From assembly GCA_950295325.1 (NCBI GenBank), contig OX485804.1:38318001-38382000 (forward strand): a stretch of DNA of 64,000 nt, written 5' to 3'. The notes beneath the pieces were generated by a model, which searched no databases, was not told the origin of the DNA, and saw nothing but the letters and a program-made list of their open reading frames with translations. Source of the stretch: Polytrichum commune. Taxonomy: Eukaryota; Streptophyta; Polytrichopsida; Polytrichales; Polytrichaceae. Position numbers and translations under genes: made by a program. Shown here piece after piece: positions 1 to 64,000 of this stretch (position 1 is the first letter of the stretch; each line of letters begins with the position of its first letter).

Positions 1-2
1 TA

Positions 3-161
3 GGTATGCTTGATGAAAGAGATGATGCAACTAACAATGTACCCATAGAAGAAGTTAACAATGTGCATATTGGTGATGTGGTGGTAGATAGAGTAGGATT
101 CAAGGATGATGAAAGCACACTAGTGACCTTGAAACATTTTTTGGGAATCAAGACCTACTGA
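3..161 (+). other. Partial ORF entering from the left edge, possible transposon tail
   Basis: An open frame runs in from the left edge and stops at TGA 159-161 (53 codons). It is acidic and rich in D, E, N and V. A short stretch (around 25-45) recurs at about 7568-7590, so it belongs to a repeat family. The composition resembles the acidic C-terminal tail of the CACTA-type ORF at 46858-47226. I cannot assign a product, and the link to CACTA is inference only. Confidence 0.25.
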
Positions 162-700
162 TGTTACACCTCTTATCATTTGAACACTTTGAAAGAAAAT
201 AAGATCTTGGCATGCACAAGAATTTCATCAAACTACTATAGATTTTTCCTTCCATTATGCTTAGATGTATGATTACATTCATATATGATGTATTTTCATC
301 CTTTATTTATATAAGCGTTATTTTTATTAAATTTAAAGTCGTATAAGTGTTACTCATGCAAGTGTTACAAATTGTCTATGCTATCCTTGATAAGTGTTAA
401 AGTGTTAATACCACATAAGTGTCACAAGTTTCCTTCCTCCGAAGTGGTAATATATATCCAAGGTGGACTATAAACCTACTTAAACCCAAACCTAGCATGC
501 CTCTCATGAACACTTTGAGTATAATGTTCTCATTGGAAACATGCCTGCAAGCAAGTCGGGCCCTAACATGGCAGAGCATGGCGAGGCAAACCAATGTAAC
601 ATGGACTCACTAATCATTGATCATGTTACTAACTCACTCAATGTGTGAATAGCTTGTAAACTTATTGACACCTACTTGACTTACTTTCTTTCATACTCAA

Positions 701-860
701 GGGTTGCTTACACCATGGACCATGAAGTCATCCATTGCTCCCCTAAAATATGTGATCGAGTTTGAGAAATAACCAGTTGAAGTTCAAGACTTCATGAAAT
801 TTACCAATCACTTTAGAGGAATTTAGAAACTATGCCCAAAATTAATGAAGAAAAACCAAA
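701..860 (+). mobile_element. PIF/Harbinger-type terminal sequence (solo end)
   Basis: From 701 the sequence reads GGGTTGCTTACACCATGGAC and continues with an ATGAAGTCATCC stretch and an AAAATATGTGAT block. This closely matches the left terminus of the Harbinger element at 10067 and the reverse complement of the MITE end at 57338. I could not find the partner terminus nearby, so this is probably a truncated or badly decayed non-autonomous copy. Confidence 0.5.
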
Positions 861-1494
861 AGATGCTAACTTGGAATTGGTTGGACTTAGAATCACTAGG
901 ATCTTGACCAGTTATGCCCAAAATTCTCCCTAGACATTGAGCAGGATCTCAATGGGGAATCATATAAGGTAAGTTAGAAACACCTATCATGGACACTCAT
1001 CCTAGAAGGAACAAGTTTATTTTTCTAGAACACACAAAAAGGTTGACAAGCCTACTATGGTTATGTCATACAAGTTTGGCCTCTTATTATGTGCAAATAA
1101 CTTAGGCAAAGAATTGAATCATTTAGTAAAATTTGTATGAATCTAGATGATGTTATAAGGTGATTGAACTTCATTTTGTGACAAAATTTAAAGTGCATAC
1201 ATGCAATTTTCTTAAGTAACTTAGACAGGTAGGTGTGTCAAAAGTGGTAAGTGTTGAACATATATTAAGCATTGATTTTTTGACTAGTCCAACCAATGAG
1301 CCATTGTATTCATCCTTAGAATAATAATAGATACAAGTGTGTTTTTAGAAAAGTCATCAAACCACATTACATCCAAAAGTAGGTCCTTGAATAAGACATG
1401 TCCACCTTAGGACAATCATACATTGGTAACTGTATTTAGGAAAGGGTTGTCTGGAACGGGGCCCTCTGCCTTATTCTCACATGCTAGAGTTGGC

Positions 1495-1800
1495 AATGTC
1501 CAAATGTGAGCTTTCTAGGATTGAGTACCATGGATGATGATGGTGATTGGAGAGAAAAAAATATCATAACATTATTATGTATATCATACCATTGTTGCAT
1601 GTTTTGTATCACATGCTTATGGTGTGGCTACCTAGTGTTGCAATTGTCTCAAAAACAGTTAGTCATTGGAGAGACACTTTACGAATGTCAAATGGCAATT
1701 GCACCAAGTAGTGTAGACCACACCAGTTCAAAGCATTTATATTTTGAATTAATGTGGACCAACATTTGGCACAAGATGTTCTTTTTGTTCCAAAGATAAT
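1495..1800 (+). repeat. Dispersed repeat, copy 1 (partner near 7195-7400)
   Basis: The segment around GGTGATTGGAGAG with a following ACATTATTATGTAT stretch matches 7240-7300 (GGCGATTGGAGAG, then ACATTATTATACGTG) with scattered differences. Both start in a similar TGTGRGCTTTC context. No product is recognisable; it is probably part of a decayed transposon. Confidence 0.45.
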
Positions 1801-2629
1801 GTATTTGAAGTCAATGAATGTAACTTAAATATCTTGTCCATATGTCATGCACCATCACCGTTGTCATTGGTAGGCATCACACTATCATTTGTCATGGTCA
1901 TCCTTTCATTAATATATTAATCATGCACTTAGTACCAAACACTACCAGATGTCATCTCTCCATGTCATTTGTGGTTCCAAATTCTCAGAATCATGAGGTT
2001 AAGACAAAACCACAATATGCTACTCAAGAAACACTTTATCCTGAGTAGAAGGTTGCATGGGTAGCACAATTGAATGGCCCCACATGGCATACATGGATTT
2101 CGTGACTTGGAAATTCTGCAAGAAATTCAGATACGATTCAAATATCTTGAGTCCCATGCTTTCCAAATCCACTTTGAGAGGCACATCCAAATGAGATAAC
2201 TGGCACATAAATCAGATCCCATTAAGTAGCGTAAGGTGCTTCCTAGTTCATCTCTTTGGATGCCAAAATATAAATTCCACACAGGATCTGAATGGTCTCG
2301 AGCAATTGAAGACTGCCATATATGTGGCAAAATCCCAAGGATGATTATTTATTGAAAGCCAAAGCAGGGAAGCACTCTACGGTACCCAACACACCATAGT
2401 GTCGGGAATAGAGGTACAACTATTCCACTGTCTGAATTTTGAATTGCCTCCAAGATATCATTACATATCAGTACAAAACATAAAGGCCTTTCCGGATACA
2501 AATACCATATACTTGTTTGTTGGTGTGCAACTGATTCAACTGAATTACCTGATTTACATTCCAGAAACTCCTCTATAGAAATCTCTATTAGCTGATTAGG
2601 TAAATAACTTAGTAACGTTCAAATGGTCT

Positions 2630-3260
2630 CTCCCAGTGCAACTGCAGGTGAAGTACACCAGTTCACAACTTAGAAAAAGCGAAATCTTAAAAAAGAATCC
2701 CAAAATCTCTTACTGTGTGGGAGTAAGTATCCATATCCATCCTAATAACGGAATGAAATTTGGACAATACATTTGGTCCCCATTCATCAATTCTACTTTG
2801 CTCCTGCAAGAAATAACTGAAGATACAATTCCCAAGTATAGAATAGCTCATAGCAAGTTAGTAAATCTTTCTGAAACATAAAAACTTGACCCTATAGGTT
2901 TGTGACCGATTCATCTCAAATAAGTTGAACTAGATTAATTCGGAGTCTTTGAAACTACTTTCAGTGTCAAATCAAATCAAACCTCCAGGTTGCAGGCTAA
3001 ATCAGGGCTTTTATGTTGGATAAATGAGAGGTACGCTCAGAAGTGACAATTTCCTCTCCCGGAGTGCAACTGCTTCTTAGACAAAGGAGCCTGAAAAGAA
3101 TCCCGAAATTGCTTACTGAATGGCAGTAGGTAAGCATGTCCATCCCAATGACGATGAAATTAGATGCCAATTGGTCCCCACTCATCAACTCTACTTTGCT
3201 CCTCCAAGATATGATGAAGATATAATCTACTATGCTGCAATAAGATATACGAAGTTCCAA
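2630..3260. repeat. Degenerate direct duplication, about 415-430 bp period
   Basis: Positions 2630-2840 and 3060-3250 share the same ordered blocks: GTGCAACTGC, an AAAAAGAATCCC-like stretch, a TCCATCC..AATGA block and CATCAA(C/T)TCTACTTTGCTCC. The second copy has many substitutions and indels. It lies downstream of the galactosyltransferase gene (3' side, because that gene is on the minus strand). No coding role is evident. Confidence 0.5.
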
Positions 3261-4056
3261 AAAATTGCAATGTACAACATAATGCAGCAGCTGAGTACAT
3301 GCAAGGAGCAGATGGTATGGAGACCTTCAGACTTGATTGTTCAGAGACACCAAAATACACATGGAAAAGTGACTTCAGTAAATGCCTGCAACACTTTAGG
3401 TTCAGCACTCTAGGTGTCTCAAACATTACACTCAAACACAGAAATAGACACAATTCACAAATCCCTACAAACTTCTCCAACAGCAATTAAATCTCACAGC
3501 GTGATATCTTACAAGAAGACAACTGACAACGAACAACATTCATCTGTAGGACGAAAAGCCTGACGGAATCAAAGAAATCTATTCCAAAAATCATGACTAG
3601 GTCTCTGATGGTAAATCACACTCTCCTCAAACTCCTTCAATGGCACCACATAATCAGGGGATCCCTCCTCCTGCTTAGACGTCAAACATCTTCAGACAAT
3701 TTCTACCTCGTGAGTGAAACCAGCTTCACCTCTACTGTTGCACTACCCTAAATTTCACCCAGACGTGCAACCTAAAATCTAGTCAATTTTCTGCCTTCAG
3801 ACTTCCAGAAGTTACAGAGGAAGCTCCTGCTATGAATCAGGTTCACATGTATACATGGTCATTATACAGATTCATCACCAGTGCACCTGGTTAACATACT
3901 TGCCATATCGAATACAATGGGGCACAATGCAAGCTTGGAATTCCCCAAGCAGCCACCCAGGAAGGCTAAGATGCAAGCCTTCCATCTAAAGAATTTATTC
4001 ATTTTACATTCTCCTAGGCACTACAAAGGCCACTAATATGGCCGGAAGCAAAGATT
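3261..4056. other. 3' flank of the galactosyltransferase gene
   Basis: About 0.8 kb downstream of the stop codon on the minus strand. It probably contains the 3' UTR, but I saw no decisive poly(A) signal. No separate gene is supported. Confidence 0.5.
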
Positions 4057-5232
4057 CTATTGAAATGAGGCACCCCAGACAGCATCGTCACCCTCCCCAC
4101 ATCTTTCATGAACGTCCTTTATCCTTTCTACTGACTTGCAAATCCCACTGCATGTCCAGTCAAAGGATGCCACACACACATTTCCTGCTTGTGCCTTCCA
4201 TTCGCAGTCCGGGGGAGTCCCACAGCACATACTCCTGTCATCTATGTGATCCACATCAAGACCGATGATCCAAGCACCAAGAGAAACATCCTCGTTCGCA
4301 TACCTGTGTAAAAGGGGCTGGTTCACAGCAATGTACGTCGCTAGGTCTTTTGAAAGCGCATAAATCTGTCCGGTTGCATGCCGGAAGTACTTGTTCCCCT
4401 CCTCCCCAAATTTCCAGTACTCCGGTTCGTGGTATTTTACACCCTTCTGTGCCAGGACAGGCCCAGATTTCATACACCCGATGTATACGCGTGGCTTCGA
4501 CCGATGTCTGGCCAATGTGGTTCCAAGCATCCCAAGGTTCACGTGCACATCGTCGTCCACCTTCACATAGAAGTCTGCGTCCCATTTCTTAACTGCTGTT
4601 GCAAAGTAGATCTTGGTCTTCATGGACAGCTCGTGGTAACCCTCAACGTGATCCAGTCGCATGAAATCTCCATGCTGGGCATCTTCAGCCTCAATTGCCC
4701 TATCCAGAATACCTCCAGGGGTTGCACTATGACCGATTACAAACCGGACCACGATGCCCTTTTCCTGTTCCAACTGTTTCAGCTTGTCCCCCTGAGGCAT
4801 CCAAGTTTCTCGTACCGAGTCCCTCCTCTTCCGACTACTGAACGCCGTGTTTATCCCTACTACTACAAAAGCTTTCTGCCGTTCACCGGCAGGCGCTACT
4901 CCTGTCTCCCGGATTGTAAGCGGCTGTAGTGTGCTGCCAGAATTCTGTTGCGCACGTGCAGCTGCAAGCTCCAATTCTAAAGAAGAGATTGTCTTATCGA
5001 GCGTTTGGATCACTTGATGTGTCCTGGAAACTTCGTCAAAAATATTCTTCTGAGAACCATCCCCATTGGGCTTAGGTTCACATCCACTTCTAATCACATC
5101 GTTCATGTCCGGATTACTCCACATTCGATTTGTGAACAGCAATCCAACACAGAAACTTGCAAAGCAGAGGACCAGTATACCCTTCCATGATACATTGGCA
5201 GCTCCTGATCCTCCACTCCCCCGCATGCGCAT
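4057..5232 (-). CDS. Beta-1,3-galactosyltransferase-like protein (GT31, DUF4094)
   Basis: An uninterrupted 391-residue frame of the plant B3GALT type, expected to act as a Golgi type II membrane enzyme transferring galactose from UDP-Gal onto glycans (AGP or N-glycan decoration in characterised relatives). Visible features are a short basic N-terminus, a membrane anchor at about residues 17-34, and a DUF4094-like stem at about 40-110. The GT31 motifs follow: RRDSVRETW (136-144), the metal-binding DDD in VKVDDDVHV (226-228), [10 protein letters not shown] (250-259), [10 protein letters not shown] and NEDVSLGAW (313-321), then a Cys-rich C-terminal end. Full family length, so probably functional. 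The start is ATG at 5232; a second ATG at 5226 is only two codons later. It has no introns, whereas many angiosperm relatives are multi-exon, which raises a retrocopy possibility. Acceptor specificity cannot be told. Confidence 0.93.
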
Positions 5233-5239
5233 TGCTGCC

Positions 5240-7180
5240 TCCTTTCACACACTCTGTCCACAGAAATGGATTCCCTATAAGCTTAACTTGTGAAAACAAA
5301 CAACCTAGTCTACCTGGATGATTTCAGAATACATCACCCCCGAGGCAGCTTCGAAAAGCATTTTGTGCACGAGTTGATTGATTCCGCAGAGGCAAGATCA
5401 CAGTTGGAAATACGTCAGTCAAGAAATAAAAGAGGATTTCCACATGAAAGATAAACAGTTTCAATTTGCAGCACACTCTTGGGTTGCAGAATGCCTCCAC
5501 ATATCATTCCAACACGACAAAAAAAATTATGATAGACTGTTCTATTCAAGCAATCGAATTGGTGAGCTTTTCACAAAATGGACAAAGCAAAGTCAAATTC
5601 ATCGTTATAGTGCGCCTGCGAGTAATCCAAAACGGCGATGGAGATAGAAAAGCGAGAATCGTAAACCATTATTTTTAGGGTTGAGTTGATTAGGATGCTC
5701 ACTCAGGAAAGAAGTTCATGCACAGAACTGGAGTCCGTCCCGTGGATTACTTGTTTCCCGTTGTTCACCTTCTCGAAACGACGTCCATTCCGCCGTCCTG
5801 CGCGAACCCTAGGTCTCGAAAATGCAACTTGTTGTGCCTGCCCACGCGTTCGCCCTCGGTCAGTTGAAACTGAGATCTTCTCCGCAGCAGCGCTTCAAGT
5901 GAAGAAACCTATACTAGAGAAAGGGCGATTCTTTTATGCGGGGGTAAGGCATGGTGCTGCAAACTGGGAAGTGCAAATGGGAAAAATGGCGAGGAGACAG
6001 AAGTGCCTCAATCACAATACTCACTTTCAGATCTACGATCTATCATCCAATTGTTTCTCAACAACCAGCCGTTGCAGCCCAATGGAGTCACAAACAGGGT
6101 TGCCTACAGACAAGACTCCTCGTGGTAAGTTTTTGAAAGATCTGAAAGCCGCGTGAGCAAATTAGGAGTGGAAGAATTTTTAAATAGGAGAAAATTAATC
6201 TCAATGGCAAAAGAAACCACGGGATTCTGCCACTGTAATGACAGGGTGACTTAAAGTGCTCACATGCTAATTGTCGCTATATTTAGCACATCCAAAATTA
6301 CTTTACTCCACAGTCTCCAAATCTTCCAAAATACCACACCGACCAAGTACGAGGTTCTCGCCTCTCGCAGGTCAATATTCCGAAAGGAAAAAAGGGATTA
6401 ACCACACAAAACAGAACTCCGCATCCCTCTACCCAATCGCGACCTCTCGCAGCCCCAAAACCTAACGCTCAAACAAAGCTCCAACCCGGGGCTAACGCCT
6501 ATTCCCACTTAACGCTTCCGCACCTGAACCGTGGCACTCTAAAAGAAGCCAGAGAAGAAAATCAACTCAAAGCACATACTACCAGATGCCTGCTCGCAAC
6601 GCTGACGCAGAATTGCTCCTGCTCTCCTGCACCACAAGATCTGCGACCCCCGAACACACCCCCCCCCCCCCTCTGCCTCAAACTGCGCTCAAATTTTCAA
6701 AAAAGGGCTCGTTCTGTCGAAGGACCCTAAACGCGTATTGAATGAGATGCTCATTACTAAGAAGAAGGGGGAGATAGGAGCTGAAACAGGGCAAAAGCGA
6801 AGCAGGAGAGCTATGGCGGGCGGAGAAGTTGCCAAGCGCTGTTGCTCCTTCCCCTGCCATCGCCAGCGATCTCTTCCCGAAACATCATCTACAAACGATG
6901 TACATTCTGGTCATAAATGTATCCCACTGGTACATATTCGGGTTGTAAGAGGGCAAAGGCCCTCATACGTGGCAGCAGGACGTGGATTTCGTACCCAAGG
7001 ACTTACTAATCACCAACTAACGAACTCAATATGCAATTACCTAGTTAGCACAACTACTTAAGCCAAGTTACGCCTACTTTCTTTCATAATTAACCTATTT
7101 AACATACTCAAGCCAACCCAATCCTTCTTGCTTTCGTGCTTAATTAATAAATTAGAGCCTTAAGTGGAATCTAATGAAGG
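5240..7180. other. Upstream region of the galactosyltransferase gene
   Basis: Relatively GC-rich compared with its surroundings, and includes a C14 run at about 6659-6672. It probably holds the promoter and 5' UTR of the minus-strand galactosyltransferase gene. A plus-strand frame at 5686-6156 ends near a donor-like GTAAGT (6124), but it has no recognisable domain and I do not call it a gene. Confidence 0.4.
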
Positions 7181-7189
7181 TTAAGATGG

Positions 7190-7400
7190 TGGGGTTGACA
7201 AGGTCCACGTGTGGGCTTTCCGAGGCTCGAGTGCAATTGGTAATGGCGATTGGAGAGGAAAAAGTGTGCGTGGAACATTATTATACGTGTTTTCCCATGT
7301 GTGGCTAACATCCATGCAAGAGGTTGGTAAGCGTTTTTCTTTTGTTGCACTTACAAAAGCTCCGTCCATGGTGGACACCGTCCCTTCCTCGATCCGGCCT
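7190..7400 (+). repeat. Dispersed repeat, copy 2 (partner at 1495-1800)
   Basis: Shares ordered blocks with 1495-1800, as described there. About 170 bp downstream (7568-7590) lies another short match, to the left edge of the window (GATGATGCAWCKAACAATGT). The two repeat segments therefore appear in both neighbourhoods, which suggests one repeat family. Confidence 0.4.
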
Positions 7401-7409
7401 TGACCTTGC

Positions 7410-9425
7410 ACGCTTTAGATGTACACTCTTGTTTTTGGTGGTGTGGAAGAGGTGGTTAGTATTGGAGACGAGCTTTAAGCTTTATGGATGTCGCATAGTT
7501 GTTAGTGCCTCCGTGGGTGTTTTCTCTCGTGCACATTCAACTTAAATCCTAGTGGAGTGGACCATGTTGATTAGGATGATGCATCGAACAATGTGCCATC
7601 GTGACACGCCGCATTTGGTTTGAAGAAGATAAGTTAACTTATTTTGTGAGACATCTTGTGTCTAAACGTATCAATTCTCAAATTGAACATTCGACGTTCC
7701 CATGTAAGATACACACAATAGCAGGTTTGTCTTTCGCGTGTTGGTATAAAGTTGAGGAATGTTTAGAAGCAATAAAAAGAAACTATGACAAAAAGGGAAT
7801 TTTTATTCTATCATATAAAAACATCCGCTTATTTCTTGATTGAGAAACAATTGTATGTCAAAAAGCAAAGGTACTATTGTCAAAATCTCATATCAATGTA
7901 AGGGTATAGAAATGAACTATACAACAATTGAATTAAAGCATTATCATGTGGACATGAAATTCTTTGAGATACACGATAATTTACCAAGAATTTACACTTC
8001 ATATGTCTTCATTAAATCAAATATTACATGCTTTGACGTTATGGGTTTTGTGTTTGGAGGTCAAAGATACAAGAAGGTATGTACACGAGTGTAAGTTAAG
8101 ATGCCAACCACATCACCACCGAACATTCTTGCATGAATTGTTATTGAAAATGTCCAAAGTAAAGTTTAAAACAAAAGGTGCATTTTGAGTAGCCATGTGG
8201 ATAAAGTCCATTCCACCTTTTGGGTGGTTTTTTTTGTTTTCTTCACCCAAGCCTAGTTTGACAAAGGAGATGCTCAAAGTGTCCCCATGATGCTTTATGA
8301 ACAGGACCATGCATCTAATATGGTCAACAATGGTTCCTAAATCAACAATACTCAATTAACACCCAATATGCCCTCTCATAGTTGTCTATTATGCACATAT
8401 CACCAAGTATGATATGTGAAAGTTTGTTGATTTTATTTATTGCAATCTTCAATCAATGTAATGGACACATTTTGGTGAATATGAATATTTGATTTAAGCC
8501 TCAATAAGAAAAACTGAAAATTTGTCATGAGGCATCAATTACCAAGTTTCAAACAATGTTTTACATATCGAACTTGCACTTTGGGGTGAAATTCAGACAT
8601 AACATAATTTTGTATCATCATCATCATCATCATATTCGAATGAATCTGACCAAATTAAATCCATTGCACTTGTAAATGATTATCCACAACGTGTTATTAA
8701 TATATAAAATATTGAGATATTTTCAATTATTATAAATGTCTAAATGCTAGGAAATCTACTTCTTAAATTTTATGATCTTACAACGTTTCTTCATAAGTGT
8801 CATAAATATATGATAATAGTATTTCTACAAGAATGCCCAACAACAAGCATGTATATCAATGCATAACGATACAATATGACACGAGCCAATATATTATACA
8901 AGACCTAACATAGGAGTGGTTTTAGACTTTTATGTGACAAAAACACTCAAAAGTACACCCAAACTAGGAGGCCATGCTTTGTCTCCAAGTTATAACTATG
9001 CCTCTCTAGAAAAATCAAGTATAGAGTGACATATTGCCCACTATGCTTGATTTTCTATGAAAACCTAGATAATCAATCATTGCTACCTTGATTTTGTTAC
9101 CACAAGTTTGAGGGTTGCATCGACATGACATAACGCCTCTTGAAACCATGACTTTATTTTCATACAATATTCTTGCATGACTTTGGCTTTCATACACCAA
9201 ACTCCTTTGCAAACTTGTTGAAAACAGTGGAGTTGGAAAGTACAATTGGTCAAACACATGTGTTGTTCATACATTCAACCTGTAATACAAACATTACAAA
9301 TGTTATACATTTACCTTTATTGTAGAACATATTGATGCTTTAAATGCCATGTAATATTTTCATGACTATAGGAAACTCTCTTCTCTTCACATAGTAAGTA
9401 GTATATCAAAAGCATATGAAATAAG

Positions 9426-9457
<32 letters not shown>

Positions 9458-10060
9458 TATAGAAACATAATCTCAAAAATCATGGTTGGTTGGCTTCCGT
9501 AAATGTGGAAATGCTTATGATATGAAAGTCCCCAAATTGATTAGATGCTCCATGATGGTGGTCAATTGGTTGGTTATTTGATACTCCCAACACGCAACAA
9601 CAACTAGATGACTCGGAAGAATATCCAAATTGATTCCAATGTTTTGACACTTTTCATAACACTCGTGATTTGTGGATCATGCACACACTCCATATTCCTA
9701 ATGCCCTCCTAATGTTGTGTTGTGAGTTGCATTGTCCTCATAAAGAGCCATCAAATGCCTATCCATATTACTCCATAGAGTTAGAGGAAAGTGCAAGAGA
9801 GGTTCGCCTAATTACATTAGTAAATACTTTTAGCCCGTCTTTCAATTGAGAAATATAAGCGATTTGATAGTCAAGATAGTAGGCTCATGTTGCACAACCA
9901 AACTATAATCCTATGTAAACAAGAGGAAGCCCTTTTCACCCACTTTCATCAACTTTTCAAATGCAACAAGACTTAAACGGAATGGAATGTGATGGGAAGG
10001 GCAAAAGGTTCGTTATGTTACAAAATAATGACTATTTAATGACTTCATCTTGTAATTGCT
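7410..10060. other. Gene-poor AT-rich stretch
   Basis: No gene supported. It contains a short (ATC)n microsatellite at 8614-8633 and a (TA)n tract at about 9426-9461. The frames at 7601-8094 have no recognisable motif. Confidence 0.55.
9426..9461. repeat. (TA)n microsatellite
   Basis: About 36 bp of almost pure alternating TA, with one AA interruption. Confidence 0.9.
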
Positions 10061-10066
10061 TATAAA

Positions 10067-13000
10067 GGGTTGTTTACATTATGGACCATGAAGTCATCCC
10101 AAGGCGCTCTAAAATTTGTGATTGGTTGTTGAACTCGTCTGGGGATCACTTCGGTTTACATCAAGAAAAAAATGTCAAAGTGACCATGAAGTCAAGGTCC
10201 CCAAAAGACATGTTTTAAGGCCCACATTATGTAGTGACATGATCTAATGAGTTTTGCGATGAGAGAGGCAAAAGAGGTGGTAAAGTAGAAAAAAACAAGG
10301 CCCATGATAGAGAAATGCTATTATAGTAGTTTTTTAATGTTTTTTTGGGGGATTGTAGATAAAATGGTAACTCCCTTTTATTCCATAATAATGTTATACT
10401 TTGAAACCACAGTATAAAGGGCCATTCTTTGTGGCATTCTCTCATTTTTCTTGCATTCATGTTTTGGTATACTTTGGGAAAGTAATATGTCAATTTATTC
10501 ATTTTAAACATGGAGGATACAACTCCAATTTTCCAGAGTAATCATACATTGAGTTGTCAAATTTTACATGATTATAATTTGCTCCCCTCTCCCTCTAATG
10601 TATTTTCCCCTCCTCCAATTACATGCATGTTCAATTTTTAGCAAGGAAAATGATTACAAAGTCTTCCTTTAACATGAAGTTGAAATCTTGCAAAAAAAGA
10701 GAAGAGATGGCATCAACATAAAAAAAACAGCTAACTAAAAAGGAAAAAAATGACGTCCAAAAAAAAAAAAAAAAATTGACAAGAAAGATGTGATTGAGGT
10801 TGGCGAATGTTATGAAAAAGAAGATATGGCAAGTCCCATATCATGTTTTCCATCATTACCTATTCAAATTGCTTTTATATACAACATAATCTATTTTTTA
10901 TGTTGATTTTCTTTTACATTCACCATTTATAGGCCATTTCTTGGATTATGTTTTTAATGATTTATGCAATTGTTAATTTTTGCATTAAACAACATATTCG
11001 ATTGGTGGTTGTAATCAAAGGTTTTAAGCATTTTTTTCATGTAAAAATAAATAAATAAAATATTTTTAAATACAACATAACTGATAAAAAAACTAATGAC
11101 CTTCAAAAACTCATAGAAAAAAGAATATAGGTGGTTTAATAAACTAATTTAATATCATGGCAACATGACAAGTGTGCATAACTAGATCCTTGCAAGTGCT
11201 ATAAAAATCATCGAAAAAAAAATGTCATTCCATCTACACCTACTTCATGTCAAACAACTACTCCTACACCACCAACTGCCACACCATCAACTACTATAAC
11301 ATAAGAGAAAAAAAATAAAAATATTGAAATTATGCTAAAATATATTATTGGTAATTATGGGGATCTTCTTACATCAATCTAAAGATCCATAAATTTCATG
11401 AAGAACGTGGATTAAAACTTTGTTGTTCTTTTGTAGATTCTAGTTACTCTTATACTATTTTGTCCCACTATCAAATTTTAATTTTGTAATTTTGGAGTTC
11501 ATTCGTAGCTTGTATTGCCACAACTTTTCAGCCAGTAATTCATGTATCACTGTGATTTTATGGAGAAGGTCATTGGCCTTATCATTTTATTTCAGTAGAA
11601 ACAATTTTGTTTCTACATCATTTCCTTCATTTGTGATTGGAACACATTTCCTAGATAATTTTTTTTTCTCACTTTTGCAAGTCCAACTCTTTCTCCCTAT
11701 AATTCACTGTCTTATCTTATTTCTCCCTCGCTAATTCTTCTAGCTAATTTATTTTCTGCTTCAACAATCCATTCATCTTCAATCCATTTATTGTTTATAA
11801 TATACAAATTATGCGATACTATGCAAAATGCTATAATATCGGGCATGTACTTCAAATCACTCATTGTCAACTTCCAATTACCTTTCAAAATTCCAAATGT
11901 TTTTTCTATATATACATGGTTGAAGACTATATAAAATTATAATTTGTATCCTTACCGGATAATAGATCATTTATACCCTTAAATGGATAGTATATCCAAG
12001 GCCTCACTGGATATACAATGTCTTCTATAAGTTTATACAACTAAAACTTATATTCTAAGTATGCATGTCTACTTCTTATAACATGAAGACAATCCAATTG
12101 TGAAGATTTTTTTGTCCAATCAAACTTTTAATTCCATGTGGAATCGTTGAATGAAAATACTTTTTGGAGTTGCATTATTTTCCGCCCAATTACAAGAGCT
12201 GAAGCAAAAATGTGTAACTCATCAATTTGCCTCTATAATGTAACGTATGTCATGCAATTATTCAAATTTTGAAGCTAAAACCTTAAACTACGATTTACTC
12301 GGAGCTTGCATAAAAATATTGGTTGAAGATGTTTCCTAACAACTCTACAAAACTCCCTTACTATTTTTGATAACATACTCTTTTGGACTCCATAAAAGTT
12401 TCCTATGTTTTGCAATCCATTACCACTACCCATCTTGTGCAATGACATTGCTACCCTCTCTTATACCAGCATAATACCCCTAAAATAGGTATTTTTTTCT
12501 TCAAATATGGGCCCAACCTCTCACATAAAAATCAAAATGTAATGTATTTCATTTGAATTTACTTCCTAAACTCTTTATCCATCCACAAACCCAACAACAA
12601 GCGGTCTACAAATTTGTACATCCGTTCTTGACTCCATATGCTCCTTTCTTTAAGCCCCATATTCTCATAAACCAAACTCAAAATTACAAGCTCTATAAAC
12701 ATCTCCCATTCTCCTTGCAAAATAAATGCTCGGACATCCACAACATGCTTTACAAACACATACAAAAACATGTATAATTCTAAGAGCAAAATAAATCTTA
12801 TCCTCTCCTTCATTGCAACCATGCTTGCTGACATTCAAGGTGAAAACAAGATGATAAGAGAAGTGCAGACAAATGAAGACAATAGAAAACAATAGAAGAC
12901 AAGAAAATTGTCAAACTTTTAAAAAAAAAAAATTAAAAAAAATTAACTACTCTTTTGGGCATATATTAAAAAAATAAGCACATTCACTTTTTAGTGCATG

Positions 13001-13152
13001 GTCAATCCTCTTTATCCACATTTGGTTTACACCTAGTTAGGGGCCCAAAAGCTTTGTAAATTGATATTTTCAGAAGTTGGACCATGAAGTTGGACCATGG
13101 AAAATGCCATCTTCCATGGTCCAACTTCATGCTTCATGGTGTAAATCAACCC
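10067..13152 (-). mobile_element. PIF/Harbinger DNA transposon, decayed copy (Harbinger-1)
   Basis: The left terminus GGGTTGTTTACATTATGGAC (10067) and the reverse complement of the right end, GGGTTGATTTACACCATGAA (from 13152), form terminal inverted repeats. TAA follows the right end (13153-13155) and TAA lies one base outside the left end, consistent with the 3-bp TAA/TTA target duplication of PIF/Harbinger. A subterminal hairpin sits at 13087-13128. The interior aligns piece by piece with the better-preserved copy at 18.5-20.47 kb, but its transposase is full of stops. Length is about 3.1 kb. Confidence 0.8.
12559..12834 (-). pseudogene. Harbinger transposase N-terminal remnant
   Basis: A 91-codon minus-strand frame that parallels the N-terminus of the transposase at 19806-20156: shared LYMFLYVFVKHVVDV, ILQGEWE, SLVYENMG, RSIWSQERM and FVDRLLLGLW blocks. 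It is interrupted afterwards; the DDE part at 11.8-12.5 kb survives only as a frame-shifted nucleotide similarity. Not functional. Confidence 0.75.
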
Positions 13153-13278
13153 TAAGGTGAGACATCTAGAGACCACTAACATTTTACGTTACATTGATTG
13201 TAACAAGATTACATCTAGTGTCAGGTTCTCCATAAGCTTAGCCAAATGCATACCTTCCAAAATAATGAGAATTGACCA

Positions 13279-13640
13279 CACTACAACAGAACACGTCTTT
13301 TACGACTAGGTTTTTTCACTTCTACAAGTGAGAAAACACGGACTTCACTGCTGTTGAAAACGACCAGTCGCTTCAGACAAGTAGTGAAGTATGGTCGTAG
13401 TCATGTCAGACAAGATGTTCCCAATGGACACATTCCCAATGGCAGTGAAGTTTAGGGTGTTACACGTACTTTACTTCATAAAGTCATGTCCTACTTCATT
13501 ACGTCTCGTCAATATAACTAGTGATATCATGGCACTGGCACCAATCATGTATGGTGTCTACTAACATTTGCACTTCACTACACAAAGTCAAATCATGTGT
13601 AATGCATATACATACATTCCAAATTACTAGTCAGCGTTAA
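13279..13640. mobile_element. CACTA-type terminus and subterminal region
   Basis: CACTACAACAGAACACGTCT at 13279 is a typical plant CACTA (En/Spm) terminal sequence. It is followed by repeated AGTGAAGT/ACTTCACT-like subterminal motifs. CACTA transposase pieces lie on the minus strand at 16.4-18.05 kb, so this is plausibly the 3' end of that element. I found no matching opposite terminus or target duplication. Confidence 0.5.
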
Positions 13641-16420
13641 CAATATGCACTAGAAGGAATCGTGTCCAAATCAACCCTCCTTTGCGGTGATGGCATGATC
13701 TGTGTCCATTGCCATTATGACTAAAACCCGCAGTTTGACAACCGTCACCCAATTTGGGTATATGTCAGCAAATGTTGGGTGTAACCTGGTTTAGATGGGT
13801 GATGGTTGCGATGTCAACCCGGTTGGTTGACCGCCACCATTTTGGTAGCCTTTGGGTGGCGTTCTTTGTGCATCGGGTTTGGGTTTTGGGCATAGGGTTG
13901 CAAACATGTTGGCGTTCATGGGTTGCACAATGCACTGCCGAGGGTGGCCACCATATGTGGGTGGCTTGGCACCCGTGTTGGGTGTTATTGGCGCCCCCCG
14001 GGCCATTTGTACAATGCGTATGAACATGGGTGACAGTTGCAATGTACAAACCCATCAAGGGAAAGGGTGTCTCCCTTCAATTTAGAATTGAACCGTGGGA
14101 TTCTCTTTTTGGTTGTGTGGGTAATGTGCTTTCATGTTGTGCGGTGGTTTAGGTATGTGTGATTTTGCACATGTTCCATACCGGTGGTGTTTGATTCTAT
14201 GTTAGCATCTTTGGATTTTGAATACCATCAATTCTGGTTGTTTATTTGTGATTGTCAATCATTGCTGCACGGCACATCCGTCCATAGACTGTTGTCAGAA
14301 TTATGATTTAGCGTGAACCATCTGTCATCCAACTCCTTACATCCTCGCACAAGGTTGTGCGAGGTCCAATCTGTCGCCACTCGTCGTGTTTTTGGCACAA
14401 AAATTCCCTGCAAAAACGGCATTTCAATTGTGCCAATGTGTTTTCAAAGCCGACATATGCGGGTTGGGCAGCCAATTCCCCACGTCGCGCTCATGCAAGA
14501 TTATCAACACATAATTTCAGCCTTGGTGTTTGACGTGCCTTTGTGAAGGAGACCAATAGCACCAAAACGAGTCCACATATTGCACATGTTGTGGTTTGTG
14601 GCCTGCAGCCACTGCATTGTAATGGGCACACATTGGAGGCTGCCCGCCTTTCGTGTCCACGGATGTCAGGTTTGGATGCATGGATCTCCCTCGGCAAGGA
14701 CGTCCATTGTTCTTGGATGAAGGAAGCGGGTGTCCCCAAAATGATGTTTAGCTCATCCAAGGATCATTGACACATGACAATGAGTCAGTCTGCAAATATT
14801 GCAAGCCCCTTTGGTGCAGCCGGCTTTTGCAACAATTAATATTCCAAGTGTGCATGCCATTGCTCAATCTCATGTGGTTGATGTCGAGGGGGAAATGATG
14901 ACAACAATGGAGGGGATTCCTTTGGGTCCTTACAATTCTTTGGATTGCAACGTCCTGCTTGTTCGTAAAACAACTAGCTGTTGCACACATACCATCGCCG
15001 AGACTGCATGGGAGTCGTTGCCCATCCCTCAAATTTGTTGTGCTTGATGGTTGTTGTACACCTATGCTCGGTCATGCACAAGGGAGACGCCCATGGGGTG
15101 GCGGCAACAATGCGGCAAACCATGTGTGCGGAGAATTTGACGGATCTTTGAGCAGAGACTTGGAGGCAATCAGTATACCGTCCAAGAAACTTGTGTGTGT
15201 GAACCAAAATGTGTTGGCCACATGTGCAAAGACTTGGGTGGTCAAACATGTTTTGGAAAACTACACTTGTTTGTCGTCTGGGAGAGACCTCTATGATGCA
15301 GACTTTGGGGATTCATATGATCATCAAACTGTTCTTGTTGGTGACTGCGAATCGTTGTGCGACATAGAATAGCCCCTTCTGGTCTCCGAGACACTTTTGC
15401 AACCTCTTTTTGATTCCCAAATCTTCACGGTGATGGAACGACCTTCGCCGATTTTTGGTCTATGAGGCGCCATACACCACCACTTCTTGATGTACATGGG
15501 CCGTGCGGTCTACAAGCGCATTTCTATTGTTCTTTCTATGTTGCAATTTTGCGTGTGCAACTTATATATTTCTCCTATATATTTTTTGGCATGCCATTCT
15601 CCTTTGGGATGTGAATGTTTTCTATAAATTGATTGCGGATATATATCTGCACTAGTGTTGCCTGCCACATGTGTGGTTCCAATGTTTCTGGATTTCCATG
15701 TCTCCGCTTCTTACATTCAAGAGATGCTCGTAAACATATCCATGGACATCAATATATAACTTATTTTCAATGTGCATGGTGGTTGTGGCTAGGGTAATGT
15801 GCACCAAAATGGTTGGCACTCATTGTTCCTCATATTCGTGCAAGGGATTTCATAGTGAACCCTCATTTCCAGTATGTCCTTAATTCCAAACATGGACTCC
15901 AACTCAATTATACATCCATTTTGGGGTTTTTTTTCTTTAGCCATTGCACACGCGCATCACCCTCCCCCCAATTAAGGCTCACATGTACATGTTTTTATTA
16001 TATTTAATTGCCGTTTTGAATATGTATTGATGTAGGGAGCATACACAACTTACAATGTGCCTAAACTCCCAACATTGGGCACTAAAACCCTATTTGTGCT
16101 TCTTCTGACCAGTGTTTGTGCTCCATGGACTACATGGTTCTTCCTATATGGGATTTAACACAATTTGCAGGCTAAAGTGTGCGTTTAGTATTGTACATGT
16201 GTAGGAACCTTTGCCCTGTGTTGACCTGCTCTTCTGTTTGGTGTTGCCAGTGGGCAGAGGACCACTAGTCAGGGAGTCGAGAGTCCTGAGCCAATACATA
16301 CATCATGCATCAACAATTTATGGCCCTTGCCATTTGTGTGAGATACACCGTGCATTGACACAAATTTTCCATTTCCATTTCTGTCTTGTTAGTATCGTTT
16401 CCACCCTTAAATGGTGGTCT
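13641..16420. other. Unassigned, relatively GC-rich stretch, probably transposon interior
   Basis: Frames at 13754-14058 (both strands) and 14959-15372 (plus, 137 codons) have no domain I recognise. The region lies between a CACTA terminus and CACTA transposase fragments, so it is most simply the interior of a decayed element or captured host sequence. No gene is called. Confidence 0.4.
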
Positions 16421-16428
16421 GGTCACAC

Positions 16429-17196
16429 TCAATCTTCATCAGATATGTTGCCAAAATCGCCTCTAAGCAAAGGTGCTATTGCGAGTTCTACGACTCTCTC
16501 GCACAACGTTATAGGATCCATCATGTTTGGAATGTTGGATGTGGGGTGCATCAAGGCTTCGACCTCCAATGATGGAACACACACCTGGGTGTTTATCAAC
16601 TCTTCGTATACGGAGACTTGGGACCTTCTGGTCCTTGGCTTGCTGTAGAGCACGACGCGCCAAGGTCCAATGTTGTCTGTGCCGGCGTAGAAAACATGCT
16701 GCACCTAGGATGGCAACAGAAACGAATTATGTGGATGTTCCACCATGCATGAAAAGTTGGCCAACAAAAAATCCGATTCGTCTTTTTTGTATGTGGGTTC
16801 TCCAATGTTGTCCATGTCATGCTTCACCTAGTCGCATTCCATCAAAATAATATGTGTGGCCATTTTTTCGTTGTCCATAACTCGTATGTGCTTCAAGACA
16901 CCCACATAGTGTATTTGGCCCAACATTTCTCCGATCGATGAACCTTGCGCACTTAGTAAAGATGCCACACCGCAATCATAACTCACTATTCCAGCCGAGG
17001 ATCCATCGTCGCACCGATAATGATTCTTATACGCATTCATCATGGAATATAATGTTGTGACCAATTTTTGGGGCATTGAAAGATTTTTCATATCTGTATT
17101 CTGCATAGCTTCTCCCCTCATTCCCAACTTCCGCACAACCTCTCTCACCCACACATACAAACTTGGAAATATAACAACAGGGGCTTCCGAATGCAC
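16429..17196 (-). pseudogene. CACTA transposase C-terminal part (DUF4216-like)
   Basis: Two minus-strand frames, 16828-17196 then 16429-16704, follow the order of a plant CACTA transposase C-terminus. The first has an NHYRCDDGSSAGIVS block and HYVGVLKHIRVMD...ILMECD, comparable with the YYGVLxDIxELDY...xCDW signature of DUF4216. The second has VFYAGTDNIGPWRVVLYSKPR, comparable with the usual QVFYVxD...NWxVVxxxKPR tail. The frames are offset, so the gene is broken. Family assignment is from memory of these motifs. Confidence 0.6.
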
Positions 17197-17482
17197 TGCA
17201 GCCTCGAACTCTGCTCGGCCAGCAGCATATTCTCTGCTCCAATACCAACATGTGTTAATTCAATCTTTCATGATAAGACATGCATTTTCTAGCATTTAGA
17301 TATAAAATGTGACTACAAGATAATATTTTGTATAGAAAGGATTTTGTATAAACATATTTGAATGTTTGTGTATACTGGTTGGAATGATACATGCATAGTG
17401 GTTGGAATGATGTATGGTTTAAAAATATATACTTGTGGATAATATTTCTCATGTAGGGTGTAATAACGGTTGTCGTTGTAGT

Positions 17483-18053
17483 TCATTGTAGGACCTTCCC
17501 GATAATCCTTGCGGCACCCTCTTTAGTCCATATCTTACAATATAGGGGCTCATACTCTTCAACCATGAACTTTGTTATTAGTCTGATTGCCTTGTCCAAC
17601 ATATACGGCTTCGCCATGCATACCTCCGACCTAGCCATGTTGTTCACATACCCTTTTATAACCTTGTTCATTCTCTCCATGTTGTACATCCACCGGATAT
17701 GCACGGGTCCTCATAGTTCCAGCTCTTTCATAAGGTGTAGGTTCAGGTGTGACATCACGTTGAAGAAGATAGGAGCCATGTCGATCTCCAACATCAATAT
17801 TGTCACTGCGATGTCCTTTTTGAGACTAGACATGTTATCGGGGTCTACGGCTTTGGTACAAATTCTCCTAAAAACGCGCAACAGTCTCATGATTGCTATA
17901 CAAGGTCTACGTTGTAGCATACCCTTTATGCACAATGATAGTAATTGCTGCATCACAACATGCCAATCATACGCCTTCATCCCACTCAACTTCTTGGTTG
18001 TCACGTGCTTGGCAATGACACCACAATACCCGGTAGGAATCGGATGACCGCCA
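17483..18053 (-). pseudogene. CACTA transposase fragment, DUF4218 region
   Basis: Minus-strand frames 18053-17711 and 17704-17483 carry the DUF4218 hallmarks of En/Spm transposases: PTGYCGVIAKHVTTKKLSGM, MKAYDWHVVMQQLLSL, an RRICTKAVDP-like block, FFNVMSHLNLHL, then IRWMYNMERMNKVIKGYVNN. The upstream edge coincides with a possible splice acceptor (TCTAG, reading on the minus strand). The two parts are separated by a frame change, so it is not a working gene. Confidence 0.75.
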
Positions 18054-18516
18054 ACCTAGACATGAATATAAGAAGTTCTGTATTGTTCAATACGTATGGT
18101 GCCATTGGTTTTATTACCTTGGTTTTGTCCCGAGCATCGGTGGTCTTCACTAATTATAGTTCGTCGTACACGCATATTGCTTCTATGTCCCATCTGGATG
18201 CAATGTGCGTCGTGTATGTGTTGCAGACTAGCTTTAAAATACGGCAAGTAAAAGAAATATGATGTTATTTTGATACCGTACCACCTCGATGGATCTAGAT
18301 CTCCCCTCGCCACATTGTCGATTTCTAGTCAAGTCTTGTACTCTGTTGCTTATTCCAATATTTTCGTTGCCGTTGGTTTTTTGGGTTCCGCTCGTGAATC
18401 TGTTTCGTTTCTAAATGCAGCATTATATATTGGTCTTCTGTAAGGGTGTTGCATTGAGCGCAACCATCGTCGTGTACGCAACCAGATTCCAGCAAGTGGT
18501 AAAGAAACAACTCTTG

Positions 18517-20471
18517 AGAATGTCATTCCATCTACTCCTCCATCTCAGACAACAACTGCTACAACACCAAACTCAAGAACAACTTTCACACAAGACAAGA
18601 AGAAGATAAACTCAAGAGAAGATAAATTTTTTGCTAGAACATGTTGTTGGTAATTCAGGGGCTTTTCTTTCTTCATTCCAGGAATCCACAAATATTCTGA
18701 AGAACATGGACATAAATTTTGCTGCCCTCCTAGAAAAATTCTAACTACTCAATTTCACTATCACTATCACTGTCTATTATAGTTGATTTCTGTCTGAGTT
18801 TGTATTGCCACAAATTTTCTGCCATTAATTCGTGCATTACTATGGCTTCCCGCAGAAGGTCATTTGCCTTCTCGTTTTCTTTTAATAAAAAAAATTTATT
18901 TCTTCATCATTTACTTCATCTGCAATCGGAGCATCTTCGGTGGCTAACATCCTCCTCTTCACTTAAGCAATTCCAGCCTTTTCGCCCCGTAATTCACTAT
19001 CTTCTCATATTTCTCCCTCACCAATCTTTCTACTCAATTTATTTTCTGCCTCTACTATCCAATCTTCTTCTATGCCTTCCTTGTTCACAATACACAAATT
19101 GTGTAACACTATACAAGTGGCTACAATATCCGGCATATTCCGCAAAGATACTTCACATGGCTTCATTATCACCCTCCACCTACCCTTCAATATCCCAAAT
19201 GCCCTCTCTACACACATCCTAGTTGAAGATTGAATGAAATTCCAATTAGCCTCCTTCTCGGATAGTGTTGTCTTCCCGCCCTTAAACGGACAATACATCC
19301 ATGGCCGAACCGGATATGCCGCATCCCTTATAAGTTTGTATGGCTGAAATTTACCTTCTATACATTTACGTCCGATTCTTGTAACTTGAAATACGCTCCA
19401 GTCGTGAAGACTTCCTGCCCACCCAAACTCATAATCCCAAAACATACAATCTGGTCCGACTATTCCTTGTAGAATTGCTGAATGAAATGAATTTCTGCAA
19501 TAATAATCTTGTCCGCCAATTAGAGGGGCTAAAACATGAATATGTGATCCATCTATTGCACCTATGATATAAGGAATGCCGTGTGATTTTTCAAACCTCG
19601 AAGCTAAAACTCTAAACTGTGATTTGCTCGGAATTTGTACAAAAACCGGTTGTAGATGTTTTCTAACCGCTTTATAAACTCCCTCACTACTATTGATAAT
19701 GTACTTTTGTGCACTCCATACAAGTCGCCTATAGTTTGCAATCCATCACCACTTCCCAACCGATGCAATGACATTGCTATCCTATCTTGCACCGGCACCG
19801 TAACCCTAAATTGAGTATTTTTTTTCTTTCAAATACGGACCTAACCTCTCACACAAAAATCTGAATGTATTGTGTGTCACTCGAGTTCGCTTTCTAAATT
19901 CATTCTCCGTCCACAAACCCAACAATAAGCGGTCTACGAATCCGATCATCCGTTCTTGACTCCATATACATCTCTCTCTATACCCCATATTCTCATAAAC
20001 CAAGCTCAAAATTGCTAACTTCTTCCATTCTCCTTGCAAAATCAGCGCTTGAATGTCTACCACATGCTTTACGAGCATGTACAAAAACATGTACAATCCT
20101 AAAAGCAAAACAAATGTGCTCCTCTCCTCCATTGCTTGCTGAAATTTTAGGTTCAAGCAAGCGAAAACTACAAGACAAATGAAGAGAAGAGAAGAGAAGA
20201 GAAGTCAATAGAAGTGAAGAGAATGGTCAAACTTGATTATTTCCAAAAACTGCCTTTTTTTATTATTATTAAAAAAATCAGCACCTCCACTTTTTGGTGC
20301 ATGGTCATTCTTCATGGTCCACATTCGGTTTACACCTAGTGAAGGGCCCATGGACCATGAAAACTAATATTTTAGTAACTCGGACCATGGAAGTCGTCCC
20401 ATGAAGTCGTCCCACGCAAAATAGGCCTCTTACGTGGGACGACTTCATGGTCCATAGTGTAAACCGCCCCT
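18517..20471 (-). mobile_element. PIF/Harbinger DNA transposon, 5' half (Harbinger-2)
   Basis: The right end is GGGGCGGTTTACACTATGGA (reading in from 20471), followed outside by TTA (20472-20474), the expected PIF/Harbinger target. A strong subterminal hairpin (GTCGTCCCACG / CGTGGGACGAC) sits at about 20400-20450. The opposite terminus is missing: similarity to Harbinger-1 stops near 18517, where CACTA sequence begins, so the element is truncated or was cut by rearrangement. Confidence 0.75.
19005..20156 (-). pseudogene. Harbinger transposase (DDE_Tnp_4), nearly intact
   Basis: Encodes a HARBI1-like transposase that would cut and paste the element together with a Myb/SANT-like partner. Reading down the minus strand: N-terminal block 20156-19806, then the helix-turn-helix part (RIAMSLHRLGSGDG...GVHKSTLS) at 19798-19604, then the catalytic core. 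All three DDE residues are present: D in GAIDGSH (19551-19553), D in FGWAGSLHDW (19401-19403) and E in VERAFGILKGRWR (near 19206). Two single-base frame changes break it: one at an A8 run (T8 at 19822-19829 on the plus strand) and one near 19665-19690, after VREFIK. The start could be ATG 20156 or the later ATG at 20132. No separate Myb-like ORF could be supported. Confidence 0.85.
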
Positions 20472-20475
20472 TAGT

Positions 20476-22055
20476 GTAGCCTTGTCTTGAGTATGGAGTG
20501 ACAAGTTTGCAGTGGGAACATAGAATCTAGTTACATTCAATTTCAAACTCGGCAGTGTCTTAAGTTCTTAACCAGTCTTGAGAGAATCTCATATTTGGGA
20601 CTTAACCTGATGTAGGTACTAATTTGGATATATATGCATTGTATATGTCTACTCTCAATAAAATTATGCACTGATGGATTCATAGAAAAGAGGGCATTCA
20701 CTTGGTAGTACCCCATCAAATACGACCAGTGCTTCCCACCGTCCAGGATGGATCATCCATCCAAAAGGTGAAAGGGCATTGAACTCTTAATAGCCTGGAG
20801 AATGCTTTCTAAAACTACTTTTTAACGATTCGCCTTATTCAGTATGGGATGATCCTTTCTGGGTCCTTTCAAAGACCCCTTCAAAATACTCCAAAGAAAT
20901 CATGAACGTCCTTTGAGTCCTTTGGTTGTATGTGGAGCTTTCACATGCATGTTGATGTAACTTTGCAAGTAGGTTTTGGTCAAACAATTTGGGTTGCAAG
21001 ATGCATGTCTACGTACATATTTGGTCAACACTCATCTGATATGCTTCCAATTGCAACAGGGTGTTTTGGCTAAAGATGGAATTTCTGCTGCTGAGAGCTT
21101 AGGTGTATTGGCTCGATTGGGAAGTGATGTCTATGCTACCCGTTTGGTATGTGTGTTTGGTGATTCTAGAGATTGGTATACTATGATGTAAATTTGCCAA
21201 AACATTGTCTAGGTGTTTGAGTGTAGTTGCTGAGCAGCATTGAAATAAAATAGATTTTTCTATTTCTTTTTCTTTTTCTCTTGCATCCTATGCTTGTCTG
21301 TGTAGTGGTAGGGCAACCATTATGAACAAGTCATGTTTATGCTGCAGGCTCGTTTATTACTCACAAATTTAGTCGGTGCTTAAAATGCTACTTATAAAGG
21401 GTCAATTGCCCTTGCATTGGGATGCATTCACCGCATGTATCTTCTCTCTTTCTCTGACTTGCTAAAGTTACACCTGGGAGTGTTTTATAAAATGTCCAGT
21501 GGCTCAAAATACCTAGTTTGTCTCCGCTGTTGAATTTTAACTCCATATCTCTTGCATTGTGGGCTCACTTGGTGCTAAAATTTATGGGGAACAACTTATA
21601 GAATCTTGACTACCGGATGAGGAGTTGATTGGAGATAATTGATGCCTTAACTTACATGTTGTTTTGTGATGACTATTTCCTGGTTGCGACTCTGAACGTT
21701 GTAGAAGAGTCTCTATATTTGTGAAATAGTTGCTAATTTAAATTTAGCCCCATTGCAATTTCATCACACTACTAGTTTAGGCACAACATGATTCATTCAC
21801 CCTGATGTTAAGCATAGCCAATATTATGTGAAGGAACTTTGACTTATTCAACTTTCATGCAGTAAATTTCATTTACTTGGTGTTATGAGGCTCAACTCTA
21901 ACTCCAATCATCTGGATGTATGTTAGAAATCAACTAACATAACTTCTATTTTAGACATATCTTCAAATCAGAATCGGGAGGCTTGCTTTTTGACCAATCT
22001 AATGAATCTTTGAGACCCCTATCCACTGAAGCATTGAAAGCAATTTGTGATATTT
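20476..22055. other. Gene-poor stretch with one exon-like segment
   Basis: No complete gene. The exon-like segment at 21060-21146 is listed separately. The rest has only short frames without motifs. Confidence 0.5.
21060..21146 (+). other. Exon-like 29-codon segment, product not recognised
   Basis: A phase-0 segment of exactly 29 codons bounded by CAACAG|GGT and TTG|GTATGTG, good plant splice sites. It encodes GVLAKDGISAAESLGVLARL plus nine further residues. Read-through would soon meet a stop. It could be an exon of a decayed or very long-intron gene. The RRP4 relics 1.1 kb downstream do not contain this peptide in any family member I know. Confidence 0.35.
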
Positions 22056-22219
22056 AGTTCAGAAAGCAGTTATCTTCAACTGGATTGATAAGAAATGTGT
22101 AAAGCAACATGTATACTTTGTTTTGGAATTAACATATCTGGTTCATTCACAGAAAACAATTAAAATGGTGCATAGTATTGAAGGATGAAACTCCTTTAAA
22201 TTCCACTGTTGTGAAACAG

Positions 22220-22288
22220 GCTGAAGTGCAGACTTTGCAACAGGATGGATCCCTTCACTTGCACACTCGGAGTCTCAAACATGGCAAG
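22220..22288 (+). pseudogene. RRP4: RRP4 (exosome) exon relic, copy 1
   Basis: 23 codons AEVQTLQQDGSLHLHTRSLK-HGK follow an AACAG acceptor. This matches the conserved block of RRP4/EXOSC2, an RNA-binding cap subunit of the RNA exosome (AEV..(F/L)..DGSL.L..RS.KYGK). The donor is lost: AAG is followed by ATG rather than GT, and the frame then runs into a stop. Confidence 0.7.
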
Positions 22289-22804
22289 ATGATCGACTTC
22301 TTCTCAACTGGGGTTTAGGGATTTCGAATTTGTAGGATTCATCCTTCTAGAACATATCCTTCATTTGCCAATCCACCGCTACTTTGAGCTCTACTGAAAC
22401 TGATAAAGAGTAAGAGTAAACCTCACAGAAATTCCAGCTTTGGGACTCTGTTCAGAGGTATTGCGGTTGCTCTTGGCATTAGTTTAAAGGCATGGACGAC
22501 AAGCAGGTGCAAGCTTCGGTCCAGCAATAGACTTCCATTGTAGGTTTTTAGGTATTGCTTTACCCTGCCCAGTTCATGGGTAGCCTGAGATGTCACAAAT
22601 GTGGCTTCCATATCATGCGTCCAAACTATTGAGTTGATCTAAAATAACACTCTGCAATTTTAATGTGTGTGTGTTGAATTTGTGCAATGCGACCAAGTGA
22701 TTTTCTGCCATTGAATTGTTGAATAGGTTACTTTTGAATTTTGATGTGTGTGTCTCTGCCCTAACCTTTTGTCTGGTATATTGCAATTGTAAATGTTGTT
22801 GCAG

Positions 22805-23152
22805 AGAAGATGCACAACTGCAGATGAGCTGAATATGTGAGACTTGTATGTCGAGAATGACCTTATCAGTGTGAGTTGCAAGAGAACCCGACTATCTGTG
22901 TAGGGTGGTGGTGGTTATAGTTCAGAAAGCAGTTATCTTGAACTGGATTGCTAAGAAATGTGTGAAGCAACATGTATTCTTTGTTTTGGGATTAACATAT
23001 ATGGTTCATTCACATAGAACAATTAAAATGGTGCATTAGTATTGAAGGATGAAATTCCTTTAAATTCCACTGTTGTGAAACAGGCTGAAGTGCATACTTT
23101 GCATCAGGATGGATCCCTTCACTTGCACACTTGGAGTCTCAAATATGGCAAG
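22805..23152 (+). pseudogene. RRP4: RRP4 (exosome) two-exon relic, copy 2
   Basis: The first piece (22805-22870, after TTGCAG, before GTGAGT) encodes RRCTTADELNM, a stop, then DLYVENDLIS. It corresponds to the RRRT(A/S)(V/A)DELNMR...V...D(L/V)I segment of RRP4, with the conserved Arg codon changed to TGA. After a 213-bp intron-like gap the second piece (23084-23152) encodes AEVHTLHQDGSLHLHTWSLK-YGK and ends at AAG|GTGATC, a possible donor. Exon order and phase (0/0) are right for RRP4. The stop and the absence of other exons show a pseudogene that kept introns. Confidence 0.8.
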
Positions 23153-23279
23153 GTGATCGACTTCTTCTAGCTGGGGTTTAGGGATTTCGAATTTATAGGA
23201 TTCATCCTTCTAGAACATGTCCTTCATTTGCCAATCCACTGCTGCTTTGGGTTCTACTTGAACTGATAAAGAGCAAGAA

Positions 23280-24364
23280 GAGACACACTGTAAGGGTGGT
23301 GGCAATCATCAAGGCATAAACAATTTGACAGCACTACAAACTCCTCCAAGACTATTCTAGGAATTAGATGTTGTGTAGTAAATAAGGTAGATATGCCTAA
23401 TTTGGTTACTTATCTTAATGAAGCACCTATATTGGAGTGGGAGGTGGTCAGATGCATGCTCAAAACTTACTGAACACGGAAAGTGTTGTATGCAAAACAA
23501 CCAACTCCCAACCAAAAAGTCCTGTTAAATGAATGACAACTCTATTATTGTGCAAGGTTGTAGTATCCAATAGCATTTTCACCAGGGGTTTTTGCTGAAT
23601 TGGGGACCAGATGGGAGAAATAGCACTGCTTTGAAAGTGGGTGCTTTGCTCTGCTTCAAATTTTCAGCTTTAGCTTCTACACATTTCTGGATGTGCTGCA
23701 TTGTTTTGCATTAAAACTCTTTCAGAGCATAGTTGCAGTGATACAAATTCATATGCATCAATATCAGCTGCTTATGGCATGTTTTTGCTCTCTCTGGTGG
23801 GCATTAGTCTACTCTACCTATTTATTGAACAACCTTGTCCTGGTCTCTGAGTCTGATGGATGAATAAATTTGCAACAATATCAGCAGATGCACTATCTAT
23901 CACAGGTCTTGTTGCTACTCCCTCTAGAATGAGCATCATAGAGGCTAAGTTACAGAAAAGCAAGGGATTTCAAACTTTGACTTTCTATAAGATCAAATGT
24001 GGCTGAAATTAGAGGATGTAGGATTGGCAGGGTTGTGGAACTTGTAGAATAACATTTGTGGACGTGTTCTTTTGTCACTGGGGATGTTGCGTGTAGATTG
24101 TTTGTTTACTCCATATCAGCTTTGAATGACATTTGGTGAATTTCATAACATTCTTGAGTAGCCTATGTAGTCTCTAGGCGCAAATGGTCTACACAACACT
24201 GATAATAGCTAATACAATCTATTGCATGATAACGATTGTTTAAAAGAAAACTTGCACTAATTTGCCATTGAATATTCGATCATGGAATTTGGATACGATG
24301 GGAAGAGTCGTATGTGCACTTCAATTTGTGCAACTTTTTTTTAAGTAAACCATAGAATGACCGG
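23280..24364. other. No feature seen
   Basis: AT-rich sequence without coding or repeat signals I can support. Confidence 0.5.
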
Positions 24365-24387
24365 CTAAAGACACAGGATTGTGTTGT

Positions 24388-24620
24388 TAAAACATCCACC
24401 CATCAACCGAGAATGCCCACCCAACATTAACCATCTACTGGGGATGCCAACCCAACCCCCACTCAACTCTAAACCATCCACTGAGGGCGCCCACCCAACA
24501 CCCACCCAACACGCACTCATCGCCGAGGAGGCCCACCCAACACCCACCCGACCCTAACCCATCCACCGATAACGCCAACCCAACACTAACCTTCGAACAC
24601 CCGAGCTCAAGTCAACACCG
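24388..24620. repeat. C-rich degenerate minisatellite
   Basis: Loose tandem units built from CCATCCACYGAGG, GCCCACCCAACA and CCCACCCAAC blocks, irregular in length (about 35-85 bp). Frames in it are composition artefacts. Confidence 0.6.
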
Positions 24621-24689
24621 ACCCACCCTCACCCATTGAACGCCACCCACTCACGGGTAATGAATGGCACCTCTTTGGTCACTTGTCAA

Positions 24690-25384
24690 TTGATGTGGCA
24701 TGCGTGGATATATATGCCAATTGGAAGCGAATCCGGTAGTGGTGACCATGTGGGTGAGTATGTACCCTATACCCGACCCGACACCCGACCCAGTTTATGC
24801 TAGTACACCATGCGGCCCAATATGTCCACCCTCAATCAGGTTGTTCGGTGACCAGTATGCACCACCCGTGGACGGGTAACTTGTCATACCCTCCATATAC
24901 TCCAATGTGGGTTGTGTCAACACATGATAGGTGAATGACATGTGTGCACCCACAACGGTGGCCATCTTGGTATGTCCACCGATGCGGGTAGATGCTGTGC
25001 ACCACAAAATACCCAATTCCGGCGCACATTACCAAGAGGGCACCGAACTAATGTCACTCAAAACCCAATCCACCCTACCCATTATGATACAATGGGCACA
25101 TGGTATGCTTCACCCTTAGGATGGGGATAGTCACCCACAGATGCCCCAAGGGGTTAAAAAGAGCATTATTGGGTGCATCACCCGGTTTTTAACTAGGCCA
25201 TCAAGACTGCACCGATGGAATACTACCACCGCATACCGGTGCCCATTTACTGTGAAATTCTTGCAACCCTGCAGGGTTGATTTGGACATGATTCCTTCTA
25301 GTGATGGTTGATATAAGATAGCTAATCTCCACCTTGGGTTTTGTGCAGTCCTTATTGTGGCATGTGGGTGGAGCAAGGTCCGAT
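24690..25384. other. Unassigned stretch left of the LINE
   Basis: No gene seen. Base composition shifts to GC-richer, more repetitive sequence at about 25385, which I take as the approximate 5' limit of the retrotransposon. No target-site duplication could be identified by eye. Confidence 0.4.
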
Positions 25385-25580
25385 GGTGAGAGCGGCGCTC
25401 TAAGGGCCGTTAGGGAAGGAGGAGGTACACTGGAAGCGGTAACCGACGCTTAAACTCGCAAAACGTAGAGGGTGACTCCGTTCCGTTTTTTGCAGAGAGA
25501 GTGTTGGTGATCTCAAGGAAGTGTTTTTGCAGATGTGATTGGTCAAGGTGCTGCAGAAGATATTGCAGTGTGCGATCTCG

Positions 25581-26900
25581 GAAATCGGAATGTGGGCAGG
25601 ACTCGAATGCAGCCAACGGCAGATTGCGCTTACGAATCGGTGTGCCCGGACAAGAACCCGAAGCCGCATCAGATCGAGCCCTCAGGTGAGTCCGCATACC
25701 GGAGTGAAATCAGATCGAGCTCATAGGTGATGTGTGCAGGTGAGTCCACACACCAGAGTGAAATCAGATCAAGCTCGAAGATAGGGCTCGCAGGGGAGTT
25801 CGCATTGCGGAACGAATTCAGATCAAGCTCAAAGGTTAAAGCTCGCAAGTAAGTTCGCATACTGGAGTAAATCCAGATCAAACCCACAGGCGAAGCTCGC
25901 AGGTGAGTCTGCATACCAAAGCGAAATCAGATCAAGCCCGCTTGTGAAACTCGCAGGTAAGCCCTATACGAGAGCGAAATCAGATCAAACTCGCAGGAAA
26001 TCGGAGTGTGGGCAGGATTCGAATGCAGCCAACGGAACCAACAGATTGCGCTTACGGATCGGTGTGCCCGGACAAGAGCCCGAAGCCGCATCAGATCGAG
26101 CCCTCAGGTGAGTCCGCATGCCGGAGTGAAATCAGATTGAGCTCATAGGTGATGTGTGCAGGCGAGTTCACACACCAGAGTGAAATCAGATCAAGCTCGC
26201 AGGCATGCTCGCATACCGAAAGCGAAATCAGATCAAGCTCGAAGATAGGGCTCGCAGGTGAGTTCGCATAGCGGAACGAATTCAGATCAAGCTCAAAGGT
26301 TAAAGCTCGCAGGTGAGTTCGCATACTGGAGTAAATTCAGATCAAACCCACAGGCGAAGCTCGTAGGTGAGTCTGCATACCGAAGCGAAATCAGATCAAA
26401 CCCGCTGGTGAAACTCGCAGGTAAGCCCTATACCAGAGCGAAATCAGATCAAACTCGCAGGTAAAGCTCGCAGAGGATCTCGCAGGCGAGCTCGCAGGTC
26501 AAAACAAACCAAGCCCGCAGACAAAGCTCGCAGGTGAGTTTACATACCGGAGCAATATCAGATTTAACACGCAGGTGAAGCTCGCAAGTGAATTTGCACA
26601 AGCTCGCAGGTGAAGTCCCGTAGGGAGATCACACATCGATGTGAAATCAGATCAAGCTCGCAGGTGAAGCTCGCAGACGTGTTCGCAGGTCAAAACGAAT
26701 CAAGCCCACAGACGAAGCCCGCAGAGAAGCTCGCAGGCAAATGCGCATACCGGAGTAAAATCACATTAAGCTCGCAGGTATAGTTCACAGGTGAGCCGCA
26801 TACCGAAGTTGTAGTGGCAGCAAGCTCACAGAGCACACAGCCACACCGAATCACACCCACAACCCGGAACCACAAGAGAGCTCGCATACTGGAATTGAGA
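25581..26900 (+). repeat. 5'-leader tandem array of the LINE
   Basis: A higher-order repeat. 25581-25996 is repeated as 25997 to about 26460 (416-bp period, the second copy carrying a ~46-bp extra monomer). Inside are ~50-60-bp monomers with GCTCGCAGGTGAGTTCGCAT, CCGGAGTGAAATCAGATCAA and variants, continuing less regularly to about 26900. By position this is the 5' UTR/promoter region, comparable in design with monomer arrays of other LINEs. Ten exact CAGGTRAG donor-consensus copies occur in it (see findings). Confidence 0.85.
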
Positions 26901-27088
26901 GCGGCACCTCAGACCACAACGGAGGAAGCTCACAATACTGTTGGAGCTCACACCGAAGGTAAGCACACTGCAACCACCCATTGAGATTTTTCAAAGTAAC
27001 TGATCAGGGCAACTCCAGGTGCTAAGGGTGATTCCAATTGCCTAGGAAGATGAGGGTGTGCAAAGTCAAAATGTTGGTTGAAGGACGG

Positions 27089-27194
27089 ATGTGTAGTCCC
27101 CAATATACAAATCCATAAGCCTATACTGAGAGCACTGGGGGACTTACACTGTGGAGTTGGAACGCAATGTTGGATTTGTATATTGGGACTACAC
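27089..27194 (+). other. 24-bp-arm hairpin in the LINE 5' UTR
   Basis: GTGTAGTCCCCAATATACAA at 27091 (extending to 27115) is complemented by TGGATTTGTATATTGGGACT at 27171 (extending to 27194), with one unpaired base. The loop is about 55 bases. It sits about 575 bases before the likely ORF1 start. Confidence 0.75.
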
Positions 27195-27768
27195 AAACAC
27201 CAACAAACCGCACTTGCACACACTCTGCCCAAGCAAACCAGGGCATTCAGGATTGACCGGGAGGCCAATTTCGAAGGCACTAGTTCAGTCACCACAGATA
27301 ACCGCGACCAGTGACCATCCAACCCACCGCACCAACATGCAGAGCAACATCGACATTGCAAAGGGTCCACATCAACAAAGAGTCAAGATCATCGACAATT
27401 CATTAACAAGACGACACCACCAACATCAACACACCGACAGCGATAGAAGACAACAACACCCAACAAAAAAGGTAAAACTTCCCCCACAAAGGTACGCTAC
27501 CCCCCCTTGCAAAATTTCCCTTTATTCTCATTCAATAGATAGGAAAGAAAATATAACAACCATAAACACACACCCAAACATACACCTAATACACAAACTC
27601 CTCTTCTACAAAGCCCCACTACACGCGTCAGTGGAAAGAAGAGGAAAAACACCAAAAGAAAACTATAACAACTCTTGTTCAATCCACACATTTGGCTTAA
27701 AACTTCCTACCAAAACAAACAAACCTAACCTAGTAACTACAACTAATGTCATACCTTGCAGAGAAAAG

Positions 27769-29484
27769 ATGACTACACAAGGAGGAGGTAGAGGCGCGGC
27801 TAGGAATCTCACGGAAGATCCCGATTTCATAATGATGGAAGCAAACTCTCCATCCCAAGGGCAGAAGAGGAATGGAGGCAGCAAAGCATCATCAGCGGAG
27901 AAGAGGAACAAAGCATCATCAACGGAAAAGAGAAGCAAATCAACGCCCAAGGACAAAACTCCACCAACACAACATTTCTGGCTAGGATTTGACACAATGG
28001 AGAAGCTGACACTTGAGGAAGGAACATCCGAACTAGCCACAACCCAATCCTCTGCGAAGAAAGGCCGATCGGTAAAAGAAGCAACAGAGCTACTCACATC
28101 GGTATTCTCCTACCCACATGTTGATCAAACTCTTTTCCCACTAGTCCGCCCGGATGGCATAGAGGGACAACATTTCAATATAACCCAACTTCCATTTGAG
28201 GTAGAAACGGACCCAGACACTGGCCTCTCATATGACTATCAGGTAGCCATCTACTTCCAAAAACCAACTCGCCAATACACTCATGAGGAAATCTTAGCAT
28301 TAACACAAGCAAGATTGAAAGATATGAGAATTGCACTAGGGTCTAAGATAGCTGAACCCATTGCAATCCTATGCAAGAATGGTTCTGCAAGGCACTGGTC
28401 AGGTACAATCAAACTACACTTGAAGTACCCCGGGGTAGATGGAATAAACCTACTCAATGGCAGTAGACCATTCATCCTCAATTTGGACACCATTATGACA
28501 ATTGGGAAAGTTTGCAAAAGCTATAACACTATAGCTAGGAACAATATGCTCTCTGTAAAGATCAACAGTCCCTCTCTTGGAAATGTCACGGGGCATGGAC
28601 TTTTCAAAGAAATAGTTGAGGAGAGCTTCAAGAGAGGACAGGAACTAGAGATAACGGGTGTACAGAAAAATACCACTGAAACATGGGCATGGTTGGTGGC
28701 TCCAACTCCTACACAAGCAGAGAAAATTGTGAAGTTCAAGGCTACTTTTCGTAATGAAATTATAGCACCCATCATCAAAACTGGGGAGAGACTATCCTCA
28801 ACTCAATTGGCCAAAAAGAATTGTCTAATGTTGGTTTTGCAAGGATTAAAGCTCACAAAATCAATGGAGGAGACACTACATGAGATCAAGGAGGTTATGG
28901 GGACCAAGAACATCTCCTCTAGCTTCTTCCCAAAGCAACGCGACAACCTACACAATGGGTCAGTCAACATTGAATGCCTCAACCCTACTGTGTACCGTCA
29001 GTTTGTCAATAAGACCCACAAAATCCACAACTCCCACGTTACCTTCACCCCGCACCCAAAGAGCTTGGAAGGAACACTACCACCCTCAGAAGAGCAACAG
29101 AAGCAATTTGGATTTTGTGACATCAACACCGCCCTCGTAAATACCCTCGAAGCCATTCAGAATGCACCAAGCGGCCAAGGGAAGAAACCAAGAGCGGAGA
29201 AAGAAGTCATCATAGAATTCAAAGAAGAATTAAAGATAGAACTGAAGAAAGAGTTGAAAGCTGAGCTCACAATGGAATTCAAAGAAGAGTTGGCAACACA
29301 AAAAGCAGACATCATCACTACAGCAAACACCTACGCCCAAAGACTCGATTCCAACCTGCACGAAATAATGAGAAGGCAAATGACAGAATTTTCCAAAGAG
29401 ATATCATTAGCACTCACGGGTGGAGAAGGAGGACCCGAACTCTTAGCACTCCCACCCCCACCAAGCAACCCGCCAAACATGTGA
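27769..29484 (+). CDS. LINE ORF1 protein, intact
   Basis: A 571-residue intact frame, presumed to be the nucleic-acid-binding ORF1 protein of the retrotransposon. I chose ATG 27769 (MTTQGGGRGA...) because the upstream part of the same open frame (from 27151, with another ATG at 27337) looks like A/C-rich leader. Residues 1-75 are basic and low-complexity (KASSAEKRNK repeats). A folded middle part at about 75-465 contains no zinc knuckle or obvious RRM signature that I recognise. Residues about 472-548 form a charged, probable coiled coil (EFKEELKIELKKELKAEL), typical of ORF1 trimerisation segments. It ends in a proline-rich tail. TGA is at 29482-29484. It is well preserved although ORF2 is not. 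Confidence 0.75.
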   Translation: MTTQGGGRGAARNLTEDPDFIMMEANSPSQGQKRNGGSKASSAEKRNKASSTEKRSKSTPKDKTPPTQHFWLGFDTMEKLTLEEGTSELATTQSSAKKGRSVKEATELLTSVFSYPHVDQTLFPLVRPDGIEGQHFNITQLPFEVETDPDTGLSYDYQVAIYFQKPTRQYTHEEILALTQARLKDMRIALGSKIAEPIAILCKNGSARHWSGTIKLHLKYPGVDGINLLNGSRPFILNLDTIMTIGKVCKSYNTIARNNMLSVKINSPSLGNVTGHGLFKEIVEESFKRGQELEITGVQKNTTETWAWLVAPTPTQAEKIVKFKATFRNEIIAPIIKTGERLSSTQLAKKNCLMLVLQGLKLTKSMEETLHEIKEVMGTKNISSSFFPKQRDNLHNGSVNIECLNPTVYRQFVNKTHKIHNSHVTFTPHPKSLEGTLPPSEEQQKQFGFCDINTALVNTLEAIQNAPSGQGKKPRAEKEVIIEFKEELKIELKKELKAELTMEFKEELATQKADIITTANTYAQRLDSNLHEIMRRQMTEFSKEISLALTGGEGGPELLALPPPPSNPPNM

Positions 29485-31500
29485 GGAAAAACAACCCTAC
29501 AACAACCCCAAAGTCTCTCACTCTAATAATCCCTTACCCAAAAGCATTACTCAATGCTAGCACACCAACACAACAAAAACAAAACCACGAAGTTAGAACA
29601 AAACATCAAAAAAGAACTCAAATAAAAGAAGAAGCATTTCTTAATGCTCTCATACATACCAAACAAAAGAAAGAAAAAAATAGCCATACGCATCAAAATA
29701 GCCTAAAAAACATAAACAATAAACAAAAAGCATTTCTTAATGCCTTTATCCAAACAAAACAAAAACAACCACATCAAAACCAAACAACAAACTCTAACAC
29801 CAATAAACCACGTAAAAAGAAAAACATAACCAAAAAACATCTACCAAAAGCTAAAAACACATACATAATACAAAGGACAATAAAAAAACAAACAAACACA
29901 CTCATAAATACTAACATTACCAACAAGGGGAAATATACAAGGAAAAGGAAAAAAACAACAAACACAAAAACATTCCCAAATACTCCCACACAAAAGCAAA
30001 AGCAAAACATAACCAAACTAATACTGAAACAAAACATAAAAACAACAACTACGACATACCCAAAAACACACAATACCAAACCAACAAACATACAAAACAT
30101 ACAAAACAACAACAAAACTAATACGAGCAACGTAATAACAAAACACACAAATAAATACAAATTGACAAACCCCAAACATCAAAGCGCACATCAAACAACA
30201 AACAAGAAAAACTTTAAAAATAAAACAAAAAACCTAAACCGGGCTCGGCCTACCGGCCTCGCCCAAAACCAAACCAAACAAAAGACTAGGCTTAGAAACT
30301 CAAAAAAAGAAAAAAGAAAAACAACAACAACAAAAGCCCAATATATGACTTCAAACAAACCAACACCCAATCAACTAAATAAAAAAGTAATAACAATAAT
30401 CATAATTCAAACAAAAGAAAATAAAAAAATCCTATCTCAAAGCACACTCAAAACTTAGGCTACTCAAACTGGGGCTACTTGGGTACCCCAAGAAGCCGAA
30501 GTTCAAATTAGGGTTACTTGAAAACCCCAAGCTCAAACTTCGGCTACCTAGGAACCCCAAGTTCAAACTTCGGCTACTTGGGAACCCCAAGAACCCCAAG
30601 TTCAAACTTCGGCTACTTGGGAACCCCAAGAATCCCAAGTTCAAATTGGGGTTACTTGGGAACCCCAAGAACCCCAAGGTCGAAACAAACAAATACCAAC
30701 AAACATACACAAAAAAAAAATACAAACTATATTATGCACAAAACAAAAATACAAGCAAAACACCTCCTATTTAAGATATGTAGAGACATTGATGTTAAAA
30801 CAATAACACAACATAAAAACAAAATAATAATAATAATAATAATACAAAAAACAAACCCAATAAACCTAAAACAAACAAAAACCCCAAATAACAATAAAGA
30901 GGAAGCATTTCCTAATATTCACACACAAATAAAACCAAAAAACCAAAAATACAAAATATATAGCCCCAAGCATCAAAACAAAAAACAAAAAACAAAACAA
31001 AATATAAAACCTCACCAAAAACAAACATACACTTTACAAACAAACACAAGAAAAAGTTAAACATAACCAAAAAACACCTCCAGAAAGCTAAAAACACATA
31101 CAAAAAACCAAAACCATACAAAACACAAAAGACAATAAAGAAACAAACAAACACACCACACACCAATCCAAAAACAACAAACCACAACATCACCCCACCC
31201 ATCTCAAAGAATTTTCCAAAACACCAAAACAAAAAACAACAACATATAATCCATAAAAACCACCTAAAACAGGCTCGGCCTACCGGCCTCGCCCAAAACC
31301 AGAAAAACAAAATAAGAAAAAGGAACCAATACAAAACCACGCATACCAAACAAACACAAATAAGAACCATAAAACATCCAAGCCACATAACAAACCTAGA
31401 CTATAAAATAACAAATACTAAAAATACTAAAAAAAAACGGTACACAACCTACAAAGAACAACCAAACCTTCTCATTATCCAAGCATTCTCCTTACACTTA
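29485..31500 (+). other. ORF1-ORF2 linker, A/C-rich, internally repeated
   Basis: About 2 kb with almost no T. Long frames cover it: frame 3 up to 30458, frame 2 to 31060, and frame 1 open from 30964 onward into ORF2. The block GAAGCATTTCYTAATGCTC recurs at 29540, 29631, 29731 and (variant) 30901. GCTCGGCCTACCGGCCTCGC recurs at 30243 and 31272, and ACCAAAAAACAYCTMCMRAA at about 29830 and 31065. The linker thus contains two diverged copies of a module. Frames read the second block as ARPTGLAQNQ both times. It may be low-complexity coding sequence or just T-poor RNA. Confidence 0.55.
30455..30690 (+). repeat. In-frame minisatellite, 30/39-bp units (GYLGTP repeats)
   Basis: About seven units such as AACTTCGGCTACTTGGGAAC plus CCCAAGAACCCCAAG. 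Unit lengths are 30 or 39 bp, all multiples of three, encoding N(F/W)GYLGTP(RTP)SS in frame 2. The third unit has TAG where others have TTC. Each unit contains the near-palindrome CTTGGGAACCCCAAG. Confidence 0.8.
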
Positions 31501-31542
31501 CTACTTTTACTTAGCGGAGACATTGAAACCAATCCAGGACCC
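31477..31542 (+). other. 2A-like ribosome-skipping motif after a hydrophobic run
   Basis: Frame 1 reads QAFSLHLLLLLS then GDIETNPGP (31516-31542), followed at once by Met. This fits the 2A consensus D(V/I)ExNPGP exactly. In known 2A sequences the ribosome fails to form the Gly-Pro bond (here between 31539 and 31540) and continues, releasing two proteins from one frame. The preceding Leu-rich stretch resembles the helix or signal-like segment seen in 2A elements of trypanosome and animal LINEs. Function here is inference from the motif. Confidence 0.85.
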
Positions 31543-32169
31543 ATGCCCAATATCCTACAAACACACCCATCCACACATAGAAACAGATGCAAAAAATACT
31601 TTATAGAATGCACAATCAAATTACAACCAGAATACCAACACTTAGCAAAACAATTTTCCCCTATCATAAACCTAACACACCCAAAACACCAAGACACAAT
31701 TATAAACTATCCATACCTATCAAGATATATCTACAAAAATCAACACCATCCATCACCACATGTATTGTACGCACTTATTACCATAATTAGCCCAGTCATA
31801 GAGACATGCAACCATATACTAATACAAACCCCAGAACCCGATTGGACAACAACAATTTTAGAGCATATGGCCTCACTCCAAAACCCACCCGAAAGACACA
31901 TTACACCCACGTACCCATACACACAATTCATACAAACAAACCAAGACATTATCAACCCACCCAACACCATCCACAAAAAACTATACACCTTCATCCAACA
32001 AAGCAATGCACCACTAACCATACAGATTATGACTGACAAATTCCCTTATTTACCAGAAAAATTACTTACAGAATCCTTAAAATGCAAAGAGCCCCTACAT
32101 GAATACTCCTACCCCTCACCACTACCCAACATACCCACGATACGCCCCCAAGCAAACCAAACAACAAAT

Positions 32170-32945
32170 CACAGCATACACATAATCACATGGAATGCCT
32201 CCTTACTAAACACAGCCCTACCAAATCTCCACCAACTCATATCAAATACACCAAACAACCCGACAATTATCACCAAACAAGAAACCAAATTAACCGCAAC
32301 AAAATCCACAAAATACATACAATATCTATTCCCACAATATAAACTAATATTTAACAATACACATACACTAACAAGATGTATACAACAAAGAATGCCATAT
32401 ACACCTACAAGAGGTGGACTCCTTACACTCATAAACAAAATATACGCATACTCAGGCAACATCACTAAAATTCCCACCCCAACTGCAATATCACCATACC
32501 TACAAATAACAGAAATAAATAACCAACCTCTACAACCATGGTTAATAATACACATCTACATGTCATCACACGAAGAAGATACCAGATTAATACCAATAAT
32601 ACAACAAAACATAATACAACAAACCACTAATCATCCAAACCACATACACATTCTATGCGGAGACTTCAACAGAGACATAGCCCTCATTGGACGTCAAAAC
32701 GAATACATCACAACACCACCACAAGTAGAAGATATAGAATGGCGTACATTTGTAAACAGTCTCCAACTCACATACATTCCCACGAATAGCTCATACTCTA
32801 GACAAGGTGGTCAAAACTATAATCAAACTAGCTTAATAGATGGATACTACATTAAAACACCCAATAACAACCTATACACATCAACAACAAATAATGCCCA
32901 CAACCTTAACTCAGACCATTCCCCAGTAACACTACATATCCCACC
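32170..32945 (+). pseudogene. ORF2 domain: APE-type endonuclease
   Basis: An uninterrupted stretch with the exonuclease-endonuclease-phosphatase motifs in order: ITWNA near 32190, TKQETK near 32272 (metal-binding Glu), GDFNRD near 32657, SLIDGYY near 32830, and SDHSPV from 32911 (catalytic Asp-His). In LINEs this domain nicks the target for target-primed reverse transcription. About 200 unassigned residues separate it from the 2A site. Confidence 0.9.
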
Positions 32946-33788
32946 AAATACACTACTAGCCTGCTGCATGCCACCAATAGAAAATAAACCCCAAGGATAT
33001 TAAACCCTATCCCACAGATAAATATTGACAAATTCAAAACAGAATTCTTTGAAGAAAATGCACTCCATATAAATAAACTTACAAACATGCTAAAAAACGA
33101 CCAAATAACAAACGACGAATGACAATCATCATGTACAAAACTAGACCACCTAATACAAAAGATTTCTGACAAAATTCAAGACACGTGCAGTGCACCACCA
33201 CTCCTAGATCTTACAAATCGTACGACACAACAAGGAGGCTTTCTACCAAGAAAACTCCAAAAAAAATGGAAAAATCACCTTTCCACCTACCCGTCTAATC
33301 AGGAAAGCAATTTACCGCATAAAAAATTCACCAAATTGGCCAACACACCCAATAATAGAAGAGCTAAAAAACCATACCCAAGTTGCTATCCCACCCCCCC
33401 AAACCAAGAACCTAATCAACAAGAATGGATAAAAACATTAGCTCAAATAGCCAAAACCGCAAATATACATGCTCGCAAAATTACTACAAAATACACCCAA
33501 GAATGTATCAAAAAAGTAATATCCAAATATAGGCAACTATATGAATTAAGCCCAAAGAAAATTAACAAAATAGTCTTTAAAAACCAAGAAACACCTCCAC
33601 TTGATTGCATTACAGATAAACACAACAATATACTTACAAACCCTGCAGACATAGCCAATGAAATATACAATTAGCAGTCAATTAGTAATAGACCAAAAGT
33701 ACCAACATGCCACTACCAACCAGAACACACACCAAAATGCACTTGTGAAGTAAGACAATACCCATGGCATGATCTAGATGGGTTTGTT

Positions 33789-34745
33789 ATGGACAAACGA
33801 GGAAACCCACAAACTCCACTACACAAATATTTTGATAGAATAACATATGACATCTGCCTAAAACACTTAGCAAATAACAAAACACCTGGCCCCGATAGAA
33901 TCCCCAATGCAATCCTAAAAAATATGCCCGAAAGCTTCCACGAACTACTTTACCTATTTTTTACCCATTGTTACAAACAAAAACAAATCCCAGCAACATG
34001 GAAAATAAGCCTAACCATATTATTATATAAAAAAGGAGACCCCTCACAACTACCAAATCATAGACCAATAGCACTCGCAAACACAATATACAAATTCTTC
34101 ACAAGCACTCTAACATCCATACTATCCGCTTACGGTGAAAAACACCAAATCCTACACGACAGCCAAGAAGGGTTCAGAGCAGAAAGAAGTACATCCAGAC
34201 AACTCCAACTTCTTGTAGCAGCATTAGAAGATGCACGACTTACAAACCATGACATATACCTATTATATATTGACTTCAAGAATGCATTCGGCTCCCTAGT
34301 CCATGCAAGACTATTAGCCATAATGAAAGACCTAGGATAACCGGAAGACGCGGTGACCCTAGTAGGTAATATATACTCCAACTTCAATACCATATTCACC
34401 GGAGAATACTTTGGAAAGACAAAACCAATACCAATACAAAGAGGCACAATACAAGAAGACACACTCAGCCCATACCTCTTTCTGATATTTCTCGAACCTT
34501 TACTCAGATGGCTACAAAGAGGTAAGAATGGATACACTTTCGGCACATCCAAAATAACAATTAACTCGGCAGCATACGCGGATGACTTAGCAGCCATCAC
34601 TAACAACCTCCACTCGATGCAAATTCAACTAAACAAATTAGACAAATACTGCGAATGGGCGGGAATGGACTTGGGAGTGTCAAATATGCCATCACTGGTT
34701 GCCCAAACAAAACAAAAACAAAACCAGAAACATTCAAAACCATAA
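33789..34745 (+). pseudogene. ORF2 domain: reverse transcriptase
   Basis: Shows the RT blocks NNKTPGPDRIPN, WKISLTILLYKKGDP, NHRPIALANTIYK, GFRAERST, LYIDFKNAF (Asp at 34272-34274), the RGTIQEDTLSP block and AAYADDLA (YADD 34575-34586). A TAA at 34338 sits between the catalytic Asp block and YADD, and the frame changes near 34672. The thumb continues in frame 2 to 35626. Confidence 0.92.
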
Positions 34746-35599
34746 TCCAAGCCCAAAACATCAATTATAGAGATCAACAACTACCGGTACTACGCCAGAA
34801 CGAACCCTATGTCTATCTAGGCATACAACTAGTACCGTCACTAAAATGGAAACTCCAAACACACATCACTTTATCTAAAATAATTGATCAATGTAAACAA
34901 CTAACAAACTGCCCAGCCACAATCAGACAAAAAATCAGCATGGTAGATACCGTCATCCGAGCAGGCATAGCCTATAGTTTCTACGTTGTCCCATACTCCT
35001 TACCAGCCATAAAAAAACTAGACAAAAAGATCACCGGAATTCAAAAGATCATATGTGGTTTACCAAAATGCACAGCAAACATAATAACTCAACTACCACA
35101 TGACCTATTCGGACCAGAAGCCTTCTCACTAAAAAATGCTTATCTACGATGTATTAGTGAACAACTTAGAAATGCACTAAATGACCCCGGAAGATTGGGT
35201 ATAATATATAAAGGACTCACACAACATATACTAGCCAAATACGGAGGAGCAGAGAACATACCAAGAATCAAATATCAAGATTGCATCAGATCACCTACAA
35301 CACGAACGTTATTTCTTATGAAAAAGGAAGGAGGGATTCACCTCAAAAGTATAGAACAAAACTTTCAGCTCCAGATGACAGAACTAGAACTAGAATGGAG
35401 AGCACAAGCCACAACGGAACTACCACAACTAAACCCACAACTATCTCTTAAACTCCTACATAAGCTACTAACTCACAATATACACAAGATAAAACATATC
35501 TCCCTTTCCAATGGCACAAAATTAATGTCACCAAAAGACTTCCAAATTTACTATAAAACTCCGACAAAATTAGAAAAAAAACGCACTATATATAGCAGA

Positions 35600-36732
35600 A
35601 CAACTATTCTGTCACCCAAGCTGTAACCAAAACTGCCCCAATCCATGTAATAGACACCCACAAATCCGTATACTCAGAACAAAATACATATCAAACAATA
35701 GAGAACTAACACCCATAATACCGAACAACCCCTTACACCCACCACCACAACAAATACAACACCCCAATTCACCCTCCAACATAAAAAATAATCCACTCCG
35801 ATACCCCATACACACTATACTCAATCACAAATCAAATGAAACAAAAGACAAATATAAAATAACAAGAAAATACACCACATATCTATGTCAATGGTCACTA
35901 CTAAACAATATAACATATAACAAATGGTTGCCACAAAGCGAATTATTCCCGCTAAACCACCCCCCAGTAATTGAACATAACATTAAACTACTAAAAGAAT
36001 ACTACACCAGACACCAACACAATTACTATAATAACATTGTACACACACATCTCATTCCTGCACAATCCAAAGATCCAAGATTCATACCAGAGCCAACAAT
36101 AATACCACACTTTCAAATCTCAATCAAAGAATGCAACCCAGAAAAAGACATTACCACTACGACAAACACTATACAAACACAAAATGAATTAGCACATATA
36201 TATGAAGACACTGGAAGACACCTCATCACCATCCCAACCACCAGACTGAAATGGTTATGGCAGCAATACAACAAAGACAAGTACAACACACGTGGCCTAG
36301 TACCTCCTACACAACCATTTGAAACAGAAGTGTATGGCTCTACCAAAGGTACAACTATAAAATACCAAAAAAATACCCACTAAAAGCATCACACCACACT
36401 CCCACAAAATCTCCTTGATTCTATCACAAAAACATTCAACATCACACATTCATACTTCTCCTCATCAGTAACATGCTCTATACACATTACACAATACTAC
36501 TCCCCATTTGCAAGAGACAAAATCTTCGGATCACTTGGCACCGCCTTCCAATATAAATGGACTGGAATTGGCTACGCCCACCCACACAATGAGGAAACAT
36601 CGCACCAAGCAATTCACTGGGCCAGACTAGCAGCTAAGAATGACTCAAACACCATTACACTACTAGTCATCCCAGACACCAATTGGTATCAAAACCACTC
36701 ACCACTCACCACATACTGGGCCATTCCTTGAC
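35600..36732 (+). pseudogene. ORF2: CxxxC cluster and unassigned region
   Basis: Frame 3 reads four cysteines spaced C-x3-C-x3-C-x3-C (35610, 35622, 35634, 35646), a possible zinc site, then about 350 residues with no family I can name, interrupted by TAA at 36381. The later part contains SPFARDKIFGSLGTAFQYKW and IHWARLAAKNDSNTITLLVI, which look like a folded domain. Its position between RT and RNase H is unusual. Confidence 0.5.
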
Positions 36733-37089
36733 ACCCATGTGGTAGCCCACTTTGCCGCAGACACCATTACATACGACGAACCAACAACCCCCCAAATTAT
36801 CAACAAACCTCGGATAGAACCATTAGCAATGCACATATATTGCATCCACCACCAAAATCACAACATTGGTACATCCAGCCAAATAGATATAATTAAAACA
36901 ATAATAGAAAGTCTACAAATAACGCAATACCACATACAAAAAGCTCCACCCACACCACACAACACACCCGTAAACAAAAACTCCAAATGGAATCAACTAC
37001 TATACCCACCTCATAACAACCCACCAACTACACACATGCCGCCCCTACCAAACTACGATATAAACACCCAATTAAAATTCCCACCACAA

Positions 37090-37560
37090 TACATCTACTA
37101 CACAGATGGCTCCTTCGTCCCACCCAGACAAAACACTGACAGACACTGGAAAAAAGAAAAAGTTGGCTACGGAATCTACAACCTCACAAAAGAAGAAATA
37201 CAAATATAAAAAAGACTACCTGGACTTCAAACCAGTTTCAGGGCCGAACTAATGGCCATACATAAAACGCTCAGAATAATCACCACCAAATACCCGAATG
37301 AACCAGCACATATATTCACGGACTGCCTAAACTGTCTATACGTACTTAATACACAAATAAAACATCCTACCCACCATAACAACCATGCTAACAAAACCAT
37401 ATTAACATCTATGGTAGAAATGTTAAAAAACTGAACACAACCCACTACGCTATATAAAGTAAAAGCCCACACAAACATTGGTGGAAATGAACAAGCAGAC
37501 CAACTAGCAAAACATGGCATAAAAAAGAGATATAGATTCACGGCCAAATCATACGAATTC
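37090..37560 (+). pseudogene. ORF2 domain: RNase H
   Basis: The four expected acidic/His blocks are present: YYTDGSF (Asp 37105), FRAELMAIHK (Glu 37246), FTDCLN (Asp 37321) and KVKAHTNIGGNEQADQLAK (His and Asp, near 37459-37510). Stops at 37207 and 37432 break it. It would remove the RNA strand during cDNA synthesis. Confidence 0.85.
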
Positions 37561-37641
37561 GCACACACTACACCATACTACTTCCAAAAAGACACATGGC
37601 CTGGACCAAATAAAAGACCTGACAAAGGCCCTGTCAGATGC

Positions 37642-38550
37642 GTGGAAACATACATCACTAAACACAACCGAGACAACAACCTTAAAAACATGTCAGAACA
37701 ATTCCCCAATATTAGCAAATGGACAATGAACCCTGATATAGATAACAAAATATCCAACAATTTCTGGTCTAACCCTGCAATAACAGACTCACAAAAAACA
37801 TGCATACTAAAATTCCGCACTGGACAATACATGGGCAACGCTAGAAAACAAATATTTTTTGGCATAGAAAGATTCTCATCTATCACATGCCCAATCTGCA
37901 ACTCCACTGATGCAGATACATGGCTACATATATTGTTAAAATGCAACCAACACTATATACACGCCCTTAGAACTAAAAGGCATAACAAAGCAGTATGGAA
38001 ACTAAGAAAACTAATTCTATCATCACAAAAATCAAGATGTTACATCCTCATGAATGCAGGAACATTCAACGACAACCCTCAAGAGAATACAGTCCCCACA
38101 TGGCTCCTACCATGTACATGTGGACAACAAAGATGCCACTGTAATGCTCGATTCAAACCTGACCTCTTGTGTATTAAAAAACTCCCACATCAAAGTACCC
38201 CACAACTACACCCAACAGACAACCTGACAATACAATTTATAGAATTCACATACACCAATGATAGATTCCCACAGGATACAATTAACAATAAAATCCAAAA
38301 ATATCAACCACTAATTAATGACATCACTCAACGAGGTTGGAAAACATACCCACTTATAGTCATCACGGCTGGAGCTAGAGGTACCACGCACGCCCCGTCA
38401 ATGAAACAACTCGAACAAACATTTAAACTACCTGAAAATCCTGTAAAACATACATTTAAGGAAATAAACACTATTGCCATACAATATGCTAGTTCAATCC
38501 TTCTACATAAAAGACGTATTGAAAATAACCAAGCAATACCAACAGAATAA
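37642..38550 (+). pseudogene. ORF2 C-terminus: CCHC finger and restriction-like endonuclease-like region
   Basis: An uninterrupted 302-codon stretch. CPIC...H....C (37888-37944) is C-x2-C-x9-H-x4-C, the finger that precedes restriction-like endonucleases in early-branching LINEs. A second Cys cluster CTCGQQRCHC (38113-38142) leads directly into KPDLLCI (Pro-Asp at 38158-38163), then FIEFTYTND (Glu at 38242) and KIQKY. The order (R/K)PD...E...K(Y) matches PD-(D/E)xK nucleases, but the PD-to-E gap (26 residues) is somewhat long, so the nuclease call is tentative. Confidence 0.6.
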
Positions 38551-39046
38551 AATAAAATAAAAAAATAAAAAGGGTCTTAATGAAGACCATTATTTATTGG
38601 ACAATTTGAACATCAATAGCTCATGAAGATGGGTAAGAGCCGGTTGGTTGATATAATTTTCCTGCCTATAAATCACTAGCAGCACCAAGCCATGTATAAC
38701 ACACTAAACTATCAGACGGACTCAACGGGAATCGAACCCGGACCGTCTAAGTGTAGTACAAACATCCTCCCTCAACCAACCGAGGAAACATGACTTGGCG
38801 ACCACCAACACAACAAACCACAACTTATACTATAACACAAACGTAATTACTTGCTAACAACTACGGTGGGTTACTATTATTTGTTTTCCGGTTACTATAG
38901 TGTCCATCCTCGAAAGGGGAGAGTAGTATTGTCCAAATTTCCCCTTGTCTGGCGGGCATCGGGTCATTTGACAATACGAACGGACACTTCATTCACGCCG
39001 GCCCCTTAATTGGGACTGGAGTTTCTATCTATCTATCTATCTGGTT
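38551..39046 (+). other. LINE 3' UTR ending in (TCTA)n
   Basis: After the ORF2 stop come an A-rich stretch and about 490 bp of non-coding sequence. It ends TTGGGACTGGAGTTTCTATC with four to five TCTA units (39024-39042). Short tandem repeats instead of poly(A) are common at the 3' ends of several LINE clades. Confidence 0.65.
38690..38815 (-). repeat. tRNA-like Pol III promoter (SINE head) in antisense
   Basis: On the minus strand an A-box-like TGGTTGAGGGAGG (38766-38778) and a perfect B box GGTTCGATTCC (38728-38738) are spaced about as in tRNA genes, with D-arm and T-arm pairing. The acceptor stem does not pair and the anticodon loop is irregular, so this is not a functional tRNA. It looks like a tRNA-derived SINE head inserted in, or part of, the LINE 3' UTR. 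Confidence 0.6.
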
Positions 39047-40839
39047 GATATAAAGATGTTTCAAGCTAACTAACATTAGTTGAATTAATTTCTCCACATT
39101 ACTATCTCTAGTAAACTCGGACAAAAATGAAGGAGGTCAATATATAACTCTACGTAGTAAGCGTGTGTGACTGTATATAGTAAATAAATACAACAATGGC
39201 ATATATTTCTCACTTTATGGCGTGATATATACTTTACTATGTGGAGTAAAGTTTACATAAACCATTAGTATTTGGCCTACTTTGTGAAGTCATGTGGTTG
39301 TCATATGTCTTTATTATGTATTACTAGTAGTGAAGTTTATATGACTTTGTTAAGTGTCATTTTTTGGATGCAAATGATTTGGTTAACTATAGCAAGTAAC
39401 ATGAGGTTGACTCAACATAGTCATATGTTAATGGCATGCACAATATATTCCCACTGGTCATACTAGCATTTCTATGTGGAGTCATTTAATTTCTCTTCAC
39501 TTCACTTTCAATAGTAGGGTGACTCTATAAATTTTCCAAGATACATTGAGGTTCATAATACAATCATCTATCCAGTGCAATCACATAAACATGGTAGCAA
39601 GGTTCAAAAATCAAGTCATATTTATACAATAGTATGTCATTCATGTTTCAGAATTCATTACTACCACTGATAATTACAAAACTCCATAGAGATATATGTC
39701 TCAAAATCAATATTGGTCTACAAGTCCACTCTATACTCACGCAGCCTCATACAACCTTAGACAATCAGTTGGCCAAATAATAAAATGGCCTTTTATAGTG
39801 TTTGGAGGGTCGTCTTAATACGACTTCATGATTGTAAGAGAAACATAGCCCTTACTTATCACACTTGAGTGCAACATCCCACATGCTACATTCTTAATAA
39901 CACCCTTTCCAATGAATACCGTCTTGGAGTCTTCCTCCTCATAACTAGACATTTGTACCACATCCCCCACATTTTGCACATTGTAACAACCATATGTTAG
40001 TCACAAGAATATATATTTTTTAGGATTGGGTGTTTTGCAATTATATCATACTCCATGTTACATAAAAAAACCTCACCAGATCTTGAAGGGGTTGAATCTT
40101 CTTTGAAGCCTTAGTAGCAAGGGGAGGTTTATCAGTCCAACATTTATACACCATCTATTTGAATATTTCTTTCTTCAATTTTTTTCGCCATTTTTTGATA
40201 GGCTACACCTCATTTTTTTCTACAATGTCTTCTTTCTCTTTTATTTGTTTACCTTCATTACATCAGATGTTCACATTTGTTAGTAGGCTCTGGATAATAT
40301 AACAATTGCCACCAATGATGGGTATTTACCATGTCTACTCAACCATTTTAGCATAAGATTGATTAATCCATTGTCCACAATCCTAGTATATTAGATAGAT
40401 TGACCATACTCAACTTCTATCAATGTGAGTCCACAACAATTTGACCTCAAAACATAGGCAATATAATTTAGCATAAATAATATTTATAGTACAACACCCT
40501 TTGTCTAGACGTCACATTTCTGCAATATTGGCAACACCTCCAAAGTCAATTTCTCGCCTTCACTCAATCGTATCCACTTAGGTTTAGGTTCATTTTCTAA
40601 TTTTGCATCCCCATCACGTTTTTGGATACCTTGGTTTGACGATGGCCTTCTAAATGTGTGAATAATACATTTGGAAATTTTCTGAACCTATTCATAACAA
40701 CTTCCACTGAGCACATTAAATACCATCACATATGTAAATATATATATTTAAACACATACATTAATTTTGATATATCAAACTCCAAAAGATCATGCTATTA
40801 AAATACAAAAAATACTATATTAATAAAGAAATAAGCCAC
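39047..40839. other. Gene-poor stretch right of the LINE
   Basis: Repeated AGTGAAGT, ACTTCACT and GTAGTGAAG motifs around 39250-39560 resemble CACTA subterminal repeats, but I found no terminus. No gene supported. Confidence 0.4.
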
Positions 40840-40845
40840 AAAACT

Positions 40846-43190
40846 TCATATTTTTACATGAATTATACATATTCTCCTCATTCCATGACAAAGTTTTTTT
40901 AGACCTGGAAGGGTTTTGTGCACCCACCACAATTGGTCTTCAACTACACTTCCAAACTCCAAAACCTTGCTTATAGGCTCTTTTGACCTTGAGCGTGCAA
41001 GGGAAGACACACTTCTATGAGAGTTTGATATTCTTTTTTTAACATTAGAAGGGTGTTCGCCACGTGAGGGTGTGGTAGCCACTCTTTCACTGGGATACCA
41101 AGCTTAGCCATCACCGCATCTAGCGAGCTTTGAATTGTGTTGAATGTTTCATCTAATTGTCTTACCACTGCCCTTACCTCCTCAAGTCCTACACTATTCG
41201 TGTGACTTACATGAGGAGATAATCCGAAACCACATTGAGCATCACTTACCCCGCCTTAATACAATGTAATATGTTGGATATCCACATTTTGACCGTGTTG
41301 TGTCTTTATCCCTAACAAGCTCCACCTCTATCTCATCTTGGTGGGGGTTTCTATTCAATTGTGAAGCCTGCACCAATATATATTGTGAGCAAAAATCTCC
41401 GGCAAATGGTCATTATTGTGTACTACACCAATATATTATAGAACTCTTGCTTAATTTACTTGGGATCGCATGTGTGCTCCACCTTATTTAACTAGTGATC
41501 CATACCGATAAACTATGATTTTCCTAGTCCTTTCAATATACACATTTTCATTTGACATCTTTTGCTCTTCAACTGTTGGTCTATGCCACTTTAAAGGCCT
41601 CGTACCTTAACACTCTAGGTTCCCCTTTGAATCAATGGTATTATTCTCAATTATCTTTCATACGCGTGTAGATGTTGTCAAGTGCCGTCTCATCCTGATC
41701 ATTAATGTTGTCCACACTCCAATCCAAATTGTTGGAATAGTTACGCAAAGCATTGAGCCATTGCGGCCTATACACCCCACTAGGAAATCCTAGAAAATAA
41801 TTCACATCAACCACAACCCATGTTAGATAACAACCACATTAGCTTAAAACATCACAAATATTTACATGCTACTCCATATTATCACATGTTTAGCAAGCAT
41901 TTAAGGCATATTACAAGTTCATCAATCAACCATTATTATCAAGATCCACAGCTAAATTTTGTTTTTTATCTCTCGCTCTCTCTTCAAATTGTTCCTGACA
42001 TGTTTTGTTGGCAACCCTCCTCTTAGCCTTCATTTGCGAGTTATGTGCTAATTTCTTTCATATTGCAACCCATTCTTCGCCAAGCCTGTTTTATTCTTCA
42101 GCACTATTATGTGACCTCACCGAGTGAAGGCGTGATGTCAATATCAATTTTTTTTTCATGATTTCCAACTCTTTCTTTTCAATTTCTAAGGTCAATTTGG
42201 CTGCAATACCATCTTTGGGAGCAACAACATCATTTCTTTGTAGTTGTTTCCCCTGCACTCGTACATATTCTTTCTCCTCTTTTATATGGATTGGCTTGCT
42301 CCAATCAAAAGTTTCACCTTCCCCTTCACCATCCTTTAAATTGTCACCATCTTTCTCCTAATCTTCAAGATCGTCAAAGAGTAGTTTGTTCTTGTCCCTA
42401 AGGGCTGAAGCCATCTTTTTCTTCCTTTGTGACCAGATTCTTGGATTTTTGGGTGGCTGCAAAAAATTTGTTAAAATAGTTTTAGTCATGTAAATTCATA
42501 ATTTTTTTATTTTATAGAGAGTGATGTTGAACTGTACATAATAATGTTAAACTGTACTTAGTAGTGTTCAACTATACATAGTAATATTCAACTGTACATG
42601 ACTAGAATTACAATCCTACTAGATTGGATATAAATCACAATGCAGAACTATGATTGACTATTAGGAGTACATATAGTACATACAAATACACTTACAATAC
42701 TTATTCCTTTGTGTTTGAGTTCAATGCATGAAAATGAATATCTTAAAGAATGCAAAGCCTGAAATGACATATGTAGCCAAAGATTCGTTTAAGTTACCGG
42801 TTTCTTCTAAACTATGAGGGGTGTTTTGGGCTCCTCTTCTGTTTGTGATTCTAAGGCGTAATCTACATCATTATTTTTTTTCCCATTCGTTCAGTGGACA
42901 TACCATCTTCCTTGCTACTCTATCATGCCTTTATTTGCGTTGATATTGATGGTAAGGTTGACAACCTTTAACTCCTCCTAGGTGGCTTGAGAAAATCGGA
43001 GATTGTCTTGGAATCCTCGAATGTGTTAGCCAATAACTCTTGCATTGTTCCTAGCATACAAGCATTGATTGCAGGGAATTGGGAAACCTCTACAAACAAT
43101 GTCTTTACGTCTTCTTTGCACAATGTAGCTATTACACTAAGTAAGGTGGGTAGCTTATACTCCATAATAATTTGATGTGAGTTGGGGGCT
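40846..43190 (-). pseudogene. Decayed gene of unknown product
   Basis: Several minus-strand frames follow one another with stops between. 43165-42968 (MEYKLPTLLSVIATLCKEDV...) comes first. A stretch near 42410 beginning MASALRDKNKLLFDDLED continues after a stop into a charged, coiled-coil-like segment (LEIEKKELEIMKKK). 41168-40971 (QLDETFNTIQSSLDAVMAKL...) is last. I do not recognise the family. It may be the accessory gene of a transposon or a decayed host gene. Confidence 0.35.
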
Positions 43191-43564
43191 CTAGACAGAA
43201 GGCTAGACTTTCAATAAATTGTTGTTCTAAAGGGAGGAGAACTCAATCAGGTTCCAGGGTTTAGGCCACAACAGGGGCTTGGATCATTAGTTTCCTTCAA
43301 ACTCACATTATTTGTTTAGGGTTTAGGAGCCCAGATCAAATTTATGTGTGGGTTGAACTAACATAACATGTTTGACATAGGGTGAGCTAAGTTGACATAA
43401 GCTTTGATTATATGTTGGTTTAGAGATTTCAAACTTACATTCATTGTTTAAGTTTTGGGAGTTGAGATCAACTATCAAAGTGAGATACACTAACATAACT
43501 GTGTGACATAGGGTAAGCTAAGTTGACATAAGCCAACCTCATATAATCACACGTTTAACCTTGC

Positions 43565-44085
43565 AAGTCATTGTGAACACCATAAGATCTCCATTATGTG
43601 TAGAGAGTTGCAAATATTGAAGAGGTTGAATTGTGCAAGTAGGGTTTCTAAGTTGTGAAGTGCACCAAGTAGGGTTTGAGAAACTATGTGTAAGTAGGGT
43701 TTTCTAAAGTGAAGCATGCAAAGTAGGCTTTCTAGAAAGTGGGATGTGCAAAGTAGGGTTTGAGAAGTTGTGAAGCTTGGAAGTAGAAAACGGGTCAAGG
43801 CCCCCACTGGTAGGTTGCTTCATTTTTGGTATTTTGCCCTTCAAGCGATTCTAAGTTGGAACCATAACAATTTCATTGTGTGTGTAGAAAGTTGAATGGA
43901 TTGAAGGGTTTGAAGTGTAAACTAGGGTTTCGGAAGTTGTGAAGTGTGGAACTATGGTTTCTATGTTGTGAAGCGTGCAAGTAAGGTTTGAAGAGGTTGA
44001 AGTGTGCAAAGTAGGGTCTCTAAGGTGTGAAGTATGCAGGAAGAGAAAGCGCCACGACCCCCCACTTGTAGCTCTTATACACATT
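43565..44085. repeat. Duplicated minisatellite with telobox cores
   Basis: Two ~285-bp halves (from about 43578 and 43863) share ends, and each contains ~30-45-bp units of the type GCAAGTAGGGTTTCTAAGTT then GTGAAGTGTG. TAGGGTTT, the plant telobox in one orientation, occurs at least five times. Confidence 0.7.
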
Positions 44086-44419
44086 TCAGTATTTGAATAA
44101 TCATTTTGTTGGCGTCATGAGTATTTAGGCGGGAAAAATAATTCACTGCCTTCAGTTGTTGTTCACTATGTCAAGTAATATCATTCACTACATTAAATAA
44201 AAATGTGGACTGTAAGTTAAAGCAACCCACATTTTAAGTTCTCTAGGCTAATTACAACATATGTGGGGCAAATGATGTTGTTGGGGATTTTATTTTGCAA
44301 TTGTGCCCACATCTTTTATCAAATAATTTGAGTTCACATTTGGAGTAACCAAATTTCATTTACTTTAATGTAGATTCAAAATGAATGAAACATCAAGGCG
44401 TGCATTGTTGGACTTGGAG

Positions 44420-44545
44420 CTATGGACTCGGAGGAAAAAGAAGCAGAAAAAGAAGGATTGGTAAAGTATCAATGCCCTTGCAGTATGTGTGTAGGGGAAA
44501 AGGTTTTGTCAAGAGAAACCATACAAAAACATCTCCGTTGATATA
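44420..44545 (+). pseudogene. Transposase-associated Cys/His remnant
   Basis: The frame EEKEAEKEGLVKYQCPCSMC leads into a GEKVLSRETIQKHLR stop, reminiscent of the (Y/V)xCPCxxC...HL(R/K) N-terminal finger of plant CACTA-type transposases. Short and truncated. Confidence 0.35.
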
Positions 44546-44663
44546 AACGAGTTTCAACGTTTACAAAATCCATATTAAAATGTAATATATTTGCGTTCAT
44601 CGTATTATTTTATTTTATAAATGAGTTGATTGAATTTTGATGTAATATTTATTGCATTCGTGT

Positions 44664-45270
44664 AGGTACAAAGACGGCCTTCTGTTGAGGAAGCAACTAA
44701 AGTGGCCATACAATTGTTTTTTAAAGAGATGAGAATCCCAAAACTTGTCCCCAAAAAGAAAAACTACACTAATGAGGAGCTGACATCGATGAATTGGAGG
44801 TTTGAAGGCTTTGATGGGTAGTAGTGCAATGGTCCCATACCAAAGTTCACCACTTTTAACTTTCACCAAAGAAATTGGCAAGTGAAAATTTCAAAATTTT
44901 CATTCATGGGATGGGGTTCATTTGCTATGGATTCCGCAAAATCAAGCAATATTCTTTTGCCATTTTGTGGGTCCCCAATACACCAAGTTAGATAAATGAT
45001 ACCGAAAAATGATAAATCTTGTACCCCGCTTCAAAAGTTATGTCCTTAAAGCCGAGGATGATATTTACATAGACGGGAGTGTACGTGGAGAGGGGCAATG
45101 TTGCAGGTGTTATTAATAGCTCCATAGGATGAAAAGAAATTGCCAATGTAGTGTGGGAGTATAGCATGCTTCCAAAACCTTGGAAGATGATTGAATGGGG
45201 TTTTGTTATGACAATTGCATCAAGGGATATAGAAGTAGGAGAAGAGTTGTATGCGCGTTACTCCGTTAAT
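44664..45270 (+). pseudogene. SET-domain-like relic
   Basis: Decayed plus-strand pieces carry SET-like hallmarks: SFMGWGSFAMD near 44900, DIYIDGSVRGEG near 45060, then after a one-base frame change NVAGVINSS (45100), ANVVWEYSMLPKPWKMIEWG and TIASRDIEVGEELYARYSVN before the stop at about 45270. This parallels the (G)WGLF / NVA(G/R)xIN / ASRDIxxGEEL order of SET methyltransferase domains. There are stops in between. Which SET subfamily is unclear. Confidence 0.45.
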
Positions 45271-46532
45271 TGAACTCATGTTGTTTTTTAAGCTATTTAA
45301 TTTATTACTAATTTTAAACCTCTGTATTGTACTAGGATATTAGGGTCCTCTTAATATAATCACATGTAAGCAAATTTTAATAATTAGTGGACATATACTA
45401 ATACTTGGAGTAGCAGAGTGTTATCATGGGGTGTCATAGAGTTATTATGGTACTTAAATTACCACAGGTTATCATGTAGCAAAGAAAGGGCACTGTGAAG
45501 TCATATGCATACCTAGGGTGCCATAGTGGGTCATAACTTGTAGTAAGATGATGTTACATGTCATTATATCATTATACAACTAAAGTTGTATAAGTATCTA
45601 TTAGTTTCATTTAACATATGCTCTTCATGCGTAAGATTTAAAATGTAGGGTTCGCTTAATATCATTCACCGGTAGATCACTCCATTGTCAAGTTGAACAC
45701 CATGTGTGACCAAAAAAAATCTTCTTTTGGTAAGTTGCACCACCAAAATGGGTCAAAATTTTATCAATCTTTTTTCATGAGTAGATATACACAGTACCTA
45801 TGACATAGTTAAAATTGGTAACTAAATTTGATGATTTGTTTTTTTCATAAAACATACCATTTCTAACTAGAATGACACAGAATTGAACTAAAACAATTAC
45901 TAAAAAAAATAAAGATGACTAAAAATTTCAAAAAAGTATAAAAAAGATACTATCAATGGTTATGTATATGTAGAAAAAATATCATAAATTTTAAAATTAT
46001 ATATGGCATGTAATATAGGGGTAGCAAACTTTGTCCGCACGTGGTGTCAACTTGACAATGAAGTGACCTCCCCGTGATATCATTATACGTGCGATTCTCA
46101 TCTCCAATATTGACTGAAATCCAAGTAAAAATATCACTTTGTACAATACAGATACAACTTCCAGTAGTCATGCAATAAAAAAACAACAATCTAAATTTGT
46201 CCTATTATATCGGACCTTTGGGTTGGCCATTATAGAATATTAAACCTTCATTTATACATTAGGTTATTGGTTATAGGGTTTAAATTTTGGACCCTAATGT
46301 ACATAGTAGAGGGATATGGTTTATCTTGTATGGTATATATGGGAATAGGGTGTACGAAAAATATTTTTACTAAGAGCAATTTTATTGTTTTTTTTATTCG
46401 TGGTGTACATATAGGATGTGAACAATGACATTTATATTGCACAAAAACACATATGTATGGCAACACAAGAAGGGAGCTATATGATGGTACAAAGAAATAA
46501 TGATATGGAAACAACAATAAATGGAGACATGA
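45271..46532. other. No feature seen
   Basis: AT-rich, without coding or clear repeat structure. Confidence 0.5.
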
Positions 46533-47584
46533 CACTACAAAAAAATGCATAAATGGTGCAAGATAATAATAAAGAAGTAGAGGTAATTCAGATGGTCAAT
46601 GAATGTTTCAGGAGGTATGATGGTTTGCCCGGATGTACAACTACCACTCCAAACAAAGAGGAAACGGAAGAAGAACTTTATGAAATTCATGAAGACTTGG
46701 ACGAATTGGCCAATGTAGAACCATATGTGAACGACGAAGATAATGATGACAATGCTGAGAACATGAAGGAATTATTGAAATGAGCTAGAACTCCACTATT
46801 TAAGGACAACCCTACCAACCAGTTGCAAGCAGTTCTCATGCTTCCTAATAATGACTAGTGCCATTATCAGCCGAATCTTTTGCATTTTCACTCCATGCTG
46901 AACAAATTTTCTTTGTGGATGTTTTGAACAATCAGGGATGGAAGGTGGTTCTACAAAAAGAGCCAAGGGGAGCAAGAGTTGTTTCTAGAAAAGATTCTAT
47001 GCCGGACATAGGATGCCTGTCTTTAGACAATATTGAAGAGCATTGTGGATTGGTATTAACATCATTAGACAATGATGCTACACCAACAAATCCAATATTA
47101 GATGAGGTTGTGATTTTAAGCAGTGATCAAGTGGTTGTAGCTTTGAACACAAATGAGGATAAACCATCTTACAAAGATGAGGATGAATTTGGAATTGAAG
47201 AAGATGGAAATGCTCTGATAGATTAAATTACAATATGCTGAATGTGTAGAAATGCCATATTGTGTATAAATATGTACAATTCATTATTAATCCAAAAGGA
47301 ATTGGGTCATTTTTTGTGAGCATTCAGTGCAAAACCCAAAAACATGTGACATTTTGAATTGACAAACCCAAATCAACCACTTCACTTTCCACAGTCATGC
47401 ACGTTCTCTTAGACGTTCCCAAGTGAATTTTTGTCCCACTTCACTACCATGTCACCCCAAAGTTAAACTCGGACATAAAATGAGTAAAGGTGGAATTCAA
47501 CCATTTCAGCAGTTCACTGTTGATAGTAGTAAAAGACATATAGTGAAGTAGGTGTTGGAATAAAAAACTTGTTTTGTTGTAGTG
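46533..47584 (+). mobile_element. Non-autonomous CACTA element (internal deletion derivative)
   Basis: It starts CACTACAAAAAAATGC (46533) and ends TTGTTTTGTTGTAGTG (47584), inverted CACTA termini, with subterminal ACTTCACT/AGTGAAGT motifs on the right. The flanking triplets (TGA, GTC) do not match, so the target duplication is lost or the ends are not partners. About 1.05 kb. Confidence 0.65.
46553..47226 (+). pseudogene. CACTA transposase N-terminus joined to C-terminus
   Basis: 46553-46783 encodes an acidic N-terminal part (VNECFRRYDGLPGCT...), running after a stop into ARTPLFKDNPTNQLQAVLML, like the A.TPL(Y/F)......L.A.L.L block of CACTA transposases. From 46858 the C-terminal tail follows (LHAEQIFFVDVLNNQGWKVV then LQKEPRG), with no DDE or DUF4218 part in between. 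The junction lies near 46855. Confidence 0.6.
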
Positions 47585-47589
47585 GTCAG

Positions 47590-49850
47590 GTGAGCTTTGA
47601 AAAACAAATATTAACTCTCTACATGACATTCAACCCAAATCAATTGAAAGTTTGAGATAATATTATTTGTGATGGGACCATAGTATGTTGGGACATAGAT
47701 AGGTGTGTAACAAGCGTATTGCAAATTCATAAGGTATACATAAAATATGGCAAAGAACAAGCCATAATTTTACATCATAACAAAATTAATTTAGGTATCC
47801 TCCAACATTTGTTTCTAGACTCTATTATCAAACCATGACAATTTACGACTAATGATGATTGACAATCCACTTAGTAACCTACATTATGTATGGATATTTA
47901 ATGTCACTTACTCTTTGTAGTTACAAAATACAATTACATTTGCTTGGAATGTAATTTGTGACCAAGTAAAGCGATATAGGCATAATGTCCAAGCTACATG
48001 TTGTACTATTTTGGGCGGAGAACCAAATCCTTTACCTAGTACAAAGTTATAAACAAGCATCACGTAATCCTCAATAGTGATTGGTGACAATTCACACCAC
48101 ACATAGTGTAGTACGTTGACAATTACAACCATAAATGCTTATCCACCTTTCTTGATGAACATTCTCTTTGATTGTTCGGGTCAAACATTCCTCAAGACAA
48201 AACCTTGGTCCTCTAAAAAGCTTTTCATTTTCGAACATATTGAGGATCTTTAATCAACACATGACATCATCGATAGATAGAACTTTCCATGACATGCAAT
48301 TTGGGATGTCCATGAGTTTCGATGCCTATAAAAGATGTGTTGAACGAGTTGTAGGCATGCATTTTGAATTGATGGACGCTTTCAATCTTTGTTTGTATAT
48401 ATAATGCGAGGTTCTTGATTTTACTCAAGGTTAGACGCAAATCACATTGACTACTTGTATTTTCCTTGGTTCCTATTGAAGCAAATGAACATTGTAATTA
48501 AAATGAGATGTAAAGACATACGTAGTAGAAATAAAACGCATAGGATGCATTTAAACTATGTTGCAGAATTAGAGTTTATAAGAAGATATGTACACGAGCT
48601 TTGAAATTGGTGCAATCACATTGGCTACTGATTTATGGGTAGCTGCAAGGGGCTATGACATAGAAGGCCTTTATTGCCATGTCATAGAGAAATATAAGTA
48701 AATTTCACATGTTATATCCCACCTCAAGAGTTCATAGAGATGTTTTCAAAAGTCTCACAATTTAATGAATATGTTAGGAAGGTCTTCTCCCAAGAGTCCT
48801 TTGTCTCATCATATTTGGTGCACCGAGAGAGAGGGCCTATATGATGGAATTGGTGTTCATCCATGATTGACATGTTCCCATCCAAACCCATGATGTTTGT
48901 CATCCATGAACGTTGATTACAAATGAATGGCTCATTACATTTACAATTTGTCATCCACCTCTTTACGATGATAACTTACATAAGTGGTTGATAGTGACGT
49001 TCCAGAAATGTATAGAAAGACTTATGATGACGTACCATATGACCTTACCTTTCAAAGAACCTCAAAAACCGATTTTAAAGGCCCATTTTTGGGCGTCCTA
49101 AAACATGCCTTGTCCAATCACCGTTCTTAGTTGGTCACCTACATTTGAATGGTATGTGATTAGGCATGAATCTAAGAATGGCTACCAAAAACTCATGTGA
49201 TTGAAAGAGTTTGGACTACGTGCTCAAAATATGTTAACCTTTAGTAGGTTCAATAAATAATCAAATTCGACCACCTATTGAAATTTGAAAATAAAATATA
49301 CATTGGAAATTTCCATATTTTGAGGTCACCCCCCCCCGGGTCAAAATCCTAACTCTGGCCCTGCATGACAACACTTTTTGGAGATGAGACTTGATACTTG
49401 TGCGGAGAGTTTCACTCGACCCAACTCTCAACACAAGTCCCGCAAATATTATTGCATAAAGGATGAAGACCCGACTAGATTGATAATTAACCATATGTTA
49501 ATGAATTTTTGAGGTGCAAAAGTTGGGCATTTGCAGTTGAAGACACCACCTCCCAGCTTACATATAGACAGAGGGACCAGCGGTTGTAGGAGAATAAACA
49601 ACTCGGTCGAGGGCACTGGTGTGCGCTGGCACGGTGGTAGGGCCAGGAAGAGGCCAGCCCAGGGCCTATCACCACAGTGCCATCGAGGTCTGATAGCGGT
49701 GGCCTTGGGGTGCTGGGAAGCACGCGGGACCTTGTGGAGAAAGGGAGCGTATAGTCTCAAGAATGCAATTCCGTCATGCCATCGCCATCGCCATTTCCCC
49801 TTCCCTTCAGTCCCTTGCCCGCCAATCATTCTCGTTCCACCATCCTCCTT
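47590..49850. other. Gene-poor stretch
   Basis: No gene supported apart from a possible transposase scrap at 48603-48702. A C9-GGG tract lies at about 49329-49341. The 49531-49956 frame is unsupported by any motif. Confidence 0.45.
48603..48702 (+). pseudogene. Possible hAT transposase scrap
   Basis: EIGAITLATDLWVAARGYDI then EGLYCHVIEKYK resembles the (T/S)DxW....G....I..H(W/F)I catalytic block of hAT transposases. One short motif only. Confidence 0.3.
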
Positions 49851-49854
49851 CTCG

Positions 49855-50160
49855 CTTCTTACTCAGCTGCGACGCACAGGAACTTCTCCAATTTCGCTTC
49901 ACAACCTCCGGTGCGTCAGCTATGTAACTGCATGCTACGCGTATGGAAATGTCTGACTCCAGTGACCAGTGTGTGTATATATACACATTGAAGAATTCTG
50001 TCTCTCATTCTCGATCCACTATCTTATTGTTAGCTTCTTTCTCAGCCGCGTCGCACAGGAATTCCTCCAATTTCGCTTCACAACCTTTGGTGCGTCCAGC
50101 TAGCTGCATGCGTCGCGTATAAATTCTTGTTTCCAATTTCTGACTTCAGTTGTCCAGTGT
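49855..50160 (+). repeat. Tandem duplication in the hydrolase promoter/leader
   Basis: 49855-49970 and 50037-50160 share AGC(T/C)GCG(A/T)CGCACAGGAA, CTCCAATTTCGCTTCACAAC, GGTGCGTC and CCAGTGTGT in order (period about 180 bp). Confidence 0.8.
50118..50123 (+). promoter_or_regulatory. Candidate TATA box of the hydrolase gene
   Basis: TATAAA in a GCG-TATAAATTC context at the end of the second promoter duplicate; the first duplicate has TATGGA instead. No transcription start can be confirmed from sequence. Confidence 0.35.
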
Positions 50161-50364
50161 ATTGCTTATTTTTGAAGCGAATTTGGTAAGTGTGTGACCA
50201 TTAATTGTGATTTCTCTTATGATTGTGAAGCGGGATAGGGTATGTGAGTGAGAGTTTGGCAGTAAGAGGTGTGGCTGTGGTAGTGGAGTCTGCGTTCTGG
50301 AGGTGGACGGTTGAGGGTTGAGGTTTTGAGGTTTGGATACATTGAGAAAATCTAGCTCTCGGTT

Positions 50365-50442
50365 TCTTGAGGTATAAATACGTCCACCTCACGGTATCTT
50401 GAGGTATAACTACGTCCACATCACGGTGTCTTGAGGTATAGG
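50365..50442 (+). repeat. 32-bp tandem repeat, 2.4 copies
   Basis: Units begin TCTTGAGGTATAAATACGTC and continue with CACCTCACGGTA; they start at 50365, 50397 and 50429. The repeat lies in the presumed 5' leader intron. Confidence 0.8.
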
Positions 50443-50756
50443 ATTTAGCATATGTGATGGTTGAGCTAAACGAATGCAAGGACAATTCCGGTTACTGATT
50501 TGCTATAATAACGATCCGGAATTCTACCTGCGGAGGTGACTAGAAGGTCTTTGCTATTGATATGTATTTTGATTTTTGATTCACAAAAACTCTTCGGTTT
50601 CAGTTTGAAGGACGCAAGAACCGTGCGTTTTTACACCAATTAGTGTCAACGGTTGGTCTCATAATAAACTGCTGCACGAACTCTATTTGTGGATTTTCCT
50701 GATTGTTGGCTTAATTGGATAAATGTGCGGTTCTTGATATGTGTGCAGCATCTGCT

Positions 50757-52711
50757 ATGCCGGCAGTGAAGATGGACGAGGCCGCGAAGTTCGTAGGCCT
50801 GCCCGACGGGAGGCGTATAGCGTATAGAGAGCAGGGACTCGCGCAGGGTATGGCCAAGAGGAGTTTGCTGGTGTTGCATGGCCTGGGCTCCTCTCGTGTT
50901 GCTGGCATGCCCGGTAAGCATTGAATGGTTAGTTATGCATATTTACTACTAAATTTATGCATGAACTAGAGACTCTCGTGAGACATAAGGGCCTTTGAAG
51001 TTACTATGAAGATGAGATGTGAAGAAATAACTTATGGACTTGACATTGTCGTTATGTGGGATGCTAATGACATATCCGCTATACTGCTTGATGTGGAGGA
51101 GAAATGCAGTTAGCAGAGAGGAAATACTCACGAATGCAACCTTGTACTATGCGATCCTATTTTCTGCTTTACTGCTATGAAACCGTTAACCTGAAGAGAA
51201 TCCTAAGTCTCTTTTAGACTAAACCGTTTCATGGATATCCTTCTCCAGGAGTCTCTGAAGAACTTTTGATGGAGATGGGAGTTAGGCTTGTCTCAATTGA
51301 CAGGCCTGGCTACGGTCTTAGTGACTTCAATCGTCGCCAGACACTTGAGTCTGCCGCTAATGACATTGCCAAAGTCGCAGACATTTTGGAGCTTGGGCAG
51401 AAGATCTGGCTACTTGGTTATTCTTGTGGTGGGGCTTACTGCTGGGCAGCTGCTCGTTACATTCCGCATCGCATTGCTGGTATTGCAATGTGGGCACCTG
51501 TTGGGAACTACTGGTGGAAGGTGCTGATGTGGACCTCTCTTGCAGTGTGTAACGGTTGTCTAAAAAAACCAAAATATGTCTCTTGTACGTTCAATATAGA
51601 AAACATTTCCATGTGACTGCTTTTGCACTTTTTTGGGACGTGTTTAAGTTGATCACGCTGTATCACAAACAGTTTGTCTCATTGAACCTAAAGCTGCAGT
51701 GTCAGGTTGGAGGCCAAGCTGTTGCAGTTGGTTTTGGGTGGGATATAAACTGTAGACTTTCTCTTTGTTGTTCTTGGCAGGGCATATCTGAAGCTGACAG
51801 GAAGATGCTGTTCGGCCACATTACACCAAGATCAAGACACTCTTTCGGAATTGTTAGGAAAGTGCCTCACTGGATGGTATATGCCTATGTCCGTCACTTC
51901 ATCGTCCCTGCAGCGGGAAAAAAATGGGTTGCGGATGCGAAGACATCCCTCTCTCCTCCTGATGTACGTGTGCTTGAGGGGGAACTGGGAGGCGACATGG
52001 AAAGGTCCGCCCTCTGCAGAAGCTATTGATTTACGGCTCAAAGCTTGCTACCGTTGTTGTTTAAAACTTGCAGATGTAAGATAGTGGACGATCTTGGTCT
52101 TGTTCTTTATTGCTTGTCTGAATGTATGATTAGTGAAGCTGAGACTTGATTGTTATTGCAGGGATAGCGCTGAATCAGCTAAGCAGCACTTTAAGGGCAT
52201 GGCTCAAGACTTGCTACTTATAACACATAATTGGGGATTTGAGCTCTCTGATGTGCAAAAATCATATCAAGGACCATTGCATATTTTTTGTGGCGATCAA
52301 GATATGGCTGTGCCCCTTGCCCTTCAAAAATGCATCAAGAAGTTGGTCAGTAACTTCATGGCCTAAACATTGTACACTAGAAAGTTCACCTCTAAATGAG
52401 CTAGTAGAAAATCGTCTGTGGCATGCATTCACATATTTATTATTGTGTGTGTGCAGCTCCCGGATCTTGTCCATCTTCATGAGTTGAAAGGAGAAGGTCA
52501 TTTATCGCCATTCTGTTTTAACAACAAGAACCAGCGAGCTACTTTACAGTGTCTTTTCGGAAATCCTGGGGGTATTGGAGAGGTTGGAGTAGATGAATTA
52601 CAAGCAGTACCTCAAGACCCAAAAAACCTCATCCCTGGTGAAGGTGAGGAGACTTTGACACAGGCATTAAAGGCGGACGCTGAGGCACTAAGCACACCTT
52701 ATCTTCACTAA
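50757..52711 (+). CDS. Alpha/beta-hydrolase fold protein, five exons
   Basis: Predicted exons 50757-50913, 51249-51520, 51781-52004, 52162-52345 and 52457-52711 splice in phase to 363 residues. Junctions are CCG|GTAAGC, CTCCAG|GAG, AAG|GTGCTG (weak), TGGCAG|GGC, AAAG|GTCCGC (weak), TTGCAG|G, TTG|GTCAGT and GTGCAG|CTC. The hydrolase signature is complete: oxyanion HGLGSS, DRPGYGLSD, nucleophile in GYSCGG (Ser111), acid in GDQDMAVP (Asp265) and His294 in GEGHLSPF. Plant relatives are soluble esterase/lipase-like proteins of largely unknown substrate. The start is ATG 50757; the in-frame ATG at 50739 lies in what looks like a splice acceptor (GTGTGCAG, 50741-50748), suggesting a 5' UTR intron. 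The exon 2 and exon 3 ends are the least certain. Confidence 0.8.
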
Positions 52712-55110
52712 TTCAAATGTACAGAGGTATTGCAAGCACGTATATCCATTAGAAGAAAACAATATACAGGTGGAATACTGGTGAATACTTTCTGTTGCAA
52801 CTGTGTCTTTGGTAGCCACACTAGAGTGTATGGGTTTGTTCATTTGTTTAGTTTTGTAAAGCAGCAAGATCTCTTTAAAATCGCCAAAATTCACAGTACT
52901 CATCCAAGCATGCTTTGGTTACAATACTGAGGTTAATTCATTTGAGTAAGTTAGGGTGTCAGTTGATGTACACAAGATTGGAAACAATGTCCCTGTACAT
53001 GTAAGACACCGAGGAATGTAGAATTAGGGCATTTGTGATTTAAAACTGCAGATATTGTTACTGAACCATGTTGGTTGCAAGAGGGTATGGCCTGATATAA
53101 GCATTTACATATTTGGTGGCTGTATACAACACATTTTTACTTCATTGAATTCCTGCACTTTCCATCAAGGAGCTGAAGTGTTGATACAATTGCAAGTTAC
53201 TAACAAACTTGGCTCGCTTGTATAATCTCTCATCACGAAATAGTAGCCCAAGCTTCCGAAACCAACTCTAATGATGTAATACATGAAGTGTCATTGTCAA
53301 ATTTAGCTCATGGCTTTGGGCTTGGTGGTGTATCTTTAAATTAAACTAACACAATACTTGGATTTGAAGCACCAGCAAGACGTAGGAGTTGCTCCACCCT
53401 TGCTTCCGAAAACCTATTTCCACTGTCTTTCACACGTAAAATCTGTTTGCAAATCGATGGACATGTGAGCCACTCTGTTTCCATGGTATTGTTTGAAGTG
53501 CAACAGCATCAAACAGCTAAGGATACTACTAACAGCTTCACCATACGAACTTGTGGGTGGGGGAGATGGTGGAGGATGAGAAATTTCATGTTAGATTTGA
53601 CAATGGTTATGGTCACATTCAATTGGAGTTTTGATGGGCTTCCAATGTAGATGGTGCTAAACCAACACCTTAAAATCTTCCAATATAAGTGCATGTTGGA
53701 TTTTGAGATTGTCCACCACTTGAACATCAAGCTCATATGTTGGCTTTGGGTCAACTACAAGTAAGACTTTGAAGCCCTATAACATGTGCATACATGATTC
53801 AAATATGGCTTGCTTTGGTGTGTTGGAATCCCTTTTCAATTGCTAACAAGGACAACAATCTTGAACTTGGTGAGTCTACAAATAGTTGATACACCTAACA
53901 CTTAAAGAATTGATTTTAACATCATCTAATTTGATAATCATTTGATGGGTTAAAGTTTTAAAAGCATATAAGTTAACACATTAGGTCTATGTCTATGCAC
54001 TTAACTTCACCCAACCATCGCCAAGTGGTCTCCTTCTCAGCATGGGAGCCGATTCTGGAGAGCATGAATTATGGAAAGCCCAACCTTAATTCAATTGTGG
54101 AACATCCTTGGGATGGTTGGAGGGTTGGAAGCTTTCCCAAATTCAATCTTGAATATGGAAAACTATTCTCCTTTTACATTGAGCCCACAAAAACCCTCAA
54201 ACGGGCTAAGTAATGTTATACATAAGTACTACAAATCCAAAAAATAAAATGAAGAAACAAATATGAAAGAATTAATTTGCAACAATCACATGTGCATAAT
54301 GGTATTTTCAACAATCATCTACTTGAAGAATAACAATGGTATTGGAGCTATTGGACTTTTCATTGGACTTTCATACATATGCTTGCACTAGTTACCACAA
54401 AAATATTTGACTAACTATACTTAACAGTCATATTATAAAAGTGTTAGCCATATAATTCTTATAATAAGAATAAATGTGAGGCGCGTTGATATTTAACCCA
54501 CGTCAAATATGTAGTTCAACATTATTGTATTCCAGATTAATTTTTTGTGGCAAATTAATGTGGGTGGTAATAATTTAAAATTATTTTTCTCCCCCTTTGA
54601 GCTGAAAGTCAATAGTGTTGGCCAGAAGTCTATAGAAAGGCTTAGGGGAAGACCCAAGCTCATGGGCCTACATTATATCCATTGTGACTAGACAAATAGA
54701 GTGACCCACAATAAATTATATTCATAATATTTTCATCTACACTACTAGGAAAATTTTATGTAGTATCAATCTATCATGGAGAGAGGAATTTGTAAAATGC
54801 GAGTCTATCTCTCTATCATCCAACATAAAAGCCTATAATTATTATGCAACCCAAAAGTATTTTTTTTAAATTACTTTGGGATTGAATTTGATCTAGAGTT
54901 CAATCTAAGTCATTTGAGATGAGTCAACCACAAACATAGAGGGGGTCAAGTATTATGTTGGATGGATGAGAGGTAGGCTCATATGCAACAATTCCCTCTC
55001 TATGTTTATCACGAGCACTATCATAGTTGCCTAATAAACAATTTGCATGATTCAAAAATGTGTGCAAAGTACATTTACCAATTCTATCAAGTAATTTGGT
55101 AGAGCATACA
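52712..55110. other. Gene-poor stretch downstream of the hydrolase
   Basis: The first few hundred bases probably hold the 3' UTR of the hydrolase. Frames at 53447-54213 show no recognisable motif. Confidence 0.45.
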
Positions 55111-55119
55111 CTATGTAAC

Positions 55120-55760
55120 CTCCCATTATATTCGCCAAAGGAGATAAGAGAGGGTAACATAGGTGGGGTGTGTGGGCTCCACCGTCATGATTTTAGCACA
55201 TGAACACTGAACTTTGACAAGGCAAATCGGGTTTTCTCAGCCCCATCACGGAGTTTGATTAAGTCTTGAAACAACCTCACATTGATCTAATATATAATGT
55301 CAGTAGTGACACGCATGTATCCAAACATGATCACCTTCCGGCACATCAAGCATGTAATCATCGATGACCACCTCTCGATACATCAAGCATTTAACATGCG
55401 ACACGACCACTTGCCAATACATCAAGCATGTAACATTCAACCATCGATGTTCCGATCTCAATTGCATACACGCTTGGACAAGACTTCCAAACTGGATCTA
55501 GGTGCCAAGAGTTGCCTTCCAAACCCTACCAATCATCGATTCGGCATGATATACATCTTCAACACCTATACTTAAGCCGCAATGGTATTAGCTTCACTCA
55601 TCATTGAGTGGCATATTTATTGTTCCAAAAAAAATGTGTTTCTCTAGATGAAACATTCTTATAATATAATTTCAAGACATGGTTAACCGTACAAAGAGTT
55701 TTGTCTTTGTGAGGCACTTTGGGTGATTATGTTGGTCAATGCCACACCAACATATAGAAA
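55120..55760 (+). repeat. Left arm of a long inverted repeat
   Basis: Colinear, reverse-complement similarity to 57390-58050 over roughly 640 bp with many substitutions. Shared blocks include TACATCAAGCATGTAATCAT, ACATCGATGTTCCGATC, GGCATGATATACATC, CCGCAATGGTATTAGCTT and GGTGATTATGTTGGTCAATG. The left arm additionally repeats CACTTTGGGTGATTATGTTG (55707 and 55757). Confidence 0.8.
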
Positions 55761-56915
55761 CCCACTTTGGGTGATTATGTTGGTGTGTGGGTTACTTAAT
55801 GGAAATCTAGAAACATATAGCAAGCATTCTATTTGTTTTATGAAGGTTGAATTGGCCGAGTTGGCAAAGAAACTGGAACATATAGTCTCCTCAGGGACAA
55901 TATAATCGAAAATGTGGTGGATGTGACATGTTGGTTCTCTAAATCTATGAACGTAATAATCATCTAGAAACTATAGAGCATGCCATTAGAGCATTAGCGT
56001 ATTGTTTGCATAGTGTTGGCCACAAAATCATAAATATCTCCCAAACAACCTCCCTATATGCCATTTTTCCTCTCACACCAACAAGATGTATGTGTTCATT
56101 TGCATGCATCAACTAAACAATCATGTGTTTGTCAATGTCGACCATTACCTTGTCACGCTCAAGCTTGTCTCCTCTGATTTGTTAACTAGGTGGTTATATG
56201 TTATGATATGTTAATGTTACATGTCTTATGTTACTAAACACCGCTTACATGCACCCATCTAACATAGCAAAGAGCTTAATCGAAATCCACTATAAGCTTC
56301 ATCAACCACTCGCTCTTCTTCAGTTTTGGAGTATATGGAGAACTAGGATTGGATGTTGTTGCACATTTCCAAACCTCAAATATAGTGGCTCTTTTATCCA
56401 CCATCAACATGCTTGATACTTTGCAAAGGCGGTGTACAAGCGACACATGGTTGAACAACTTTAACAAATTCATTCCTCAAGATTCTTTGGAAGGTATTTC
56501 CTTGTTTAGTTCCTTGTAGATTGATTGGAATTTTAAATTCAACATTTCCAAACTCGAAATCCAAATTTTTATGTTTCTCTTTGCGGGATCCCAAAATAAC
56601 ATGAGTGGTTGACAATCAAAGTTGATGACTTTGTTGATGGCCAAAGTCACCTACATCCTCCACCTCCACCTATATCCTCAACTTCATATTCACCTACATT
56701 ACAACCAAGTCTAGACAAATCTCTCTACAAAACCTACATTGAGGATTATGGTTTTCAATACATGTATTCAATAGTGAATATTACGCCATGTCAAACCCAC
56801 CTACATCGCCAATAAACATAATGCCTTACTAAATTTGAAGAAGATGATCTTTCAATAAAGCCTTCAAATGCTATGACCTCCGAAATCTCTAGTTGAAGAT
56901 TGCAAACCTGCGTCC
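55761..56915. other. Spacer of the inverted repeat, no gene seen
   Basis: Short frames only; no recognisable motif. Confidence 0.5.
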
Positions 56916-56918
56916 TAA

Positions 56919-57338
56919 GGAGTTGTTTACATCATGAACCACAAAGTTTCCATGGTTATTTTTATGAAAAAATAAAAATTGTAAAGCCTTTGCTCCACTA
57001 GGCATAAACCGACTGGGGAATAAAAGTCGTAACCTTGCGCCCAAAAGTGGATGTGCTGATTCTTTTTAATATATGCCTGGAAAGGGTTGGTTTGGGTTTT
57101 TCATTTTTTTACCTTCTCCTTTCATCCTCCATTCTTTCCTCTTAACTACATTAATTTCTTTTGGTAAAAGCTAAAATTTAATATATAAATATATATTAAA
57201 CAACATTTCTTTGCCATGGTCATTCTAGCATTTATTTCCTTGATGTACATCGAAGTGGTCATGGGGCAAGCTCAATGGCCAATCACATATTTTAGGGGAG
57301 CAAAGGAAGACTTCATGGTCCAAGACATAAAGAACCCC
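56919..57338 (-). mobile_element. PIF/Harbinger-derived MITE, 420 bp
   Basis: Ends GGAGTTGTTTACATCATGAA and, inverted, GGGGTTCTTTATGTCTTGGA, flanked by a perfect TAA target duplication (56916-56918 and 57339-57341). Its interior keeps subterminal blocks of the full elements: the right-end block AGCACATCCACTTTTGGGCG (here reversed at about 57033-57054) and the left-end block CTAAAATATGTGATTGGCC. It is therefore an internal-deletion product of the same family, in inverted orientation. Confidence 0.85.
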
Positions 57339-57389
57339 TAATCATACAATCTGTTGGACAAGCTCAATCCCCTATACACACTAAATTCT

Positions 57390-58050
57390 TCAACACGTTC
57401 TAACTTCTATGCCATTGACCAACATAATCACCGAAAGTGCTTTGCATCGATAAAATTCTCTTGCAGTTAACCATGTATTGAAGTTGCATTACATAATTGT
57501 TTCATGTAGAGAAGCACAAAAATCTTGAAACAATGGTTCTACCACTTAGTAATGGGTCAAGCTAATACCATTGCGGCTTATGTATATGTGTTAGGAGATG
57601 TATATCATGCCAAACCGATTGTTGGTAGGGTTGGACATGCAACTCTTGGCGCCTAGATCCAATTTGAAAATCTTAAAGAGGTTTTTAAACTTGTACAAGC
57701 ATGTATTAATGGGGATCGGAACATCGATGTTCAGACATTACATGTTTGATGTATGGGCAAGTGGTCATGTCACACGTTACTTGCTTCATGTATCAGGAGG
57801 TGGTTGTGGATGATTACATGCTTGATGTACTAGAAGGTGGGCATGTTTGGATACATGCATGTCATTAATTATATCATATTCTAGCAGGTTAGATCAACGT
57901 GAATTGATCCAAGTCTAAATCAAGCTCCATGACATGCTGGGAAAACCCGGTTTGCCATGTCAGAGTTTACAATACATGCGCAAAAATCATAATGATGGGG
58001 CTCACATAGCGCCACAATTGGCGGCAACTGCTTTACCCTACCTCTCTTAC
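57390..58050 (-). repeat. Right arm of a long inverted repeat
   Basis: Reverse-complement partner of 55120-55760. The arms are separated by about 1.6 kb including the Harbinger MITE. Confidence 0.8.
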
Positions 58051-60187
58051 TTGCTTTGGTGCATATATTGTGAGGGCAATATATGTATAGATGGAGATAT
58101 TGTAGGTTAATAGCAGGTTGGGTGGAAAATCACTTAAAATATCATGCCTAATTTTTTAGGGAAATTAATGAGTCAAATTGCCTAAATGGAAGGGAAAATA
58201 AGTAGTAAAAATATAATTATTAAGAAATTCATCGACATCCTTGTCAATAGGATGAAACATATGATTGATTTGCCTCTACCTCTTAGCCATGCTTGCAAAG
58301 TCTCAAACAACATGAGCACAAAAGATTGAAAAATATTCTTTGCAACCTTAATCAACACACTAAGAAGGCGTCACCTAAACTCTATGTAAACATCGTGTAC
58401 TTTGTCGCCATGAATGAATGAAAAATAAGTTATAATACATGAATTTGTATATAAGTTATGTTATGTGCTTAAATTACTAATTATATGTGTACATATTTGC
58501 CTAATTTTTTATAAATGTTTTATGGACTGCCTAAGCTTGCATTTAAAAAATAATTAATTATTGGGCATTTTCTACCCAACTTGCTATCAACCTATAGTAG
58601 AAGGGGCTAATTAAAAGGAACAATATTGATTTTGAGAGTTCATAAACCCTAACAATTCTACCCTTGTTGGTATCGAGTTATGATTATTAATACTATCTTC
58701 AAACCCTCTATACAAGTGCACTAGAGAGCAGATTTAGTGTGGCATAAAATTTGGTAGATTCCAATATTATTTTGCAACTTCTGGGCATGTCATTGCATTT
58801 TCTCCAATTGTTAGCAAATTTTTGTATGACAGTAAATATACACCTAAAAAAAAATAAAGTACATGGTATTCGTGAAAATGTCACATGGCACATAAAAAAT
58901 ATCACATATGCCATATTCTTAAATACAAGGAAATTTTGCTTGAATTGGTCTTTGAAGGCAACTATTGCCAACTACACAAGTTTTTGCCAACTAATTTTTT
59001 CCCAAAGTTCAAGTGCACTTCACAAGACTAGAAATTGAGTCGACCTTCAAATAAATAAATAAAGAATCACATGTGAATATGACATTTCCATGAATACTAT
59101 GTTGAAAATAAAAATCCATATTATTCTGAGATTGCATAGTTGCAGGCAACAATGCAATAACATTGATTTTTGATACCAAACAATGTAAAATACTCTAGTG
59201 TATACTTCAATTTGAAGTATTAAGGAATTTAATTTCCTAATTTGGATAAAGTTGTAGCATTCTATGAAAAGTTAAAAGTGCTATAATAACCAAAGGAAGT
59301 TTTCACGTAGAGCCAATTTACACTAGTGACCACTGACCCTGACCGTTGCTTTCTAGAATCTCTCAATGGCTAATAAATGAGTGGTGGTCCCACTTCATCT
59401 TACACTTGGTCACCTAAAACAAAAGTCAGCATGGGTGAGAAAGTGACATGAAATTACATGAAATCCTACATGTCCAAAAATGGATAATAATTGGTGTCAC
59501 CCGGATTTTGCAACGAAAGAACCCAAATCAGTTGTCTCAATGAAAAACAAGGGTAAGTATGTCAAAAAGAAGTTAAAAAATTTTAAACCGTTGATTTTGA
59601 TCAAATTTATTTCTAGTCATTTTTCTTTTGTTTTTTTACAGAAAAATTAAATTAAAATAAAATAAATTAAAAAAATCTACGTCTTGGTCTAAGTCTGCTT
59701 TACACTATGACATGTGACCAAGGTTTTTTAAATGCGACATGGATTTCTCTTGGTCATGTTCTCCAGATCACCAATCATGACCACATTAACCCATAAATCA
59801 ATTTTCTCGCGGTCACTTGTCATGTGTATGAAATGGCCCTTATTTATACATAATGCTACCACAATCTTCTTCCTTCACACCCAAGCTTTGTGTTGTAGGT
59901 TGGACAAGACTTTTTAGAGGGATATTGCTCACTTTGAACCGTGCTATGATAAGAGGTGTTCACCACAAAGAGTGATGAATTTTAGCATAGTATCTTTGAA
60001 ACCTTCAAGCACAAGAGGTCCTCATAGGTTGTCACTTGTGAGAGCATGTTATACAGCATTGAGGACCTCTTTGTCCTTCAAGGGTTAATAAAAAACACGA
60101 TGCTTCAGGAGCTCATAAAATGGTCTTTCAAAGACACTGCTTAGGACACATTGACGTTTTGTCCACCGCAAAAGGATTCATCTCCCG
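58051..60187. other. Gene-poor stretch
   Basis: No gene supported. An AAGAGGTCCTCA/TGAGGACCTCTT inverted pair with about a 40-base loop lies near 60012-60072. Confidence 0.5.
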
Positions 60188-60480
60188 CTTCTAGCATGGA
60201 TTCCGACTTATAGCCCACCCACACTTACTAGTGCGGGTCACCAGTGAACAATTCCTACGAGCAGGGGCCACTTTTAGAGTTGGTTTAGCCAGTGAGAGGC
60301 ATGGCGTGGACACCACTACTCGTGTTCGGGTTACAACCAGGGAGGTAGAAAACGCCACCGCTTCTAGCATGGATTCCGACTTGTAGTCCACCCACACTTA
60401 CTGGTGCAAGCCACCAGTGCAGGGTTCCTATCAGCAGAGGCCACTTTTCGAGTTAGTTTAGCTAGTGAGAGCCACTGGAT
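60188..60480. repeat. 173-bp partial tandem duplication at the rRNA 3' end
   Basis: 60188-60360 is repeated from 60361. Each copy has rRNA 3' sequence joined to the CCCACCCACACTTACT insertion end, so duplication followed insertion. Confidence 0.8.
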
Positions 60481-60540
60481 GTAACTAGTGCTAGTATTCA
60501 TTGCTCACTGGTGGCCCACACCAATAAATGTGGGTGGGGT
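60386..60540. mobile_element. Foldback insertion A in rRNA (about 155 bp)
   Basis: CCACCCACACTTACTGGTGC on the left is complementary to GCCCACACCAATAAATGTGGGTGG on the right, allowing for mismatches. It separates rRNA GATTCCGACTT from AGAGGCGTTCA, which are contiguous in LSU rRNA. The target duplication is probably a short TA-type repeat, not certain. Confidence 0.65.
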
Positions 60541-60741
60541 ATAAGAGGCGTTCAATCCTTATCCTACACATGGTAGCTTCACGCCATTGGCTTTTCAACC
60601 AAGCACAATGACCGATTATGTGAATCAACGGTTCCTCAGTACTAAGTTGAACTACTATTGCGGCACCGAGTGAGCATCAGTAGGGTAAAACTAACCTGCC
60701 TAACGAAGGTCTCAACCCAGCTCACGTTCCCTGTTGGTGGG

Positions 60742-60832
60742 TTGGGGCGAACCAACCCGTACACTGATTCCTTGGAGGCAAGGGGTTTAGGCATCCAACA
60801 AGGAATGAGTGTATGGGTTGGTTCGCCTAAAT
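60742..60832. mobile_element. Foldback insertion B in rRNA (91 bp, 12-bp duplication)
   Basis: Arms 60746-60774 and 60799-60827 are complementary at 27 of 29 positions (GGCGAACCAACCC...ATTCCTTG). The rRNA target is duplicated as CCTGTTGGTGGG (60730-60741) and CCTATCGGTGGG (60833-60844). Confidence 0.85.
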
Positions 60833-61145
60833 CCTATCGGTGGGTGAACAATCCAACACTTGGTGAATTCGGCTTCAACAATGATAGGAAGAGCCGCCAT
60901 CGAGGGATCAAAAAGCAGCTTCGCTATGAATGTTTGCCTATCCCTGTGGTAATTTTTCTGACACCTCTAGCTTCAAATTTCGAAAGACTAAAGGATCAAT
61001 ATGAGGCCATGCTTTCACAGTTTGTATTTGTACTGAAAATCGAAATCAACAGAGCTTTTACCCTTTTGTTCCACACGAGATTTATGTTCTTGTTGAGCTC
61101 ATCTTAGGACACCTGCATGATCTTGTAACAGAAGTGCCATCCCAG

Positions 61146-61292
61146 CATAACATTATTCAGATCCATAGCAGTGTGTTGTGGGACTCACAATATTTTGTGG
61201 AATATTCCTCACATTCACTCTTAATGTGGGGAATATTCTATAGAATATTGTTAGTCCCATAGAACACTGTTATGGATATGAATAATGGTATG
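61146..61292. mobile_element. Foldback insertion C in rRNA (about 147 bp)
   Basis: Arms of about 58 bp (CATTATTCAGATCCATAGCA... and its diverged complement ending GAATAATGGTATG) make almost the whole insert a hairpin. rRNA CCCAGC and CCAAACTCCCC flank it, with an AG or AGC duplication. Confidence 0.8.
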
Positions 61293-61421
61293 AGCCAAAC
61301 TCCCCACCTGAAAGTGTTTTCCACCTGCATCGGCGCACCTTGATAGGCACTCCTTAAGACCAGAATCAGGGGCAAAGCCTTGCCTCCGCCTCATATAAGG
61401 AGTAAAATGACGTTAAAAGTA

Positions 61422-61741
61422 CACTAAATAGGATACTTAGTGTTTGATACACTATATACGATCGCATACACTAAATGTCAATAACCTTATGAAAGTAAGT
61501 AATATTGAATGTAAACTCAAACACTAATATCAACTATGGTAATATGTGGAGGTGACATCTTTGAGTTTAGTGTTAGTAGGGATATGGAGAATTTTAAAAT
61601 AACAATGATAAAAGGAGAATTCCGGCATATCTTCTAGTATATCTTCTAACAATAATTGTCAAGGAATTGAAAACTAGTGTTGAGCAGGGTGGGGTAGTCA
61701 CAACATTAAATATAATCCAACACTAAATATCGTATTTAGTG
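61422..61741. mobile_element. MITE insertion D in rRNA (320 bp, TA duplication)
   Basis: Ends CACTAAATAGGATACTTAGTG and, inverted, CACTAAATACGATATTTAGTG. TA is duplicated (61420-61421 and 61742-61743); rRNA GTTAAAAGTA and GTGGTATTTC flank it. Confidence 0.8.
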
Positions 61742-61893
61742 TAGTGGTATTTCACTTTCACTTTTAGGGGCTCCCACTTGTCCTACACCTCTTGAGTCAT
61801 TTCACAAAGTCGGACTAGAGTTAAGCTCAACAGGGTCTTCTTTCCCACTCGTTGATTCTTCCAAGCCCGTTCCCTTGGTTGTGGTTTCACTAG

Positions 61894-62225
61894 CTCTAGT
61901 AGAAAAACTATGCCAAAAAGAACCACAGCCAAAATCGGTTGCGGTGCTTTGGACCAACTTGATCTGCAGTCACTAAACAATTGCATTTTTTTTTTTTGGT
62001 TTAGCAAATTAAATTTAGGAATTTGGGAGTGTGTGATATACCGTTGAAAAGGTCTTGAAAATGTCTTTCCAACACTATACTAAACTCCCATAAATTTCCA
62101 AAATTACAATCGCAAAATGAAAAAAGAATAATATGTAGTCGTTTAGCGACTGCAAATCATGTTGGTAAAAAAAAATTGCAACCGATTTCAGCTGTGGTTT
62201 TTTTGGGCATAGTTTTCTACTAGTG
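61894..62225. mobile_element. CACTA-type MITE insertion E in rRNA (332 bp, TAG duplication)
   Basis: Right end inverted CACTAGTAGAAAACTATGCC, left end CTCTAGTAGAAAAACTATGCC; similarity extends about 45 bp through ACCACAGC and AATCGGTTGC. Perfect 3-bp TAG duplication (61891-61893 and 62226-62228), as for CACTA elements. Confidence 0.85.
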
Positions 62226-62274
62226 TAGATAGTAGATAAGGACAGTGGGAATCTCATTATTCCATTCATGCGCA

Positions 62275-62308
<34 letters not shown>

Positions 62309-62359
62309 TAGAGAGTCACAATTACTCCTACCATTTGCCCGCACTTGGTTGAATTTCTT

Positions 62360-62404
62360 TTTCTTTTTCTTTTTTGAAACAGAAGGCCGACAGGCCAACG
62401 CCAT
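62360..62404 (-). mobile_element. Short retroposed insertion F in rRNA (45 bp, 16-bp duplication)
   Basis: The 16-bp target CTTGGTTGAATTTCTT is present at 62344-62359 and 62405-62420. The insert, read on the minus strand, is ATGGCGTTGGCCTGTCGGCC, CTTCTGTTTC and an A-rich tail. Long duplication plus A-rich tail indicate LINE-mediated retroposition, with extreme 5' truncation. Confidence 0.8.
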
Positions 62405-62978
62405 CTTGGTTGAATTTCTTCACTTTGACATTCAGAGCACTGGGCAAAAATCACATTGCATAACATCAATAGACCCTAGTGGAGACTACAAGGCTCTTTT
62501 CTTGAGATGACTTGCAAATTTATATGGATTGCATGTGAATTTTTGAATTTTCTTTCTTCTGTAGATTCTGCATAGATTTGCTAATTTATAATAAAAATTT
62601 GAATTTTTTCTAAGCAACATAACATTACTGAAATAGCAAAAGTATCACTTTAAGGCCTTCGTACCTTAATGAGTGCATGTTTTGGGTGTAGTAATTGAAG
62701 TTGGACAGAGTTGGCTTCCAACTATGAAGTATGTTTGATGTAGTGGCATTAAAATTGATGTGCCATGTTTATTAGAATGGCGTGCTCAATTCATCATATA
62801 AGGTGTGTGGATGTTATTCGGTTACTTTTCATGATTGGACCCCCATAGATTTGATTGTGTGTGATTAGGTGAGGATCAAAGAGCAAACACCATAAAGACA
62901 CATGTTTTATAAAAATTGGACAAAAGTTGCAAATTTTATTATTTACTCCACACTCAATAGTGGACGAAATTGGGAGGA

Positions 62979-62995
62979 TCTATCTATCTATCTAT
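62979..62995 (+). repeat. (TCTA)n tract, possible LINE tail
   Basis: Preceded by AAATTGGGAGGA, similar to AATTGGGACTGGAGTT before the (TCTA)n end of the LINE at 39024. It could be a severely 5'-truncated relative or coincidence. Confidence 0.35.
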
Positions 62996-63429
62996 TCATG
63001 TAACGTCAACAAACATGCACTTTGGAAAACCGTAACCAAATCATGGAAGGTCTGGATTTCATTATGATATTTGTTGATGCTTCATCGTAGATCAATCAAT
63101 GCAAACACAAGTTTTGTTGTGTAAATGCAATCAATGCAAGTTGGAGAACATAAAAAACAAGCCAAATTACACCCACATAACAAGCACCTATGATTGCCAC
63201 CCAGTGGTTGCAAGATCATTTCTATGGGTTATTGGTAAATAGTATGGATTGCACTAAATCGAATGTATATTGGAACTTGTATACCCTAAAGCCTTAACCC
63301 TTACCCTTGTTCACGTCCATGATTCCATCTCCCAATGATCCTAGCTAAAATTTATCTACTTTCTGATTGAAAGTGATGAAACATAATTGTTGAATAGATT
63401 GGCCATTTTGTTTCCATCACCCATGGGAG

Positions 63430-63467
63430 GGTGGGGGGGGGGGGGTTGGGGCTGGGGGCTGGGGGGT
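63430..63467 (+). repeat. G-rich tract with quadruplex potential
   Basis: A run of more than ten G followed by GGGG-spaced groups (GGGGCTGGGGGCTGGGGGG). Confidence 0.7.
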
Positions 63468-64000
63468 GCATTCATTGTTAGAACAAGTAAAACCATGTGC
63501 GTGCATGCCCTTGAAATTAATACACCTAATATAAAATATTTTTCTCTCTTAAAAATGACATACATACAATGTGTAGCTAGGAACTCCCCTCAAATACACA
63601 CACATTTGAAAAATAAATAAATCATATAAACTGCAATCATATGTATATGCCAGAAAGATCATATGGAAAATATGATTAAAACATTCTTAGCAAGATATAT
63701 TTATTTATCATTGAACACTTGTTCATTCATTGGATGTAGCTCATACACATTTGTTTCTATAATATAATTCATTGTAGCCAATGCAATGATTTCTCAATTA
63801 ATAAGTCCACATTGTCCGATTCTTATTATGATACTAACATAACCCCATATCCATATTGGAAGGCCAATCCGAAAGGTCAATTAGTTGTTGACACTCAATC
63901 CACATGTCGTCAATTGCAGCGCATCCTATAAACCCTTTCCAAATAACAAGTCTTGGTCTTGGGGCGATCACACCCCCTTACGTTTCATAAGGACGTGCAA

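Follow-up and report, generated by a model that had tools for sequence, protein, structure and literature searches.

A putative 2A (StopGo) peptide within ORF2 of a large APE-type LINE family in a moss-like plant

A 2A-like peptide lies inside ORF2 of a moss-like plant LINE family

Here we describe a large family of APE-type LINEs from a moss-like plant in which ORF2 contains, in hundreds of copies, what appears to be a genuine 2A (StopGo) peptide, placed so that it would release a leader from the enzyme that follows. Judging from sequence, we put the probability of this reading at about 0.85. That skipping takes place in the plant, how efficiently it does so, how ORF2 translation is initiated and what role the leader plays are all inferred. 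The window, by which we mean the whole 64,000-nt stretch of DNA that was analyzed, contains a copy of this element with the following features:

27130..29484 (+): ORF1, a stop-to-stop frame of 784 aa, function unknown
29265..30458 (+): first linker part, read in the -1 frame relative to ORF1 (220 nt shared) and in a different frame from the part at 30964
30459..30963 (+): stretch interrupting the linker, with minisatellite-like repeats and no reading frame free of stops
30964..31476 (+): remainder of the linker, sharing the 2A frame and lacking an in-frame Met
31477-31542 (+): putative 2A/StopGo peptide, which translates as IQAFSLHLLLLLSGDIETNPGP
31519-31542 (+): core octapeptide DIETNPGP, within the 2A peptide
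Between Gly 31537-31539 and Pro 31540-31542 (+): predicted skip site
31543..31545 (+): Met right after NPGP, a possible back-up start codon in a weak context
31543..32184 (+): conserved stretch from the 2A to the endonuclease; with the final Pro of NPGP, the query used to collect copies
32185..32928 (+): APE-type endonuclease; Exo_endo_phos and Exo_endo_phos_2 fall below their curated cut-offs here and above them in copy L001
34038..34673 (+): reverse transcriptase (RVT_1), in two pieces split by a stop, both above cut-off
36384..36728 (+): PCIF1-like domain between reverse transcriptase and RNase H; PCIF1_WW at 35.2 bits, cut-off 31.1
37450..37521 (+): end of the RNase H domain, below cut-off here; 58.3 bits in copy L002
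37558..38547 (+): conserved C-terminal domain with a Cys/His cluster and PD...E, placed by alignment

The window octapeptide satisfies the 2A core pattern (D/G/C/N)(V/I)ExNPGP, and a recognized 2A upstream context is present, with LLLLSG in the window and a Gly just before Asp12. The initial annotation had pointed to GDIETNPGP at 31477-31542 as a 2A consensus with a Leu-rich run, and both the coordinates and the translation proved exact. It had also placed the motif just before the endonuclease. The Leu-rich run ahead of the motif is indeed there, but the Pfam match to the endonuclease begins ~215 residues later, at ~32185, so the motif is not adjacent to that domain. Both lie within a single open frame at 30964-33003 (+), which is shared by the 2A and the APE endonuclease match. 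Among the 2A motifs of the family as a whole are LLLLLSGDIETNPGP in the group that includes the window copy and LELLKCGDIEPNPGP in a separate group. Here and below, "group" and "lineage" refer to shared motifs (plus sequence identity in the case of copies L003 and L005), with no tree behind the terms.

The motif recurs across the genome

To look for further occurrences, back-translated patterns were searched across the 408-Mb assembly, with the reversed pattern as a control, and copies were cut from seven contigs of 42-78 Mb. GDIE(T/S-type)NPGP was found at 115 genome places, GDIExNPGP followed by Met-Pro at 196, G-x4-NPGP-Met-Pro at 259 and DIE-x4-Pro-Met-Pro-Asn at 195; the control gave 0 in each case. 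These numbers bear directly on whether the motif could be a chance match inside a decayed repeat. Stops and frame changes disrupt ORF2 of the window copy, which is therefore decayed, as such an explanation would have it. However, the motif pattern matched 196 places and its reversal none, so the motif cannot be put down to chance. We regard this explanation as refuted, with a negligible probability remaining: the 115 and 196 places, each against a control of 0, and the survey of copies described next together exclude a chance origin.

A second set of copies was collected independently of the motif, using a 221-residue query that starts at the final Pro of NPGP. From 729 candidates, 150 rows were scored, and the 104 copies that we examined are the best-scoring 104 of these 150, so they are biased toward relatives of the window copy. 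The inclusion of the final Pro of NPGP in the query is a further caveat on all counts from this set. In these 104 copies, the in-frame motif is the canonical octapeptide in 79, a His16 variant in 2, a Lys14 variant in 7 (two of which carry an additional change) and otherwise changed in 13, with the frame or junction disturbed in the remaining 3. Thus, 23 of the 104 sampled copies deviate from the canonical or His16 motif. The disturbed copies comprise one that is frameshifted (L024), one with its motif ~1 kb away (L035) and one with an altered junction (L092); the first two retain an intact motif, out of frame or ~1 kb off. Copies that lack the motif while keeping its neighboring residues had been named beforehand as an outcome that would refute the 2A reading. 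Sought in these 104 downstream-selected copies, of which 79 are canonical and 2 carry His16, they leave that reading supported.

The peptide and its upstream frame appear to be under selection

We then considered how conservation is distributed along the motif. Across the 104 copies, the fixed core positions are conserved at 90-97%, compared to 50% at the free x15 position, and among the eight core residues only this free "x" varies. Gly11 is present in 95% of copies with a Leu-rich stretch ahead of it, and conservation climbs at this Leu-rich run. Third codon positions are variable at most core residues (P17, for example, is encoded by CCG, CCC, CCA or CCT). The Glu14 codon is almost invariant, with GAA in 92 of 93.

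We calculated pN/pS from pairs of copies with at least 70% upstream identity and at most 97% downstream identity, excluding L024, L035, L092 and the duplicates L075 and L081 and adding L003 and L005. The resulting 611 pairs are not independent. Within the 2A, pN/pS is 0.17; downstream of it the values are 0.15 and 0.23, and for the interval of 15-60 codons on the upstream side they are 0.34 and 0.47. Beyond 60 codons upstream it reaches 0.96, from an ungapped alignment that is unreliable there, and this value could arise from misalignment or from absent constraint.

The frame upstream of the motif is also preferentially open. Within the 90 codons preceding the 2A in 101 copies, there are 61 stops in the 2A frame versus 606 and 637 in the other two, and 75 of the 101 copies are free of stops over this distance in the 2A frame versus 1 and 1 in the others. 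Five long copies have 852-2748 nt (284-916 codons) of open sequence ahead of the 2A; going by composition, 15-39 stops would be expected per frame over these lengths, and 19-56 are present in the other frames. The absence of 2A-frame stops from these stretches follows from how they are defined, whereas the 101-copy count involves no such selection. Four of the five long copies were picked for their long open frames, two (L003 and L005) are near-identical, and the linker of L005 contains an in-frame stop at a more upstream position. The motif had been annotated at the head of ORF2, and these open upstream codons in the same frame show that it is not. They also rule out an N-terminal 2A signal sequence of the SpNLR type for these five copies, although the true start codon is not known.

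Together, purifying selection and the open upstream frame support a function at the peptide level. The 2A is in frame with coding sequence on both sides and under peptide-level selection, as far as sequence evidence alone can tell; the simplest reading is that translation begins far ahead of the motif, which is retained for the peptide it encodes.

Possible routes of ORF2 expression

How ribosomes reach this frame is less clear. No classical slippery heptamer for -1 frameshifting was found in the ORF1 frame of the ORF1-ORF2 overlap in the six copies inspected, leaving -1 frameshifting unsupported as a means of entering ORF2. The first ORF2-frame ATG lies 5 nt before the ORF1 stop codon in L003 and L005 and 36-123 nt after it in L009, L001 and L007; the window copy has no ORF2-frame ATG within 150 nt of the ORF1 stop. 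Given the lack of a heptamer in six overlaps and the nearby ATG in five of the six copies, entry into ORF2 near the ORF1 stop is most likely, and re-initiation as the way in is a guess. Reading back from the motif, 58 of 101 copies have no in-frame Met before a stop or the end of the ~110 codons retrieved is reached, so the mode of entry into the linker is not shown.

If the motif acts as a 2A, we envisage that ribosomes would enter ORF2 near the ORF1 stop and translate the basic, low-complexity linker first (~280-900 residues). The hydrophobic segment (LLLLLSG or LxLLxCG) and GDIExNPG would then occupy the exit tunnel, the linker would be let go at the final Gly with no stop codon involved, and the ribosome would continue from the Pro. 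The separate enzyme would consist of the conserved N-terminal stretch, APE, reverse transcriptase, the PCIF1-like domain, RNase H and the C-terminal domain. In copies of the His14 group described below, the signal is repeated two or three times, and extra short peptides would be released.

The codon following NPGP is ATG in 100 of 101 copies, as would be expected if the enzyme instead started at this codon, internally or by re-initiation, making GDIExNPGP fortuitous or a leftover of the upstream frame. The upstream motifs of the tandem copies inspected have no Met after them, which sets the Met apart from the 2A proper and fits a start at this codon, as does the movement of a lineage carrying Lys14 (both described below). 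However, the ATG sits in a weak context (positions -3 and +4 are each C in 99 of 100), in the long copies it lies several kilobases into the mRNA, and such a start leaves unexplained both the selection at the amino-acid level before the ATG and the open upstream frame. We consider it improbable that this start accounts for the motif, though it may operate beside the 2A as a back-up.

Position-14 and position-16 variants and tandem motifs

Several variants of the motif recur in the genome. GDIHxNPGP is found at 68 places (control 0) and GDIKxNPGP-Met-Pro at 14, and GDIEPHPGP occurs in 2 of the 104 copies, with DIE(P/S)HPGP at at least 7 places among the matches listed. The available part of a recent survey reports that His14, His16 and Asn12 variants of 2A are active in rabbit reticulocyte lysate and cites a Gln14 change as partly active (PMC12846837).

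Among the matches listed, all 11 His14 copies carry a further motif upstream. One of these (L113) has three motifs in one open frame; in the other 10, the upstream motif is in the same open frame in 6, in frame past a stop in 2 and in another frame in 2. By comparison, none of 10 Glu14 copies picked from several subtypes has an extra upstream motif. The upstream tandem motifs often carry Gln14. We also inspected 11 loci, most of them picked for neighboring GDIHxNPGP matches or as GDIE(T/S-type)NPGP places missing from the GDIExNPGP-Met-Pro set. In five (L110, L112, L113, L114 and L118), a single open frame holds two or more motifs; two have more than one motif in broken frames (L111 and L115) and four have a single motif. 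Across 12 multi-motif copies, a set that omitted L111, L114, L115, L124 and L128, pN/pS is 0.12 for the endonuclease-proximal 2A, 0.33 for the upstream 2A core and 0.80 for the spacer between them.

These variants help in weighing whether linker and enzyme might remain an uncleaved fusion, in which the motif is merely a conserved element (a hydrophobic docking segment, for instance) that matches 2A by coincidence. Conservation and frame cannot separate cleavage from fusion, and Lys14 copies would simply be fusions. Yet a coincidental match would have to hold the fixed 2A positions while leaving x15 free, to recur as His14 and His16, the very variants reported active, and to repeat the same pattern in tandem while the spacers otherwise diverge. 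We find this very improbable, and favor a functional 2A.

The Lys14 variants suggest a limit to the role of such a 2A. L003 and L005, which lie on different contigs and both have GDIKPNPGP, share 99.66% identity across 13.1 kb, indicating that a lineage without Glu14 has moved and, hence, that the canonical motif is not strictly indispensable. Both have long open frames, and their 3′ flanks differ beyond the CTAT tail; the 5′ end was not reached in L003. Lys14 is not among the variants reported as active in the part of PMC12846837 available to us, and the canonical signal may thus be dispensable. In Lys14 copies, skipping is likely lost or weak, offset by the fused protein itself, by use of the Met that follows or by a helper element.

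A broader proposal is that natural StopGo is established and has diversified in a land plant, with the ORF2 polyprotein cut once in the window group or two to three times in the His14 group, and with E, H, Q or K at position 14 setting the ratio of fused to free enzyme. For this we see the odds as even.

Element architecture and host

The initial annotation had called the element a plant LINE, and this is borne out by the presence of APE and reverse transcriptase in one ORF and of LEAFY-type genes in the host. In L001, Exo_endo_phos, Exo_endo_phos_2 and RVT_1 all score above cut-off within one ORF, as is required of an APE-type LINE, and L003 and L005 provide the dispersed near-identical copies with separate flanks expected of a LINE. 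Among solved structures, the reverse transcriptase is nearest to that of R2 (phmmer against PDB). ORF1 of the window copy matches no Pfam family up to an E-value of 0.1, and none above cut-off. Within the linker, the interrupting stretch at 30459..30963 has tandem repeats at 30463-30686, and we infer that it is an insertion in the window copy.

A GC-rich segment, GGCTCGGCCTACCGGCCTCGCC, occurs twice in the otherwise A/C-rich linker of the window copy (30242-30263 and 31272-31293). It encodes ARPTGLA, a peptide that recurs in L001 and L009, and the segment could form a hairpin. A degenerate array of ~54 bp repeats occupies 25620-26800 of the window, directly upstream of the LINE ORF1. The L003 and L005 copies end in a CTAT microsatellite tail rather than poly(A) (L004 3081-3096; L005 79-94, minus strand). 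From position 5259 on, L003 is 87% identical to L007/L008 in ORF2, from within the linker onward, and has no megablast match before this position, a pattern that a swap of ORF1 and the early linker would give.

PCIF1 is a family of cap adenosine methyltransferases in which the NPPF motif has a catalytic role. The PCIF1-like domain spans residues 197-326 in L002 (49 bits), and there are 698 candidate places for it in the genome, 150 of which were scored. The residues aligned to NPPF read HPPN in L001 and L002 and HPHN in L003, L005 and L007, and with this replacement PCIF1-like catalysis may be lost. The C-terminal domain is marked by the patterns CxxC...H...C, RHN and PD...E, and resembles a restriction-like endonuclease (RLE) by eye only. 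It has no PDB profile match, and the L005 copy has no Pfam match; its AlphaFold model is of low confidence (mean pLDDT 38).

SAM_LFY, the LEAFY-type domain, is found at four genome places, all above cut-off. At one of these loci the sequence is INKPKMRDYVHC; it has Asp, the moss-type residue, at a site where His is usual in land plants. The host is thus a land plant or a near relative, and probably a moss. Searches for SAM_LFY and for the PCIF1-like domain gave zero matches in 14 control genomes; these are apparently not from plants, so the result carries little weight. A neighboring ORF in the window combines DUF4094 with a galactosyltransferase domain, a plant pairing. The window also includes a transposase fragment at 19008-19745 (-) matching DDE_Tnp_4 and Plant_tran, presumably of the Harbinger type.

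Comparison with known 2A systems

Literature on 2A together with plants or retrotransposons, represented mostly by titles and the opening parts of abstracts, yielded no natural case in a land-plant LINE. Odon 2013 and Rao 2025 were not covered, leaving priority open; Rao 2025 searched viral and cellular proteomes, according to the available part of PMC12846837. That same part of this 2026 survey finds no natural StopGo in plant viruses and describes its use by cells as rare. In plant cells, 2A is functional as a tool in artificial constructs, as stated in the accessible portion of PMC4981915. If our reading is right, plant ribosomes have been reading such signals in evolution, and the family supplies 2A sequences of plant origin. 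Its tandem motifs and position-14 variants offer material for studying how skipping efficiency is tuned, and the finding raises the question of how LINE ORF2 is expressed in plants.

In overall layout, the element resembles the Dualen/RandI LINEs, which combine APE, reverse transcriptase and RNase H in one ORF, and its C-terminal domain with Cys/His cluster and PD has a by-eye likeness to an RLE (PMC4640811 and PMC8226300, from the parts available). Those parts make no mention of a PCIF1-like domain or a 2A. If the C-terminal domain is an RLE, this would perhaps be a dual-endonuclease, Dualen-like LINE in a land plant, although membership is not established and the likeness is by eye only.

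Sea-urchin NLR 2A signal sequences, as presented in the available text of PMC4981915, likewise have a hydrophobic run followed by a 2A, and a failed skip would leave the hydrophobic segment on the product. Those 2As are N-terminal, in contrast to the LINE described here, whose long copies have hundreds of open codons before the motif. In viral StopGo, LLLLSG-like upstream motifs with Asp12 have been described (L-rich motifs 2 and 6 in the accessible sections of PMC12846837). The window motif shares with these LLLLSG followed by DIETNPGP, Gly at position 11 and Asp at position 12, and Thr at position 15 is among the common residues there. The viral LLLLSG type is, according to the same sections, linked to Ser at position 15, whereas the window motif is non-viral and has Thr.

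Finally, 2A/StopGo peptides are known from APE-type LINEs of multicellular organisms and from the trypanosome L1Tc (Odon 2013 and Heras 2006, as cited in the available parts of PMC4981915, PMC11512398 and PMC12846837). To judge from those parts, the LINE described here shares with them D(V/I)ExNPGP, a suitable upstream context and a place in the coding frame of a non-LTR element. Set against these known LINE 2As, and with their presence in earlier elements unchecked, its own features are a plant host, a long linker before the motif, tandem motifs, His14 and Gln14 in one group and a Met kept after NPGP.
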